From Vicinamibacterales bacterium (GTDB lineage Bacteria > Acidobacteriota > Vicinamibacteria > Vicinamibacterales > 2-12-FULL-66-21): a stretch of DNA of 64,000 nt. Positions 1 through 64,000 of the stretch are shown in pieces (the stretch's first letter is position 1; each line of letters begins with the position of its first letter). The stretch is from positions 62,001 to 126,000 of the forward strand of contig DASSPH010000047.1 in the NCBI GenBank assembly GCA_035699745.1. The letters run 5' to 3'. The position numbers and the translations under genes are program-made. The notes below the pieces were generated by a model. The model saw only the letters and a list, made by a program, of their open reading frames with translations. It did no database searches and was not told the DNA's origin.

Positions 1-1767
1 GCGCTGCGCGAACTTCTCGTCGATCACCGCCACCTGCTCGGCCGTCGACGGCATGTCGGCGGCCGTGAACACGCGGCCGCTCACGAGCGGAACGCCCATG
101 GTGCGGAAATACTCCGCCGTGACCGAGCGTTGATCGACCTGCAGTTCCTGCCCGGGCTGCGGCGTCCAGCCCTCGACGTTGATCGATCCCCAGCCGATCG
201 AGGAGGTGAAGGGCAGCGACGACACCGCGCCGTGCGCGCCGACGCCGGGCACGCCGGCCAGCGCCTCCGCGATCGGCCCGTAGTGCGCGAGCGCCGCGTC
301 ACGGTTCGGAAACTGCCGCGCGCTCGGGCCGACCCGCATCGAGATGACGCCGTCGGGCTGGAATCCCGGCGAGACCCCCTGCAGCCGGACGAAGCTGCGG
401 AGCAGCAGCCCGGCAGCGACGAGGAGCACGAGGGAGATCGCCACCTCGGCGACGACGAGCAGGCCGCGCAGGCGCGGCCGCGCGCTCCCGAAGCCGCCTT
501 CTCCCTGCGCGTTCCTGCCCCCGGCTTTGAGCGACGCGTTGAGATCGACACGGGCAGCGCGGATCGCGGGGACGAGACCGAAGATCAGCCCGGTCGCGAC
601 CGACACCGCGAGGGTGAACAGCAGCACGGTCCCGTCGAGCACAATCGCGTCGAGCCGCGGAATGTTCCCGGGGTTGACGGCGCGCACGACCTGCAGCGCG
701 ATCCGGGCAAGCGCGAGACCCGCCGCCCCGCCGAGCAGCGCCAGCAGCAGGCTCTCGGTCAGCAGCTGGCCGACGAGCCTGCGCCAGCTCGCGCCGAGCG
801 CCGTCCGGACCGCAATCTCCTTCTGGCGCCCCGCGGCGCGCGTGAGCAGCAGGTTCGCCACGTTCGCGCACGCGATCAGCAGCACCAGCGTCACCGATCC
901 GAGCACCACGAGAATGGCGACGCGCACGTCGCCGACGACCGACTCGATCAGCGGCACGACGTCGATCGTGAACGTGCGATCGCGCTTGTCCTTGTCGCGG
1001 ATCCGCGCCGCAATCGCCGCGACGTCCGCCTTCGCCTGCGCCATGGTGACGCCCGGCTTGACGCGCGCCATGACGTTGAAGTTCTCGTCGCCCCGCCGCG
1101 TGACGGCGTCGGCGCCGAGCGGCAGCGGCAGGAAGACGTCCATCTGCCGGATGCTCGCCACGGTCGGCATGATCTCGCCATTCAGCAGGAACTCCGGGCC
1201 GAGCACGCCCGCCACCTCGAACTGGTTCCTGGCGTCGCCGGCGCCCTGCCCGACGCCGTTCAACGTGATCGCCCTGCCGACGACGTCCGGGTCGCCGCCG
1301 AAGACGCGGTTCCAGAACCCGTAGCTCAGGATGACGACGGGCGGCCGCCCCGGCGCGTCTTCGTCGGGACGCAGCAGCCGGCCGTGCAGCGGCCTGGCGC
1401 CGAGCAGCGTGAACAGGCTGGACGAGGTCTCGAGCGCCTCGACGCGCTGCGCGTCGCCGATGCCGAGCAGCGTCCCGGACCGGCCGCGCGAGATCGACAG
1501 CTCGTCGAACGAACGATTCTCGCTGCGGACGTCGATGTACTGCCCGGGCGACGGCCAGTCCTGTGGAATGTCGACGCCGGGAGAGCGCAGCCAGAGCACC
1601 GCGAGGCGCTCGGGATCGGGGTAGGGCAGCGGCCTGAGCAGCAGCGCGTTGACGACGCTGAAGATGGCGGAGTTGGCGCCGATGCCGATCGCCAGCGACG
1701 CGACGATCACCGCGGTGAGGCCGGCGTTGCGCCTGAGGGTGCGGACGGCGTAGCGGAGGTCGTGCAT
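1..1767 (-). CDS. ADOP/MacB-type FtsX-like ABC permease, 3' end outside window
   Basis: The first 589 codons are present and the reading frame runs off the left edge. The protein opens MHDLRYAVRTLRRNAGLT, followed by a membrane segment with AIGIGANSAIFSVVNALLLR, the usual start of acidobacterial ADOP permeases. A periplasmic MacB_PCD-like domain follows, then a membrane block (LVLLIACANVANLLLTRAAG) with the FtsX-domain sequence KEIAVRTALGASWRRL. A second membrane block and a second periplasmic domain begin before the edge. Such proteins work with a MacB-like ATPase in efflux or lipoprotein handling; no ATPase is visible here. The start ATG is at 1767. The gene is divergent from the OPT transporter. 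Family confidence is high; substrate unknown. Confidence 0.93.
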   Translation of the reverse strand, partial: MHDLRYAVRTLRRNAGLTAVIVASLAIGIGANSAIFSVVNALLLRPLPYPDPERLAVLWLRSPGVDIPQDWPSPGQYIDVRSENRSFDELSISRGRSGTLLGIGDAQRVEALETSSSLFTLLGARPLHGRLLRPDEDAPGRPPVVILSYGFWNRVFGGDPDVVGRAITLNGVGQGAGDARNQFEVAGVLGPEFLLNGEIMPTVASIRQMDVFLPLPLGADAVTRRGDENFNVMARVKPGVTMAQAKADVAAIAARIRDKDKRDRTFTIDVVPLIESVVGDVRVAILVVLGSVTLVLLIACANVANLLLTRAAGRQKEIAVRTALGASWRRLVGQLLTESLLLALLGGAAGLALARIALQVVRAVNPGNIPRLDAIVLDGTVLLFTLAVSVATGLIFGLVPAIRAARVDLNASLKAGGRNAQGEGGFGSARPRLRGLLVVAEVAISLVLLVAAGLLLRSFVRLQGVSPGFQPDGVISMRVGPSARQFPNRDAALAHYGPIAEALAGVPGVGAHGAVSSLPFTSSIGWGSINVEGWTPQPGQELQVDQRSVTAEYFRTMGVPLVSGRVFTAADMPSTAEQVAVIDEKFAQR

Positions 1768-1876
1768 GATGGCATTAGACGTCGCGGGACGCCGATGGTT
1801 TACAGCGGGATCGTGCCAGATCGCCGCCAACTGTGGTACCTTCCGGCGCGCGAAACCATCCTGCCGGAGGTAGTGC

Positions 1877-4111
1877 GTGGCCAACGTCAAGACGCCGAAG
1901 ACCGAAGCGGCCGTCAATCCATCGTGGAACTCGACCGCTCCGCTGGGCGAATTCCGGCCGTACGTGCCCGAGAGCGCGAACCTGCCGGAATTCACCTTCA
2001 AGGCGGTGCTCTTCGGCGCCATCTTCGGCATCATCTTCGGCGCGGTCACCGTCTACGTCGGGCTGCGCGCCGGCCTCACCGTGTCGGCGTCGATTCCCAT
2101 CGCCGTCCTGAGCATCAGCCTGCTGCGCGCCTTCGGCAAGGCGACGATTCTCGAGAACAACATCGTGCAGACCGCCGGCTCCGCCGGCGAGTCGGTCGCG
2201 GCCGGCGCCATCTTCACGCTGCCGGCGCTCATCTTCATGGGGTTCCCCTTCGAGTACTCGCGCATCTTCCTGCTGGCGCTGATCGGCGGGTGGATCGGGG
2301 TCCTGTTCATGATTCCGCTGCGCCGCCAGCTGATCGTGCAGGAGCACGGCAACCTGCTGTATCCGGAAGGCACGGCGTGCGCCGACGTCCTCGTCGCCGG
2401 CGAGAAGGGCGGGTCGTTCGCGAGCCGCGTGTTCTGGGGCCTCGGGCTCGGCGGCGCCTACACCTTCCTGATGGCCACCGTCGGCCTGTGGAAACAGCGG
2501 CCGCTCTACGAGCCGGCCTGGCTCCCCGGCGCGTCGGTCCGCGCCGAGATCACCAGCGAATACCTCGGCGTCGGCTACATCATCGGGCCGCGCATCGCCG
2601 GCACGATCTTCGCCGGCGGCGTGTTCTCATGGCTGGTCCTGATGCCGGCGATCAAGTTCTTCGGCGAGGGGCTCGCCGACCCGCTCTACCCCAGCACCAT
2701 TCCGATCCGCGACATGACGCCGGGCCAGATGTGGGAGAACTACATCCGCCCGATGGGGGCCGGCGCGGTGGCGATGGCGGGACTCATCACCCTGATGAAG
2801 ACGATGCCGACGATCGTCAACGCGCTGAAGAGCGGGATCCGCGACGTGCGGGCGCAGCAGGGCGGCGCCGAGGCATCCGGCGGCCGGCTCGATCGCGACC
2901 TGGCGATGAAGTGGGTGCTGCTCGGCTCGCTCGCCATCATCGTCGCGATGTGGCTGATGCTGACGTTCAACCCGATTGCCGGGGCGCGGACGAGCGGCTT
3001 CGAGAACCTGATCGCGTCGCTCTTCGTCGTGCTGTTCGGCTTCCTGTTCGTCACCGTGTCGTCGCGAATCTGCGGGCTGATCGGCACGTCCGCCAATCCG
3101 GTCAGCGGCATGACCATCGCCACCTTGATGGCGACCTGCGCGATGTTCCTGGCGATGGGCTGGACCGCGCCGGCCTATTCGGCGCTGGCGATCACGATCG
3201 GCGGCGTGGTCTGCGTCGCGGCGGCCAATGCCGGGGCGACGTCGCAGGACCTGAAGACCGGCTTCCTGATCGGGGCGACGCCGTACCGGCAGCAGTGGGC
3301 GCTGATGATCGGCGTCATGGTGTCGGTGTTCGTGATTGGCGGCACGCTGATGCTGATGAACTTCGGCCTGTCGGAGTTCCGCCCGGTGCAGCGGCCGATC
3401 GACATCGAGCGGGTGCGCGCCGAGCAGAGCGCGCGCGGCGCCGCGATCCGCATCGAGAAGGAGCTGGACGATCCGCACCCGCAGGTCTACCGCGACAAGC
3501 GCTACATCCTGGTCAACGCGCTCGGCTCGCGCGAGCTGCCCGACGGCAAGTACCTCTACGATCCCGACACGCGGCAGATCGAAGTGCAGTGGATCACCGG
3601 CATCGGCAGCGACAAGGCGGCCGCGCCGCAGGGCCGGCTCATGGCCACGGTCATCACCGGCATCCTGAACCAGCGGCTGCCGTGGCGCCTGGTGGCGATG
3701 GGGGTCTTCCTGGTGATCGCGGTGGAACTGCTCGGCATCCGCTCGCTGTCGTTCGCGGTCGGTTCCTACCTGGGGCTCCACACCACGCTGGCGATCTTCT
3801 GCGGCGGGATCGTCCGCTGGGCCGCCGAGCGCGGGCGCAAACCCGCGGGAGGCCACGCCGAGAGCGACGTGAGTCCGGGCTCGCTGTTCGCGAGCGGCCT
3901 GATCGCCGCGGGCGGCGTGCTGGGCCTGATCGCGATCATCATCAACGTGCTCGGCGATCCCGAGCTGGGCATCCGCGTGATCCCGCCCGGCGTGCTCGCC
4001 TTCGGACCGCGCCTCGCGCCCGGGCTCGCCGCCTCGAACATTTTCGCCGTGCTGATGTTTGCGCTGCTCGCGTACTCGCTGTATTACTTCGCGCGAAAGA
4101 AGCTCGACTAG
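1877..4111 (+). CDS. OPT-family oligopeptide transporter
   Basis: 744 residues, polytopic inner-membrane protein. Near the N-terminus it carries GLRAGLTVSASIPIAVLSI, then ENNIVQTAGSAGESVAAGA and GNLLYPEGTACADVL, all hallmarks of the prokaryotic OPT family. Further glycine-rich membrane segments include a repeat of the NP/TG pattern (GTSANPVSGMTIATLM). A soluble loop lies near residues 500-585. The family takes up oligopeptides or metal-chelate complexes by proton symport; the substrate cannot be told from sequence. The start is GTG at 1877, 6 nt after a GGAGG Shine-Dalgarno at 1866-1870. A -10-like TACCTT lies at 1837-1842. An octamer repeat array begins directly after the stop. Confidence 0.95.
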   Translation: MANVKTPKTEAAVNPSWNSTAPLGEFRPYVPESANLPEFTFKAVLFGAIFGIIFGAVTVYVGLRAGLTVSASIPIAVLSISLLRAFGKATILENNIVQTAGSAGESVAAGAIFTLPALIFMGFPFEYSRIFLLALIGGWIGVLFMIPLRRQLIVQEHGNLLYPEGTACADVLVAGEKGGSFASRVFWGLGLGGAYTFLMATVGLWKQRPLYEPAWLPGASVRAEITSEYLGVGYIIGPRIAGTIFAGGVFSWLVLMPAIKFFGEGLADPLYPSTIPIRDMTPGQMWENYIRPMGAGAVAMAGLITLMKTMPTIVNALKSGIRDVRAQQGGAEASGGRLDRDLAMKWVLLGSLAIIVAMWLMLTFNPIAGARTSGFENLIASLFVVLFGFLFVTVSSRICGLIGTSANPVSGMTIATLMATCAMFLAMGWTAPAYSALAITIGGVVCVAAANAGATSQDLKTGFLIGATPYRQQWALMIGVMVSVFVIGGTLMLMNFGLSEFRPVQRPIDIERVRAEQSARGAAIRIEKELDDPHPQVYRDKRYILVNALGSRELPDGKYLYDPDTRQIEVQWITGIGSDKAAAPQGRLMATVITGILNQRLPWRLVAMGVFLVIAVELLGIRSLSFAVGSYLGLHTTLAIFCGGIVRWAAERGRKPAGGHAESDVSPGSLFASGLIAAGGVLGLIAIIINVLGDPELGIRVIPPGVLAFGPRLAPGLAASNIFAVLMFALLAYSLYYFARKKLD

Positions 4112-4227
4112 ATCGGGCCATCGGGCTATCGGGCCATCGGGCTATCGGGCTATCGGGCTATCGGGCCATCGGGCGATCGGGTCATCGGGTGATCGGAGAT
4201 CGGGTTATCGGGCCATCGGGGGATCGG
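4112..4227 (+). repeat. Octamer tandem array, consensus ATCGGGCY
   Basis: About 14-15 degenerate units, mostly 8 bp (ATCGGGCC, ATCGGGCT, ATCGGGTG and similar), fill the whole gap between the OPT stop and the ATG of the deacetylase gene. The last units (ATCGGGGG, ATCGG) directly precede the start codon, so the array supplies the purine-rich ribosome-binding region. Early units are nearly identical and late units are more degenerate. Because the unit is not a multiple of three, adding or losing units does not keep a reading frame. Compare the heptamer arrays at 30422-30664 and 54651-54710. Confidence 0.9.
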
Positions 4228-5085
4228 ATGCGACTGATCGGCACGTTACTGCTGGGGATGGTCGCGCTGCAGCCGGCGGCGACCGAGATCCGCCTCGTCG
4301 TCAAAGGGGACGACATGGGCGCGGCGCACGGCATCAACACGGCCACCATCGCCGCCTACAAGCAGGGGATTCTCACCACGACCAACGTGATCGTTCCCGG
4401 GCCCTGGTTCCCCGAGGCGGCGCGCCTGCTCAAGGAGAATCCCGGCCTCGACGTCGGCGTCCATCTCGCGCTGACGAGCGAATGGGACAACGTCAAGTGG
4501 CGGCCGGTGGCGTCCGTGCCGTCGCTGGTCGACGAAGACGGGTGGCTGTTGCCGATGGTGCAGCCGCGCCCGGCTGCGGAGCCCGGGCGCAGTCTGAAGG
4601 AGCGCGGCTGGAAACTGGACGAGATCGAGCGCGAGCTGCGCGCCCAGCTGGCCATCGCGAAACGGCACGTGCCGCAGGCCACCTACACCTGGAACCACAT
4701 GGGCTTCACGTCCCTCGGTCCCGAGGTGGCGGCGCTGGTCTCGCGGTTGAGCAAGGAGTACGGGCTGGTGGTGCCGTCCGAGCTGGGCATTCAGCCGCTG
4801 GGGCGCGTCTACGACGGGCGCGACTCGGGCCAGGTGAAGGCGGACAAGCTCGCGGCGAAGCTGGAGACGCTCGCGCCCGGCCTGTGGCTGCACATCGACC
4901 ACGCGTCGACTGACGATCCCGAAATGCGCGCGATCGGCCACCAGGGCTACGAGTGGGTCGCCGCGGATCGCAGCGCGAACGTCGACGCGTGGACCAGCCC
5001 CAAGGTGCGCGAGGTGATCACGCGCCGCGGCATCAGGCTGACGAACTACCGCGAGCTGGCGGGAACGCTCGCGGCGGCGCGCTAG
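4228..5085 (+). CDS. ChbG/HpnK (YdjC-like) family carbohydrate deacetylase
   Basis: 285 residues. A signal-like N-terminus (MRLIGTLLLGMVALQPA) is followed by VVKGDDMGAAHGINTATIAA, the DD-x-G-x-x-x-x-x-N metal-site motif of the YdjC/ChbG family. LDVGVHLALTSEW gives a conserved histidine and TWNHMGF a further candidate metal ligand. The family removes acetyl groups from N-acetylated sugars such as chitobiose derivatives or hopanoid precursors. The signal sequence suggests a periplasmic or exported enzyme. The start ATG at 4228 is set by the signal peptide; upstream sequence in the frame is repeat array. It overlaps the convergent DUF1326 gene by 4 nt. The substrate is inferred only from the family. 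Confidence 0.88.
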   Translation: MRLIGTLLLGMVALQPAATEIRLVVKGDDMGAAHGINTATIAAYKQGILTTTNVIVPGPWFPEAARLLKENPGLDVGVHLALTSEWDNVKWRPVASVPSLVDEDGWLLPMVQPRPAAEPGRSLKERGWKLDEIERELRAQLAIAKRHVPQATYTWNHMGFTSLGPEVAALVSRLSKEYGLVVPSELGIQPLGRVYDGRDSGQVKADKLAAKLETLAPGLWLHIDHASTDDPEMRAIGHQGYEWVAADRSANVDAWTSPKVREVITRRGIRLTNYRELAGTLAAAR

Positions 5086-5666
5086 GAATACGAGAACGGG
5101 CCGAACGCCGCGTACTGGCCCGAGTGGTCGTACTCGACCGCGCCGCGGACGCGGAACACTCTCGACATCGCGGCGCTGCCGTGCTTCGTGACCAGCCCTT
5201 CAGGCAGCACGATCTCCGGGTGCGCGTCCGCCTGCGTCACCGGATTGCGGATCGTGGTGAGCTCGAGCTCGACGAAGTCGCCGATCGTGGCGCGCGTGGC
5301 GTGCCGCGCCAGCGAGACGTCGAAGCGCGCCGGATCGGGGCCGTGCAGCTCGTAGGTCTTCCGGAACAGCCCCCACGGGCCGCCGGCCTCGCCGGCGAGC
5401 AGGCTCGTGAGCGCCGCCCGCTGCGCCGCGTCGGCGCGCTCGTCCAGATAGCAGGCGGCGCGTCCGCCCCCTTCGTGAATCGCCGCGGGCCAGGCGGCAT
5501 ACAACGCGACGCCGAGGCCATCGACGCTGACGCCGTTCACCTCGCCGCGTTCGATCATCCAGATCCAGCCCCCCTCGCAGTTGCCGCGGCTCGGGCGCGC
5601 GTTGAAATTGCACGGACAGCCCCAGTCGCAGTTGCACGCGATCACCACGTTCCCGGTCAACACCAT
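5082..5666 (-). CDS. DUF1326 domain-containing protein
   Basis: 194 residues. The N-terminus has VVIACNCDWGCPCNF, the CNCxxxCPC motif that defines DUF1326, followed by GNCEGGWIWMIERG and GVALYAAWPAAIHEGGG. The cysteine cluster suggests metal binding or a redox role; the function is not established. The start is taken as ATG 5666, giving the usual short stretch before the cysteine motif. The frame stays open upstream but without family similarity. It diverges from a DUF2182 membrane protein 96 bp away, a pairing that supports a shared function. Confidence 0.88.
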   Translation of the reverse strand: MVLTGNVVIACNCDWGCPCNFNARPSRGNCEGGWIWMIERGEVNGVSVDGLGVALYAAWPAAIHEGGGRAACYLDERADAAQRAALTSLLAGEAGGPWGLFRKTYELHGPDPARFDVSLARHATRATIGDFVELELTTIRNPVTQADAHPEIVLPEGLVTKHGSAAMSRVFRVRGAVEYDHSGQYAAFGPFSYS

Positions 5667-5762
5667 CCCCGCATACTGCGACGCCGGATCCCCCCAGTCA
5701 AGCGTCGAGCGGGGGGGGAACGGGAAACCGGCGGCGAAGGCGTCGGATAGGATCGTGAGCGG
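5667..5762. promoter_or_regulatory. Divergent promoter region of the DUF1326/DUF2182 pair, with an eight-G run
   Basis: This 96-bp gap holds the 5' ends of two divergent genes, so it must serve both. It contains a run of eight G residues at 5711-5718 within an otherwise unremarkable GC-rich stretch. No convincing -35/-10 pair is seen for either side. A homopolymer this long may be prone to slippage, but here it would change promoter spacing and not a coding frame. Confidence 0.5.
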
Positions 5763-6467
5763 ATGGTGATGCTGCTCCTGGTGCTCGTGCCACTGGTCTC
5801 CTGGCTGTGGATCGTCGTCATGGCGCGCGACATGTACGGGCCGATGACCGGCGCCAGCGCCTGGATGATGACGCCGGTGTGGGACGCGCCGCACCTGCTG
5901 CTGTTGTGGGCGATGTGGGCGGTGATGATGATCGGCATGATGCTGCCGGCGGCCTCGCCGCTGATCATGCTCGCCGGCGCCGGCCGCGTGCGGCACAGCT
6001 CGCTCCTCGCGCTCGGCTACGTCGCGGTGTGGGGCACCTTCAGCGTCGGGGCGACCTTCCTGCAATGGGGACTGATGCGCAGCGGCGTCGTCACGCCCAT
6101 GATGGAGATGTCCAGCCGCCGTGCCGGCGCCGTACTGCTGATCGTCGCCGGCCTGTATCAGTTCACGCCGTTGAAGCACGCCTGTCTCGCGGCGTGCCAG
6201 TCGCCGCTCGCCTTCGTGATGCGGCGGTGGCGCGGCGGCGCGGCGGGCGCGTTTCGCATGGGCGTCGAGCACGGCGTGTACTGCGTCGGCTGCTGCTGGG
6301 CGCTGATGCTGCTGTTGTTCGCCGGCGGGGTGATGAACCTCACGGTGATCGCGGCATTGACCGCGCTGGTGGCGTTCGAGAAGCTGACGCCGGCCGGTCC
6401 GGCCAGCGCGCGCGTCAGCGGGTCGCTGCTGGTGGGGGTGGCCGCGTGGATGCTGCTCGGCGCGTGA
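5763..6467 (+). CDS. DUF2182 domain-containing integral membrane protein
   Basis: 234 residues with about six hydrophobic segments. It has the family pattern WAMWAVMMIGMMLPAASPLI near residues 50-70, then YQFTPLKHACLAACQSP (about residue 140) and GVEHGVYCVGCCWALM (about 170). Paired cysteines and Met-rich helices suggest metal (possibly copper) handling; the family is described as predicted metal-binding membrane proteins and the role is unproven. ATG 5763 follows GAGCGG. The gene ends one base before the stop of the convergent serine hydrolase. Its divergent DUF1326 partner is a recurrent association in other genomes. Confidence 0.9.
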   Translation: MVMLLLVLVPLVSWLWIVVMARDMYGPMTGASAWMMTPVWDAPHLLLLWAMWAVMMIGMMLPAASPLIMLAGAGRVRHSSLLALGYVAVWGTFSVGATFLQWGLMRSGVVTPMMEMSSRRAGAVLLIVAGLYQFTPLKHACLAACQSPLAFVMRRWRGGAAGAFRMGVEHGVYCVGCCWALMLLLFAGGVMNLTVIAALTALVAFEKLTPAGPASARVSGSLLVGVAAWMLLGA

Positions 6468-7901
6468 TTACCGCGTCCGCACCGCGGCGCGGCCCACGAA
6501 TCGAATCCACGCGATGCGCCCGGCAGCGTCGCGCACGAACTCGATCGATTGCCCCTGGTCCGGGCCGTCGGTGACGATCACGCGATCCGGTCCGTAGAAT
6601 GCCACCGGATAGTCCCGCGGCGCGCCGCCGCCGTTCGGCCGATCCTGCACGATCAGCTTTCCGCTCTCGACACGGACGACGTACGAGTTGTTGGGCCTGG
6701 CGTAGGTGCCCAGGTACGGCGCGGGATCGGGCTGCTGCGCCAGCGGCGACGCCGACGGGATCGTCTCGACGAGGCCGCGATGCGCGATCGCCTGGTTCGG
6801 CGTGTAGGCGGCGTCCAGATAGGACTGCAGCGCGGCGCGCTCCACGTCCTGGATCAATCGCCAGCCGGTGCTGGCATTGGTGAGGATCGCAATCGCGAAG
6901 TTGCGCTCCGGCACGATCTCGAGGAGCAGGATGTGTCCGCCGAGCGTCCCGCCGTGCCCGAACGCTCGAACGGCGCCGACGCGACGGATGTGCCACGACA
7001 GTCCGATCTCGTCGTCGGTTCCCTGCTTGCGCGATTGCGGCGCCCGCATCTGCTCCAGCGATTCGCGCTGGAGGACCCGCTCGCCGTTCGCGGCGGCACC
7101 GTCACCCAGGTGAAACCGCGCGTACGTCAGGAGATCCGTCATGCAGAGCCCGACCCCGCCCGCGGTGACGCTGGTCGACGCGCTGAAAGGCCGCAGGAGC
7201 CTGGCCGTGCCGTCCCTCGTCGCATGAGGCGCGGCGAATCGCTGAACGATGAAGTCGCCCGCCGTCGTGCCCGCATGGTCGAGTCCGAGCGGCTGGAAGA
7301 CGAGATCGCGCATCGCCTGGTTGATCGGATGTGCCGTGACGGCCTCGATGACGCGGCCGGCGATGCTGAACCCCGCGTTGTTGTAGCTCCACACCTGTCC
7401 CGGAGGGGCGATCTGCATGAGGTCGGTGATGGTGCCGACGAAGTTCTTGAGCGTCTCGGTGCCGCGCTCCGGACCGGAGACCTGCCCCTCCCAGCCGCCA
7501 AGGTGCGTGAGGAGGTGCCACGGCGTCACGTCGCGGCTGGCGGCCTCGTCGCGCACGCGGAACTCCGGCAGATACGTCCGCACCGGCGCCCGCAGATCGA
7601 CTTTGCCCTGCTCCACCAGGCGCATCATCGCCGTCGCCGCGAACGTCTTCGAGATCGACGCGATCGGGAAGACGGTGTGCTCGGTGATCGGAAGCGGGTC
7701 CTCGACGTTGGTGATGCCGAGCCCGCGGATCGTGGTCCGACCGTCCGCGACGATCCCCAGCGCGACGCCGGGGACGCCGTACTCCTTCATCTTCGCTTCG
7801 GCCAGGGCGGCCAGCGTGTTGAAGCGCGGGTCGGCGGACTGCGCGTGGGCGCCGCCCGAGACCAGCCCCAGGAACGCGATCGACAGGACGGTACAGCGCA
7901 T
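6468..7901 (-). CDS. Exported serine hydrolase, beta-lactamase/class C family
   Basis: 477 residues. A signal peptide (cleavage after GGAHAQ, about residue 21) precedes a beta-lactamase-fold domain. The catalytic SxxK is SISK, about 75 residues in (VFPIASISKTF). The YxN motif is SYNNAGFSIAG and the third box HGG is FGHGGTLGGH. A C-terminal beta-rich domain of about 100 residues follows, as in EstB/AmpH-like esterases and D-aminopeptidases. It is probably periplasmic; the substrate may be an ester, peptide or beta-lactam and cannot be resolved. The start at 7901 is chosen for the signal peptide and an upstream GAGAAAG. Confidence 0.93.
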   Translation of the reverse strand: MRCTVLSIAFLGLVSGGAHAQSADPRFNTLAALAEAKMKEYGVPGVALGIVADGRTTIRGLGITNVEDPLPITEHTVFPIASISKTFAATAMMRLVEQGKVDLRAPVRTYLPEFRVRDEAASRDVTPWHLLTHLGGWEGQVSGPERGTETLKNFVGTITDLMQIAPPGQVWSYNNAGFSIAGRVIEAVTAHPINQAMRDLVFQPLGLDHAGTTAGDFIVQRFAAPHATRDGTARLLRPFSASTSVTAGGVGLCMTDLLTYARFHLGDGAAANGERVLQRESLEQMRAPQSRKQGTDDEIGLSWHIRRVGAVRAFGHGGTLGGHILLLEIVPERNFAIAILTNASTGWRLIQDVERAALQSYLDAAYTPNQAIAHRGLVETIPSASPLAQQPDPAPYLGTYARPNNSYVVRVESGKLIVQDRPNGGGAPRDYPVAFYGPDRVIVTDGPDQGQSIEFVRDAAGRIAWIRFVGRAAVRTR

Positions 7902-7971
7902 CGGCTTTCTCACGTCGCCCTCACAGGTCCGCATGGCCGCGGCGCGTCGTGCGCATCGCCGCCGGGCAGCG

Positions 7972-7977
7972 TAACAT
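7972..7977 (+). promoter_or_regulatory. -10 box TAACAT for the DinB-fold gene at 7987
   Basis: TAACAT ends 9 nt before the ATG at 7987. Transcription starting 6-7 nt downstream would leave at most 2-3 nt of leader, so the mRNA may be essentially leaderless. No Shine-Dalgarno lies between the box and the ATG. Confidence 0.5.
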
Positions 7978-7986
7978 GGTGAAACG

Positions 7987-8484
7987 ATGGATACGACCCG
8001 CACCGGCCGGGCCCTGACGCAGCTCTTCTCCGAACTGGTGGACGGCGCGCCGCTCGACGGCCAGGCCTTCGTGCTCAACTCCGGCGACGCCGGTCTGCTG
8101 CGATCGCTCGACAAGCTGTCCCCGGAGGACGCGTCCCAGTCGGTCCACGGCGGCGCGACGATCGCCGCGCACGCGCAGCACGTGCGCTACGGGCTGTCGC
8201 TGATGAACCAGTGGAGACGCGAAGGGGGCAACCCGTTCGCGAACGCGAAATGGGACGAGGCCTGGAAGGTCTCCGCCGTCGACGCCGCCGCCTGGCAGGA
8301 GATCAGGAGCGGCCTCGCCCGCGAACTGCGCGAGTGGCGCACGGCGCTCGAGACGCCGCGGGAGCTGAGCGGGATGGAGCTCACGGGCATGATGTCGAGC
8401 GTCGTGCACCTCGCCTATCACTTCGGCGCGATCCGGCAGATCAACAAGGCCGCGCGCGGTCCGCGCGAGGGCACGTTCGCGTAA
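7987..8484 (+). CDS. DinB-superfamily protein
   Basis: 165 residues, predicted four-helix bundle. The metal-ligand pattern of the DinB/YfiT fold is visible: AAHAQHVRYGLSLMN near residue 60 and VVHLAYHFGAIRQI near residue 140. NPFANAKWDEAWKV in the middle is typical of one common DinB-like subgroup. Members often act as metal-dependent thiol transferases or are uncharacterised stress proteins; the thiol and the reaction are unknown here. It diverges from the serine hydrolase with 85 bp between the starts. One of four DinB-fold genes in the window. Confidence 0.85.
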   Translation: MDTTRTGRALTQLFSELVDGAPLDGQAFVLNSGDAGLLRSLDKLSPEDASQSVHGGATIAAHAQHVRYGLSLMNQWRREGGNPFANAKWDEAWKVSAVDAAAWQEIRSGLARELREWRTALETPRELSGMELTGMMSSVVHLAYHFGAIRQINKAARGPREGTFA

Positions 8485-8500
8485 CCGGTTCCGCCGCGCC

Positions 8501-8821
8501 TCACTCGGTCAGCACGGCGGTGCCGCTGGCCGACACCATCAGCATCCCGTTGTTCGGCCCGAGGACCTCGTAGTCGAGATCGACGCCGACCACCGCGTTG
8601 GCGCCGAGCTGCTGCGCCTGCGTCTGCATCTCGCTCAGCGCGATGTCACGCGCGCGGTGGAGCTCGGCCTCATACGCGCCCGATCGTCCGCCGACGATGT
8701 CGCGGATGCCGGCGAACAGGTCCTTGAAGACGTTGGCGCCGAGGATCGCCTCGCCGGTGACGACGCCGAAGTACTTGGTGATTCGCTTGCCCTCGATTCC
8801 GGGCGTGGTGGTGACCAGCAT
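8501..8821 (-). CDS. YbjQ-like UPF0145 (heavy-metal-binding) protein
   Basis: 106 residues, complete and typical in length for UPF0145/YbjQ. It starts [14 protein letters not shown] and contains [18 protein letters not shown] and [15 protein letters not shown], the family core. The fold is a small pentameric alpha/beta protein sometimes called heavy-metal-binding; the biological role is unproven. The start ATG at 8821 follows GAGGGAGAGC. Stops of this gene and the DinB gene are convergent with a 16-bp gap. It diverges from the HipA-like kinase gene. Confidence 0.9.
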
Positions 8822-8905
8822 GACGCTCTCCCTCGCTCCGATGACGGTGACCGGGCTCGCCTCACCGTAGCACGCGCGCGAGTTGTACATGACACAATAT
8901 GCGCC

Positions 8906-9679
8906 GTGCGTGCGCTTCGTACCATCTCCGTCACACGGTATGTGACGCCGCTGCGCGAAGGGGGCTCGCTGCCGGCCCTGGTGGAGGCGGATGACGACGG
9001 GCTGTACGTGCTGAAGTTCCGCGCCGCCGGGCACGGTGTGCGGGCGCTGGCGGCGGAACTGCTGTCCGGCGAAATCGCCCGCGCGCTGGGGCTGCCGGTC
9101 CCGGAGATCGTGTTCGCGGCGCTCGACCGGGAGCTGGCCCGCACCGAACCCGACCCCGAGATCCACGCGCTCATGCATGACAGTGCGGGCCTCAACGTCG
9201 CGCTCGACTACCTGCCGGGATCGGTGAACTTCGATCCGGTCGTGCACGCGGTCGCGCCGGACCTGGCCTCCCGCATCGTGTGGTTCGACGGGCTCGTGAG
9301 CAACGTCGACCGGACGGCACGCAACAGCAACATGCTGATGTGGCACCGCCAGCCGTGGTTGATCGATCACGGATCGACGCTGTACTTCCACCACTCGCCC
9401 GGCTGGGAGGCCGAGGCGGCGCGGGCTCGCGATCCGTTCGCGGGGATCAGGAACCACGTGCTGCTCCATCTGGCCTCGAGGATTGACGAGGAGGATGAGC
9501 GCCTGGCCGCGACGCTGACGCCCGGGTCGATCGACGCGCTCGTCGCGCTGCTGCCGGATGACTGGCTCGGCGGCGAGGGGGCGGACCCGGCTCGCCTGCG
9601 CGACGCGTACCGGCGCTATCTCACGGACCGCCTCGCGGCGCCGCGTCCGTTCGTGCTGGAGGCCTCGAGTGCCCGCTGA
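8906..9679 (+). CDS. HipA-like kinase domain protein
   Basis: 257 residues. It shows a reduced HipA-type kinase: [20 protein letters not shown] (glycine-rich strand with the catalytic-lysine region), [20 protein letters not shown] (DG...NxDR...N catalytic loop) and [12 protein letters not shown] (metal-binding D-H-G). It is shorter than classical HipA toxins (about 430-440 residues) and lacks their N-terminal extension. The start is GTG 8906, because the upstream frame has only poor alternatives. Its 3' end overlaps a DUF3037 gene, the usual partner of this kinase type. No HipB-like antitoxin is present. Confidence 0.85.
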
Positions 9680-10058
9680 GTACACCTACGACTACGCGAT
9701 CGTCCGGGTCGTCCCGCAGGTGGAGCGCGGCGAGCAGGTGAACGTCGGGGTGATCCTGTCGTGCGCCGATACGGACTTCCTGGAGGCGCGAATCGAGATC
9801 GACGAGCGCGCGCTGCTGGCGCTCGATCCGGCGCTCGACCTCGCGGCCGTGCGGACGAATCTCGAGGTGATCCCGCGGGTGTGCCGCGGGGGCCCCGACG
9901 CCGGTCCGATCGGGCTGCTGCCGGCGCGCGGCCGCTTCCGCTGGCTGGTCTCGCCGCGCAGCACCATCATCCAGCCGTCCGCGGTGCACACCGGCCGGAC
10001 CGTCGATCCTGCCGCGTGCCTCGAGCACCTCATGGACCGCGTCGTCAGGCGCCGCTGA
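9669..10058 (+). CDS. DUF3037 domain-containing protein
   Basis: 129 residues. The start [18 protein letters not shown] and NVGVILSC are the DUF3037 signature, and the C-terminal half has [18 protein letters not shown] 9669 overlaps the HipA-like kinase stop (9677-9679) by 11 nt, so the two are translationally linked. DUF3037 function is unknown. The constant neighbourhood with a small HipA-like kinase suggests substrate or regulator status, which is inference. The 3' end overlaps the convergent DUF1697 gene by 14 nt. Confidence 0.85.
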
Positions 10059-10611
10059 GCGGCTGCGAATCCGGCGTCTGCTGCATCAGCGCCAGCACGG
10101 CGCGCGTGGTGTTGACGTTCCGCACGGTCATCTCCCGGTACAGCGGCGTCTTCCCCAGCTTCATCATCGCCGACCGGTTCAGGTCGCGAAGGCGGGCCGA
10201 CCACAGCCAGGTGCCCGGACAACAGACGACGCGTTCGATCTCCGGCTGCAGGGCGATCGATTTCAAGGTGCGCCTGGGATCCACGGTGCTGCGCAGGAAG
10301 ATGACGTTGCACCGCCAGTCGGGATCCGAAAGGTCTTCCCTGTCCAGCGCGGCGACGACCTTGACCATCTCCCCCTTCGTGCGCACGACCGTCCGCCCCG
10401 TCAACCTGTACTGCTGCTCCAGCATGCGATCGATGCGGTCTTCGAGGGCGCGCGGGTCGCGATCCGCGGCGCGGAAGATCACGTTGCCGCTGTTGATGTA
10501 GGTGCGCACGTGCTCGAAGGCGAGCCGCTCGAAGTTCTCCTTCAGCGACTTCATCGACACCATGTTGTTGCCGCCGACGTTGATGCCGCGCAGCAGGGCC
10601 GCGTAGACCAT
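10045..10611 (-). CDS. DUF1697 domain-containing protein
   Basis: 188 residues. It begins with AALLRGINVGGNNMVSMKSL and has EHVRTYINSGNVIF, both defining DUF1697. WNRSAMMKLGKT-like sequence (DLNRSAMMKLGKTPLY) lies near the C-terminus. The family is widespread in bacteria and its function is not known. A TAGACT box at 10618-10623 sits 6 nt before the ATG, so the transcript is likely leaderless. No operon partner is apparent. Confidence 0.9.
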   Translation of the reverse strand: MVYAALLRGINVGGNNMVSMKSLKENFERLAFEHVRTYINSGNVIFRAADRDPRALEDRIDRMLEQQYRLTGRTVVRTKGEMVKVVAALDREDLSDPDWRCNVIFLRSTVDPRRTLKSIALQPEIERVVCCPGTWLWSARLRDLNRSAMMKLGKTPLYREMTVRNVNTTRAVLALMQQTPDSQPLSGA

Positions 10612-10617
10612 GCGCTC

Positions 10618-10623
10618 AGTCTA
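10618..10623 (-). promoter_or_regulatory. -10 box TAGACT for the DUF1697 gene
   Basis: On the minus strand TAGACT is followed by 6 nt and then ATG at 10611. The predicted transcription start is at or within a base of the A of ATG, with no room for a Shine-Dalgarno. Confidence 0.55.
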
Positions 10624-10637
10624 ACGGCGTCAGCCGT

Positions 10638-12215
10638 TCACCGGAACCGCCGCCAGTCGATGCGGTACTTGCGAACCTTGTAGTTGAGGATCCGCGGCGT
10701 CGCGTGCAGCAGCCGCGCCGCCTTGGCGCGGTTGCCGCGCGCCATCTTCAACGCGTCCTGGATCAGGTCCTTCTCCAGCGCGGCCAGCGCCGCGGTGAGC
10801 GACTGCGTCGGCGCCCCTTCCGTGGTATCCGCCATCTGCAGCGTGGGCGGCAGATGATGGGCGTGGACGACGTCGCCGTCGCAGACCAGCACGGCGCGCT
10901 CGATGACGTTCTGCAGCTCGCGGACGTTGCCGGGCCAGTGATAGGCCATCAGCATGTCGATCGCCGGCGTCGAGATGCGGCGGATGCGCTTGCCGTGATC
11001 CGCGGCCAGCCGCTCGAGGAAGGCGTCGGCGAGGAGCAGCACGTCGGTCTTGCGCTCGCGCAGCGGCGGCACGAAGATGGTGAACACGTTGAGCCGGTAC
11101 AGCAGGTCCTCCCGGAAGCTGCCGGCGGCGATCGCATCCTCGAGGTGGCGGTTGGTCGCGGCGATCAGGCGGACGTTGGTCTTGATCGGTTCGACGCCGC
11201 CGAGGCGCTCGAACTCGCGCTCCTGGAGCACGCGCAGCAGTTTGACCTGCACCGCGGTATTGATGTCGCCGATCTCGTCGAGGAAAAGGGTGCCGCCGTT
11301 GGCGCGCTCGAAGCGCCCCTGCTTGCGCGCGGCGGCGCCGGTAAACGCCCCCTTCTCGTAGCCGAACAGCTCCGACTCGATCAGCGTGTCGGGGAGCGCC
11401 GCGCAGCTCACTTTCACGAACGGCTTGGCCGACCGCTGCGAGTTGTAGTGAATCGCCTGGGCGATCAGCTCCTTGCCGGTGCCCGACTCGCCGCGAATCA
11501 GCACCGTGGTGTTGGTCCGCGCCACCTGCGTCATCTGCTCGCAGACGGCGTGCATCGATCGGCTGGTTCCGAGGATGTGGGAGAAATCGTAGCGATCGCG
11601 CAGCTCCCCCTGCAGGCGGGCGTTCTCCTGCACCAGCCGCTCGCGATCCGCCTCCAGCAGCCGCTGCACCTTGAGGGCGTGGGCGATCATCGAGGCGATG
11701 ACGCCGAAGAACTTCCCGGTCCGTTCGTAGTCGCGCTCGGCTTTGAAGCGCAGCTCGACGCAGAGCACCCCGGCGGCGCGGCGGTTCAGCAGCAGCGGCA
11801 CGCACACGAAGCTGCGCTCGTCCTCCCCCGGGCGGCGCTCGCCGAGCGCGGGCTCGCGGCTGACGCGCGGCACCACGACGGGGCGGCCGGTGGCGCAGAC
11901 CTGGCGCGCCAGCGCGCCGCCAGGCACGCCGGCCGGCCACGTCCGCTCGCGTCCGCCGCCGACCGCGGCGACCACCTCCAGCGGGAGCTGTTCGCCCGCC
12001 TCGATGGCCACGGCGCTCCGCACGCCGTCGTGCGACTTCTCGAGGATCTCGAGCACGCGGTGCAGCGCCGCCTTGAAGTTGGTCGCGTTGGCCAGCGCCT
12101 GGCTGACTTCGAGCAGGGACGACAGCTTGCGGATCTCGCTGCTCGGGCGTCCCGCGCCGAGTCCCAGGGCGGCGCCGTCGCGCGGACGCGTGTCTCCGGT
12201 CGAGGTCGTCATCAT
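10638..12215 (-). CDS. NifA/NtrC-type sigma-54-dependent activator with N-terminal GAF domain
   Basis: 525 residues. Residues about 35-190 form a GAF domain. The AAA+ domain has Walker A GESGTGKE at 242-249, the sigma-54 contact loop GAFTGA at 289-294, and Walker [11 protein letters not shown] at about 307-316. A Fis-type helix-turn-helix lies at the C-terminus ([20 protein letters not shown]). There is no response-regulator receiver domain, so activity is probably set by a ligand or protein bound to the GAF domain, as in NifA. Its ATG overlaps the ppc stop (ATGA), so it is co-translated with ppc. No nif structural genes are visible. Likely targets are the amt/glnK/glt genes nearby, by inference from context and the amtB promoter. 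Confidence 0.9.
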
Positions 12216-14887
12216 CCCGTGTTCCTCATTCCCGCGGCCACGCCGCTGATCGTGAGACGCACCGCCTGCCGCAGCGCCGCGCGGTCCTCTTCCTCCAGAT
12301 CGCCGGCCTGCGCGAGCCGCTCGAGCAGTGCGACCTGAATGAGGTTGATCGGATCGACGTACGGATTGCGCACCTCGATCGATCGGCGCAGGACCTCCCG
12401 GTCCGCGAGCAGCTCGCGGGCGCCGGTGATGGCGAGCACCGCGCCGCTCGCCGTGGCCAGCCGCGCGCGCAGCTCGCCGGCGAAGGCCTGCAGATCCGGC
12501 GGCGCGAGCCGGCGGTCGTACTCGGCGGCAATGCGCGGATCCGCCTTGCCGAAGGCGGTTTCGAGCAGATCGATCAGCGTGCGGAAGAAGGGCCAGCCGC
12601 GGTACATCTCGCGGCAGGCCGCGGTCTCCGCGGGATCGTCCAGCGCTTCAGCCCCGAGCCAGGACGCGAGCAGCAGCCGGGTCTGCATCCAGGCGAACTG
12701 CCACGGAATCGCGCGGAGGCCGCTCAGTCCGTCGCCGCCGGCCCGGCGGGCCGGCCGGCTGCCGATGTGCAGACTGTCCAGTTCCGCCTCGGGCGTGACG
12801 GCGCGGAAGTAGCGCATGAACCGCGGATCGTCGTAGACCACGCCGCGGAACGCCGCCTCGGCGCGCGCCGCGAGCCGATCCATCACGCCTCGCCATTCCC
12901 CGGGAACCGGCCGCGGCGGCAAAAGTGTCGCTTCGACGGCGGCCGAGGTGTACACCTCCAGCGTGCGCAGCGCGATGCCGTGCAGCCCGAACTTCGCCTG
13001 GATCATTTCCCCCTGTTCGGTGACGCGCAGCGTGCCGTCGATCGATCCGGGCGGCTGCGACTGGATCGCCAGCGAGGTCGGCGCGCCGCCGCGGCCACTG
13101 CTGCCGCCGCGGCCGTGAAACAGCGTGACCGCCACGCCGTGCGCCTTCCCGGCCGCGACCACCGCTTCCTGCGCCTTGTACAGCTCCCACGCGGCGGCGA
13201 CGCAGCCGATCTCCTTGGCTGAATCGGAGTATCCGATCATCACCTCCTGCCGATCCCCCGCCGCCGCGATCCTGGCGCGGTACCACGGGATCGACAGCAG
13301 CCGGTCGATGACCTCCCCGGCGGTGCGCAGATCGCGCGCGGTCTCGAACAGCGGAACCACGCGCAGCGGCGGCGTGACGCCGGCGCGGCGTTGGAGGTAT
13401 TCCACCGCCAGGACGTCCGACGGCTGGCCCGCCATCGAGATCACGTAGGCGCCGAGCGATTCGGGCGCGATGTCCGCCATCACGGCGAACGTCTGGAGCA
13501 CTTCGGCCGCCCGCGGACTGTTCGGCAGCGGACCGCCCTCCCCGGACTCGTCGCGCGACAGCGCCTCGATCAGCCACGCGACGCGCGCCGCTTCGTCCCA
13601 CTGGGTGTACCCCGGACTGCCGGTATGCCGGGCGATGAGATCGACCGCCTCGGTGTGACGCCGCGCGTCCTGCCGGATGTCGAGGCGGGCGAGCGTCAGC
13701 CCGAAGCACGCGACACGCCGCAGCACGTCGGCGAGCGCGCCGTCCGCGACGAGGCCGTTGCCGGTCTCGTGCAGTGACTCGAAACAGAGGCGCAGCGGGC
13801 GCGCCAGGTCCGCCGCCGTCCGCACCACCTCCTCGCTGCGCGGACCGCCGCGGCCGCCCGGGCGCGTCGACAGTTGATCCTCGATCGCCCGGCGGGTGGA
13901 CTCGAGATCGCGCTGCAGCTGGCGCAGCAGCGCGCGATACGGCTCGGCGGCGCCGCCCGTACGCGCGCGCAGAGCCGGGCTGGCCCTGGACATCGAGAGC
14001 TCGTCGCCGAGCGCCGCCACGTCCCGGGCGTACATCGACAGCGCGATCCACCGCGATCCGAGACAGGTGCGGCGGGTCACTTCGGCGGTGATCGACGGAT
14101 GACCGTCACGGTCGCCGCCAATCCACGAACCGAAACGGATCGGTGCGGCCTCGAGCGGCAGGCCGGCGCCGGTGACGCGGCTCAGCACGCGGTCGCACGT
14201 CCGCAGGTACTCCGGCACCGCCTTCCACAGCGTGTGCTCGAACACCGCCAGCGCGGCGCGGACTTCATCGAGCGGCGAGGGCCGCTCGCGCCGGACCTCC
14301 TCGGTCTCCCACGCCGCGGTGATCTCCCGCGAGAGCGCCGCGACGAGCGACTCGCGTTCGAGCGGCGTCGCGTCCGTGCGATCCAGGCTCGCCAGCGCCG
14401 CGGCGATCGCGTTGTACTTGTACTGCAGCGAGCGGCGCATCATCTCGGTGGGGTGCGCGGTGATCACCAGCTCGACGCGGAGCGCCAGCATCGCCTCGCG
14501 GACCCGTTCAGGAGAGGTGAGCGCGGCCAGCCGCGGGATCGCCTCCTCCAGCGAGCCGCCGCGCGGCGTGCCGAGCGGATCGCACTGGCGCGCGCGGCGC
14601 CGCCGGATCCGGTGATGCTGCTCGGCGACGTTCGCCAGGTGCAGGAACTGCGAAAAGGCGCGGGCCACCGGAGCCGCCGTCTCGAGCGGCATCGCCGCCA
14701 GCTCGTCGGCGAGCGCGCGGAACGTCTCGTCCTCTCCCTCGCGCCGCGCCCGCTTCGCATGGGCACGGATCCGTTCGACGCGCGCGAACAGGTCCGCGCC
14801 TTCCTGGCGGACCAGGGTTTCTCCGAGCAGCGTGCCCAGCAGCCGCACGTCGTCGCGCAGCGCCGCCTGCGAGTCGCGAATCAGCAT
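12212..14887 (-). CDS. ppc: Phosphoenolpyruvate carboxylase
   Basis: 891 residues, full length for bacterial PEP carboxylase. The catalytic histidine is in VITAHPTE (His145). The mobile-loop motif FHGRGGSSGRGGAP and EQGEMIQAKFG are present. The C-terminus INLIQVALLERL...MRNTG carries the terminal Asn-Thr-Gly. The enzyme carboxylates PEP to oxaloacetate, supplying carbon skeletons for glutamate and aspartate, which fits the glutamate-synthase and ammonium genes around it. The start is fixed: an in-frame TAG lies 6 nt upstream of ATG 14887. It overlaps the activator gene by ATGA. Only 23 bp separate it from the divergent TIGR00300 gene. Confidence 0.97.
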   Translation of the reverse strand: MLIRDSQAALRDDVRLLGTLLGETLVRQEGADLFARVERIRAHAKRARREGEDETFRALADELAAMPLETAAPVARAFSQFLHLANVAEQHHRIRRRRARQCDPLGTPRGGSLEEAIPRLAALTSPERVREAMLALRVELVITAHPTEMMRRSLQYKYNAIAAALASLDRTDATPLERESLVAALSREITAAWETEEVRRERPSPLDEVRAALAVFEHTLWKAVPEYLRTCDRVLSRVTGAGLPLEAAPIRFGSWIGGDRDGHPSITAEVTRRTCLGSRWIALSMYARDVAALGDELSMSRASPALRARTGGAAEPYRALLRQLQRDLESTRRAIEDQLSTRPGGRGGPRSEEVVRTAADLARPLRLCFESLHETGNGLVADGALADVLRRVACFGLTLARLDIRQDARRHTEAVDLIARHTGSPGYTQWDEAARVAWLIEALSRDESGEGGPLPNSPRAAEVLQTFAVMADIAPESLGAYVISMAGQPSDVLAVEYLQRRAGVTPPLRVVPLFETARDLRTAGEVIDRLLSIPWYRARIAAAGDRQEVMIGYSDSAKEIGCVAAAWELYKAQEAVVAAGKAHGVAVTLFHGRGGSSGRGGAPTSLAIQSQPPGSIDGTLRVTEQGEMIQAKFGLHGIALRTLEVYTSAAVEATLLPPRPVPGEWRGVMDRLAARAEAAFRGVVYDDPRFMRYFRAVTPEAELDSLHIGSRPARRAGGDGLSGLRAIPWQFAWMQTRLLLASWLGAEALDDPAETAACREMYRGWPFFRTLIDLLETAFGKADPRIAAEYDRRLAPPDLQAFAGELRARLATASGAVLAITGARELLADREVLRRSIEVRNPYVDPINLIQVALLERLAQAGDLEEEDRAALRQAVRLTISGVAAGMRNTG

Positions 14888-14894
14888 GCCGGCC

Positions 14895-14900
14895 TATAAT
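14895..14900 (+). promoter_or_regulatory. -10 box TATAAT before the TIGR00300 gene
   Basis: A perfect TATAAT ends 10 nt before the GTG start at 14911. No good -35 is seen, and that region lies inside the ppc start. The predicted leader is 3-4 nt or none. The 23-bp gap also contains whatever initiates ppc on the other strand, so the two promoters must overlap or ppc is transcribed from within the divergent gene. Confidence 0.6.
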
Positions 14901-14910
14901 CGCGGACGTC

Positions 14911-16161
14911 GTGCCATATCCATCCGCCGCGTCCGCGGTGATCGCCGCCGAAGGACATCTCATCGATTCGCAGCTGCTCACCGCGATCTTCGACACGGTC
15001 ATCAACCGCGGCGGCACCTTCGAGGTCCAGTCGTTCGACATCGGCCGCACCAACGACGAGTTCTCGCGGCTGACGATGCGGGTCTCGGCGCCGGATCAGA
15101 CCTCGCTGGCCGAGCTGCTGGACGCCTTGATCCCGCTCGGCTGCCACGCGCCGGCCGAGCACGACGCGCTGGTCCGCCCGGCGGATCGCGATCGCTGCGC
15201 CCCCGACGACTTCTATTCCACGACCAACCAGCGGACCCAGGTGCGCGTCGGCGGCCGCTGGGTCCAGGTCGAGCAGCAGCGCATGGACGCCGCCGTCATC
15301 GTCGACGGCGAACGCGCCGTGTGCCGCAAGCTGCGCGACCTCAGGACGGGCGACCGCGTCGTCTGCGGCCGCGAGGGCATCCGCGTGACGCCGGAGTTCC
15401 GCGATCGCGATCGCGCCGACTTCGCCTTCATGGCCAACGACGTGTCGTCCGAGCGGCGCGTCGAAGTCAGCGTCGAACGGATCGCAGCGATGATGCGCGA
15501 GGCGAAAGCCGCCGGACGGCGGATTGCGTTCATCGCCGGGCCGGTCGTGGTGCACACCGGAGGAGCGGCGTACCTCGGCAGGTTGATCCGGGCCGGATTC
15601 GTCGACGTCCTGCTGGCGGGGAACGCGCTCGCCGTCCATGACGCCGAGCTGGCGCTGTTCGGCACCTCCCTGGGCGTCGATCTGGAAGCCGGCGCGCCGG
15701 TGTCCGGAGGCCATCGCCACCACATGCGGGCGATCAACGCCATCACGCGCGCCGGCGGTCTCGAAGCGGCGGTCGCCGCGGGCGTGCTGACCGGCGGCGT
15801 GATGTTCGAGTGCATCCGCGCGCGCGTCCCGTACATCCTCGCCGGCAGCGTGCGCGACGACGGACCGATCCCCGACACGATCACGGACATCGTCGAGGCG
15901 CAGGATCGCTACGCGGAGGCGCTGCGGGACGTCGGGATGGCGCTCGTGCTGTCGACAATGCTTCATGGCATCGGCGTCGGAAACATGCTGCCGGCGTGGG
16001 TCCCGGTCGTGTGCGTCGACATCAACCCGGCGGTGGTGACGAAGCTGGCCGATCGCGGCTCGTCACAGACGATCGGCCTGGTGACGGACGTCGGGTTGTT
16101 TCTGCATCAGCTCTCCCGCCGGCTGACGGGATCCGGCAGCTCCGACTCGCCCATCAGGTAG
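14911..16161 (+). CDS. TIGR00300-family protein (LOR/SDH domain; ornithine cyclodeaminase-related)
   Basis: 416 residues. The N-terminal half has [20 protein letters not shown] and [14 protein letters not shown], and the middle [16 protein letters not shown]. The C-terminal half contains [34 protein letters not shown] and [14 protein letters not shown]. This matches the TIGR00300 family of archaeal and bacterial proteins. It is related to an archaeal ornithine cyclodeaminase and to the C-terminal part of cyanobacterial ArgZ/AgrE. The likely reaction is ornithine to proline plus ammonia, NAD-dependent, by family inference. It lies inside the nitrogen gene block and overlaps gltD tail-to-tail by 55 bp. 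GTG 14911 is chosen from the -10 box. Confidence 0.8.
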
Positions 16162-17559
16162 TGGTCGACGGCGCGCGCGCAGCTGCGTCCATCGGCGATC
16201 GCCCAGACGACCAGCGACTGGCCGCGCTGCATGTCGCCGGCGGCGAACACGCGCGGGACGCTGGTCGTCCAGTTCTCGTCGCGCCAGACGGTGCCGCGCT
16301 CGGTCATCCGGACGCCCAGCTGCTGCAGGACACCGCCGCGTTCCGGGCCGGTGAACCCCATCGCCAGCAGAACGAGATCGGCGGGCAGCTCGATCTGCGA
16401 GCCGGCGATCGGCTCGAACACGGTGCGTCCGTCGGCGACGCGCCGTTCGACGCTGACGGCGCGCAATCCGGTGACGCGCCCCTCGCGGTCGCCGGTGAAC
16501 CGCTCGGTCGAGACCGCGAACAGGCGCTCGCCGCCTTCTTCGTGCGCGCTCGAGATCCGGAAGATCTGCGGCCATTCCGGCCAGGGGTTGCCGGCCGCGC
16601 GGCTGTCCGGCGGCCGCGGGAGAAGCTCGAGCTGGCGGACGGCGGCCGCACCCTGCCGGATCGCCGTGCCGAGGCAGTCCGCACCGGTATCCCCGCCGCC
16701 GATGATCACAACCTGCTTGCCGGCGGCGGAAATCGTCTCCGCGGCCGACAGCTCGTCCCCTTCACAGCGGCGGTTCTGCGCCGTGAGGTACTCCATCGCG
16801 AAGTGGATCCCCTGCAGATCGCGGCCGGGGACCTGCAGATCGCGCGGCGCCGTCGCGCCACCGGCGAGGACCACGGCGTCGAAATCCGACAGCAGATCGT
16901 CGGCGGAGACGTCGATGCCGACGTGGCAGCCGGCTCGAAATACGATCCCCTCGGTCCGCATCAACGCCAGCCGGCGATCGAGGACGCGTTTCTCGAGCTT
17001 GAACTCGGGGATCCCGTAGCGCAGCAGCCCGCCGATCCGATCGGCGCGCTCGAACACGGTGACGGTATGCCCGGCGCGGTTCAATTGATCCGCGGCCGCC
17101 AGTCCGGCCGGACCGGAGCCGATCACCGCGACATGATGTCCGGTGCGGTGCGCCGGCGGCCGCGCGGTGACCCATCCCTCTTCGAAGGCGCGCTCGGCGA
17201 TCGCCGCCTCCGTGCCCTTGATCGTCACCGGCGCGTCGTTGATCCCGAGCACGCACGACGACTCGCAGGGGGCCGGACACAGCCGCCCCGTCATCTCGGG
17301 GAAGTTGTTGGTCGCGTGAAGCCGATCGATCGCCGCGCGCCAGCGGTCGCGGTAGACCAGGTCGTTCCAGCTCGGGATCAGGTTGCCGAGCGGACAACCC
17401 TGGTGGCAGAACGGGATGCCGCAGTCCATGCAGCGCGACGCCTGATCGCGCAGCACCGGCGCCTCGTGCTGCAGGTAGACCTCGCGCCAGTCACGCACCC
17501 GCTCGAGCACCGGCCGCGCGGGGGTCTTCTGGCGGCCGATCTCGAGGAACGCGGTCGGC

Positions 17560-17567
<8 letters not shown>
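16107..17567 (-). CDS. gltD: Glutamate synthase small (beta) subunit
   Basis: 486 residues. The N-terminal iron-sulfur region has C46-x2-C49-x4-C54-x3-C58 ([13 protein letters not shown]) and [11 protein letters not shown]. The FAD-binding motif is [15 protein letters not shown] and the NADPH site [14 protein letters not shown] second FAD contact, [18 protein letters not shown], lies near the C-terminus. The subunit passes electrons from NADPH to GltB for glutamate formation from glutamine and 2-oxoglutarate. It starts inside the end of gltB (8-nt overlap). Its last 55 bp are antisense to the TIGR00300 gene. Confidence 0.97.
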
Positions 17568-22026
<4,459 letters not shown>

Positions 22027-22104
22027 GGCGTGGTTATCGCATCCCTTCTCGAATTAGCAAAATAGAATGATCTGATTTCCTCCATGCGCGCAGCGAATGG
22101 GTCC

Positions 22105-22434
22105 CTAGACCTCCCTCTCTCCCGTACGGATACGATACGAGCCCTCGACCGGCAGCACGAAGACCCGGCCGTCGCCGATCTCCCCGGTTCGCGCCGCCTC
22201 CACGATCGCGCGGATGGCGTCGTCGGCAGCCGTGTTCGCCACCACGACTTCGATCTGCATCTTCGGCAGCAGGCTGACGTTGTACTCCTTGCCGCGATAG
22301 ACCGCGGTGTGCCCTTTCTGCTTGCCGTGGCCGCGCACCTCCGTCACGGTCATGCCGGAGATGTTCAGTTTGGCGAGCGCGTCCTTCACCTCATCCACCT
22401 TGTTGGGGCGGATGATGGCCTTCAACAACTTCAT
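22105..22434 (-). CDS. glnK: Nitrogen regulatory P-II protein (GlnK/GlnB)
   Basis: 109 residues. It starts MKLLKAIIRPNKVDEVKDAL. The T-loop carries Tyr51 in YRGKEYNV, the uridylylation site. The C-terminal signature is TGEIGDGRVFVLPVE. It senses 2-oxoglutarate, ATP/ADP and, through GlnD, glutamine, and blocks AmtB when nitrogen is plentiful. Its ATG overlaps the glnD stop (ATGA), and amtB lies in the same gene string, so GlnK is the better name than GlnB. Because its modifying enzyme is the overlapping gene, modifier and target are made together. Confidence 0.96.
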   Translation of the reverse strand: MKLLKAIIRPNKVDEVKDALAKLNISGMTVTEVRGHGKQKGHTAVYRGKEYNVSLLPKMQIEVVVANTAADDAIRAIVEAARTGEIGDGRVFVLPVEGSYRIRTGEREV

Positions 22435-24908
22435 GCCTGTGCCTCCAGCAACTGTTGCAGGTGCGCGGTGAGCGCCTGCTGATCGTCGGCCGACAGCTTC
22501 GCGCCGGACTTCGTCAGGTGAAACACGTCGATCGCCTTGTCCCCTTCGGTGCCGATCAGCACGAGATCGATCTGGCAGCCCAGCTCCGAGATCGCCCGGC
22601 TGATCCGGTACAGCAGGCCGAGTTCGTCGGGAGCGATGATATCGACGACGGTGTACTTGCGCGAGGCCTCTCCGTCGACGCGCACGATCGGCGTGATGCG
22701 CGACACCGGCCGTCGGCGCAGCCCCGCTTCACGGCCGCGCAGCCGGTCTGCCGCCGTCGAGCGGCCGGCGACGACCTCCTCGATGGCGTGCATGACGGCG
22801 TCCGCGGCGCCGCGATTCAAGGCCAGGAACCGCTCGGCGTCGACGAACTGGAAGATGTCGAGCACCAGCCCGTTCGGGTTCGTCATCGCGTGCCCCCGCA
22901 GGATGTCCATGCCGAACGACGACAGGACGCCGCAGATGTTCGCAAAGAGCATCGGCTTGTCGAGCGTGACGACGGTCAGTTCCCACGCCCCCTCGACCGG
23001 CTCGATCCGCAGATGGACCTCGTCGGGGCGGATGTCGCGGGCGAGCCGGACGTGGTGATAGACGGTCCGTCGGTCCACCACCTGGAGGTAGCGGCGCGGC
23101 AGCCCCTCGAGAAAGGCGGCGACCTCCGCGGCATCGAGGTCGGGGGGGCGCTTCGCCACGTACTCCCTGGCGGCCGACTGCGAGCGTTCGATCAGCTCGT
23201 CGCCGTACTGCGTCGTCAGGTGGTTGTACGTGTCCACGTACAGCCGCCAGAGCAGCTCTTCCTTCCATTTGGTCAGCGTGTCGGGGCTCACCGCCTCGAC
23301 GTCGGCGAGCGTCATCAGGCACAGCAGCCGCAGCCGCTGTTCGGTGCCGACCAGCGCGGCGAACTCGCGCACGACTTCCGGATCCTCGGTGTCGCGGCGG
23401 AACGCCACCTGCGACATGCGCAGATGGTGCTGAATGAGGAACAGGACTGCTTCGCGGGCCGGCTCGACCAGCTGCAGCATGTCGAGCACCTCCTCGGCCA
23501 TCGCCGCGCTGCGCTGGGCGTGATCGCCGTCGCCGCTCTTACCGACGTCGTGCAGCAGCAGCGCGAGCACGAGCAGCTCCGGGGCGTCGACCTCGCCCAG
23601 CAGCGACGCGAAACGCGGCCTCTGCGACAGCCGTTCGAGATTCCTCACCGTCTGCAGCGTGTGCTCGTCGACCGTGTACTTGTGGTAGAAGTCGCGGACC
23701 ACGCGCGAGGCGATGGCGCGGAACGGCGGAATCAGCCGGCCGAGCAGGCCGCAGTCGTGCATCTCGGAGAGGCGCGCGTACAGTCCCGGCCGCGGCTCGA
23801 GGAACCGCAGCAGCGCGGCGCGATGGCCCGCCGACGGCAGGAAGTCGGCGCCGCGAAAACGCGGCGCGTGCTGGCGGATCAGGTCCAGCGCCTGATCCGA
23901 GACGGCCGCGTCCCCGTCGAGCGCGGCTTGAAAGGCCGCCAGCCAGGTCTCCGGCTCCGCGATGGCGCGGTCACGATCGATGAAGCGGACGCCGTCGCGC
24001 GTGCGTCCGAGGTTGAGCCCCACGGCCGCGGGCGCCGTCCGGCGGAGCCGATCGAGGATGCGGGCCACCGCCCGCGCCCGGCTGAAATAGTCCGCCATCA
24101 GCGCCTCGACGCGCTGCCGCGGGCCCTTGCCCGGGTAGTTCAGGCGCTCGGCGAGCCGCTCCTGGAGCTCGTGCGCGAGCACGTTGTCGTTGCGCCGCCG
24201 TTCGAGGTGCAGCAGCGCGCGCATCGTCAGCAGCAGCTCCTCGGCCTCCGCCAGCCGCACGGCCTCTTCGCCGCGCTGCAGCAGCGCCGGGTCGGTGATC
24301 GCGGCGATCGTCCGCGCCGCGGCGATGTCTCTCAGTCCGCCGGGCGCATCCTTGACGTCCGGCTCCAGCTGATAGAGCGTGCCGCCGAACTGCGCATACC
24401 GCGCGTCGATCAGCGCCTGCAGCGACTCGAGCACGCACGCATACGTCGAGGGAACGGCGAACGACTCGCGCATGCGCGCGAACAGCGCGGCGTCGCCGGC
24501 GACCAGACGCGCGTCGCACAGCGCCAGGAGGAACTCGGGATTGTCGGCCTCGAGCTGCACCAGATCGCCCGCCTCGCGGATCTGGTGCCCGACGACGAAG
24601 CCGGCGTCCCACAGCGGATGCAGGACGCGCCGCAGGTACGGCTCGTCGGGCTCGCCGTCGAAGAGCACGAGCACGTCGATGTCCGAGTAGGGACAGAGGT
24701 GCCGCCGGCCGTATCCGCCCAGCGCGATCAGCGCGACGCCGCCGGGCGGCGCGCCGGCCCCGCCATGCAGCCGGCGCAGTTCGGCGTCCACGTACTCGGT
24801 GTAGCGATCCAGGGCCGCGACGCCGGTGCGGCCTTCGAGGATCTCCCGGCCGACGCGGCGCCGCGCCTCGTCATTGCCCAAGCCTGGAACCGCGGAGAGC
24901 GTCGTCAA
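22431..24908 (-). CDS. glnD: [Protein-PII] uridylyltransferase / uridylyl-removing enzyme
   Basis: 825 residues, somewhat shorter than the E. coli enzyme (about 890). The nucleotidyltransferase site is GGYGRRHLCPYSDIDVLVLF (about residues 68-87). A GlnD PII-uridylyltransferase linker, an HD domain (ALLLHDVGKSGDGDHAQRSA) and two C-terminal ACT domains follow. The enzyme adds UMP to GlnK Tyr51 in low glutamine and removes it in high glutamine. The ATG overlaps the porin stop by 4 nt and the stop overlaps the glnK start by 4 nt. Confidence 0.96.
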   Translation of the reverse strand: MTTLSAVPGLGNDEARRRVGREILEGRTGVAALDRYTEYVDAELRRLHGGAGAPPGGVALIALGGYGRRHLCPYSDIDVLVLFDGEPDEPYLRRVLHPLWDAGFVVGHQIREAGDLVQLEADNPEFLLALCDARLVAGDAALFARMRESFAVPSTYACVLESLQALIDARYAQFGGTLYQLEPDVKDAPGGLRDIAAARTIAAITDPALLQRGEEAVRLAEAEELLLTMRALLHLERRRNDNVLAHELQERLAERLNYPGKGPRQRVEALMADYFSRARAVARILDRLRRTAPAAVGLNLGRTRDGVRFIDRDRAIAEPETWLAAFQAALDGDAAVSDQALDLIRQHAPRFRGADFLPSAGHRAALLRFLEPRPGLYARLSEMHDCGLLGRLIPPFRAIASRVVRDFYHKYTVDEHTLQTVRNLERLSQRPRFASLLGEVDAPELLVLALLLHDVGKSGDGDHAQRSAAMAEEVLDMLQLVEPAREAVLFLIQHHLRMSQVAFRRDTEDPEVVREFAALVGTEQRLRLLCLMTLADVEAVSPDTLTKWKEELLWRLYVDTYNHLTTQYGDELIERSQSAAREYVAKRPPDLDAAEVAAFLEGLPRRYLQVVDRRTVYHHVRLARDIRPDEVHLRIEPVEGAWELTVVTLDKPMLFANICGVLSSFGMDILRGHAMTNPNGLVLDIFQFVDAERFLALNRGAADAVMHAIEEVVAGRSTAADRLRGREAGLRRRPVSRITPIVRVDGEASRKYTVVDIIAPDELGLLYRISRAISELGCQIDLVLIGTEGDKAIDVFHLTKSGAKLSADDQQALTAHLQQLLEAQA

Positions 24909-26086
24909 CCTTTGTAGGCAAAGGAATAGATTACGCCCATGCCGACCGACGTCTGCTTCTTTTTCAGCCCGCCGCCCGAGCTCTTGAAGACCGCGGTGTC
25001 CGACAGATCGGTGCGGTATTCGAAGCGCCAGATGAACGAGTCGGTCGGCTTCACTTCGAACGTGCCGGTGACTTCCCGCAGCGTCTGGACCGTGCCGGTC
25101 GTGAACCCCTGCGCGTCGTCATACCACTCGAACCGGGGGGAGAACGCGACCCACTTGTTCGGCTGAATCCGCGCGTAACCGGCGACCCCCTGCCAGTGCG
25201 TTCTCACGCCGTCGACGACGTCGGCGCCGTAGTCGTAGTTGACCATCAGACTCAGCTTCGGGTTGACGGTCAGCGTGGCCGTCGTGTCCGAGAGCTGCCG
25301 CCAGTTCTCGTTGTTGCCGCTCTGCTCCGGCCCGGTCATGTAGTTCTGCACCAGCGACAGGGCGGCGGTGGGCTTGTAGGCGACCTGCGCGCCGAAGGTC
25401 TTGGCGCCGTTGTTCTCGACGACGTTGTTCCAGCCGTTGACGATCGTGCCCATGACCGTGACCTTGGCGTGCGGCGAATAGGTGGCCCGCACCCCGGAGT
25501 GGTAGTAGGGGATCGCCAGCGCGAACAGCATCGAGCGCGAATAGTTCCAGTTGTCCTTGGATTCGATCACCTCGGCTCCGTGCTGGGTGACGAACTTGCC
25601 GACGTCGAACTGCAGGCCCTTGCCGATCGGCGCGAGATAGCTGACAAAGCCCTCCTCGATGTTCTGCAGCACCGCCGGCGACGATCCGGGCTCGAGGCTC
25701 TGCACGATGGTGGTGGCGGGCCCGACGCTCAGCTTCACCTTGAAGCCGGCGCGCGAATCCGCGGCCGGCGCCTTCGCGATCCAGAGCTGCGCCATGCTCA
25801 CGCGGAACTGATTGTGGCGCGTATCGAAGTTGCGGAACGATGCGTCCCCCTCCGGCTTGGTGGTGTACCAGCTGAAATGGGCGTCCAGCAGGCCGCCAAT
25901 CTCGGTGCCCTTGAAGAAGGCGGCGACGTCCGACGGCGACTCGGGCGGCGGCGGCGGCGCCGCCGCCGGCGCGGCCGCGGCCGCCGACGTCTCGACGGGG
26001 GGCGGGGACTGTGCGGAGACCGGGGCCGCCGCCAGCCCGCCCGCAAGACACACGACGACCAGGGTTCTCATTGCGGTGCGCATCAC
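24905..26086 (-). CDS. Outer-membrane beta-barrel porin (OmpL/BBP2-like) in the amt operon
   Basis: 393 residues. A signal peptide (AAAPVSAQ) is followed by an Ala/Pro-rich linker at about residues 28-52. The barrel includes GGLLDAHFSWYTTKP, VDVGKFV-like LQFDVGKFVTQHGAEVIE, SMLFALAIPYYHSGVRATY and the C-terminal strand VGMGVIYSFAYKG. This matches the 'putative beta-barrel porin 2' family. Lying between amtB and glnD with a 4-nt overlap, it probably lets ammonium or small nitrogen compounds cross the outer membrane; this is inference from position. The gap to the amtB stop is 14 bp. Confidence 0.82.
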   Translation of the reverse strand: MMRTAMRTLVVVCLAGGLAAAPVSAQSPPPVETSAAAAAPAAAPPPPPESPSDVAAFFKGTEIGGLLDAHFSWYTTKPEGDASFRNFDTRHNQFRVSMAQLWIAKAPAADSRAGFKVKLSVGPATTIVQSLEPGSSPAVLQNIEEGFVSYLAPIGKGLQFDVGKFVTQHGAEVIESKDNWNYSRSMLFALAIPYYHSGVRATYSPHAKVTVMGTIVNGWNNVVENNGAKTFGAQVAYKPTAALSLVQNYMTGPEQSGNNENWRQLSDTTATLTVNPKLSLMVNYDYGADVVDGVRTHWQGVAGYARIQPNKWVAFSPRFEWYDDAQGFTTGTVQTLREVTGTFEVKPTDSFIWRFEYRTDLSDTAVFKSSGGGLKKKQTSVGMGVIYSFAYKG

Positions 26087-26100
26087 GAATCTCCTTCTGG

Positions 26101-27393
<1,293 letters not shown>

Positions 27394-27436
27394 CGGAACA
27401 CTCCCTCCGGGAAAATTGCCGTCTGCGCGGGGGAGG

Positions 27437-27453
27437 AGCAAGGCGGGATCCGG
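27437..27453 (-). promoter_or_regulatory. Candidate sigma-54 (-24/-12) promoter of amtB
   Basis: The minus strand reads CCGGATCCCGCCTTGCT: GG and GC separated by exactly 10 nt, with a full TTGCT at -12. The -24 half (GGATCC) departs from GGCACG. Start of transcription would be near 27426, leaving about 33 nt of leader with GGAGG before the ATG at 27393. The position and spacing fit well; the -24 element is weak. Confidence 0.5.
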
Positions 27454-27492
27454 CGGGATCGCGAAAAACCTCAGCGATCGCGCGGAGGCAAC

Positions 27493-27506
27493 CGACAAGT
27501 TCGTCG
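27493..27506. promoter_or_regulatory. Operator-like palindrome, copy 1 (imperfect)
   Basis: CGACA-AGTT-CGTCG, matching CGACA-N4-TGTCG at 9 of 10 defined positions. It is centred about 73 bp upstream of the predicted amtB transcription start and 31 bp (about three helical turns) from the next copy. Confidence 0.5.
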
Positions 27507-27521
27507 ATCGTCCGTGACCGG

Positions 27522-27539
27522 ACCGACATTCATGTCGGT
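27522..27539. promoter_or_regulatory. Operator-like palindrome, copy 2 (perfect 8-2-8)
   Basis: ACCGACAT-TC-ATGTCGGT, an 18-bp dyad with perfect 8-bp arms, containing the CGACA-N4-TGTCG core at 27524-27537. It is about 104 bp upstream of the predicted amtB start, a usual distance for enhancer sites of sigma-54 activators. Confidence 0.6.
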
Positions 27540-27626
27540 TTCAGGGCCGGCGAGTTTCGACGGGCTGCCCGGCGCGCGGCCGGATCCGCCGCGAAGGAAC
27601 ACAAATGTTCATGTCGTCCGCGAGCA

Positions 27627-27640
27627 CGACAAAAATGTCG
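27627..27640. promoter_or_regulatory. Operator-like palindrome, copy 3 (perfect core)
   Basis: CGACA-AAAA-TGTCG, the same core and spacing as copy 2, about 103 bp further upstream. A half-site TGTCG preceded by TTCA, identical to the right half of copy 2, lies at 27608-27616. Confidence 0.55.
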
Positions 27641-27851
27641 GTGCGGCATTGTGATAGGCTCGTCGCAGATATCCGCATGACGACTTTCACCTGTTGTCCG
27701 TCGCGCATCACCGGGCAGGCGTGTCGCTGCTCGTGTACGGTGCCGGCGGTCGTCAGGTGAGAGGCCTTTCCCACGCATAGCTCTTTACGCTTCTCCCGCA
27801 GATCGCCGGACGTCCTGCCGTGGCGATTCGATTGTTTCCAGGGAGAAGCGC

Positions 27852-28535
27852 ATGTCGTCCAACGTTTTCGACGTTTCCGTCATCGACCAGACCGTCTCGC
27901 TCATCGCCGACGAAATCGACCGCGCGGCGGCGCCCTGCGTCACGTCGAGCTTTCAGGCCGAAGGCGTCGTGCTGCTGCACCTGCTGCAGCAGATCAGTCC
28001 GGGCATCCCGGTGCTCTTTCTCGACACCGTGCACCACTTCGCCGAGACGATTCAATATCGTGACGAGCTGGCCGCGCGGTGGGATCTGAATGTCGTGACG
28101 CTGCGCGCGCAGGAACCGGCGCCGGGTCTGTGGCGCGAGAGCACCGAGGCCTGCTGCGCGCGGCACAAGGCGGCGCCGCTCTTCGCGGCGCTCCGGCGGC
28201 ACGACACGTGGTTCACCGGGCTGCGCCGCGACCAGTCCCCGTCGCGCGCGCAGCTCAGAGAGATCGCCGGGTTCACCCTGCCGGACGGCCTCGTGCTGCG
28301 GAAAGTCAGTCCGCTGGCCGCGTGGACGAAGGCGGACGTCTGGCGTTACGCGAAGGCGCACGGCATCCGGTTGCTCCCGCTCTACGATCTCGGCTTCACC
28401 AGCATCGGCTGCGAGCCGTGCACGTCGCTGCCGCTCGATCCCTCGAACGACCGATCGGGACGATGGGGCGGACGGAAGCTCGAATGCGGCATCCACGTCC
28501 AGCCGCGACCCGCCGCGGATCTGCGGCGTGACTAG
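27852..28535 (+). CDS. cysH: Phosphoadenylyl/adenylyl-sulfate reductase
   Basis: 227 residues. The PAPS-reductase P-loop region is SSFQAEGVVLLHLL, followed by PVLFLDTVHHFAET. Cysteine pairs ACCARHK (about residue 100) and GCEPC (about 195) are the [4Fe-4S] ligands of the APS-type enzyme. C-terminal LECGIH carries the catalytic cysteine. It reduces adenylyl sulfate to sulfite with thioredoxin. No cysD, cysN or sulfite reductase is nearby. ATG 27852 follows GGGAGA. It ends 4 nt inside the convergent PQQ-propeller gene. Confidence 0.93.
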   Translation: MSSNVFDVSVIDQTVSLIADEIDRAAAPCVTSSFQAEGVVLLHLLQQISPGIPVLFLDTVHHFAETIQYRDELAARWDLNVVTLRAQEPAPGLWRESTEACCARHKAAPLFAALRRHDTWFTGLRRDQSPSRAQLREIAGFTLPDGLVLRKVSPLAAWTKADVWRYAKAHGIRLLPLYDLGFTSIGCEPCTSLPLDPSNDRSGRWGGRKLECGIHVQPRPAADLRRD

Positions 28536-30406
28536 CGCGACGCCAGGCGGAATGCGGCCATCTGTTCGCCGTTGCGCACGAGCAGGACGTTGCCGGCGAT
28601 GACCGGGTGGTTCCACGTCTTCCCTTCGATGGCCGCCGCGCGCGCGACCTCCCTGAACCCGTCCGGGCTCGCGCTCACCAGCGCGAGCTCTCCCTGCTCG
28701 GAGATCACCAGCAGGGCGTCCTGGTCCGGCAGCAGCACGAGCTGTCCGCCACCGTAACGCCCTCCCTTCCATTTGCGGGTGCCGTCGGCCAGATCGATGC
28801 ACGCCAGGATCGTTCCGTCGAACCCGAACGCGTGCCCCTTGTGCACGACGAAGTCGTTGAACCAGGGCTTCAGCCCGTTCGAGGTCCAGCGCTCCTCCGC
28901 GGCCCAGGTGCCGGCGCTGTGCTTCACCGCGAGGCGCCGGGTGCCGCTCATTTCGTTCGCCACGATGAGCACGCCGCCGTCCGGGGTCAGCGCCGGCTGC
29001 ACGATCGGAAACCCTTTCCACTCGTGGCGCCACAGCGGGGCGCCGTCAGCCAGCGACACGCTGGCGAGTCCGGTGCCGCTCATCAGCAGCACCTGCTTGA
29101 CGCCGTCGATCGTCGCGAGCTGCGGGGAGCTGTAGCCTTCGCTGCCTTCCGGTCCGATCCAGCGGCGGGCTCCGGTCCGCGCGTCGTATGCCGCCAGCAC
29201 GCCGCTCGCCGCGACGACGACGAGACCATCCACGACGAGCGGCGACCCCGCGAATCCCCACTCGGGCCGCCGGGCGCCGGTGTCTTTCGCCGCATCCTGC
29301 GACCAGAGCCGGGCGCCGGTCCGCGCGTCGAGCGCGTTCACGAGACCGGTCGCGCCCAGCGTGTAGACCCGCCCGTCGGCGATCGCCGGCGTCGCCCGCG
29401 GACCCGGCCCGCCGTTCGATTCCCAGAAGCGGGCCTTGTCGTGATGCCGCCACACCGGCTTCCCCGTCGTCAGGCTGTAGGCCGAGACGACTTCGTCCTC
29501 GCCGCGCTGCTCCTGCGTGTAGATCAAATCGCCGAGCACGGCGAACGAGGACCAGCCCGGACCAACCGGGCGCCGCCACATCTCGACGGGCGGCGCCGCG
29601 CTCCAGTCGGTGCGAATCGCCGCGCCGTGCACGACGCCGTCTCGCGAGGGACCGCGGAACCCTGGCCACAGGAGCACGCCGGCCACCGGCGTTCCGCTAA
29701 CAGCTTCCCGCGTGCCGCCCGCAGCTTCGCCGCTTGCGGCTTCCCGCTCGCCGCTTGGCGCTTGCGGCTCGCTGCTTGCCGCTTGCCGCTCGCCGCTGCC
29801 AGCCGGAAGCTGGGAGGCGGCCGCCGGCCCCTGGGAGCCGGCAGCAGCAGCAGCAGCAGCCGGTGCCGGCGGCGGCTCGTCGTTCGCCTGCGCGAGCAGG
29901 CGCTCTTCCGCGGTCTGCGTCCAGCGCCAGGCGAAATCGTGGTCGACGTAGCCGGAAAAGCCGCCGGTCCTCAGCAGCGTCCACGCGCCCGAGGCGATCA
30001 GCACGATGAGAACCAGCGCGATCCAGCGCGGGCGCTCGCTCCATCGCTCGGTCGCCAGCGCCCATGCGACGAGCGCCAGCGCCAGCACCGGCATCGCGAA
30101 GACGAGGAACATGTATCCCATCATCCCGGTCGCGATCGAGACGTGGAGGAACCGTGAGGCGACGAGCATCGCCGCGGCGATCAAGACGATCGCGCCGAAG
30201 CGCTCCGCGCGAGGGGCGCGGCTGAAGAAGGCCCACCAGACGCCGATGAGCAGGCCGAGCAGCGGGCCGGCGAGTACGCCGAGCGGCGTGGCCTGCGGGG
30301 CCACCAGCGGCGCGACAACTTTCAGGGCGAGGAGGAGAACGGCCAGGAGCACACCCGGCCACAGACGCAGCCGCCGTCGCGGGACGCCGTCAGGGGGGAC
30401 GGGCAC
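28532..30406 (-). CDS. Membrane-anchored PQQ-like beta-propeller protein
   Basis: 624 residues. Four or five hydrophobic segments fill residues 15-150 (LRLWPGVLLAVLLLALKVVA; LAGPLLGLLIGVWWAFF; others). A low-complexity Ala/Ser/Gly/Glu linker at about 185-245 follows. The rest is a PQQ/PQQ-like propeller with AYSLTTGKPVWRHHDKA and NALDARTGARLWSQDAAK repeats. No quinoprotein dehydrogenase catalytic signature is seen, so this is probably a structural or binding propeller facing the periplasm. GTG 30406 is chosen because a TATACT box lies 6 nt upstream; the frame stays open further upstream only because it runs through a repeat array. Confidence 0.82.
   Translation of the reverse strand: MPVPPDGVPRRRLRLWPGVLLAVLLLALKVVAPLVAPQATPLGVLAGPLLGLLIGVWWAFFSRAPRAERFGAIVLIAAAMLVASRFLHVSIATGMMGYMFLVFAMPVLALALVAWALATERWSERPRWIALVLIVLIASGAWTLLRTGGFSGYVDHDFAWRWTQTAEERLLAQANDEPPPAPAAAAAAAGSQGPAAASQLPAGSGERQAASSEPQAPSGEREAASGEAAGGTREAVSGTPVAGVLLWPGFRGPSRDGVVHGAAIRTDWSAAPPVEMWRRPVGPGWSSFAVLGDLIYTQEQRGEDEVVSAYSLTTGKPVWRHHDKARFWESNGGPGPRATPAIADGRVYTLGATGLVNALDARTGARLWSQDAAKDTGARRPEWGFAGSPLVVDGLVVVAASGVLAAYDARTGARRWIGPEGSEGYSSPQLATIDGVKQVLLMSGTGLASVSLADGAPLWRHEWKGFPIVQPALTPDGGVLIVANEMSGTRRLAVKHSAGTWAAEERWTSNGLKPWFNDFVVHKGHAFGFDGTILACIDLADGTRKWKGGRYGGGQLVLLPDQDALLVISEQGELALVSASPDGFREVARAAAIEGKTWNHPVIAGNVLLVRNGEQMAAFRLASR
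29690..29860 (-). repeat. Degenerate in-gene repeat and CAG run encoding the linker of the propeller protein
   Basis: Plus-strand sequence here is a degenerate series of GCTTGCCGCTCGCCG-like words, followed near 29839-29860 by CAGCAGCAGCAGCAGCAG. It encodes the Ala/Ser/Gly/Glu linker and an Ala run between membrane part and propeller. This is the only short repeat in the window that lies wholly inside a convincing gene. Confidence 0.7.
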
Positions 30407-30412
30407 GGGAGC

Positions 30413-30418
30413 AGTATA
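30413..30418 (-). promoter_or_regulatory. -10 box TATACT for the propeller gene
   Basis: TATACT on the minus strand, 6 nt before GTG 30406, predicting a leaderless mRNA. The matching -35 position (about 30436-30441) falls inside the heptamer array. Confidence 0.55.
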
Positions 30419-30421
30419 GTC

Positions 30422-30664
30422 GGTGCGCGGTGCGCAGTGCGCAGTGCGCGGTGCGGGGTGCGCGGTGCGCGGTGCGCGGTGCGCGGTGCGGGGTGCGCAG
30501 TGCGGGGTGCGCAGTGCGCAGTGCGGGGTGCGCAGTGCGGGGTGCGCAGTGCGGGGTGCGCAGTGCGGGGTGCGCGGGGCGCGGTGCGCGGTGCGGGGTG
30601 CGCAGGGCGCGGGGCGCGGGGCGCAGTGCGCGGTGCGGGGCGCGGGGCGCGGCGCGCGGGGCGT
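30422..30664 (+). repeat. Heptamer tandem array, consensus RGTGCGS
   Basis: About 34 units of 7 bp (GGTGCGC, AGTGCGC, GGTGCGG and close variants) run without interruption, becoming degenerate (GGGGCGC, GGCGCGG) toward 30664. The array sits between the DinB stop at 30700 and the promoter of the propeller gene. Its period of seven keeps several frames open, giving fictitious Ala-Val-Arg-Gly-rich peptides. The same unit recurs at 54651-54710. Confidence 0.92.
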
Positions 30665-30699
30665 CAGGGCTGGGGTCGGGGTGCGCTTCAGCGCCTTCT

Positions 30700-31218
30700 T
30701 TACGGCACGGTGCCTTCGGCTGCCGCGACGAACCGGGCGGTCGTCACCGCCTGGCCGACGTGGCGCTGGGTGTGCTCGGCGGCGTGGAACAACAGGCCGA
30801 TGACCGTGGACGGCATCTGCGCGCGCCCGACCAGCCGGCGATCCGTCAGCGTCGCTTCGCTGGTCTCGCGCAATTGATCGATGGCGCGGGTCACCGCCGC
30901 CTCGAACGCGGCGAGCAGATCGTCGGCGGCGAGGCCGGGGTCCGGCTGTGATTCCTGCGCGAGCACCTGACGCTGCGCGTCGGACAGCATCGCGCCGCGC
31001 GCGTAGGTGAACAGGCGATCCAGGCTGCCGATCGCATGACGGACGTGAAAGCCGATCGAGGCGGCGCCGCCGTCCGATCGCCAGAGGCGCGACGCCGGCA
31101 TCCCCGCGAGCAGCCGCTCGAGCTCTTCGCGGCACTGCAGCAGACCGTGCGCGACCGGCTGGAGGTGCGCCGGCACGCCGTCGATCGGACCGCGGAGCCA
31201 CACTTCGGGTTCGGTCAT
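30700..31218 (-). CDS. DinB-superfamily protein
   Basis: 172 residues. Metal-ligand histidines of the DinB fold are seen in SIGFHVRHAIGSLDRLF (about residue 60) and GLLFHAAEHTQRHVGQAV (about 145). The start is taken at ATG 31218 because a TACGAT box lies 7 nt upstream; an ATG nine nucleotides further up would overlap that box. Function unknown beyond the thiol-transferase-like fold. Downstream lies the heptamer array. Confidence 0.85.
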   Translation of the reverse strand: MTEPEVWLRGPIDGVPAHLQPVAHGLLQCREELERLLAGMPASRLWRSDGGAASIGFHVRHAIGSLDRLFTYARGAMLSDAQRQVLAQESQPDPGLAADDLLAAFEAAVTRAIDQLRETSEATLTDRRLVGRAQMPSTVIGLLFHAAEHTQRHVGQAVTTARFVAAAEGTVP

Positions 31219-31225
31219 TGCGATC

Positions 31226-31231
31226 ATCGTA
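31226..31231 (-). promoter_or_regulatory. -10 box TACGAT for the DinB gene
   Basis: TACGAT on the minus strand, 7 nt before ATG 31218. Predicts a leaderless transcript and helps decide between two in-frame ATG codons. Confidence 0.5.
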
Positions 31232-31373
31232 GCGCGGCCAGGCACCGCGTATCGCGCCTGTCGCCAGCCGCGACATCGGGCGACGCGGCCTCGACGTCGA
31301 GACTCCGGACGGCGTCGATCGCGCCGGTCTTCGACGCCCGGACCGCCCGCTCGCTCATCGGTTACCATTCCGC

Positions 31374-31583
31374 ATGAAGATCGCGGCCATCGTCCTGATC
31401 GTGCTCGGGGTCCTCGCCCTGGCTTATGGCGGGATCAGCTACACGCGCGAAGAAAAGGTGCTCGACATCGGACCGATCGAAGCGACCGCCGAACGGCGCG
31501 AGACGATCCCGCTGCCGCCGGTTCTCGGCGCCGCGGCGATCGTGGGCGGCATCGCGATGCTGATCGTCGGACGCAGGCGCTGA
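31374..31583 (+). CDS. Small two-helix membrane protein
   Basis: 69 residues. Two hydrophobic segments (IAAIVLIVLGVLALAYGGIS and VLGAAAIVGGIAMLIVG) flank a 25-residue polar loop with EEKVLDIGPIEATAERRETI. This is a widespread small membrane protein pattern; I do not assign a role. A TACCAT box at 31363-31368 lies 5 nt before the ATG. It ends 10 bp before the convergent DinB gene. Confidence 0.8.
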   Translation: MKIAAIVLIVLGVLALAYGGISYTREEKVLDIGPIEATAERRETIPLPPVLGAAAIVGGIAMLIVGRRR

Positions 31584-31593
31584 CGCGCTCGAA

Positions 31594-32175
31594 TCACGCG
31601 GAGCCGCCAGGCGCGGGGAACGCCGGCATCTGCATGACCCGGCGCGCCTGCTCCAGGTGCCGCCGATCGTGCGCCGCGATCAGGCGGCACGCGTCCAGCA
31701 CGCTGTAGGTGATGACGCGCAGGAACGGCGACGCCATGATCGTCCGCGCGGCGCGCGCCGCCTCCAGGCCGCCGATCCACGCCGCCGCCTCGCGCTGCTG
31801 ATCGGCAAACCTTCGAACCACGTCGTCGGCGACGTGGCTGGCGGCGGGACGCGCCGCCCCCGGCGCCGTCAGCTTACGCGTCGCGGTGGGCGTCAGCGAA
31901 CGGATCATCAGGCGCCCGAACATCCCGGGGAGGACCGGAAGCCGCTGCCAGATCGTGCGCGGCGCGGCCGGGTCGAGGGCCGCGCGGGCCGCGTCGAGCA
32001 TCATCCGGTTCGTCGTGAGCAGGTGCTCGAAGCATTGCGCAACGCCCCAGCGCGTTTCATCGGGCCGCCAGTTGAGCTGCCGCGCGTTCAGGTGGCCGAA
32101 GGTCTGCTGCGCGTCCCGCGCGATCTCGTCGAGATGGGCGCGTACCTCGGCCAGCGTCAAGGTCGTGTAGTCCAT
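31594..32175 (-). CDS. DinB-superfamily protein
   Basis: 193 residues. It has LTLAEVRAHLDEI, the DinB_2-type LNARQLNWRPDETRWGVAQCFEHL with the first histidine, and a C-terminal IAAHDRRHLEQARRVM giving the second histidine pair. Start ATG 32175 lies 20 bp after the stop of the MmcQ-type gene, so it is the last gene of a short operon (VOC, micro-ORF, MmcQ-DUF2255, DinB). Function unknown. Confidence 0.87.
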   Translation of the reverse strand: MDYTTLTLAEVRAHLDEIARDAQQTFGHLNARQLNWRPDETRWGVAQCFEHLLTTNRMMLDAARAALDPAAPRTIWQRLPVLPGMFGRLMIRSLTPTATRKLTAPGAARPAASHVADDVVRRFADQQREAAAWIGGLEAARAARTIMASPFLRVITYSVLDACRLIAAHDRRHLEQARRVMQMPAFPAPGGSA

Positions 32176-32195
32176 GGTCGGTGCTGTCAATCGGC

Positions 32196-32924
32196 TCAGC
32201 GCGCTGCGGCGCGCGGCAGGAACTCGACGGTGGCTTCGCGCCGCCGCTTCGACCGGAAGCCGCGCACGTACTTGCGCGAGCCCTGCGTCGGATACTTCGC
32301 GGCGTAGGCGCGCTCGACGGCGTCCCTGATCCGCGCCGACCGCACCGGACGCGCGCGCACGCGAATGGTCCGCCGCCCGACTTGGATCGCGCCGAGCGGA
32401 TCCTCGAGGAACGTGCGATACCAGCCGGCCGGCTTGAGCGACCACGACCGCGCATACACCCGGCCGCCGATCACGACCGGCCACACGCCGATGAACCGGT
32501 GGGTCGAGTTGGCGCCGGCGCGGACGCCGAGAATTTTCGCGGCAGCGATCGCCGCGACCACCGCCGGCGCAAACCCCGGAGCGGGCGTCGCGGCGCGTTT
32601 CGCGATCGGCCCCGCCCGTTCGGCGGTGTTGCGCCGCGCCAGCGTCAGCGCCTCGCCGACGGCCTCTTCGTCCGCACGCGCCAGCCAGACCGCCGTGCAG
32701 CCCTGGCGTCCCCACGCGCCGCTCTCCGGCGTGAACGCGCCCGGGCTGCGGCGCACGAAGTCCGCCTGCTGATCGGGCGTCAGCTTGACCATGCCGCGCT
32801 GTCCGTCGCCGCGCAGGCTTGCGAAGATGCGGCCGTCGGCGCGGAAATCCGGGTGGCCCATGTGGGCCCCTTCGGACGCCCCCGTCAATCCGAGCGCGAT
32901 GACACGGAACTCGTCGTCCGTCAT
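32196..32924 (-). CDS. MmcQ/YjbR-like domain fused to DUF2255
   Basis: 242 residues. Residues 1-105 match the MmcQ/YjbR fold (DDEFRVIALGLTGASEGAHM; FASLRGDGQRGMVKLTPDQQ), a CyaY-like DNA-binding-type domain. Residues about 130-225 match DUF2255 (HRFIGVWPVVIGGRVYARSW; GWYRTFLEDPLGAIQV). The two are normally separate proteins. ATG 32924 is chosen over GTG 32927 because GGAGG is 5 nt upstream of it; the ATG overlaps the stop of a 26-codon ORF (TGATG). Function unknown. Confidence 0.82.
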   Translation of the reverse strand: MTDDEFRVIALGLTGASEGAHMGHPDFRADGRIFASLRGDGQRGMVKLTPDQQADFVRRSPGAFTPESGAWGRQGCTAVWLARADEEAVGEALTLARRNTAERAGPIAKRAATPAPGFAPAVVAAIAAAKILGVRAGANSTHRFIGVWPVVIGGRVYARSWSLKPAGWYRTFLEDPLGAIQVGRRTIRVRARPVRSARIRDAVERAYAAKYPTQGSRKYVRGFRSKRRREATVEFLPRAAAR

Positions 32925-33004
32925 CACCGCCTCCGCGACACTGCCAGCGCGTAATCGCCGTTCAGCACCAGCAGGACGAGGACGACCAGGCGCGCGGGAT
33001 TCAT
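32924..33004 (-). CDS. Candidate 26-residue hydrophobic micro-protein bridging two genes
   Basis: The ATG at 33004 overlaps the VOC stop (ATGA) and the TGA overlaps the ATG of the MmcQ gene (TGATG). The peptide starts MNPARL, has a hydrophobic core LVVLVLLVLNGDYALAV and ends SRRR, so it could be a membrane micro-peptide. It also contains the GGAGG used by the next gene. It could instead be a chance ORF that simply couples translation through the 73-bp gap. No family is recognised. Confidence 0.4.
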   Translation of the reverse strand: MNPARLVVLVLLVLNGDYALAVSRRR

Positions 33005-33405
33005 GCCGCGGCCGGTTGCTGCAGCAGCATCCACGAGGTGCCGAAGCGATCGCGGAACATGGCGAAGCGGTTCGCGAAGGGCGTCTTCTCCAGCTTCATG
33101 AAGATCTCTCCTCCGTCCGTGAGCAGAGCATAGATCCGTTCGGCCTCGGCCTCGCCGTCGAGCGTCAGCGTGAGGTAGGCGCTGCGCATCGGCTCCGCGT
33201 TCGGCACGTCCGCCCCCATCAGCACGGCATTGCCGATCGCAATGCGGGCGTGGAGGATCTTGCCGCTCCACGCCTCCGGAATGTTGGGATTGGGCTGTTC
33301 GGCGTGCCGCACCATGCCGGTGATGCGTCCGCCAAGATGCCGTTCGTAGAACTGAAAGGCCTCTTCGCAGCGCCCGCGGTAGTTCACGTAAATGTCGAGT
33401 CGCAT
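33001..33405 (-). CDS. VOC-family (PhnB/glyoxalase-like) protein
   Basis: 134 residues with two beta-alpha-beta-beta-beta modules. It has YVNYRGRCEEAFQFYERHLG, ARIAIGNAVLMGADVP and FMKLEKTPFANRFAMFRDRFG, typical of the PhnB-like '3-demethylubiquinone-9-methyltransferase-like' VOC group. ATG 33405 is the first gene of the four-member unit. A TATCAT box at 33427-33432 lies 21 nt upstream. The substrate is unknown; PhnB-like proteins are mostly uncharacterised. Confidence 0.88.
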   Translation of the reverse strand: MRLDIYVNYRGRCEEAFQFYERHLGGRITGMVRHAEQPNPNIPEAWSGKILHARIAIGNAVLMGADVPNAEPMRSAYLTLTLDGEAEAERIYALLTDGGEIFMKLEKTPFANRFAMFRDRFGTSWMLLQQPAAA

Positions 33406-33455
33406 GTCTGTTCCGCCAGACCTCGGATGATAGCGCGCCGGCGGGGGCAAACGGA

Positions 33456-35258
33456 TCACGGCCGTTCGAGGCGCGCCGCCACCGCGGCGTGCCCCTTCCG
33501 CTGCGCCCAGGCGAGCGGCGTCGCCCACGGCATGCCGGCGCGGGCGGCATCCGCGCCACGGCTGAGGAGCAGATCCACCATCGCCAGCTGCCCGCGGCGG
33601 GCGGCCACGCCGAGCGGCGTCGAGCGGTATTCCTCGTCCACCGCGTCGATCGCGGCGCCGTGGTCGAGCAGCAGACGCGCCTTGCCCATCTCTCCCTCCG
33701 CTGCCATGTGATGCAGCAGCGTCAGGCGATGCCAGTTCATGTGGTTCGGGTCCATGCCGCGCTCGAGCAGGAACGCCGCGGTCGCTTCGTGCTTGAAGTA
33801 GTAGTACGGCGCCCACTTCGAGACCGGCGGCACGCGGGCGCCGAGGCGGATCAGGAACGCCAGCACATCGTGCGCGCCGGCGTTGGCGGGCCCGGCAAGG
33901 ATGCCGTCCCCCCATTCCTCGTCGTTCAGGATCGCCGGATCCGCCGCAATCAACCGCTCCGCGACGTCGAAGCGGCGCTCGATCACGGCGCGGCCGATGT
34001 CGTCGTGCCTGCCTCGCGATTCAATGCCGCCGTGCGCGCGGAGCAGCGCCAGCAGCGCCGGCTTGCCGCGCGCGATCATCATCGGCGTTCCGCTCGATTC
34101 GACCATGCCGTTCGGGTCGGCGCCGTGCCGCAGGAGCAGTTCCGCGAGATCGGCGCGATCCGCGTATGCCGCGGCCCACAGCGCGTGGCCGCGCGGCGCC
34201 CCTTCCTCCGGCAGCGCCGGATCCGCGCCGTGCTCGAGCAGCAGCCGCGCCAGCTCGAGGTCGCCGCGCCGCACCGCGCCCGAGATCGGGCGATGATGAT
34301 TCGTGTCTTCGTCGTTGGCCATGGCGCGGTCGCGCGCGAGCGAGCGGCGGACGAACGCGGCGTCGCCGAGCAGCGCGGCAAGGAACATCGTGTAGCGTGC
34401 GCCCCGCGCCAGCAGGAGATCGGCGATGGCGCGCCCTTCGGGGGACGGAGCCCCGGCGGCGGAGCCGGTCATCAGCGCGAGGTGGATGGGGCGATAGCCG
34501 TCGCCGCGGATCGCGTCGGCGTCGGCGCCGGCATCGAGCAGCATCCGCACCATCTCCATGCTGCGGCGGCGCGCCGCGTGGTGCAGCGCGGTGTCGCCGG
34601 TCTCGTTCGCCGCGGCCGCGAGGGCGGCATCTCTGGCGATCTCCGCCTGCACGCCGCTCAGATCCCCGTCCCTGGCCGCGTCGATGATGACGCGGGTTCC
34701 GTCGGCGACCCGAAATCGTGTCGCCAGGTGCCGCCGCACCAGATCGGCCACCTCCGCATGCTGGTGATCCTCCGCGATGGTGAGCAGCGAGTCGGCGAAC
34801 GGATAGCTGCGATACGCGAGGTCGGCGCCCCGCGCGATCAGCAGCTCCACGATTCGCCGGTGGCCTTCGCGCGCGGCGAAATGGATCGGCGGCGTGTAGT
34901 TGTACTCGACGATCGCCAGCCCGGGGGCGCGCGCGATCAAACGCTTCATGCCGGCCAGGTCGCCCGCGCGCGCCGCGACGAACGTCGCATACACGTCGTC
35001 GGTCGTCACCGTCGTGCCGTCCGGCAGGGCGTAGGGACGGCCGGGCCGCAGTTCCACCGGCCGGATCAGCGCGGCGGTGAGCGCCGCCCCGGTCCTGGCG
35101 CCGCGAACGTGTGCGAGGAGCCGATCCCATCGGGTGAAGCCGTACTCACGCGCGAGCAGCCGCTGCGCGTCCGACAGCCGGATGCCCTTGTCGCGCGCGA
35201 GGTCCTTGGCCTGTTTGCGGAGCTGTTCGATCGACGGACGGGATGGGAGGGAACGCAT
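33456..35258 (-). CDS. Ankyrin-repeat protein with 'QAKDL' N-terminal module
   Basis: 600 residues. An N-terminal helical module (IEQLRKQAKDLARDKGIRL; SDAQRLLAREYGFTRWDRLL) is followed by about 12 ankyrin repeats (for example TPPIHFAAREGHRRIVELLI, DTALHHAARRRSMEMVRMLL, RYTMFLAALLG). No signal peptide. Ankyrin repeats mediate protein binding; the partner is unknown. The start at 35258 follows AAAGGAGAT. The gene shares its N-terminal module and its RNA leader with the ankyrin gene at 53226-54500, so the two are likely paralogues under the same control. Confidence 0.92.
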   Translation of the reverse strand: MRSLPSRPSIEQLRKQAKDLARDKGIRLSDAQRLLAREYGFTRWDRLLAHVRGARTGAALTAALIRPVELRPGRPYALPDGTTVTTDDVYATFVAARAGDLAGMKRLIARAPGLAIVEYNYTPPIHFAAREGHRRIVELLIARGADLAYRSYPFADSLLTIAEDHQHAEVADLVRRHLATRFRVADGTRVIIDAARDGDLSGVQAEIARDAALAAAANETGDTALHHAARRRSMEMVRMLLDAGADADAIRGDGYRPIHLALMTGSAAGAPSPEGRAIADLLLARGARYTMFLAALLGDAAFVRRSLARDRAMANDEDTNHHRPISGAVRRGDLELARLLLEHGADPALPEEGAPRGHALWAAAYADRADLAELLLRHGADPNGMVESSGTPMMIARGKPALLALLRAHGGIESRGRHDDIGRAVIERRFDVAERLIAADPAILNDEEWGDGILAGPANAGAHDVLAFLIRLGARVPPVSKWAPYYYFKHEATAAFLLERGMDPNHMNWHRLTLLHHMAAEGEMGKARLLLDHGAAIDAVDEEYRSTPLGVAARRGQLAMVDLLLSRGADAARAGMPWATPLAWAQRKGHAAVAARLERP

Positions 35259-35379
35259 GGGATCTCCTTTCACAGCGCCCGTGTCCGCCAGCCGGGCTGA
35301 AAGAAGATCGAGAGACGGTCGATATTGCGCGCACAGGTGGGCTCGGCCCTTTCCGCGGACGGGATGCGCCCTGCGACGC
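35259..35379 (-). ncRNA. Candidate structured RNA leader of the ankyrin gene, copy A
   Basis: About 121 nt from a predicted start at 35379 to the ATG. In RNA order: hairpin GCGU-CGCAGG-GCGC (35379-35366); CCCGUCCGC (35363-35355); hairpin GGGC-CGA-GCCC (35349-35339); ACCUG (35338-35334); hairpin AUCGA-N7-UCGAU (35323-35307); GCGGAC plus GGG (35288-35278), pairing with CCCGUCCGC; then AAAGGAG and ATG. CCUG can also pair with CAGG of the first loop, making a pseudoknot. Every element recurs in copy B with base-pair changes that preserve pairing. It may be a riboswitch or a protein-binding leader; the ligand is unknown. Confidence 0.6.
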
Positions 35380-35385
35380 GTCCTC

Positions 35386-35414
35386 AGGCTACGGGGTCTC
35401 TGCCTCCGCGTCAA
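35386..35414 (-). promoter_or_regulatory. Sigma-70-type promoter of leader A (TTGACG-N17-TAGCCT)
   Basis: On the minus strand TTGACG (35414-35409) and TAGCCT (35391-35386) are separated by 17 nt, the best housekeeping promoter in the window. Transcription would start about 7 nt downstream, at the first base of the 5' hairpin (35379). Confidence 0.6.
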
Positions 35415-35426
35415 GGCGGCGCCGGA

Positions 35427-35762
35427 CTATGGCGCGCGGCCCGTGAGCTCGCCGAGCGGCGCGATCTTCACGTCGTCCATCGCACACCACCAGGCGTCGT
35501 GCTTGCCGAACCAGAGGGGATGGGTCTCGTGCAGCGGACACGCCGGCCAGGTCGGATCGATGAAGCAGTCGTGAATGTAGGTCTGGAGCCGATCGACGAT
35601 CGCCCGCGGGTCGTCGTCGGGCACGTTTCCCAGCCGGCGTTCGAGACGGGTGAATGCGGCGGCCTCGCGGCGGGCGGAGGCGCCCAGCGTCGCCTCGACG
35701 TCGCGGAGCACGAGTTCGACGACTTGCTCGTAGGTCACGGCAGGCCTCGGCCGCGACCGCAT
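35427..35762 (-). CDS. Uncharacterised protein with Cys/His/Trp C-terminal motif
   Basis: 111 residues. An alpha-helical N-terminus (TYEQVVELVLRDVEATLGA; RLERRLGNVPDDDPRAIVDR) is followed by a C-terminal stretch with C-x8-C-x2-H-x2-H and WWC (CFIDPTWPACPLHETHPLWF; HDAWWCAMDD), ending VKIAPLGELTG. This resembles a small zinc knuckle, but no family is recognised. ATG 35762 follows GGAGTAGG and is chosen over ATG 35792 for that reason. It diverges from the secreted protein at 35801. Confidence 0.7.
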   Translation of the reverse strand: MRSRPRPAVTYEQVVELVLRDVEATLGASARREAAAFTRLERRLGNVPDDDPRAIVDRLQTYIHDCFIDPTWPACPLHETHPLWFGKHDAWWCAMDDVKIAPLGELTGRAP

Positions 35763-35786
35763 CCTACTCCGATTTGCGTTGTCGGC

Positions 35787-35792
35787 TATCAT
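35787..35792 (+). promoter_or_regulatory. -10 box TATCAT for the secreted protein gene at 35801
   Basis: TATCAT ends 8 nt before ATG 35801, with no Shine-Dalgarno between; predicts a leader of about 1-2 nt. Confidence 0.5.
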
Positions 35793-35800
35793 CTGCGGTC

Positions 35801-36694
35801 ATGGGCCGCACACTGTCTGCGGTGCTGCTCGCCGGCGCGACGATCGTCGCGTTCGATACGATCGCGCGCGCGACCGCCGCGCAGGACCGCGCCGACGTCG
35901 CGGCGCTGATCGCGCGCGTCGGCGACCGCGTGGCCGCGTACTACCGTCGCGCCCAGCAACTCATCTGCACCGAGCAGTCGACCGTGACGCCGATCCGATC
36001 CGACTGGGGGCCGGACGGATTCGCCCGCATGGTCGAGTCCGAGCTGCGCGTCGAGATGGAGGGCGCCGACGGCGACGGACTGCCGGCGGCGCGCGTGACG
36101 CGTCAGATCCGCCGCATCAACGGGCGAGAACCGCGCGAGCGGGACGCCAGGGATCGCTCCGGCTGTACCGACCCGACACCCCAGTCGCCGGAAATGCTCA
36201 CCTTCCTGCTGCCCGGCTATCGTGAGGAATACCGGTTCACGGCAGTGCGGGATGGCCGCGAGCGTGATCGCGCCGCGCTCGTGATCGACTTCACCTCGAT
36301 GCAGCGGGCGAGCCGGCCGGAGCTGATCCGGGACGAGTACGGCCACGACGACTGCTTCGACTGGAAGGGACCGGTTGCCATCAGAGGACGGTTGTGGGTC
36401 GACGCGAGAACGCACGACGTGCTGCGGCTCGATCGGCACCTCACCGGCCCGACCGACATCCGGGTCCCGGAGCCGCTGCAGCGGAAGTACCGGTTCACAC
36501 CATGGCTCACGCTCGATCGCGACGACGTGACGCTGCGCTACAAGGAGGTCGCGTTCAGCGATCCCGACGAGACGCTGCTCCTGCCTGAGTCGATCGAAAT
36601 GGTCACGGTGGTGCGCAGCGGCTTGCAGTCCACCCGCCGCACGCAGGTCTTCAGCAGCTACCGCCGCTTCCTGACGGGAAGCCGAATCAAGTAG
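35801..36694 (+). CDS. Secreted protein of unknown function
   Basis: 297 residues. Signal peptide MGRTLSAVLLAGATIVAFDTIARATA, then a helical region (RVGDRVAAYYRRAQQLICTE) and a beta-rich body with GRLWVDARTHDVLRLDRHLTG, resembling LolA-like or outer-membrane-lipoprotein-sorting folds seen in many acidobacterial secreted proteins. Three or four cysteines may form disulfides. No enzyme signature is seen. It overlaps trmO tail-to-tail by 8 nt. Confidence 0.75.
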   Translation: MGRTLSAVLLAGATIVAFDTIARATAAQDRADVAALIARVGDRVAAYYRRAQQLICTEQSTVTPIRSDWGPDGFARMVESELRVEMEGADGDGLPAARVTRQIRRINGREPRERDARDRSGCTDPTPQSPEMLTFLLPGYREEYRFTAVRDGRERDRAALVIDFTSMQRASRPELIRDEYGHDDCFDWKGPVAIRGRLWVDARTHDVLRLDRHLTGPTDIRVPEPLQRKYRFTPWLTLDRDDVTLRYKEVAFSDPDETLLLPESIEMVTVVRSGLQSTRRTQVFSSYRRFLTGSRIK

Positions 36695-37157
36695 CCTTTC
36701 GCCTCGCCTCCGCCTCCGCGAGCCACCCGCGCCGGAGTGCGTCCTGGGGAACGCTGGACAGGTACGGTTTGATGTCGAGGATCGGCGTGCCATCGAGCAT
36801 GTCGACGCCGGCGACGCGCAAACGGCAGCCGTCCCGGCCGAGCAGCTCGACCACCGTCAGCCCGATCGGGTTCGGCCGCTGCGGCGATCGCGTGGCGAAC
36901 ACGCCATGCGGCCGATCGTCCGCAGGCGGCCACGCGGTCAGCTCCACATCGGCGACGCGATCGAAGTGCCACAGCACGTACAGATGCGAGAACCCCTCGA
37001 TATCGGCGAGCCCGGCCTGGTACCGCGGATCGATCTCGAGAACTCCTTCCGCTCGATGCTCCGCGCCGAGCCCCTTCGGGATCTCCGAGGTCTCGCGGAA
37101 CGGCGACCGCACGCGGCCAATCGAGGTGAAGGTCACGCTGGAAGGCGAAACAGCCAT
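36687..37157 (-). CDS. trmO: tRNA (N6-threonylcarbamoyladenosine(37)-N6)-methyltransferase TrmO
   Basis: 156 residues. It has FTSIGRVRSPF, the acidic-charge SDIEGFSHLYVLWHFDR-like motif (DIEGFSHLYVLWHFDR) and GVFATRSPQRPNPIGLTVVEL, all typical of TsaA/TrmO. The enzyme methylates t6A37 in tRNA-Thr using SAM. The C-terminal domain is short. ATG 37157 is chosen over an earlier ATG at 37172 because the TsaA core usually begins a few residues before FTSIG. It diverges from the J-domain gene with 41 bp between them. Confidence 0.9.
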   Translation of the reverse strand: MAVSPSSVTFTSIGRVRSPFRETSEIPKGLGAEHRAEGVLEIDPRYQAGLADIEGFSHLYVLWHFDRVADVELTAWPPADDRPHGVFATRSPQRPNPIGLTVVELLGRDGCRLRVAGVDMLDGTPILDIKPYLSSVPQDALRRGWLAEAEARRKAT

Positions 37158-37183
37158 GACACAGAATCGCATAACGCGGGTGT

Positions 37184-37189
37184 TAGCAT
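37184..37189 (+). promoter_or_regulatory. -10 box TAGCAT for the J-domain gene
   Basis: TAGCAT ends 9 nt before ATG 37199. No Shine-Dalgarno is visible between them. Confidence 0.45.
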
Positions 37190-37198
37190 TACCGGATC

Positions 37199-37936
37199 AT
37201 GCCGCTCGTCCGTTCGCAGCCTTCACCCGACGAGAACATGGAGCCGCTGCGCGCAAGGCTCGCCGAACTCCAGGCGCGCCTCGGCGAACGCTCGGCCGAA
37301 ATCGCGCGGGTGCAGGCGGACCTCCAGGCGTTCCGCCTCCGCTACCGGCGGGAAGTCGGCCAGCTGCACGAGGAGCTCGACGAACTGGAGCAGGCGATCG
37401 CCGAGGCAGAGCTCGGCGAGCTGTCCAGGCTGGTGGACGGCTCGCAAGGCCCGGCGCCGGCGGCTCCCACGGCCGGCCCGGCGGATACGCCGGCGCGTTT
37501 CACGTCCGACGCCGTTCGCCGGCTGTTCCGTGACGTCGCCAAGACGATTCATCCCGACCTCGCGGCCGACGAGCAGACCCGCGATCGGCGCCACCACCTG
37601 ATGATCGAAGCCAATCGCGCCTACGCGCTCGGCGACGAGGAGCGCCTGCGCTCGATCCTCGAGGCGTGGGAGCGAAGCCCCGAGGCGGTGCAGGGGACCG
37701 ATCCCGAGGCGGCGCGGGCGCGCCTGGTCAGACGCATCGCGCAGGTCGAAGAACAGCTCGAGTCATGCGCCGCCGACCTCGCCGGGATGCAGGCGACGCC
37801 GCTCTGGCAGCTGAAGACGATGGTCGACGCCGCCGCCGCGCGCGGCAAGGATCTGGTCGCCGACATGGTCCGCCGCCTGAAGCGCGACATCACCGCCGCC
37901 CGCAACCGCCTCGACGCGATGCGCTGGAATCCGTAG
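37199..37936 (+). CDS. Coiled-coil J-domain protein
   Basis: 245 residues. Residues about 15-75 form a coiled coil (LAELQARLGERSAEIARVQA; QLHEELDELEQAIAEAEL). A Pro/Ala linker precedes a J domain at about 104-155 with the HPD motif at 118-120 (LFRDVAKTIHPDLA). A second helical region follows (RRIAQVEEQLESCAADLAGM). The J domain should stimulate a DnaK-type chaperone; the rest probably chooses the client. No dnaK or grpE is nearby. It has no signal peptide. Confidence 0.85.
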   Translation: MPLVRSQPSPDENMEPLRARLAELQARLGERSAEIARVQADLQAFRLRYRREVGQLHEELDELEQAIAEAELGELSRLVDGSQGPAPAAPTAGPADTPARFTSDAVRRLFRDVAKTIHPDLAADEQTRDRRHHLMIEANRAYALGDEERLRSILEAWERSPEAVQGTDPEAARARLVRRIAQVEEQLESCAADLAGMQATPLWQLKTMVDAAAARGKDLVADMVRRLKRDITAARNRLDAMRWNP

Positions 37937-37939
37937 CGG

Positions 37940-38638
37940 TCACCACATCACGCGGGCGCCGGCACTGACCGCGAAGCGCGTCGACGATCGGTGTTCGTCC
38001 TGGAAGCCCGCGCCCGCCGGGCTGTCGCCGCGGCGCAGAACGAAATACCGCGGCTGGAGCACCACCGCGAGATGGGGCGCCGCCTGCACCGGCAGGTCAA
38101 CGCCCGCGACGATCGCCGGCGATCGCCCGTACAACGTGCGCTGCTCCGTCGCACACTTCGTTCGCGGCTCCTGCGGAGGCGTGCAACTGCCCCTGAAATG
38201 CTGGTGGACGAGGATCCCCGCGCCCCCGACCACGTCGACGGCCCAGGCCCCGCGCCCCGCCAGCCGGCCGCGCAGCACACCGGCAACGACGTGTTCCACT
38301 TCGCGTCCGGCGATCTGCGTGCGGCCGACCCCCACCACGGTCGAACCCGTCAACACACTCGGCTTCGAGTACTCGACGCCGGCACTCAGGCGCGACCCCA
38401 GACCGATGCCCGTGTCGATCGTCCACGTCCGCGAGGAGGCGTTCTGGTACAGGCGCATGCGCGCCTCGGGATCCCTCGTCGCAAAACCGAACGAGCCGCC
38501 GGCAAACGCCCGCGGCATGGGAGGAACCGCGTCACTGCCGGGCTGCCCGGCCGCGGCAATCGCCGTCGACAACCAACCGAACAGCACGAAGCAGCAGATG
38601 GGGACGCGGCCCGCCGGCACGCTGACGGTGGGCGGCAT
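37940..38638 (-). CDS. Predicted outer-membrane beta-barrel protein
   Basis: 232 residues. Signal peptide (FVLFGWLSTAIAAAGQ) and alternating beta strands such as AGVEYSKPSVLTGSTVVGVG, AVVLQPRYFVLRR and a C-terminal SAGARVMW ending in an aromatic, as barrel proteins do. Two cysteines (SCTPPQEPRTKC) may form a loop disulfide. Its ATG overlaps the stop of the TonB receptor (TGATG), so the two are translated together and may work together. The partial gene at the right edge ends similarly. Function unknown. Confidence 0.75.
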   Translation of the reverse strand: MPPTVSVPAGRVPICCFVLFGWLSTAIAAAGQPGSDAVPPMPRAFAGGSFGFATRDPEARMRLYQNASSRTWTIDTGIGLGSRLSAGVEYSKPSVLTGSTVVGVGRTQIAGREVEHVVAGVLRGRLAGRGAWAVDVVGGAGILVHQHFRGSCTPPQEPRTKCATEQRTLYGRSPAIVAGVDLPVQAAPHLAVVLQPRYFVLRRGDSPAGAGFQDEHRSSTRFAVSAGARVMW

Positions 38639-41600
38639 CAGAAGTAGAACTTCACCCCCAGCTGAACGATCCGCGGCGGCACGCGCGTGTCGGTGATGAA
38701 GCCGAAGCTGCCCGACGTCGCGAGAATCGTCGGATCGCTGAAGTTCACCGTGTCGAACAGGTTGAAGACTTCCATGCGCAGCTCGAGCTGACCGCGCGCG
38801 ACCGGGACCTTCTTGAACACGCCGAAGTCCACCTGGAAGAATCCCGGCCCGGTGAACTGGTTCCGCGCCGAACCGATCTCCCCCGCCTCCGGCGTGCCGA
38901 ACGCGGCCCGCTCCTCGGCGGTGAAGTACTCGACGCCCCGATCGGTCCGGCGCACGCGGCCGATCGACGTGCTGCCGGAGTAGGTCGCACGGTTCGACGT
39001 GCCGCTCCCGCTCGCGGTCGCCACGCGCGTGCCGCTGTCGTAGAACGTGAACGTGTTGAAGCCGGAGAACACGGTCAGCGGGAACCCGCTCGACATGTCG
39101 AGAATGCCGTTCACCTGCCACCCGCTCACCAGCCCGTTGACGAATCCCGAGGCGTCGGACAGGAAGCGGCGGCCGCTGCCGAACGGCAGATCCCAGATCG
39201 CGTGCCCGCGAACGACGTGCCGCACGTCGAAGTCGGAGCGCCCTTTGTCGAGCGCGAGGCGCTTCGGATCGGACGGCACCACCAGCTCGGTGCCGGCGCC
39301 GCGGGTGTCGTTCGAGACGTCGTCGGTCGACTTCGCCAGCGTGTAGTTGGCGCCGAAGGCGAGGCCGCTCGCCAGGCGCTTCTGAATCTGCAGTTGCAGC
39401 CCGTTGTACTCCGAGCTCGAGCACGAGCAGCCGAGACCGGCGAGACTGAACTGCGGGTTGGGGCGGAAGAAGGTGTTCGGCAGCCCGGCGGCGAGCAGAC
39501 CGATGCCGATGGTGCCGCGGTCCAGCGCGTCGGCGAGCACGCCGGCGTTGCTGTTCTGGATATCCGGGAAGCTGCTCGAGGGAATCGTGCCGCCGAACAG
39601 CCGCCCGAGATTGCCGGTCGACTCCCCGACGTTCGCGTTGCCGCTGGCGAGCAGGTTGCGGCGCGCCGCCTGGAAATCGCGGATGAAGCCGTTGGCCACG
39701 AGATCCATCGTGTTGACGTTCATCATCCGGAACAGCTTGCGCCCGCGCGATCCGACGTACGACGCTTCGATCAGCGTGCCGCGCCACAGCTCGCGCTGGA
39801 TGCCGACGACGTACTGGTGCACGTAGGGCGTGCGGATGTCCGGATCGAAGAACAGCGGCTGCTCGTTGCGGTTGGTCGGCGGCGTGCGGTTGATGGACGG
39901 CGGCGTCAGCAGCGCCGGCACGCCGTTGCTGATCGACACCGTCGTCGCCGTCTGCGGATTGGGCAGCCGGGCGGCCTTGAGGAACTCCTGCAGCCGCAGG
40001 ACCTGGTCGGATCCGGCGATGGTCACATCCCGCGGCGCGACCACGAACTGGTTCAGCGACGTGGCGGGCTGCCGCTGCTCGACGACGTTCAGCGCCCAGG
40101 TGATGAGCCGCTGATACGCCAGCCGGTAGCTGGCGCGGATCGAGGTGCGGCCGTTGCCCTTCGGATCCCAGGCAATGCCGGCGGATGGCGCGAAGTTGTT
40201 GTTGTCGCGCGCGAACCACTGCCGGCCCGTGCCCGGTCCCGCCTGCACGAACGTCACCGGCCCCTGGCTGCCGTCGAGCGGCTTGTCCGGCTGCACCTGC
40301 ACGCCGGCGGCGTCGTACGGCACGCTGTTCAGTTCGTACCGCAGGCCGAGGTTCAGCGTCACGTTGGGCCGCAGCCGCCAGTCGTCCTGCACGTAGAAGT
40401 TGTATTCGCCCATGCGCTGATCGAGCGTGAGCGGCTGCAGCGCGACGAACTGCTGCCCGTTGCTGTAGAACGCCTGGTCGATGCGGCCGATGCGCCCGAG
40501 CAGGACGTTGTACAGCGTGTTCAGATTGTTGCGGTCGGTGGCGTTGATGCCCGACGCCGTGAGATCGACGCGGCTGCCGTCCGGACGGACGGCGCCGAGC
40601 GCGTTGATTCCGCTGAACGCCGCGTCCAGGCGGCTGAACGTGATGCTCGGATAGATGCCGAACGGATTCCCCGCGCCGCGTGCCTGCGAGATGTAGTACC
40701 GGCGGACGTTCACGCCTCCCTTCAGCGCGTGCCGCCCGCGCATCCACGTCAGGTTGTCGAGGAACTGCAGCTCGGTCGGCTTGCGCGACGTGCCCGGCCA
40801 GTAGACGAACGGGCTCGAGAAGATGCAGCTGCCGCGGCAGATCTCGTAGGTCCTGGGATGCTGCGGATCGGCGAAGTCGAGCACGTTGCGCGTGTAGCCG
40901 CCGGTGATCTCGTTGACCAGGCGGGTGGTGAGCGTCCATTTGTGGCCGATCGACGCACCCTGCTGATCCGACAGCCGGACGCGCGCCGGCCAGCTCATCG
41001 GCCTCGGCGTCGTGTTGATGATGTCGTTGATCAGGTCGTTGCGGAACGCGTTGCTGTAGCGCACGAAGACCGACTGGTCGCGATTCAGCGTGAGGTCGAA
41101 CCGCGTCGTGAGGGAATCCACCGGCGCTTCCGACGGCGAGTTCCAGCGGTAGCCGGCGGTGTTCAGGCCGTCGCCCGTGGTGAAGTCATTCGGCAGCGGC
41201 AGGAACTTCAGGATCTCGTTCTGCATCACCGGATCGAGGCCGAGTCCGCGCGGATCGTTGGCCGCAAAGCTGTAGGACGACACGGGCACCAGCGGATTCC
41301 CCGACCCGTCGACGCACGAGGGGCGGTTACGCGCCGCCGTCTCGCCGGCGCAGGTCTGGGTCACGAACCGGAAGACGCCGTTCCGCAACGACGCGGTCGG
41401 GACGGTGACGAGCTGGCTCGTTTCCTGGGTCCGCCGCATGCCGTCGTAGTTGGCGAAGAAGAACGCGCGGTCGCGCCGGATCGGGCCGCCGACCGAGCCG
41501 CCGAACTGGTTGCGCCGCAGCTGCTCCTTGGGCAGCCCGGCGATCTTGTTGAAGTACGAGTTCGAGTCGAGCGCCGTGTCGCGGAGGAACTCGTAGAGGA

Positions 41601-42360
41601 TGCCGTTCAGCGTGTTGGTGCCGCTGCGCGTCACCAGCTCCACCTGGCCGCCGGCCGAGCGGCCGTACTCCGCCTTGGCGTTGCTGGTGATCACCCGGAA
41701 CTCCTGCAGCGCTTCGGGATTCACCGGCGAGTTGGTCAGCTCGCCGCGCGGGATCACCGGATCGGAGATGTCGATGCCGTCCTGGGTCGTCGTGATGCCG
41801 CGCCCGCGATCGCCGTTGATGTAGTGCGTCGCGGTCCCCCCCGACGACGTCGCTTCGGCGCTGTGCCCCGCGACGCCGGGCACCAGCCCGATCAGGTGCA
41901 GCGGGTTCCTGCCGTTCAGCGGAAGCGTGACCATCGTCTCCTTCGTGACCAGCGTGCTGACCGACGACTCCGTCGTCTGCACGATGGGCGATGCGCCGGT
42001 GACGACGACCTCCTCGCGGAGATCGCCGGCCTGCAGCACGATCGAGAGGTTCAGTTCGCTGCCGACGGTCAGGACGTTCTGCCGGTTGGTCACCGGCTTG
42101 AATCCCGTCAGCTGCGCGTGAACGGTGTAGGAGCCGACCGGCAGACTGGGAAACAGGAACAGGCCCGACTCGTTGGTGACGGTCTCGTGGCGGACCCCGG
42201 TGGCGTCGTGCGTGACCACGATCGAGACGCCGGGGACGATGGCGCCGGTGCTGTCCTTGACGAGTCCGGAGATCCGGCCGGTGCCCGACTGGGCCGCGGC
42301 GGGAACAGTGGAGAGAAGGAGGGCGAGAATCTGCAGCCACGAGGAGCGTGAACGTCGCAT
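38638..42360 (-). CDS. TonB-dependent receptor, Oar-like with carboxypeptidase-regulatory domain
   Basis: 1240 residues. Signal peptide (LLSTVPAAAQ), then a carboxypeptidase-regulatory-like domain at about 30-110 (GRISGLVKDSTGAIVPGVSI), a plug domain (VTGASPIVQTTESSVSTLV; TLPLNGRNPLHLIGLVPG), and a large beta barrel ending in VQLGVKFYF. This is the acidobacterial Oar/SusC-like type, which takes up oligosaccharides, peptides or other large ligands with TonB energy. The ligand is unknown and no SusD is seen. ATG 42360 follows GGAGG at 6 nt; a TTG two codons upstream is not needed. Confidence 0.94.
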   Translation of the reverse strand: MRRSRSSWLQILALLLSTVPAAAQSGTGRISGLVKDSTGAIVPGVSIVVTHDATGVRHETVTNESGLFLFPSLPVGSYTVHAQLTGFKPVTNRQNVLTVGSELNLSIVLQAGDLREEVVVTGASPIVQTTESSVSTLVTKETMVTLPLNGRNPLHLIGLVPGVAGHSAEATSSGGTATHYINGDRGRGITTTQDGIDISDPVIPRGELTNSPVNPEALQEFRVITSNAKAEYGRSAGGQVELVTRSGTNTLNGILYEFLRDTALDSNSYFNKIAGLPKEQLRRNQFGGSVGGPIRRDRAFFFANYDGMRRTQETSQLVTVPTASLRNGVFRFVTQTCAGETAARNRPSCVDGSGNPLVPVSSYSFAANDPRGLGLDPVMQNEILKFLPLPNDFTTGDGLNTAGYRWNSPSEAPVDSLTTRFDLTLNRDQSVFVRYSNAFRNDLINDIINTTPRPMSWPARVRLSDQQGASIGHKWTLTTRLVNEITGGYTRNVLDFADPQHPRTYEICRGSCIFSSPFVYWPGTSRKPTELQFLDNLTWMRGRHALKGGVNVRRYYISQARGAGNPFGIYPSITFSRLDAAFSGINALGAVRPDGSRVDLTASGINATDRNNLNTLYNVLLGRIGRIDQAFYSNGQQFVALQPLTLDQRMGEYNFYVQDDWRLRPNVTLNLGLRYELNSVPYDAAGVQVQPDKPLDGSQGPVTFVQAGPGTGRQWFARDNNNFAPSAGIAWDPKGNGRTSIRASYRLAYQRLITWALNVVEQRQPATSLNQFVVAPRDVTIAGSDQVLRLQEFLKAARLPNPQTATTVSISNGVPALLTPPSINRTPPTNRNEQPLFFDPDIRTPYVHQYVVGIQRELWRGTLIEASYVGSRGRKLFRMMNVNTMDLVANGFIRDFQAARRNLLASGNANVGESTGNLGRLFGGTIPSSSFPDIQNSNAGVLADALDRGTIGIGLLAAGLPNTFFRPNPQFSLAGLGCSCSSSEYNGLQLQIQKRLASGLAFGANYTLAKSTDDVSNDTRGAGTELVVPSDPKRLALDKGRSDFDVRHVVRGHAIWDLPFGSGRRFLSDASGFVNGLVSGWQVNGILDMSSGFPLTVFSGFNTFTFYDSGTRVATASGSGTSNRATYSGSTSIGRVRRTDRGVEYFTAEERAAFGTPEAGEIGSARNQFTGPGFFQVDFGVFKKVPVARGQLELRMEVFNLFDTVNFSDPTILATSGSFGFITDTRVPPRIVQLGVKFYF

Positions 42361-42429
42361 GGACAACCTCCTGTGCGAGGCTGATTATGCCGCGGATCGT
42401 GGCCGGGTGGCTCGTCTTTGTGACGAAGG

Positions 42430-43455
42430 TCACTTCGTCGCGGTCATCACGCCCCGCGCCGCCGCGGTGTCCCGGTAGACGGGATCGCGGAACCCGGCGC
42501 CGGCGAGATAGCGCTCCATTTCACGCGTCGAGTAGCAGCGCCCTTCCGACGAGTGCATCAGGAGCACGGAGTACTCGGCGACGTGAAGCGGTCCGTCCTT
42601 GGCGGCGTTCAGGAATGCGTCGTGGATGACGATCAGGCCGCCGGCCGGCAATGCCTCGAACGACTTGCCGATCAATTGCCGGACGACGGGCTCGTCCCAG
42701 TCGTGCAGGACGTTGGAGAACAAGTGCACGTCCGCGTCGCCGGGCAGCGGATCCGCGAGCATGTCGCCGGCCGCGACCCGCACCTGCCCGGCGCAGCCGC
42801 GCCTGGCAATCGCGCCGGCGGCGATCCTGTCCACCGGCGGCTTCTCGAAGACGGTTGCGGCGAGGTGCGGATGGTGGGTCACCAGCGAGCAGGCGTAGAC
42901 GCCCGATCCGCCGGCGATGTCGAGCAGGTGGCTGCGCCACGCGAGATCGACGGTCTTGGCGACGGCCTGCGCGAGATACACGCCGCGGCAATCCATCGCC
43001 GCGGTGAACTGGGCGGCGAACGCCTCCGTCTCCATCGCCTTGTGCCAGTCCTTCTCGTTCTGCTGGCTGCCCCAGCTGGCCGGCTTCCCCGTCCGCAGCA
43101 CCTTCAGCAAATCGAGCGCGACCGGACGGTTCTTCAGCGACTCGAAGTACGGGCCGAGAAACCAGGGCGAGCTGCTCACCAGGTGCTCGCGCGCGAGCGG
43201 GGTCAACTTGAAGATTTCCCAGCGCTCTTCCAGCAGCCCCATGGCCGCGAAGAGCGTCAGCATCACGTCGGTGGGGCGTTCCGTGATCTCGAAGGCGCGG
43301 CAGATGTCGTCCTTCGTCGCCGGCGTCTTGTCGAGCCACGAAAACAGGTCGAGGTGGACGATCGCCGTGAGCAGCATGTCGGCGGCGTAGATGCCGTCGC
43401 GGAGACGATAGATGCCGACGGGATCGGTGTCAGGCGCGGTGCGCAGGTCGAACAT
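42430..43455 (-). CDS. SAM-dependent O-methyltransferase family 2 (AdoMet_MTase, COMT-like)
   Basis: 341 residues. An N-terminal winged-helix dimerisation domain (GIYAADMLLTAIVHLDLFSW) precedes a Rossmann methyltransferase domain with LLDIAGGSGVYACSL (SAM motif I), RVAAGDMLADPLP and HLFSNVLHDWDEPVVRQLI, the catalytic-His region. It probably methylates a hydroxyl or thiol on a small molecule. A TAGAAT box at 43466-43471 lies 10 nt before the ATG. No biosynthetic cluster surrounds it. Confidence 0.88.
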   Translation of the reverse strand: MFDLRTAPDTDPVGIYRLRDGIYAADMLLTAIVHLDLFSWLDKTPATKDDICRAFEITERPTDVMLTLFAAMGLLEERWEIFKLTPLAREHLVSSSPWFLGPYFESLKNRPVALDLLKVLRTGKPASWGSQQNEKDWHKAMETEAFAAQFTAAMDCRGVYLAQAVAKTVDLAWRSHLLDIAGGSGVYACSLVTHHPHLAATVFEKPPVDRIAAGAIARRGCAGQVRVAAGDMLADPLPGDADVHLFSNVLHDWDEPVVRQLIGKSFEALPAGGLIVIHDAFLNAAKDGPLHVAEYSVLLMHSSEGRCYSTREMERYLAGAGFRDPVYRDTAAARGVMTATK

Positions 43456-43465
43456 TCAGCGGCCG

Positions 43466-43471
43466 ATTCTA
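43466..43471 (-). promoter_or_regulatory. -10 box TAGAAT for the methyltransferase gene
   Basis: TAGAAT on the minus strand, 10 nt before ATG 43455. Overlaps the end of the upstream gene, whose stop is at 43469. Confidence 0.4.
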
Positions 43472-44044
43472 CGTCAACCGCTTGTCGGCGGCGGCGATCG
43501 ATCCGCCGAGCAGGCCCACGATCGCGCCAATGCCGGCCGCCACGGCGAGCTTGAGCGGCAGCTCCTTGACGAACTCCACGAGGATGAACGTCCGCAGGCT
43601 CTCGAAGCCGCTCGCCCGGAAAACCGCCATCATCCGCTGCCAGTCGGCGCGGGCGGTCAGATCGTACAGGAAGAGATTCACCCGCAGGAGGTTCATCAGC
43701 CCGAACACGAAGAACGTCGCGAGCGCGATGACCGCGCCCGTCGCGAGGCCGGACCCGACGCGGCCGTCACGCCGCGCGGCGCGGAAGGCGGCGAACGCCC
43801 ATGCCGCGAACATCGGCCCGTAGAACCGGAGCAGCGCGGCAATCGTGTCGTCCGACAGTGGATACAGCCAGCTGAAGACGATGTTGCAGGCACCGAAGAT
43901 GACGCCGAGGATTGCTCCGGCGCGCAGCGTGCCCGACAGAGCGATCGTGATATGAGGTGGCGGTGCAGGCGCTCGGCCGAAGAGGGTCCGCCGGAGTGCG
44001 GCGATGAACCCCGCGCGGAAAGGACGGCGTGGCTCTTCGGTCAT
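43469..44044 (-). CDS. Uncharacterised membrane protein
   Basis: 191 residues, about four membrane segments (AGAILGVIFGACNIVFSWLY; FAAWAFAAFRAARR; GAVIALATFFVFGLMNLL; LAVAAGIGAIVGLLGGSIAA). Its ATG overlaps the stop of the next upstream gene (ATGA), so it is the second of a coupled pair. No family is recognised. A role with the 298-residue partner is inferred only from coupling. Confidence 0.75.
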   Translation of the reverse strand: MTEEPRRPFRAGFIAALRRTLFGRAPAPPPHITIALSGTLRAGAILGVIFGACNIVFSWLYPLSDDTIAALLRFYGPMFAAWAFAAFRAARRDGRVGSGLATGAVIALATFFVFGLMNLLRVNLFLYDLTARADWQRMMAVFRASGFESLRTFILVEFVKELPLKLAVAAGIGAIVGLLGGSIAAADKRLT

Positions 44045-44937
44045 GGCTCTGCCTCGCGATGACGGAGGATCCAGACGACGAGCACGCCGAACAGGAAGTT
44101 GGAGGCGGCGGTCTCGATCAGGTGGCTCAGGCGCACGCTGGCGATCGGCATCAGCGGATTGGCGAGAATCTGCGCGATGTTCTGCGGCGCGCTGAACAGC
44201 AGCGCGACGAGCAGCGCCGTGCGCGGGGTTGAGACGCCGGAACCGCGCACGATCGGCAGCGCGCAGCAGACCCACAGAAGTCCGCGCCCGAGCTGGAAGG
44301 CGAACAGTCCCGGGTCGCTGCGCAGGACGCTGCGCGTGTGTGCGACGAACGGCAGCGGATCGCCGGGCTGGCCGTAGAAGGCGCGCAGCTCGGGATTCTG
44401 CCACGCGATGAAGTAGCCGGCGGTCCAGTAGAACGCGACGTAGAGGACGGAAAGGACCGCGAGCTTCCAGGTCCATTCGATTGCCGAGAGCGCCGGCCCG
44501 TGCGAGGCGGCGGACTCGTCCCCGCGCTGCCACTTTCCGAGAATGCGTACGGAGAGCGGGACGAAGACCAGTGCCGTCGGCACACCCATGACGAAGAGCC
44601 GCGGCAGGACTGACTCGTCCACGGTCAGGGACGACAGGAAATACCACGTCTCGATCTGCGTGAGCAGCGTGACGGCGCCGTAGTACGCCAGCGCCAGGCT
44701 CAGCGCAAGCTTCCATCCTCGCCAGCGCGAGGCGAGGACCAGCGCCGCGACCACTCCCACGTTGACGAGCGCGATGATCAGCACGCCCGCCCCTGGAGAC
44801 ACCAGTCCGGGTTCGGACGCGGCCGGATCGGGCAGCGCGCCGGCCACGGCGGCCGATCCGATCACGAAGCAGACGAGAAAGATCAGATACAGCAGCGCCA
44901 GGCGCGGCAGCAGCATGATCATGGCGTGGACGCTCAC
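44041..44937 (-). CDS. Uncharacterised polytopic membrane protein
   Basis: 298 residues with seven or eight hydrophobic segments (LLYLIFLVCFVIGSAAVAGA; VLIIALVNVGVVAALVLASR; LPRLFVMGVPTALVFVPLSV; others). No motif is recognised. The start is uncertain: GTG 44937 gives the longest form, while ATG 44922 or 44916 begins just before the first helix. Co-translated with the 191-residue membrane protein. Confidence 0.72.
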   Translation of the reverse strand: MSVHAMIMLLPRLALLYLIFLVCFVIGSAAVAGALPDPAASEPGLVSPGAGVLIIALVNVGVVAALVLASRWRGWKLALSLALAYYGAVTLLTQIETWYFLSSLTVDESVLPRLFVMGVPTALVFVPLSVRILGKWQRGDESAASHGPALSAIEWTWKLAVLSVLYVAFYWTAGYFIAWQNPELRAFYGQPGDPLPFVAHTRSVLRSDPGLFAFQLGRGLLWVCCALPIVRGSGVSTPRTALLVALLFSAPQNIAQILANPLMPIASVRLSHLIETAASNFLFGVLVVWILRHREAEP

Positions 44938-44979
44938 GCGTGAGGATGTAGACGTATCGGCCCCGGCCCGAGTTTCGCG

Positions 44980-45657
44980 CTACGCCGGCGATAGTCGCAG
45001 GTTCGCGAAGTCGCCGCCGGACGTGTTGCCGACCCACACGCCGACCAGCCCCTTGCGGCGGTCGCTCAACTGGTCGACGGCCAGGCTGGGCTGCCTTGCG
45101 TCGCCGACGAACACGCTCACCTTCGGGCTGGCGACAACGATGCGGGCGTGGAACCAGCCGTTCGGATCGGGCGGCGGTTCGAGCCCCTTCTCGTACTTGC
45201 CGGGGCTCTCGGCGCGGAGCTTCTGCCACGGATTCGCCGGGTGCGACACGTACTGGACGGCGCGCGCCCGCCGTGCCTGATCGTCGGTGCGGAAGTTGAA
45301 GGGACGGAAATAGATCGCGTCGTAGGTCGTTCCGTCCACGCCGTGGAACGCCACGCCGACGAAACTCTGCTGCTGGACGTCCTTGCCGCGGATATCGATC
45401 TCGATCGTGCCGTTCGCGAACTCGATCCCGGGCACGTAGGCGACGCCGTCGTTCTCGCGCTCGCTCATCCGCACCCCCTGGCGCGCGCCATCGACGAACT
45501 TGCTGGCCGCGCGGTTGAATACAGTGAGCTTGCCGCTCTCCGCGAGCGCCGCGAGATCGACCGCCATCGGCTTCGGTTGCGCGAAGACGACGGCCTGGCT
45601 CGATCGGAGCAGCACCGTCCAGCCAACCGCGGAAGTGAAGAAGTCACGTCTGGTCAT
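44980..45657 (-). CDS. Exported concanavalin-like (DUF1080/LamG-type) protein
   Basis: 225 residues. The N-terminus MTRRDFFTSAVGWTVLL resembles a Tat signal with a weak twin-arginine. The body is beta-rich: FANGTIEIDIRGKDVQQQSF, VGVAFHGVDGTTYDAIYFRP and WFHARIVVASPKVSVFVGD match the 3-keto-disaccharide-hydrolase (DUF1080)-like sandwich. It may bind or cleave a carbohydrate; catalytic residues are not assigned. ATG 45657 begins the signal peptide. It lies 45 bp downstream of the MetE-like gene. Confidence 0.78.
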   Translation of the reverse strand: MTRRDFFTSAVGWTVLLRSSQAVVFAQPKPMAVDLAALAESGKLTVFNRAASKFVDGARQGVRMSERENDGVAYVPGIEFANGTIEIDIRGKDVQQQSFVGVAFHGVDGTTYDAIYFRPFNFRTDDQARRARAVQYVSHPANPWQKLRAESPGKYEKGLEPPPDPNGWFHARIVVASPKVSVFVGDARQPSLAVDQLSDRRKGLVGVWVGNTSGGDFANLRLSPA

Positions 45658-45702
45658 CGCCGCTTCCTTTCTGGTCGGCGCCCGTCGACCGGGCGCGCTC
45701 GC

Positions 45703-46902
45703 CTACGCTCCCGTCTTCGGCACGATGTCGGTCTGCAGCTGCGGATCCGCAGCCGGCACCGGCGACAGCGGCAGCCCCAGCTCCTGCCGCACGATGTTCG
45801 CGCCCTGCGCGATCGACACGGTCTTGAAGAACGCGATGTCCCGGTTGCCGCCCTGGCGCCCGAAGCCGCAGTCGCTCGACAGGATCAACTGCTCCGGGCT
45901 GATGTGCTCCAGCGCGCGGCGGATTCGTGCCGCCACGTCTTCCGGGCGATCCACCTGCAGCGTCCGGTGGCTGACGACGCCGACCGCGACTTTCTTCGGC
46001 AGCCGGCCTTTCGTGCGCCCGAACAACTCGATTTCCCTGAATTGACGATCGGTCATCTCCACCGTCCAGACGTCTCCCTTGAGCCGATCGAGATACAGGT
46101 CGAACGACGTCTCGTAACGGTCGTTCTCGATCACCCGCTGCATGTTGGGATTGCCCCAGCAGGTGTGAATCCAGATCTCGACGTCGTCCAGTCCCTGCAC
46201 CTCGCGGTTGAACGCGTCGATCATGAACCGCACTTCGTCGCTGTCCGGGCCGTACGTGTTGGCCCAGAAATGGATGGTCGGCTCCTCGATCTGCATCAGC
46301 CGGCACCCTGCGGCGCGCAGGGCGAGCAGTTCCTTGTTCATCGCTTCGGCCATGTCCCAGATCACCTGGCGGTGATCGGTGTACTTGGCGGTGTGAATGT
46401 CGAGGAACAGGCCCATCACCTGCGAGCAGCACGTGCCGAACTTCACGGGCCGGTTGGCGCGCGCCTGCGCCAGCCGCCAGATCTTCGGGTAATCGAGCGG
46501 GCGGTGCGCGATCGTGTCGACGACCCGCGGCCAGCGCCAGCCGGTGTAGATCTCGTTGAGGAGCGTGCCCGGGGGATAGCGCAGCCACGGCGATCGCGTT
46601 TCCTCGGACTGGAGATAGTCCCCCTCGAACCCCGCCCAGCGCTGCAGCGGATAGTGATGCCACGACCGCCCCGCCATGTCGTCGTCACAATGCAGGTCGC
46701 CGTGGGTCACGATGTCGAGCCCGGCGCGCTGCTGGTCGGCGACGACCGTCGACATCGCGTCGCCGAACTGCTCGCGATACCGCGTGTCCATCATGCAGGT
46801 GTCGAGCGGCCGGCCCCACATGCTCATGTCGAACCAGCGCGGCCGCGGCCAGGATCCGGTGACGGTGGTGGGCAGGACGAGATCTTTGGTGACGGTCAGC
46901 AT
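45703..46902 (-). CDS. Cobalamin-independent methionine synthase II-like protein
   Basis: 399 residues, matching the C-terminal (catalytic) half of MetE without the N-terminal half. It has LPTTVTGSWPRPRW at the start, GDLHCDDDM, MQIEEPTIHF, and the probable zinc ligands His and Cys in WIHTCWGNPN and the late Cys in LSSDCGFGRQGG. Stand-alone proteins of this type transfer methyl or related groups to or from thiols; the substrate is not known. A TAGGAT box lies 10 nt before ATG 46902. Confidence 0.85.
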   Translation of the reverse strand: MLTVTKDLVLPTTVTGSWPRPRWFDMSMWGRPLDTCMMDTRYREQFGDAMSTVVADQQRAGLDIVTHGDLHCDDDMAGRSWHHYPLQRWAGFEGDYLQSEETRSPWLRYPPGTLLNEIYTGWRWPRVVDTIAHRPLDYPKIWRLAQARANRPVKFGTCCSQVMGLFLDIHTAKYTDHRQVIWDMAEAMNKELLALRAAGCRLMQIEEPTIHFWANTYGPDSDEVRFMIDAFNREVQGLDDVEIWIHTCWGNPNMQRVIENDRYETSFDLYLDRLKGDVWTVEMTDRQFREIELFGRTKGRLPKKVAVGVVSHRTLQVDRPEDVAARIRRALEHISPEQLILSSDCGFGRQGGNRDIAFFKTVSIAQGANIVRQELGLPLSPVPAADPQLQTDIVPKTGA

Positions 46903-46912
46903 CGCGCCGCGG

Positions 46913-46918
46913 ATCCTA
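46913..46918 (-). promoter_or_regulatory. -10 box TAGGAT for the MetE-like gene
   Basis: TAGGAT on the minus strand, 10 nt before ATG 46902, with no Shine-Dalgarno between them. Confidence 0.45.
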
Positions 46919-47010
46919 GCACCACGGCGGCTCGACGTCGCGCCGTCGCCGGGCTGCGCAGACTGCGGCCGCGATCGACCGCCGGAGCATGGAAAAGTGC
47001 GGCCGCGCCC

Positions 47011-47016
47011 TATAAT
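47011..47016 (+). promoter_or_regulatory. -10 box TATAAT for the amidohydrolase gene
   Basis: A perfect TATAAT, 25 nt before ATG 47042. The predicted leader is about 18 nt and contains AAGAGG, so this gene, unlike many here, has a conventional short leader. Confidence 0.6.
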
Positions 47017-47041
47017 CAGCTCTCCAACCAAGAGGTTCGCC

Positions 47042-50000
47042 ATGTTCAGACTCGCCTCCCGCCTGCTGTGCCTGGTCGCCATCGCCGCGATCACGTCATA
47101 TGCCCCGTACGCCCAGACCCGCGCGCAGAACGACAAGGCCGCGGCCGACGCGATCAAGAACAAGGGGCTGCCGCTCCTCACGGAACGGTCGCTGTCGTTC
47201 ACGACGTCGGAAGCGACGTGGCTGTCCCTCGATCTGTCGCCGGACGGCAAGACCATCGTCTTCGAGCTGCTGGGGGATCTCTACACGCTGCCCGTCACCG
47301 GCGGCGAGGCGACGCGCATCACCAGCGGACAGGCGTACGACATGCAGCCGGCGTTCTCGCCGGATGGCAAGAAGCTCGTGTTCATCAGCGATCGCAATGG
47401 CTCCGAGAACGTCTGGGTGGCCAACGCCGACGGCACGAAACCGCGGGCCATCAGCACCACGGAGCGCGAGAGCTACATGTCGCCGACCTGGGCGCCGGAC
47501 GGCGAGTACGTGATCGTCGCCAAGGGGGCGCAGCTGTGGATGTACCACGAAAGCGGCGGATCCGGCGTGCAGATGACCGGCGTCAGCAGCGGCCCCGCTC
47601 CCGCCGGCGGCGGTTCGGCCCCCGCGGCTCCCGCGATCCTCGGTCCGGCGTTCGGCAAGGGCTCGCAGACGCTGTGGGTCAACGTCCGCGGCACGGTGCG
47701 CCCGGGACTGGCCACGCGCCTGATCGCCGACGAAGCGGACCCCGATTACGATCCGCACACGCCGCTCCGCAGCTCGGCCCGCGTGGTCGGGCCCTATCAG
47801 ATCGCCCAGCTCGATCGGGAGAACGGCAGGCTGCTGGTGCGCACCCACGAGGGAGAGGGTGCGTTCCGTCCCGTGCCGAGCCCTGACGGCAAGTGGCTGG
47901 TCTACTCGACGCGCTACGACGCACGGCAGGCGTTGAAGCTGATCGATCTGTCCACCGGCGAGGATCGCTGGCTGACGATGGACGTGCAGCGGGATGACAG
48001 TCAGGGCGGCGGCGCGCGCGATCGCGACGTCTACCCGAAGTCCGCCTTCACGCCCGATTCCAGCTCGCTCATCACCAGCTACGACGGCAAGATCTGGCGC
48101 GTCGCGGTGCCGAGCGGCGCGGCGGTCGAGATCCCGTTCACCGCGAAAGTCGATCAGCAGCTCGGGCCGCTGGTGAAGTTCGACTATCCGATCGACGACG
48201 AGAAGCTGCGGGTCTCGCAGATCCGCGGCGCGCGCCCGTCGCCGGACGGGAAACGCCTCGTCTTCACCGCGCTCGATCGCCTCTGGATCGCCGACCTGCC
48301 GCAGGGGCGGGGCACGAAGAAGGAAAAGCCGGCCGCGGACAGCGACAAAGACGCGGCGCAGAAGCCCGGCACCGAGCAGAGCGCGACGCCATCCACCGAG
48401 CAGACCGCCAAGCCCGCCGCCGAACCGCCGGCCGCAGCCGCTGCCACGATCCGCAACGCCCGCCGGCTGACCGCGTCGACGGATGTGGAGCACGGACCGG
48501 TCTGGTCCCCCGACGGACAGTTCATCTCGTACGTCACCTGGAGCGACGAGGACGGCGGACGGATCTATCGCGTGCGCGCGGATGGGACGGGACAGCCGGA
48601 GCGGCTCACCGCCGTCGCCGCGTTCTACGACAAGCTCGCATACTCGCGCGACGGGTCACGCTTGGTCGCCGTGCGCGGATCGAAGATGCACCGGATGCGG
48701 ACGCTCGAGGATTTCGGCAATCACAGCGGCTCCGCCGAACTGGAATACGTCTGGCTGCCCGCCGCCGGCGGCAGCGTCTCGAGAATCGCGTGGGTGGCCG
48801 GCGGCTCGACGCAGCAGGGACGTGAAGCGCCCCACGTGGGCCCCGAAGCGGATCGTGTCTACGTCTGGGCCGGCTCCGAGGGGCTGCTCTCGATGCGGTA
48901 CGACGGCACCGACATCAAGACGATCGTCAAGGTCACCGCGCCGGCGCCGCCGCCGCTTCCCGGCCAGCAGGGTCCGCCGCCCACGCCCGACGAGGTGATC
49001 CTCTCGCCTGACGGAAAACGCGCGCTGGCGCGGGCCAACCGCAACGTCTACATGATCGTCGTGCCGCCGGTGGCCGGCGCCGCGCCGACGGTCTCGGCCG
49101 GCCCCTCGTCATCGGTGCCGACATGGCGGCTCACCAAGGTCGGCGGCGACTTCATCGGCTGGACGACGGACAGTCAGGCGGCGTACTTCTCGATCGGACG
49201 CAGCTTCTTCCTCCACGACATCGCGTCGCAGGCTGAAGTCGACGCCGCCAACCGCGTCAAGGCCGAGACCGAAGCGGAGCGCGGGGCGGCCGCGTCGCCC
49301 GAGAAGCCGTCACCGGAACCGCCCGCGGCGGGATCCACGCCGGCGGACACGCAGAAGCCGCCGGCGCAGAAGCCGCCGGCCCCGCCGCGCATCCCGACGC
49401 TCGAATACGAGCCCCACCGCGTCGACGTCGAGATCGTCGTCGACAAGGACAAGCCGAAAGGGACCATCGCCCTGCGCAACGCCCGGCTGATCACCATGAA
49501 GGGAGACGAAGTCATCGCCCGCGGCGACGTCGTCATCACCGACAACCGCATTACGGCGATCGGGCCGAGCGGCAAGGTGGCCATCCCGGCGGGCGCGGTC
49601 GTGCGCAACCTCGCCGGGAAGACCATCATGCCGGGACTCGTCGACACCCACGCGCACACGTGGGTGTCGTGGGGCGTTCACCGCAGCCAGGTGTCGCAGT
49701 TCCTCGCGCAGCTCGCCTTCGGCGTCACGACGCAGCGGGATCCGCAGACATCGTCCGAGGATGCGTTGACGTATCAGGACCTCATGGACACCGGCCAACT
49801 GATCGGGCCGCGTCTCTATTCGACCGGCCCAGGCGTCTTCTCCGCCGACAACATCCGCAGTCTGGACGACGCGCGCGACGTGCTGCGGCGCTATTCGGAC
49901 CACTACAACACCAAGACGATCAAGCAGTACATGGTCGGCGACCGCAAGGTTCGCCAGTGGGTGATCATGGCCGCGAAGGAGCTCGGGCTCACCCCGACGA

Positions 50001-50719
50001 CCGAGGGGGGATCGAACTTCACCATGAACCTGACGCTGATGCAGGACGGCTACGCCGGCCTCGAGCACTCGCTGCCGATCAGTCCGTTCTACGACGACGT
50101 AGTGAAGCTCGGCGCGGCGAGTCAGATCACGTACACGCCGACGCTGATCGTCAGTTACGGCGGTCCGATCGGGCGGCAGCACTACCTGACGGCGATGAAC
50201 CTGGACGACGAGCGCCGGCTGCGCCGCTTCACGCCGCACGACGAGCTGGACAAGTGGAAGAACACCGACTGGAACCGCGCCGATCAGTACGTGTTCCCGC
50301 TGCACGCGAAGCAGCTCACCAAGTGGGTGAACGGCGGCGGCAGGATCGGCCTCGGATCCCACGGCGAGGTGCAGGGCATCGGCGCGCTGTGGGAGCTGTG
50401 GATGATGGCCTCGGGCGGCATGAAACCGCACGCAGCACTCAAGGCGGCGACGATCGGCGGCGCCGACGCGATCGGGTTCGCGAAGGATCTGGGCTCGCTG
50501 GAGGTCGGCAAGCTGGCGGACCTTCTGGTGCTCGAGGCCAACCCGCTGGACGACATCAGGAACACCGGCAGGATCGCCGAGGTGATGAAGAACGGCCGTC
50601 TCTACGATGCGGCCACGCTGAACGAGACGTATCCGCGCCAGAAGGCGCTGGATCCGCAGTGGTGGTGGAAGCTGGAGCCGCCGGCGGCGCCGCCGGCGCG
50701 CAAGCGCAGCGGGTCGTAG
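47042..50719 (+). CDS. Exported amidohydrolase fused to PD40/TolB-like beta-propeller
   Basis: 1225 residues. Signal peptide MFRLASRLLCLVAIAAITSY. Residues about 55-760 form TolB/PD40 propeller repeats (LSLDLSPDGKTIVFELLGDL; MQPAFSPDGKKLVFISDRNG; HGPVWSPDGQFISYVTWSDE). Two low-complexity Lys/Ala/Pro linkers interrupt it. Residues about 800-1210 are an amidohydrolase: GKTIMPGLVDTHAHTWVSWG gives the metal-binding HxH, and GGRIGLGSHGEVQGIG and VGKLADLLVLEANPLDDI complete the barrel and beta domain. It is a common exported type in Acidobacteriota, probably a peptidase or amidase; the substrate is unknown. Confidence 0.93.
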   Translation: MFRLASRLLCLVAIAAITSYAPYAQTRAQNDKAAADAIKNKGLPLLTERSLSFTTSEATWLSLDLSPDGKTIVFELLGDLYTLPVTGGEATRITSGQAYDMQPAFSPDGKKLVFISDRNGSENVWVANADGTKPRAISTTERESYMSPTWAPDGEYVIVAKGAQLWMYHESGGSGVQMTGVSSGPAPAGGGSAPAAPAILGPAFGKGSQTLWVNVRGTVRPGLATRLIADEADPDYDPHTPLRSSARVVGPYQIAQLDRENGRLLVRTHEGEGAFRPVPSPDGKWLVYSTRYDARQALKLIDLSTGEDRWLTMDVQRDDSQGGGARDRDVYPKSAFTPDSSSLITSYDGKIWRVAVPSGAAVEIPFTAKVDQQLGPLVKFDYPIDDEKLRVSQIRGARPSPDGKRLVFTALDRLWIADLPQGRGTKKEKPAADSDKDAAQKPGTEQSATPSTEQTAKPAAEPPAAAAATIRNARRLTASTDVEHGPVWSPDGQFISYVTWSDEDGGRIYRVRADGTGQPERLTAVAAFYDKLAYSRDGSRLVAVRGSKMHRMRTLEDFGNHSGSAELEYVWLPAAGGSVSRIAWVAGGSTQQGREAPHVGPEADRVYVWAGSEGLLSMRYDGTDIKTIVKVTAPAPPPLPGQQGPPPTPDEVILSPDGKRALARANRNVYMIVVPPVAGAAPTVSAGPSSSVPTWRLTKVGGDFIGWTTDSQAAYFSIGRSFFLHDIASQAEVDAANRVKAETEAERGAAASPEKPSPEPPAAGSTPADTQKPPAQKPPAPPRIPTLEYEPHRVDVEIVVDKDKPKGTIALRNARLITMKGDEVIARGDVVITDNRITAIGPSGKVAIPAGAVVRNLAGKTIMPGLVDTHAHTWVSWGVHRSQVSQFLAQLAFGVTTQRDPQTSSEDALTYQDLMDTGQLIGPRLYSTGPGVFSADNIRSLDDARDVLRRYSDHYNTKTIKQYMVGDRKVRQWVIMAAKELGLTPTTEGGSNFTMNLTLMQDGYAGLEHSLPISPFYDDVVKLGAASQITYTPTLIVSYGGPIGRQHYLTAMNLDDERRLRRFTPHDELDKWKNTDWNRADQYVFPLHAKQLTKWVNGGGRIGLGSHGEVQGIGALWELWMMASGGMKPHAALKAATIGGADAIGFAKDLGSLEVGKLADLLVLEANPLDDIRNTGRIAEVMKNGRLYDAATLNETYPRQKALDPQWWWKLEPPAAPPARKRSGS

Positions 50720-50761
50720 GGCGGGATGCGACCGGTGAGCGGTTGTCCGTCCGGTGGGTAC

Positions 50762-50787
50762 CCGACGACGACGAACGTCGTCATCGG
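50762..50787. terminator. Probable bidirectional terminator hairpin
   Basis: An 11-bp stem (50762-50772 with 50777-50787, one mismatch) and GAAC loop lie between two converging genes. No T-run follows on either side, so it may be a weak or factor-assisted terminator. Confidence 0.45.
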
Positions 50788-50788
50788 T

Positions 50789-51268
50789 TCAATCCACCCA
50801 GATCAGCAGCCGGAATGCCCCCTGTGACGCGTAGTCGACGACGATGCCCGGGCCGTAGCGCTGGACGTCGGCGACGGTGAGCCGGAAGCCTGCCGGCGCG
50901 ATCCCCAACTGCGAGATGATGTTGACGGTGCTGAACCGCATCAGCCAGAGCGGCACGTCGGTGCGGACCAGCTCGCCGTTCTCGCTCTTCCAGTTGATCA
51001 CATGGATGGTGTTGACGGGAACCGTGCTGGCCTCGACGGGCCGGTTGATGCGGATGTCGGCACGGCGCGGGTCGGTGATCTCCACGAGCGGCGGGCGCGG
51101 TCCGAACCGCGCCTTGACCGCGTCGATCGCCTCGATCGCCTGCGCTTCGCTGCCGCTGCGCGTCTCCATGTGGCGCAGGACGAAATAGGCGCCGGTGGCC
51201 CCCAGCGCCGCGAGCGCGAGCAGAATGACCGCGCCGCCGCCGATCGTGACCTTGACCCAGGTGCGCAC
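50789..51268 (-). CDS. Membrane-anchored protein of unknown function
   Basis: 159 residues. One N-terminal membrane segment (VTIGGGAVILLALAALGATGAYFVL) is followed by a soluble domain with GPRPPLVEITDPRRADIRIN, TIHVINWKSENGELVRTDVP and the C-terminal GAFRLLIWVD. No motif is recognised. The start is GTG 51268 (an ATG nearby is out of frame). Confidence 0.68.
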   Translation of the reverse strand: MRTWVKVTIGGGAVILLALAALGATGAYFVLRHMETRSGSEAQAIEAIDAVKARFGPRPPLVEITDPRRADIRINRPVEASTVPVNTIHVINWKSENGELVRTDVPLWLMRFSTVNIISQLGIAPAGFRLTVADVQRYGPGIVVDYASQGAFRLLIWVD

Positions 51269-51362
51269 GACGCCATCCTCTCAGTCGCCGCGGTTCCGCG
51301 CAACCCCGGCAGGTGAGCGCTGACGCCGACGGTTCCGGCTCGACGCCGATCGCCTGCGCCGG

Positions 51363-53192
51363 CTATCCGTTGGTGGCGCGGACGTACTCCTCGACGTTCC
51401 CGGCGAGCACGTCGAGCGGCACGTTGCCGCCGAGCACCAGCGTGTCGTTGAACGCCTTGAGATCGAACTTCGCCCCGAGCGCGCCTCTGGCCTTCTCGCG
51501 CTGGCGGTTGATCTCGCTGTGTCCCACTTTGTAGCCGCAGGCCTGCCCGGGCCACGAGCAGTAGCGATCCACTTCGCTTGCGACTTCGTGCGGATTCGAG
51601 CCGTTCACGTCGACGAAGAACCTGACGCCCTGCTCGCGGGTCCAGCCCTTGGCGTGAATGCCGGTGTCGACCACCAGCCGGCAGGCGCGAAACGCGATCG
51701 ACTGGAGATACCCGAGACGGCCGACCCGGTCGTCCGCGTAGGCGCCCAGCTCGTCGGCGAGCTGCTCCGCATAGAGCGCCCATCCTTCCGAGTAGGCGTT
51801 GAACGCGAGCAGCTGCCGGATCAGCGGCATCTCGTGGGTGTATTCCCCCTGCCAGATGTGTCCGGGGATCGCTTCGTGGAACGTCAGATCGGCGAGGCTG
51901 TACTTGCTGTGCAGATCCGTGGTCCGCAGGTTGATCCAGTAGCGTCCGGGGATCTTGCCGTCAATCGATCCCGCGCCGCCGTAGGCGCCGGGCGCGCCGG
52001 GCTCCTCTTCGGGCGGCAGCCGCTTGACTTCCATATTGGGCGTCACCAGCGTGTTGAACGCCCGCGGCATCTGTGCGCGGATCCAGTCCAGGCGGTTGGC
52101 GATGAACGCCATGATTTCCGCCCGCCCCTTGTCCCCGGCGGCGAACTTGTAGCGCGGATCCCTGGCCAGCGCCTGCATCCGCTCGCCGACGGAGCCCTGC
52201 GCGTAGCCGATGTCCTTCAGGATTCCGTCCATCTGCGCGTGCAGGCGCTCCAGCTCGCTCAGGCCCATCTGATGGATCTCGTCCGGCGACATGCTCGTCG
52301 TCGTCGACGCCTTCAGCGCCCAGCGGTAGAACTCGTCGCCGCGGGGCCGCGCGGCGATGCCGGCGGCGTCGGTGGCGACGGCGCGCTGCGCCTGCAGCTC
52401 GCGCAGCTGTCGCTCCAGCGCGGGCGCGATCTCCTGCGCGGCGATGGTGCGGGCGCGGCCCGCCCAGTCGCCGGGAATGTTCCTGGCGCGCCGCTCGATC
52501 GATTCGACGACGCTGCCGCCGGCGCGGGCGCTGGCGATCGACAGCGTCATCTGCGCCAGCGCCTTGTCGATCAGGAACGCCGGCGGCACGAGTCCGGCGG
52601 CACGCGCCGCCTGCATGCGACCCAGCTCGCCGTCGAGCTGCTTCGCGTACGACTGAAGGCGCGACAGGTAGGCCTCCGCGTCCGCCGCGTTCTCGATGCG
52701 ATGATCGCTGTCCAGGAACCGCGGCACGTCGAGGTAGGCGCCGACGTTCTGGATCACGACGTACGGCGTGTTGCGCCAGCCGCCGACGGTGATGTCGCCG
52801 TACGGCAGCGCGAACCCCTCGAGCGCGGTCGCGTAGGCGCTGCGCACCACCGCGATGCTGGTGCGGGACGCGTGCGACAGGCCGGCGGTGTTGAACGCGC
52901 TGATGCGATCGAGATCGGCGCGGACCTGCCTGGCGACGCGCTGCTGACCTTCGGCCGAGCGATCGGCGAGCTGCGAGCGCAGCGCCGCCCGGGCGCCGGT
53001 GTCGACGCCGAGCGAGGTCGCCGTCTCGGGAAACAGCCGCAGCAGGTTCTCCGCCGCACTGTCGAGCAGCTCCTTCGCGCCGGCGTCGGTGGTGGTCGTC
53101 GCCGCCGGCGCCTTGTCGCGCGCGCACCCGGACATCAGCGGCAGCGCGGCGGCGGATGCGAGCGCGGCCAGCGCTTCACGGCGGCTGAGCAT
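51363..53192 (-). CDS. DUF885 lipoprotein, predicted metallopeptidase-like
   Basis: 609 residues. The signal ends in a lipobox (LPLMSGC, Cys24 or so), so it is probably lipid-anchored. The DUF885 core has ADLTFHEAIPGHIWQGEYTH, an HExxxGH-type metal site, AYSEGWALYAEQLADELG (second ligand region), and the C-terminal CSWPGQACGYKVGHSEI. Members are predicted metallopeptidases in the periplasm. A TATGAT box lies 6 nt before ATG 53192. Confidence 0.9.
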   Translation of the reverse strand: MLSRREALAALASAAALPLMSGCARDKAPAATTTTDAGAKELLDSAAENLLRLFPETATSLGVDTGARAALRSQLADRSAEGQQRVARQVRADLDRISAFNTAGLSHASRTSIAVVRSAYATALEGFALPYGDITVGGWRNTPYVVIQNVGAYLDVPRFLDSDHRIENAADAEAYLSRLQSYAKQLDGELGRMQAARAAGLVPPAFLIDKALAQMTLSIASARAGGSVVESIERRARNIPGDWAGRARTIAAQEIAPALERQLRELQAQRAVATDAAGIAARPRGDEFYRWALKASTTTSMSPDEIHQMGLSELERLHAQMDGILKDIGYAQGSVGERMQALARDPRYKFAAGDKGRAEIMAFIANRLDWIRAQMPRAFNTLVTPNMEVKRLPPEEEPGAPGAYGGAGSIDGKIPGRYWINLRTTDLHSKYSLADLTFHEAIPGHIWQGEYTHEMPLIRQLLAFNAYSEGWALYAEQLADELGAYADDRVGRLGYLQSIAFRACRLVVDTGIHAKGWTREQGVRFFVDVNGSNPHEVASEVDRYCSWPGQACGYKVGHSEINRQREKARGALGAKFDLKAFNDTLVLGGNVPLDVLAGNVEEYVRATNG

Positions 53193-53198
53193 GCGCTC

Positions 53199-53204
53199 AT
53201 CATA
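53199..53204 (-). promoter_or_regulatory. -10 box TATGAT for the DUF885 gene
   Basis: TATGAT on the minus strand, 6 nt before ATG 53192; predicts a leaderless transcript. Confidence 0.55.
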
Positions 53205-53225
53205 CTTTCTGTCCGCCGGCGGCGG

Positions 53226-54500
53226 TCACGCCGTTCCCCCGCGCTCCGCGATCAGCCGCAGCGACTCCCGGCTGACGAAGATCTTCGCGTGGTACCGCTC
53301 TCCCCAGCTGAGCGGCGTCACGCCGCGGTACTCGCGGATCGGCCCGCCGCCATGTCCGTGCTCGAGGCCGGCGCGAATCGAGGCCCGCACGCTGGGATCC
53401 GCGCCGCGCGCCAGCAGGAGCCGCGTGAACTGCGCCTCGTCCGGCTGCCCCTTGCCGTAGTTCACCCAGAAGTTCCGCTGCGACACGACGGTCGAGAACA
53501 GCGCCGTGTAGCCGCCGAAGCCGTCGCCGTCGATCGCCGCGCGTGCGTCCGGATCCATGCCGCGATCGAGCAGCCACCCGGCGACCTCGACCTCGTCGAA
53601 GTACGCCGCGACGTGCAGGAGCGTCACGCCCTGCAGCGGCGTCCCCTGCGCCACGTGCGGCTTGCCGGCGCACGCAGGCGCCAGCGGATAGACGTCGGCC
53701 TTGTCGAACGTACGCGTGAGGAGATCCGGATCGCGGGCGAGATGCGCGGCGAGCAGGTCGATCCGGCCGCGATGGAGCGCCATGATCGGCGTATCCGGCA
53801 GCTCGAAGCCGTGCTCCACGTACATCTCCAGGATGCGATGCTTCGCGGGCGGATTGCGGCTGTCGGTGCCGAGGAGGTGCTCCATCGTGTTGTAGTCGAC
53901 GCGGCCGTCCGGCTTCACTACCCGCGCGCCGAGCATGAGCAGCGCGGCGGTGCCTTCCACACTCAACGTATACGCCGGCCCCGCCAGCGTCCACCGGTCG
54001 AGCGACGGCCTCCCCGCCAGCTCGTAGATCATGCGCACGGTGTCGGCCTTGCCGGCAAGCGCCGCGCGTCCCGCCGCGTGCTCGAGATCCCGGGCGCCAA
54101 GGCGGTGAAGCAGGCGGACGATCCGATCGCGCCCGAGATTCGCGGCGTAGCTCATGGGAGGGCCCCAGTTGGTGTCCTTCCCGATCAGCACGTCTTCATG
54201 GATCAACGACGCGTCCCGTTCGAGGAGCGCACGGACCGCGTCCACGTCGTCGCGCCAGATGGCATCGGCGAGCTGCACGGCATGAACGAGCCTCGTCCAG
54301 CTCGACGCCTGATACGCGCGCGCCAGCACCAGCTGCGCGTCGGCCAGCCTGGCGGACGCGGGATCGACGCCGGAGGGATGGTGCTCGCGGAATTCCGCGA
54401 TCGCCGCCGGATCGCCGGCGTGCGCGGCTTTCAGGAGATCCTTGGCCTGATGATGGAGCTGATCGGAATCCGGGCGGATCGGCAGGCGGCGGGCGGGCAT
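53226..54500 (-). CDS. Ankyrin-repeat protein, paralogue of the one at 33456
   Basis: 424 residues. The N-terminus has the same module as the other ankyrin gene (DQLHHQAKDLLKAAHAG; SARLADAQLVLARAYQASSW), followed by about eight ankyrin repeats (DAVRALLERDASLIHEDVLI; VTLLHVAAYFDEVEVAGWLL). No signal peptide. ATG 54500 follows AAGGAGGC at 5-6 nt. A structured leader homologous to that at 35259-35379 precedes it. Function unknown. Confidence 0.9.
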   Translation of the reverse strand: MPARRLPIRPDSDQLHHQAKDLLKAAHAGDPAAIAEFREHHPSGVDPASARLADAQLVLARAYQASSWTRLVHAVQLADAIWRDDVDAVRALLERDASLIHEDVLIGKDTNWGPPMSYAANLGRDRIVRLLHRLGARDLEHAAGRAALAGKADTVRMIYELAGRPSLDRWTLAGPAYTLSVEGTAALLMLGARVVKPDGRVDYNTMEHLLGTDSRNPPAKHRILEMYVEHGFELPDTPIMALHRGRIDLLAAHLARDPDLLTRTFDKADVYPLAPACAGKPHVAQGTPLQGVTLLHVAAYFDEVEVAGWLLDRGMDPDARAAIDGDGFGGYTALFSTVVSQRNFWVNYGKGQPDEAQFTRLLLARGADPSVRASIRAGLEHGHGGGPIREYRGVTPLSWGERYHAKIFVSRESLRLIAERGGTA

Positions 54501-54628
54501 ACGAGCCTCCTTCAACAGCCCGGGGTCCGCTGGCGTCGGGCAAGGAGGTTCGGCGATCGTGTCCGAACGTCGTTCACTGACTCAGGTGGACTCGGTCCTG
54601 CCCGCGGACGGGGGGCGCCCTGGAACGC
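54501..54628 (-). ncRNA. Candidate structured RNA leader of the ankyrin gene, copy B
   Basis: In RNA order: hairpin GCGU-UCCAGG-GCGC (54628-54615); CCCGUCCGC (54612-54604); hairpin GGAC-CGA-GUCC (54598-54588); ACCUG (54587-54583); hairpin GUUCGG-N9-CCGAAC (54568-54548); GCGGAC plus GGG (54530-54519), pairing with CCCGUCCGC; then AAGGAGG and ATG. Compared with copy A, the second hairpin changes G-C to A-U on both sides, the third hairpin changes sequence but keeps position, and CAGG/CCUG is conserved. This is evidence for structure and not merely sequence. Confidence 0.6.
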
Positions 54629-54635
54629 CTACGGG

Positions 54636-54641
54636 AAGGTA
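54636..54641 (-). promoter_or_regulatory. -10 box TACCTT of leader B
   Basis: TACCTT (54641-54636 on the minus strand) lies 7 nt before the first base of the 5' hairpin (54628), matching the arrangement in copy A. The expected -35 site (about 54659-54664) falls in the heptamer array and has no TTGACA-like sequence. Confidence 0.5.
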
Positions 54642-54650
54642 GCACAGAAC

Positions 54651-54710
54651 GGTGCGCGGTGCGCGGTGCGCAGTGCGTCAGTGCGTCAGTGCGCAGTGCG
54701 TCAGTGCGGC
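54651..54710 (+). repeat. Short heptamer/octamer array (GGTGCGC, AGTGCGTC)
   Basis: About eight units: three GGTGCGC, then AGTGCGTC and AGTGCGC alternating, with the last unit degenerate. The unit matches the large array at 30422-30664. It occupies the place where the -35 of the ankyrin leader promoter should be. Confidence 0.85.
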
Positions 54711-54775
54711 AATCGGGCAGGTTCGGACAGGTGTGAACGGACCACGATGCCAGAGCCCGAGCGACGAGCCGCTCG

Positions 54776-55321
54776 TCATGGCCGCGGGGCTCCTGGCGCC
54801 AGGTAGCGCTCCCGCACGATCCGGAGATGGTGTTCCACGTGCCCGGCGGCGAGCCAGGCGAGCGCGCGGACGGTGAACGGGTTGCCGCTGGCGATGCCGC
54901 GGCCGTCCCACGCAGCCTCCGGCAGGTCATCGAACAGGGACACCGTCGCCGCGCGCACCGAATCCAGCTCGTCGACCAGGCTCCGCCACGTTCGCGCGTC
55001 GAAGCGCCCCGCCGCGATCGAGACGTTCTGATCGAAGCTGGGCATCTCGCCGTCGAGACCGCGCGCGAACCACATCGCGCGGGCGGCGAAGACGCGTTCC
55101 GTATCCGACAGGTGCCCGACCACTTCACGAAGCGTCCACTTGCCGGCGTCGTACCGGAACCCGGACTGCTCCGGCGCGACGCCGCCGAACAGCTCGCGCA
55201 TCTCGCCGCGCTGCCGCGTCAGCGTCTGCCGGATGTCCCCCTCGGGCACCACGTCGATGTAGCGGAAGTAGTACTCCGCCGCTTCCGATCGTTGCGGGCG
55301 CGCCGTCGTCATCGCGACCAT
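54776..55321 (-). CDS. DinB-superfamily protein
   Basis: 181 residues. It has DinB_2-type sequence FRYDAGKWTLREVVGHLSDT with the first histidine, and the second pair in AAGHVEHHLRIVRERYL. It begins just after the stop of the S9 peptidase gene (4-bp gap), so the two are probably co-transcribed. ATG 55321 is used; another in-frame ATG is three codons in. Function unknown. Confidence 0.88.
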   Translation of the reverse strand: MVAMTTARPQRSEAAEYYFRYIDVVPEGDIRQTLTRQRGEMRELFGGVAPEQSGFRYDAGKWTLREVVGHLSDTERVFAARAMWFARGLDGEMPSFDQNVSIAAGRFDARTWRSLVDELDSVRAATVSLFDDLPEAAWDGRGIASGNPFTVRALAWLAAGHVEHHLRIVRERYLAPGAPRP

Positions 55322-55325
55322 CCGG

Positions 55326-57929
55326 CTAGTGCTGCGACGTCCCCTTCTTCGGCGGCTTCACGTGCGTGTCGAGCCAGTTCACCATCTCCCAGATCACGTG
55401 CCGCCGGCTCTCCCTGGCGATGTAGCCGTGCGATTCGAGCGGGAGCTGGACGTAGCGGACGTTTCCGCCGTTGCCCTTGAGCGCCGCGAACATCCGCTCG
55501 GACTGCACCGGGAACGTCCCCTGGTTGTTGTCGTGGGTGCCGTGGATCAGCAGGATCGGCTCCTTGATCTTGTCGGCGAAATGGAACGGCGACATCTGAT
55601 CGTAGACCTCGGGCGCCTGCCAGTACGTGCGCGGCTCGGCCTGGAACCCGAACGGGGTGAGCGTCCGGTTGTAGGCGCCGCTGCGGGCGATGCCGGCGCG
55701 GAACAGATCCGAGTGCGCCAGCAGGTTGCCGGTCATGAACGCGCCGTAGGAGTGCCCGCCGACGCCCATGCGGTCGCGATCGCCGACGCCGAGCTCCTCG
55801 AGCTTGTCGATGGCGGCCTTGGCGCTGGCGACGAGCTGCGGCACGTAGCCGTCATTCGGCTCGACGCCGTTCTTCCCCACGATCGGCATCGTTGGATTGT
55901 CGAGCACGCCGTAACCGGCGGCGAGCAACAACAGATGGTCCGCGCGGCTGGGACGACGGAACTGATACGGCGATCCGGCGACCTGCGACGCCGCGTCCTC
56001 TGACATGAACTCCTGCGGGTACGCCCACAAGAAGAACGGCAGCTTCCCGTCGCGGGCGCGATCGTATCCCGGCGGCAGGTACAGCGTGCCGGAGAGCTTC
56101 ACCCCGTCCGGACGGGTATAGGTGAGCAGCTCCGCCTTGACCGTCGAGAAGAACGGCGCCGGATCGGGAAGATTCGTCAGGCGGCTCGCCTGCTTCGACG
56201 CGATGTCGACGACGTAGTAGTCCGGACGCTCGCTTGCCGATTCCCGCCGGACGATCGCTTTCGCCGCCGACGCATCGAGGAGCGCGACCACCGCTTCGTA
56301 ATTCGGCGGCGCGGACTGCCAGAGCCGCTCCGTCCTGCCCGTCGCGATCTCCATCCGATCGAGGTACGGGCGATCGCCGTCTTTCTCCTTCGACGCGCCC
56401 GGACCGGTGAGGTAGTAGAACCGGCCGTCCGGGCTCGTGATGGGCAGCTGGCGATCGCTTGCGAGATCGTAGCGATACATCAGGCTGCCGGGGGCGTTGA
56501 TGCGATCCTCGATGTTGTAGTCCCAGAGCGGCCGCGGCGGGCCGCCGTCCGGCAGCGACGGATCGATCACCCAGGTGCGGGCGCGAGTCTTCTGCGAGCT
56601 GAAATCGCTGACCAGCGCGACCTGCGGGCTGAGCCACTGGAGGCCGCCGTAGCGCATCTCGGTGTCGAGGAAGGGCTGTGGCTCTCCCGTGAACGGCGCC
56701 GGCAGCATCGACACGCGATCGCGCTTCGCCACCAAACGGCGCGGATCTCCGTCGTCCAGCGCCTGGACCATGATCAGGGTCGCCGGTTGATCGGCGCGCC
56801 AGGTAATGGTGCGGACGCCGGGCGTGGTGGAGTCGCGCATGCTCGGCTGCGCTTCGACGAGCGGCCGGTCGTAGACGGTCTTCATCAACTCGCCGAAGGT
56901 GGTCCACACCTCGGTCCTGACCGGGAAGCTGCCCTGGCCGACCTGATACGAGTAGGGGCGATGCGTCACGCGGGTGAGCAGGTACTTGCCGTCCGGCGAC
57001 GCCGAGGGCAGCGCGTGCACGCCGGGCTTGCCGATCGGGGTCATCTTGCCGTCCAGCCCGATGCTCACGAGCTGCGAGGTCATGTAGTAGTCGAACAGCG
57101 TCTCGTCGTGACGGTCCTTCAAGAGATACGTGTTGGTGCGCGCCGGGACGGCGCGGCCGTAGGATTCCTGCACGATGGGTCCGGCCGGCGCGTCGGATCG
57201 CTTCGGCTCGGCGCCGCGCCCTTCGGGAAACAGCAGACAGACGGCCGGCGCGCGTCCGGCCGTCCACGCGCATCCGCCGGCGACGTAGTTCACCCGCGGC
57301 GGCGTCAGGCGCTTCGCCGTTCCCGCGTCGACATCGGCGACCCACAGTGCTTCCCCCTCGCGGGTGGTGGCGCTGAACAGGAAGTGCCTGCCGTCTCTGG
57401 TCCAGCCGCCGGACGGTTCGAGGCGTCCCGGGATCTGGCCGCCGGGCGCGGTGACGGCGCGGCTCGCGCCGGTGGCGGCGTCGAAGATGTGCAGCGTCAT
57501 CCGGTCCGGCGTCATGACGAAGTAAGCCAGCCGTTTCGCGTCACGACTCCACTGCGGCGGGGTGAGGCGGGCGCCGTTCGGCACGGGGATCGTGATCTCC
57601 GCGCCTCCGTCCACCGGCTTCAGTGACGCGGTCCGCACGCCTTCGAAGTCGATGCGGTGCTGCGGCTGCGAGTAGAAGCGGCGGCCGGCGAGATACATGG
57701 TCGGCTCGGCCAGCTCCGCGATGGTCGTCTCGGGCACGTCCGACGTCGTGATCAGCAGCCACTTGCGATCGCTGCTCACGGTCACCACCGGCGGCGCGGG
57801 TGAATCGAGAATCTTCGTGATGGCGTCTGGCGGCGTGCGATAGCCGTCCTGCGCGGAGCCCGGCAGTGTGATGAGGGTCGCAGCGATCAGCCCGATGGCG
57901 GCGCGGCCGGCGAAGCGAAGCAGGATCAT
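55326..57929 (-). CDS. Exported S9-family prolyl-oligopeptidase-like peptidase
   Basis: 867 residues. Signal peptide (LIAATLITLPGSAQ). Residues about 30-620 form a beta-propeller; the C-terminal alpha/beta-hydrolase domain has the nucleophile in VGGHSYGAFM, the acid in LIHGTHDNNQGT and the base in PLESHGY. It cleaves peptides in the periplasm or outside the cell. ATG 57929 follows GAGGAG at a usual distance. A -10-like TATGCT lies about 35 nt upstream. Followed by a DinB gene. Confidence 0.94.
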   Translation of the reverse strand: MILLRFAGRAAIGLIAATLITLPGSAQDGYRTPPDAITKILDSPAPPVVTVSSDRKWLLITTSDVPETTIAELAEPTMYLAGRRFYSQPQHRIDFEGVRTASLKPVDGGAEITIPVPNGARLTPPQWSRDAKRLAYFVMTPDRMTLHIFDAATGASRAVTAPGGQIPGRLEPSGGWTRDGRHFLFSATTREGEALWVADVDAGTAKRLTPPRVNYVAGGCAWTAGRAPAVCLLFPEGRGAEPKRSDAPAGPIVQESYGRAVPARTNTYLLKDRHDETLFDYYMTSQLVSIGLDGKMTPIGKPGVHALPSASPDGKYLLTRVTHRPYSYQVGQGSFPVRTEVWTTFGELMKTVYDRPLVEAQPSMRDSTTPGVRTITWRADQPATLIMVQALDDGDPRRLVAKRDRVSMLPAPFTGEPQPFLDTEMRYGGLQWLSPQVALVSDFSSQKTRARTWVIDPSLPDGGPPRPLWDYNIEDRINAPGSLMYRYDLASDRQLPITSPDGRFYYLTGPGASKEKDGDRPYLDRMEIATGRTERLWQSAPPNYEAVVALLDASAAKAIVRRESASERPDYYVVDIASKQASRLTNLPDPAPFFSTVKAELLTYTRPDGVKLSGTLYLPPGYDRARDGKLPFFLWAYPQEFMSEDAASQVAGSPYQFRRPSRADHLLLLAAGYGVLDNPTMPIVGKNGVEPNDGYVPQLVASAKAAIDKLEELGVGDRDRMGVGGHSYGAFMTGNLLAHSDLFRAGIARSGAYNRTLTPFGFQAEPRTYWQAPEVYDQMSPFHFADKIKEPILLIHGTHDNNQGTFPVQSERMFAALKGNGGNVRYVQLPLESHGYIARESRRHVIWEMVNWLDTHVKPPKKGTSQH

Positions 57930-58018
57930 GGGCGTGCTCCTCGGATTAGTTGCGCTAGCATACGCCGACTCGCGGCCGGACGAGCGGCCGCGTGGTGGAT
58001 GAGTCGGCGGCGCCGCTC

Positions 58019-58909
58019 TCATTCGACGCGCACGGGAGACCAGCGGACCCCGCGAAGCTTGAGCGGCTGCAGCGCGGCGTACACGCGCGGACGCACGATC
58101 AGGCGCCGGCGTGCGAGCCACCGCTTGCCGTGCACCGGCTCTGCCCACGCGCCGGTGCCGAACAGCTCGAACGTCCATGCCGCATCAGGCATCGTGTCGA
58201 CGGCGGAGCGCGGGTAGGCGGGAATGAACGGATCTTCGGTCGTATTGAACCAGCCGTCGCGGCCGCAACGCGCGCACGGGCGCTCGGCGCCGGCGCGCCC
58301 GCGAATCATCCCCCGTGCACTCGCCAGCATCGGCGGCAGCGTCGCCTGAACGACGACCTGGCGCCACGGGATCGGCGCACCGGACGGATCGAGCACCGGG
58401 CGCAGCGACATGCCGCGCAACCCTGCCGACGCGATCGCTCCCGCGATCGACTCGTGCAGCAGCAGCTCGTCGGCAATGCCGGCCGCCAGAAAAGACTTCG
58501 GCAGCTCGGTCCTGCGCACGCGGAAAGGAGACGTCTGCACGAGCCCGGCGCCGCAGTGGGGGCAGGCGCCGCTGTCGTCGTACGACGTTCCGTCTCGAGG
58601 ATGTCCGCGTTCGGTTCCGGGCCCGCCGGCCCGCAGAAGCAGAAGCGGCGCCGCCGCCAGTTCTTTCGGCGTCGCGTCCATGTATCGCTGGATCGACGGC
58701 GCCTCGAGGCCGTGCGCCGCCGCCGCAAACCTGAGCCGGCGCGCGACCTCCTCGTTGGGCAGTTCGATCCGGTGCAGCAACGCCGACGACGACTGCCCCG
58801 CCGCGAGCTTCGCGTACACGTCGAACATTCCCGCGTCGCGGAACATCAGGCGAACGCGCTCGCGCTGGGACGGGACATCGGGCAGGAGGGCGACGATACG
58901 TTCCGGCAT
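58019..58909 (-). CDS. Two-CxxC protein of unknown function (possible double-CXXCG relative)
   Basis: 296 residues. Two zinc-ribbon-like motifs, SGACPHCGAGLVQ (about residue 115) and RPCARCGRDGWF (about residue 215), separated by about 100 residues. The C-terminal region (RRRLIVRPRVYAALQPLKLRGVRW) resembles the last part of myxobacterial double-CXXCG proteins, but I am not sure. No signal peptide. It is the last of three closely spaced genes; function unknown. Confidence 0.7.
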   Translation of the reverse strand: MPERIVALLPDVPSQRERVRLMFRDAGMFDVYAKLAAGQSSSALLHRIELPNEEVARRLRFAAAAHGLEAPSIQRYMDATPKELAAAPLLLLRAGGPGTERGHPRDGTSYDDSGACPHCGAGLVQTSPFRVRRTELPKSFLAAGIADELLLHESIAGAIASAGLRGMSLRPVLDPSGAPIPWRQVVVQATLPPMLASARGMIRGRAGAERPCARCGRDGWFNTTEDPFIPAYPRSAVDTMPDAAWTFELFGTGAWAEPVHGKRWLARRRLIVRPRVYAALQPLKLRGVRWSPVRVE

Positions 58910-58927
58910 CAGGCTGAAAGGCGCTGC

Positions 58928-59134
58928 CTACGACGCGAGGCAGCGGTTCGGCACGTTGTCCAGGGGAGGCCGCGGCCGACCTGCGGCAACAGGCCGAATT
59001 GCGCGCAGGCGATTGACGGCGGGCTGTCCCTTGATCGCCGCGCGCGCGTCGAACCCTCGATCCAGGATCGCGCGGATGGCGTCGGCATCGTGGGCCTCGA
59101 ACGGGCAGCGGATGTCGAATTCGATGCCCCGCAT
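58928..59134 (-). CDS. Small protein of unknown function in a three-gene cassette
   Basis: 68 residues. It starts MRGIEFDIRCPFEAHDADAI and ends PRPPLDNVPNRCLAS, with two cysteines. No motif is recognised. It lies 16 bp after the NTF2-like gene and 18 bp before the CxxC gene, so it is probably co-transcribed with both. The frame is open a little further upstream; ATG 59134 is the first in position to follow the previous stop. Confidence 0.6.
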   Translation of the reverse strand: MRGIEFDIRCPFEAHDADAIRAILDRGFDARAAIKGQPAVNRLRAIRPVAAGRPRPPLDNVPNRCLAS

Positions 59135-59150
59135 GGCTGCTCCGCCGATG

Positions 59151-59510
59151 TTACGGCCGCCCGAACTCGACGGCACGCACCTTCAACGCCCCGTCTTCCC
59201 TGGTCACCACGACCGTGACGGCTTCACTGTACACGTCGCCGGCGATACTGACGTAGACCCAGCCCGCATCCGCCGGCTGTTTGTCCGGCCAGCTGTCCAT
59301 CGTGAGGCCGGCTTCGACGGAGCCAATCGCCCCGAACTCGGCGGGCACCATCGACTCGAATGCCGTCCGCATCGCCTCGAGCGTCACGCCGCGCCGGTAG
59401 TCACGCGACGTCATCTCATACGCGGCGGCATAGTCGCGGTCCGTCAGCGCCCTCGCGAACCGCAGGGCAACCATCGTGAAATCGTTGTCGGAATCAGCGG
59501 CCGCCATCAT
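59151..59510 (-). CDS. NTF2/SnoaL-like small protein
   Basis: 119 residues, consistent with an NTF2-like cone. It has FARALTDRDYAAAYEMTSRD, RRGVTLEAMRTAFESMV and WVYVSIAGDVYSEAVTVVVT. Such small folds serve as enzymes, ligand binders or immunity proteins; no choice can be made. It starts at ATG 59510 or 59507. It is first in a three-gene cassette, 31 bp after the carboxylesterase stop. Confidence 0.75.
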   Translation of the reverse strand: MMAAADSDNDFTMVALRFARALTDRDYAAAYEMTSRDYRRGVTLEAMRTAFESMVPAEFGAIGSVEAGLTMDSWPDKQPADAGWVYVSIAGDVYSEAVTVVVTREDGALKVRAVEFGRP

Positions 59511-59541
59511 GATGCCAGGGTCCGGCGCAACGAGGTCGTGT

Positions 59542-61266
59542 TCACGCGCCGCCGCGCCCCCGGCCGCCGCCGCGGCCGGCGGGCGCCGGCAGCAACGACA
59601 CCAGCTTGTCGTCGCGAAGCGGAACCGACTGACTCACGGTGTCGAAGACCATCGCCTGCGGGTTCGCCGTGGTGTACGGCTGCCACGCGAGCCCCGGCTG
59701 GCTCGGATTTCCCGTCCGCGCGAAGTTGACCCATGCCTGCGCGACCTTGTCCTGCAGCGCCAGCGCGACGGCGCCGCCGCCGGTGGCGGTACGGATCTGC
59801 GGCACGGCGAGCGCGTGGAAACAGAACGCGAGCTCCGAGCAATGGAACGCGGTAATGCCGCCGTTGATCGGGTATTCCCACGCGAACAGATAGTTGTAGA
59901 CCGGCACCTTCGTGCGTTCCAGCTTGCGCGCCAGCAGGTTCTTCGCGCCGGGACGCGAGCCGCCGGCGTAATAGAGAACGTCCTGAACCTTCTTGCGCGG
60001 GAACGCCTGCCTGAACTCGGCGACGATGGCGTCCTTCTTGTCGCCATATGCGGCCGCCAGCTGCTCGTCGATCTCCTTCGGCGACCACTCGTTCTTGCGT
60101 CCGTCGCCGCGCGTCAGCGTGCCCTGCATCTCGCTGAACACCGAGCCCACGATGAGCGGGATGTCGTCGGCCCAGTCGCAGAACTCGCGCATGACGTACT
60201 GATCGTCGGCGATCACTTCCCAGTTGAGCGACGGCCTGCCGACCTCCTGCGCGGCCGAGCGCAAGGCGGCGGCTCCCGCGGCGATGAGCTGAGAATATGG
60301 AACGGTCTTCAGCTTGTCGATCTGCTCCCCCGTGAGATTCAGGTGCTTCAGCGTGTGCGCCGCAATCGCCTGCTGCGCCTTGATGCTCGCCGCCGGATCG
60401 GTCGTCCGATACGTGTTGTTCCCGCCGCTCTGCGCCGCGACCTTGTGGAACAGACCGCGCGCGTCGGGGGTGTGGAGCATGCGGACCACTTTCCCGCCGC
60501 CGCCGGATTGCCCGAAAATCATCACGTTGCCCGGATCGCCGCCAAAGCTCGCGACGTTGTCGCGCACCCACTCCAGTGCCGCCACCAGGTCCGCCGTGCC
60601 GGTGTAGCGGGAATTCGCATATTGAGGACCGTACGCCGACAGGTCGAGCGTGCCGAGAATGTTCAGGCGGTGATTGACGCTGACGACCACCACGTCGCCG
60701 AACTCGCTGAGGCTGCGGCCGTCGTACGCGTACGACTCCATCGAGGCGCCGTTGGTGAACCCGCCGCCGTGCATCCACACCATCACCGGCTTCTTCACCG
60801 CCGGCGTCAGGCTCTGCGTCCACACGTTCAGGTACTGGCAGTGCTCGTTGGCGATGAAGTAGCGATGCGGAAAGACCAGCTCGTCGGCGCTGACGCTGGT
60901 CTGCTCCGGGCTGGGGCACACCGGCCCCCACACCTGTGCGTTCTTGATCCCGCTCCACGGCTGAACGGGCCTGGGCGGCCCGAAACGCTCCGCTTCCGCA
61001 TAGCGGATGCCGAGAAACGACGCCGTCTTCCCTTCCCTGAGACCGCGCAGCGTACCGCCTTTGATCCGGACGGTCGGCGGATTCAGGTTCGGACCTGTCA
61101 TCGGCGAGGCCGCCGGCGCGGCGGACCCCGCGGCCTTCGGCTTCTCCTGGCCGAGCACGTCGCCGGTGACCCCCGCAACGACGCCGCCAATGACCGCCGT
61201 CGTGGTCCCCAGCATCTGCCGTCGGCTCAAGCGGCTCGGGCGCCTCGTGGATGATTCGCTGCTCAT
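59542..61266 (-). CDS. Exported type-B carboxylesterase
   Basis: 574 residues. A twin-arginine signal (SRRQMLGTTTAVIGG, about residue 14) precedes the alpha/beta-hydrolase. The oxyanion motif is MVWMHGGGFTNG, the nucleophile elbow FGQSGGGGKV (GxSxG), and the histidine is in AFHCSELAFCF. It hydrolyses carboxylic esters outside the cytoplasm. ATG 61266 follows AGGAGGGA. The C-terminus ends in Gly/Arg-rich low complexity. Confidence 0.93.
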   Translation of the reverse strand: MSSESSTRRPSRLSRRQMLGTTTAVIGGVVAGVTGDVLGQEKPKAAGSAAPAASPMTGPNLNPPTVRIKGGTLRGLREGKTASFLGIRYAEAERFGPPRPVQPWSGIKNAQVWGPVCPSPEQTSVSADELVFPHRYFIANEHCQYLNVWTQSLTPAVKKPVMVWMHGGGFTNGASMESYAYDGRSLSEFGDVVVVSVNHRLNILGTLDLSAYGPQYANSRYTGTADLVAALEWVRDNVASFGGDPGNVMIFGQSGGGGKVVRMLHTPDARGLFHKVAAQSGGNNTYRTTDPAASIKAQQAIAAHTLKHLNLTGEQIDKLKTVPYSQLIAAGAAALRSAAQEVGRPSLNWEVIADDQYVMREFCDWADDIPLIVGSVFSEMQGTLTRGDGRKNEWSPKEIDEQLAAAYGDKKDAIVAEFRQAFPRKKVQDVLYYAGGSRPGAKNLLARKLERTKVPVYNYLFAWEYPINGGITAFHCSELAFCFHALAVPQIRTATGGGAVALALQDKVAQAWVNFARTGNPSQPGLAWQPYTTANPQAMVFDTVSQSVPLRDDKLVSLLPAPAGRGGGRGRGGA

Positions 61267-61309
61267 GCTGTCCCTCCTGGCTCCATCGGCTGCGGATGCG
61301 AACGCCATC

Positions 61310-62488
61310 CTATACCCTGACGGGCGGCACGTCAGCCGCCGCAGCACGGCGCAACGGCGCGACACGCGCGTAGGTGATGGTGCGCCATAACCATTCGAGC
61401 GGGCCGAGACGGAAGCGGGCGAGCCACGCGCGGCTCGCGAGCGCCTCCACGCCGAACAGCAATGCAGTGGCGGCGACGTACAAGTAGGGACGCACCGTGA
61501 GCGCCGCGCCGTAGCCGGACGCGAGCGCGTCGAGCACGATTGCCTGCAGCAGGTAATTGGTGAGCGCCAGCCGCCCGGCGTCGCGGAACCATGCGAGGCG
61601 CGCCGTCCAGGCCGGACGTGCGTGCACCAGCAGGATCACGCCGCCGATGTAGGTGAAACAGAGCCACTGATCCTGGATGAGACCGAATCCGTAGGCGATC
61701 GGCCAGTCCGCGCCGGGAATACCCGTCGACGGCAGACGGCGCAGTACCAGCCACGATACCGCCCACGATCCCGCGCCGAAGATCATCCAGCCGGCTATCA
61801 GCCGGACGTGACGACCTGGTTCATCGAGGACGCGGTGCCGGACCGCGAGCAGTCCCAGCGTGAACAGGGCCAGGTTGACCGTCGGCAGCAGATCCCGCCA
61901 GCCGAGGGCGAATCCGTTCACGAACAACGCCCATCGCGCGGCGAGCAGCGTCAGGTAGCGATCCTGCGCCGCCGCCGCGGCGGCTGCCTGCATGAGCGCG
62001 GCGGTGTGCGCCGGCGCGGCCGCCAATCCGAAAGCGTGCAGCGCCGTCAGTTCGGCGGCCAGCGGTCGGGCGCAGGCGAAGATCGCCGCCGCGACGAGCA
62101 GCGCCGGCGTCGGCCACCGGCGGAGGACCAGCAGCGCGACACCCCAGCAGGCGTACTCGAGGAGGATGCCGAATCCGAACCCCACCTCGGCAATCACGCC
62201 GAAGAGGGCCAGCGCCGCCATCCGGCGCAGGAAGATCGGCCACACCCGCCGGCCCCGCGCGTCCAGGCGCCGCAGCAGAATCCCGAACCCGGCGCCGAAC
62301 AGAAACGCGAACGTGCCCCAGGCCTTCTGTTCCAGCAGCACCCAGACGCCCCACGCGATCAGGTCTTCGACGCCGCCGGCGTCCTGCCGCATCCGCTGGT
62401 GGAAGTGCACCAGGATCATCGCGCAGAGCGCCAGGCCCCGCAGACAGTCGAGCGAGTGCAGCCGATCGTCCTCCGGCAGGTGCGTCAT
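61310..62488 (-). CDS. DUF418-type membrane protein
   Basis: 392 residues, about ten membrane segments. It starts with RLHSLDCLRGLALCAMILVH, typical of the DUF418/acyltransferase-3-like group, and has WGTFAFLFGAGFGILLRR and ALTNYLLQAIVLDALASGYG. Role unknown; related proteins may modify the cell envelope. ATG 62488. A TAACAT box lies about 21 nt upstream. Confidence 0.85.
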   Translation of the reverse strand: MTHLPEDDRLHSLDCLRGLALCAMILVHFHQRMRQDAGGVEDLIAWGVWVLLEQKAWGTFAFLFGAGFGILLRRLDARGRRVWPIFLRRMAALALFGVIAEVGFGFGILLEYACWGVALLVLRRWPTPALLVAAAIFACARPLAAELTALHAFGLAAAPAHTAALMQAAAAAAAQDRYLTLLAARWALFVNGFALGWRDLLPTVNLALFTLGLLAVRHRVLDEPGRHVRLIAGWMIFGAGSWAVSWLVLRRLPSTGIPGADWPIAYGFGLIQDQWLCFTYIGGVILLVHARPAWTARLAWFRDAGRLALTNYLLQAIVLDALASGYGAALTVRPYLYVAATALLFGVEALASRAWLARFRLGPLEWLWRTITYARVAPLRRAAAADVPPVRV

Positions 62489-62587
62489 GGTGGCGGCGTG
62501 CGCAGCCTCATGTTACCCGGCGGGGCAGCAGGCGTAATATGGCGCTACAGGGAGGGACCCCGCGGAACACGACAGAAGGAGGACCTC

Positions 62588-63007
62588 ATGCATCCAGGCC
62601 GCGCGTTCATGGCTGGAATCGTCGGAGCGTTGGCGATGAGTCTCGTGATGGCTGGCGTCCGGGCGGCCGGCATTCCGCTGCACATCGAGTCGCAGCTGGC
62701 GGCCGTGCTCGGAACGAACCTGTGGATCGTGGGCCTGGCGGCGCACCTCCTGATCGGCGGCGCGCTCGGCATCGGCTACGGCCTGGCGTTCGAGCTGGTC
62801 CTGCAGCAGTCTGGTGTCGGCCCCGGCGTGATCCTCGGCGCCTACAACACGATCATCGCCGGATTCGTGTGGGCGGCACTCGGCGGGCCCGGACACTTCT
62901 GGAGCGCCGTCGGCCCGCAGGGGATCGTCGCGCTGTTCATCGCCCACATGACGTTCGGCGCCGTCGTCGGCGCGGCGTTCAAGGCTGAGGAGCGGCTGCT
63001 CGCGTAG
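62588..63007 (+). CDS. Small polytopic membrane protein
   Basis: 139 residues with about four hydrophobic segments (AFMAGIVGALAMSLVMAGV; LWIVGLAAHLLIGGALGIGY; VILGAYNTIIAGFVWAALGG; GIVALFIAHMTFGAVVGAAF). No family is assigned. ATG 62588 follows AGAAGGAGGACCTC. It diverges from the DUF418 gene. Confidence 0.8.
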   Translation: MHPGRAFMAGIVGALAMSLVMAGVRAAGIPLHIESQLAAVLGTNLWIVGLAAHLLIGGALGIGYGLAFELVLQQSGVGPGVILGAYNTIIAGFVWAALGGPGHFWSAVGPQGIVALFIAHMTFGAVVGAAFKAEERLLA

Positions 63008-63049
63008 ACGAGGCGTGCGACGCCGGCGCGCCGGACGCGCCGGCGTTCG

Positions 63050-63619
63050 TCATCGGCGGGTCTCGCCGGCCGCCGGTACGGCGTACGTCAGTTCCGCAAA
63101 GCCGCTGCCCACCTGCCGCGCCGAGAGCAGTCGAAGCGGCGGATTCGTCAATCGCCGCGGGAACAGCGGCTTGCCGCGGCCCAGGGTGACGGACGCGATC
63201 TGGACCACGATCTCCGTGAGCAGTCCGGCATCGTGGAACTGCCCCGCCAGGTCGCCGCCTCCCACGACCCAGATGTTCTTCGTGCCGGCGGCCTCGCGCA
63301 TCTGCGCATGCACGGGACGAACGTCCCCTCGCACCATGCGAACGTCGGCGTGCTCGATCCGGGGCAGCGACCGGCTCGTGAACACCCACGCGGGCTGCGC
63401 ATACGGCCACGGCGAGCCCATTTCCGCCGCCACCTCGTCGGCATGGCGAAGCATCCACTCGTAGGTGGCCGAACCCATGGCCAGCGCGCCGACGTCGGCG
63501 ATGAACGACGGATAGCTCGTGTCGGCAGGATCGCCGAGCGGAAACAGCCAGTCCAGTGAGTCGTCTTCCGTCGCGATGAACCCGTCGAGCGTGGCGGCGG
63601 TGTAGTACTGCGTCTTCAT
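63050..63619 (-). CDS. Dihydrofolate-reductase/RibD C-terminal-like protein
   Basis: 189 residues. It has YYTAATLDGFIATEDDSLDW, GALAMGSATYEWMLRH and NIWVVGGGDLAGQFHDAGLL, the typical pattern of the DHFR-like RibD-C family of uncharacterised reductases. It probably uses NADPH; the substrate is unknown. Start ATG 63619; no strong Shine-Dalgarno is seen. Confidence 0.92.
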   Translation of the reverse strand: MKTQYYTAATLDGFIATEDDSLDWLFPLGDPADTSYPSFIADVGALAMGSATYEWMLRHADEVAAEMGSPWPYAQPAWVFTSRSLPRIEHADVRMVRGDVRPVHAQMREAAGTKNIWVVGGGDLAGQFHDAGLLTEIVVQIASVTLGRGKPLFPRRLTNPPLRLLSARQVGSGFAELTYAVPAAGETRR

Positions 63620-63700
63620 GAGTGTCTGCCGGCGCGCATGAGATGAGCGGTGTTGATCGGCACCCGTGAAGTCTACACGGCGTCGACTCCCGCGCCGGGC

Positions 63701-64000
63701 TCAAAACCGCCACACGGCGCGAAGCCCGGCTCCCAGTTCGCGGTACTTGTTGCCGATCCTCGCTGGACCGCCGTACACGACGCGCACTTCGGGCGCGACG
63801 CTCAAGCGGGGCGTCACCGCGACCGAGCCGTCGAGACCGAGGAGCAGCCCGCCCCGCCACCGATGAACGGACGAATTCTGGTGATCGCGGGCCACCCGCG
63901 ACGGATCCACGCCGTCAGGAATGCTGAGAAGGGTGTAGGCGGACGTCTGATCGTAGCGCCGCGCCGTCGCGCCGGCGCTGGCGCCCACCGCGACGCGCGG
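63701..64000 (-). CDS. C-terminal part of an outer-membrane beta-barrel-like protein (5' end outside window)
   Basis: The last 99 codons are present; the frame runs off the right edge. The visible part is beta-rich (SVAVTPRLSVAPEVRVVYGG) and ends in GAGLRAVWRF, the terminal aromatic of an outer-membrane strand. The end resembles that of the barrel protein at 37940-38638. Which family it belongs to cannot be told. Confidence 0.65.
   Translation of the reverse strand, partial: PRVAVGASAGATARRYDQTSAYTLLSIPDGVDPSRVARDHQNSSVHRWRGGLLLGLDGSVAVTPRLSVAPEVRVVYGGPARIGNKYRELGAGLRAVWRF

What the first reader, a model, noticed from the sequence alone, without database searches (positions are those of the whole stretch)
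35259..35379. Structured RNA leader shared by two ankyrin-repeat genes (copy A)
About 120 nt before this gene aligns end to end with the region before the ankyrin gene at 53226-54500, 19 kb away. Each copy can form a 5' hairpin GCGU-NNCAGG-GCGC, a hairpin GGRC-CGA-GYCC with a compensatory G-C to A-U change, a variable hairpin at the same place, and a long-range stem (CCCGUCCGC with GCGGAC and a bulged GGG) ending 7-8 nt before the Shine-Dalgarno. The loop CAGG can pair with a conserved CCUG downstream, making a pseudoknot. A TTGACG-N17-TAGCCT promoter places the start at the hairpin's first base. The pattern suggests a cis-acting RNA; the trigger is unknown. I do not recognise it as a known riboswitch class.
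Basis: partly seen in the sequence, partly recalled or inferred. Interest (0 to 1): 0.85.

Follow-up and report, generated by a model that had tools for sequence, protein, structure and literature searches.

The report
Unlisted RNA switch before module genes
A short folded RNA that hides the ribosome-binding site lies just before genes whose proteins all begin with the same small basic module, in at least ten bacterial phyla, which points to an undescribed way in which a protein family may control its own production.

Summary
The leader is real and much bigger than the finding. A covariance model from the two window copies recovered dozens of homologues in related genomes. A refined model confirmed nearly all of 118 stretches found by a DNA-only scan of named genomes, in at least ten phyla by record title. 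That hairpin pairs a conserved anti-Shine-Dalgarno strand with the SD and covaries strongly. A sigma70 promoter sits so that P1 is the transcript's 5' end. The linked feature is not ankyrin: 109 of 111 readable downstream ORFs begin with one basic four-helix module, fused to ankyrin, LRR, Clp_N, LON, methyltransferase and other parts. No Rfam 15 match. Best reading: a translational operator, probably bound by the module itself. That it regulates translation is strongly inferred; that the module is the ligand is inferred only (about 50%), with an unknown small molecule as main rival.

The parts
35386..35414 (-). Sigma70-type promoter of copy A: TTGACG (35409-35414), 17 nt, TAGCCT (35386-35391)
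   Evidence: Exact positions; in 207 homologues TANNNT lies at -15 to -12 of P1 in 155.
35366..35379 (-). Copy A, P1 hairpin GCGU-CGCAGG-GCGC at the inferred transcript 5' end
   Evidence: P1 pairs covary: 97.3% of cells paired, GC/AU/CG/UA at one pair.
35332..35373 (-). Copy A, pseudoknot PK1: P1-loop CAGG (35370-35373) pairs with CCUG after P3 (within 35332-35338)
   Evidence: PK1 not in model R2, yet 92.7% paired with CG/UA/AU/GC and AU/GC/CG types; own v swapped z -6.7.
35339..35349 (-). Copy A, P3 hairpin GGGC-CGA-GCCC
   Evidence: Compensatory GC/AU and CG/AU/UA changes.
35278..35360 (-). Copy A, P2: GUCCGC (35355-35360) with GCGGAC (35283-35288) in the loop of P4; conserved single-stranded GGRAA at 35350-35354
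   Evidence: 100% paired in 101 sequences but nearly invariant; GUUCGC:GCGAAC in L017, L018.
35261..35309 (-). Copy A, P4: anti-SD GAUCUUCUUUC (35299-35309) with SD GAAAGGAGAUC (35261-35271), and GCCCG:CGGGC above it
   Evidence: Own v swapped duplex energy z -11.6 and -12.5, controls near 0; upper pair CG43 UA42 GC9.
33456..35258 (-). Gene after copy A: 600 aa, N-terminal module (about residues 1-54) then ankyrin repeats
   Evidence: module match.
54503..54628 (-). Copy B of the leader: P1 54615-54628, P2a and GGGCA 54599-54609, P3 54588-54598, PK1 strand 54581-54587, anti-SD 54542-54551, P2b 54518-54530, SD 54503-54513
   Evidence: R2 72 bits.
53226..54500 (-). Gene after copy B, start ATG 54498-54500: N-terminal module then ankyrin repeats
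   Evidence: module match 1.7e-27.

Best explanation
It is a translational operator RNA in the 5' UTR. Transcription starts at P1. P1, P3 and the P1-loop pseudoknot form a compact 5' domain with conserved unpaired bases (CC, GGRAA, A). GUCCGC of this domain kisses GCGGAC in the loop of P4, whose stem pairs the SD with an anti-SD strand, so the folded leader blocks ribosome binding. The most likely ligand is the protein's own N-terminal module, a basic four-helix domain that would bind the 5' domain and lock the blocked form, so that each protein, and perhaps its paralogues in the same genome, limits its own translation. Shown by comparative evidence: the folds, SD pairing, 5' end relative to the promoter, and strict linkage to the module. 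Inferred: that the hairpin controls translation, that the module binds it, and that binding represses.
For: Covarying P1, P3, PK1 and P4. Anti-SD:SD pairing is specific to its own sequence, also in Burkholderia with different letters. The RNA was scanned by DNA alone, yet 109 of 111 readable downstream ORFs carry the module. In 22 genomes 51 of 55 canonical module ORFs have the leader; the others are a contig edge, a fragment and two apparent losses (my tally). RNA distance tracks module distance (rho 0.197, 0 of 500 permutations reach it) but not C-terminal distance (0.073, within permutations). The module is basic, +5.2 net charge per 100 aa against -3.2 for the rest, higher in 87 of 88 proteins, with K/R at two helix-1 columns in 99%.
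Against: No binding or expression data. The module has no recognisable RNA-binding fold (no PDB match at E 0.001). A leader-free Vibrio campbellii gene keeps the module with its basic residues, so the module has a role without this RNA. Conserved unpaired junction bases would fit a small-molecule aptamer equally well. Shared descent of leader and module as one cassette would give the same linkage and distance correlation.
Confidence: 0.5

Rival explanations
1. A small-molecule or ion riboswitch: the P1-PK1-P3 junction binds a metabolite, stabilising P2 and P4 and hiding the SD. The module proteins respond to the same compound or stress.
For: Compact pseudoknotted junction with conserved unpaired CC, GGRAA and A in many phyla, 5'-terminal position, and an SD-hiding output helix.
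Against: Known riboswitch classes (own knowledge) usually serve genes of one pathway with unrelated domains; here C-termini are unrelated and one N-terminal module is shared. RNA divergence follows the module.
Confidence: 0.3
2. Leader and module are an inherited expression cassette: the leader sets constitutive low or ribosome-dependent translation (slow unfolding, ribosomal protein S1 or standby binding) without a specific ligand, and the linkage is by descent and domain shuffling.
For: Paralogues in one genome (10 RNA hits in G160) and domain shuffling fit movement as a unit. P4 is strong enough to limit translation alone.
Against: A constitutive blocker needs only P4; the conserved unpaired bases and the pseudoknot would have no reason to persist across phyla.
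Confidence: 0.12
3. RNA thermosensor or other ligand-free physical switch acting by melting of the SD hairpin.
For: The SD is paired in a melting-prone helix in all copies.
Against: The helix is 11 bp in copy A with further pairs above it; the 5' domain and pseudoknot are more conserved than a thermometer needs.
Confidence: 0.04
4. A DNA-level or chance feature: inverted repeats for a transcription factor, or alignment of related upstream DNA.
For: Two copies alone, with folding z of -1.07 and +1.01, proved little.
Against: Compensatory changes in several helices including a pseudoknot, one strand orientation relative to gene and promoter.
Confidence: 0.01

Closest known systems
Autogenous ribosomal-protein leaders, e.g. 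rpsO/S15 (pseudoknot operator; PMC8470358, PMC4684408)
   Same: Pseudoknotted 5' UTR close to the SD, linked to one protein domain; S15 is reported to repress its own mRNA through the pseudoknot.
   Different: Product is not a ribosomal protein; the linked unit is an N-terminal module shared by otherwise unrelated proteins; one RNA architecture is kept across phyla, whereas S15 is reported to use diverse RNA structures.
SD-sequestering pseudoknot riboswitches (preQ1-II, SAM-II; own knowledge)
   Same: Compact pseudoknot whose last helix hides the SD; translational control.
   Different: No sequence or Rfam match; no biosynthesis or transport genes downstream; ligand unknown.
Pfam PF20066 Glyoxalase_8 (N-terminal about 54 residues)
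   Same: Holds the same module as its N-terminal part (E 1.3e-5).
   Different: Pfam treats it as part of a glyoxalase family; here the module stands on many unrelated C-termini.
Candidate motifs of Weinberg-type surveys, e.g. Solibacter-1 (PMC2864571)
   Same: Structured RNA candidate seen in Acidobacteria.
   Different: Listed there as not cis-regulatory and limited to Solibacter usitatus; no Rfam number given, its sequence could not be compared here.

Membership tests
Any Rfam 15 family | cmscan score at or above the family's gathering score | tested here: not met
   No match in the window or in eight homologous loci; permissive search of copy A gave only weak unrelated matches.
Autogenous translational operator | Structured leader next to the SD of the gene for the binding protein | tested here: met
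   (structure and position only; binding is the next row).
Autogenous translational operator | The gene product binds the leader | not testable with these tools
   Only indirect support: basic module, strict linkage.
Ribosomal-protein leader | Downstream gene encodes a ribosomal protein | tested here: not met
   Downstream genes encode the module with ankyrin, LRR, Clp_N, LON or other parts.
Small-molecule riboswitch | Conserved fold with conserved unpaired core and an expression platform | tested here: met
   P1/PK1/P3 core and SD-hiding P4.
Small-molecule riboswitch | Selective binding of a small ligand by the RNA alone | not testable with these tools
   Needs in-line probing.
PF20066 Glyoxalase_8 (protein side) | Whole-protein score at or above the curated 23.7 bits | tested here: inconclusive
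   One isolated module scores 25.7, others 14.7-16.9 or nothing, over the first about 55 profile positions only.

The most novel reading that the evidence does not exclude
A widespread RNA-protein self-control cassette: one small N-terminal RNA-binding module and its cognate pseudoknotted leader have spread across at least ten phyla as a unit, and any effector fused behind the module comes under the same translational feedback, so that paralogues in one genome may form a cross-regulated set.
Probability: 0.4. Interest if true: 0.9.

Novelty: new variant of a known kind. Interest (0 to 1): 0.82.

Why it matters
It is a structured regulatory RNA family, absent from Rfam 15 and not found in the papers searched, with strong covariation and a distribution over at least ten phyla, including cultured Actinomycetota and Pseudomonadota. 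Its tie to one N-terminal module rather than to a pathway is unusual and makes a direct test possible: does the module bind its own leader? If so, it assigns a function to a common uncharacterised domain that Pfam files under glyoxalases, and provides a portable protein-operated translation switch. If not, it is an orphan riboswitch class with a clear gene context.

Tried and rejected
Anti-anti-SD idea: GGRAAGG resembles the SD and could pair with the anti-SD; own v swapped energies showed nothing (z +0.6; z -0.9). Extension of P2 by CCC:GGG: rejected (z +0.2). Single-sequence folding: uninformative. Link to ankyrin domains: rejected once Clp_N, LRR, LON, methyltransferase and unassigned C-termini appeared. 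Loss of basic residues in leader-free modules: three divergent ones lost them (L298-L300) but a Vibrio one kept them, so not claimed. PDB fold search of the module model (pLDDT 83): 10 weak matches, none at E 0.001, best Z 2.1; no family concluded. Literature searches found no description; the text of PMC11109978 and PMC8632094 has no ankyrin or acidobacterial motif, but supplements and subscription papers were not readable. Hits L045-L048, L068 (plus-strand hit), L069, L143 and L144 judged chance (no module gene, broken core). Model R1 was built with three misplaced outer pairs; R2 replaced it.

Full report
Observation. The two leaders lie on the minus strand at 35259-35379 (copy A) and about 54501-54628 (copy B), and align end to end. 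Folding either copy alone gives no signal (z -1.07 and +1.01), and Rfam 15 has no match, so everything rests on comparison.

Homologues in relatives. A covariance model from the two copies (R1) found matches in 26 of 162 genomes of the order at E <= 1. Of the 55 distinct matches read out, 49 share one order of elements: P1 at the 5' end, GUCCGC, GGRAA, P3, A, CCUG, a variable stretch, an anti-SD strand, GCCYG, 3-6 nt, GCGGAC, 1-3 nt, CRGGC, SD, start codon. A third copy in the window's own genome lies at G000:C18:3225-3344 (L060).

Structure. On 22 sequences, 97.8% of pair cells are standard, against 32-47% when partners are slid by 1-3 columns. Model R2 holds only P1, P3 and the upper part of P4. 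On 101 sequences aligned to it, from many phyla, 98.0% of cells pair and 12 of 23 pairs show changes on both sides. PK1 and P2 are not in the model, so their counts are not biased by the fit: PK1 is 92.7% paired with CG, UA, AU and GC at one pair and AU, GC, CG at another; P2 is 100% paired but nearly invariant, so its support is weaker. Relatedness inflates shuffle tests; the slid controls and the number of pair types are the safer measures.

The missed hairpin. The SD pairs with a conserved strand 5' of GCCYG, 11 bp in copy A. Without using an alignment, each anti-SD was paired with its own SD and with those of other sequences: own -16.8 v swapped -11.6 kcal/mol (z -11.6, 40 sequences) and -17.1 v -13.2 (z -12.5, 77 sequences from many phyla); controls gave |z| below 1. 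In one search one control (variable region v anti-SD) reached z -2.2 and the other three were near 0. In a Burkholderia cenocepacia copy the letters differ but AUCCUU:AAGGAU and GUGC:GCAC persist. GCGGAC sits in the loop of this hairpin, so P2 is a kissing or pseudoknot contact between the 5' domain and the SD hairpin; the two can coexist (inference from linker lengths).

Promoter. In 207 homologues TANNNT occurs at -15 to -12 of P1 in 155, with TTGNN at -40 to -35 in many. P1 is thus inferred to be the transcript 5' end.

Range. A search of the phylum found R2 matches in 31 of 347 genomes. A DNA-only pattern scan of named genomes stopped at its limit with 118 stretches; R2 gave a match in nearly all of them. 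Record titles name Acidobacteriota, Actinomycetota, Pseudomonadota, Gemmatimonadota, Verrucomicrobiota, Planctomycetota, Armatimonadota, Chloroflexota, Bdellovibrionota, Latescibacterota and Myxococcota. Many are MAGs and may be misbinned, but isolates such as Nonomuraea, Amycolatopsis, Kribbella, Paraburkholderia, Rudaea and Bosea are among them. Plasmid-collection records add Burkholderia, Methylosinus and Variovorax, and Azospirillum, Gemmatirosa, Nonomuraea and weakly Pseudomonas.

Gene link. 109 of 111 readable ORFs after these leaders carry the module LExLRKQAKxLL...LxDAQxxxAREYGFxSWPxLK (the HMM was built from 93 of them, but the leaders were found by DNA alone and the motif is visible). 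C-termini are ankyrin, LRR, Clp_N, LON substrate-binding, methyltransferase or unassigned, and DUF1835 in plasmid records. In 22 leader-bearing genomes, by my count, 51 of 55 canonical module ORFs have the leader; the rest are a contig edge, a fragment and two apparent losses (L305, L306).

Module. AlphaFold gives a four-helix domain (79 aa, mean pLDDT 83) with no clear PDB relative. It is basic where the rest of the protein is acidic. RNA distances follow module distances but not C-terminal distances (the effect is modest).

Mechanism. The leader most likely controls translation by hiding the SD. The strict tie to one module suggests that the module is the ligand, as in autogenous leaders such as rpsO/S15, whose pseudoknot is required for S15 repression in mycobacteria (PMC8470358). 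This is not shown: a small-molecule riboswitch or an inherited cassette would also fit. I give autogenous control 0.5, a small-molecule switch 0.3.

Noticed in passing
L267:1430-1503; L302, L303 (upstream of the module): Module genes of the glyoxalase type (L267, L303) and L302 have a shorter leader that seems to keep P1, its loop pseudoknot (GUAGG:CCUAC, CGGG:CCCG) and P3, while P2 and P4 are not recognisable; a possible second type of the same RNA.
   Followed up: partly
L062, L051, L116 (same place as L145): Leaders followed by frameshifted or early-stopped module genes, apparently decayed copies or assembly errors.
   Followed up: no
L263:9050-9154 (IMGVR_UViG_3300036904_000151): One contig of the viral collection holds the leader and a module gene at its end; whether it is truly viral was not checked.
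   Followed up: no
L223:4092-4907; L034, L055: The module is fused to LON substrate-binding and Clp_N domains, parts of proteolysis systems, in addition to ankyrin and LRR repeats.
   Followed up: partly
window 54640-54710 (minus strand): Short repeats (GCACTGACGCACTG, GCGCACC) directly upstream of copy B, where no clear -35 box is seen.
   Followed up: no
L313: Vibrio campbellii module gene without any recognisable leader, with the basic residues kept.
   Followed up: partly
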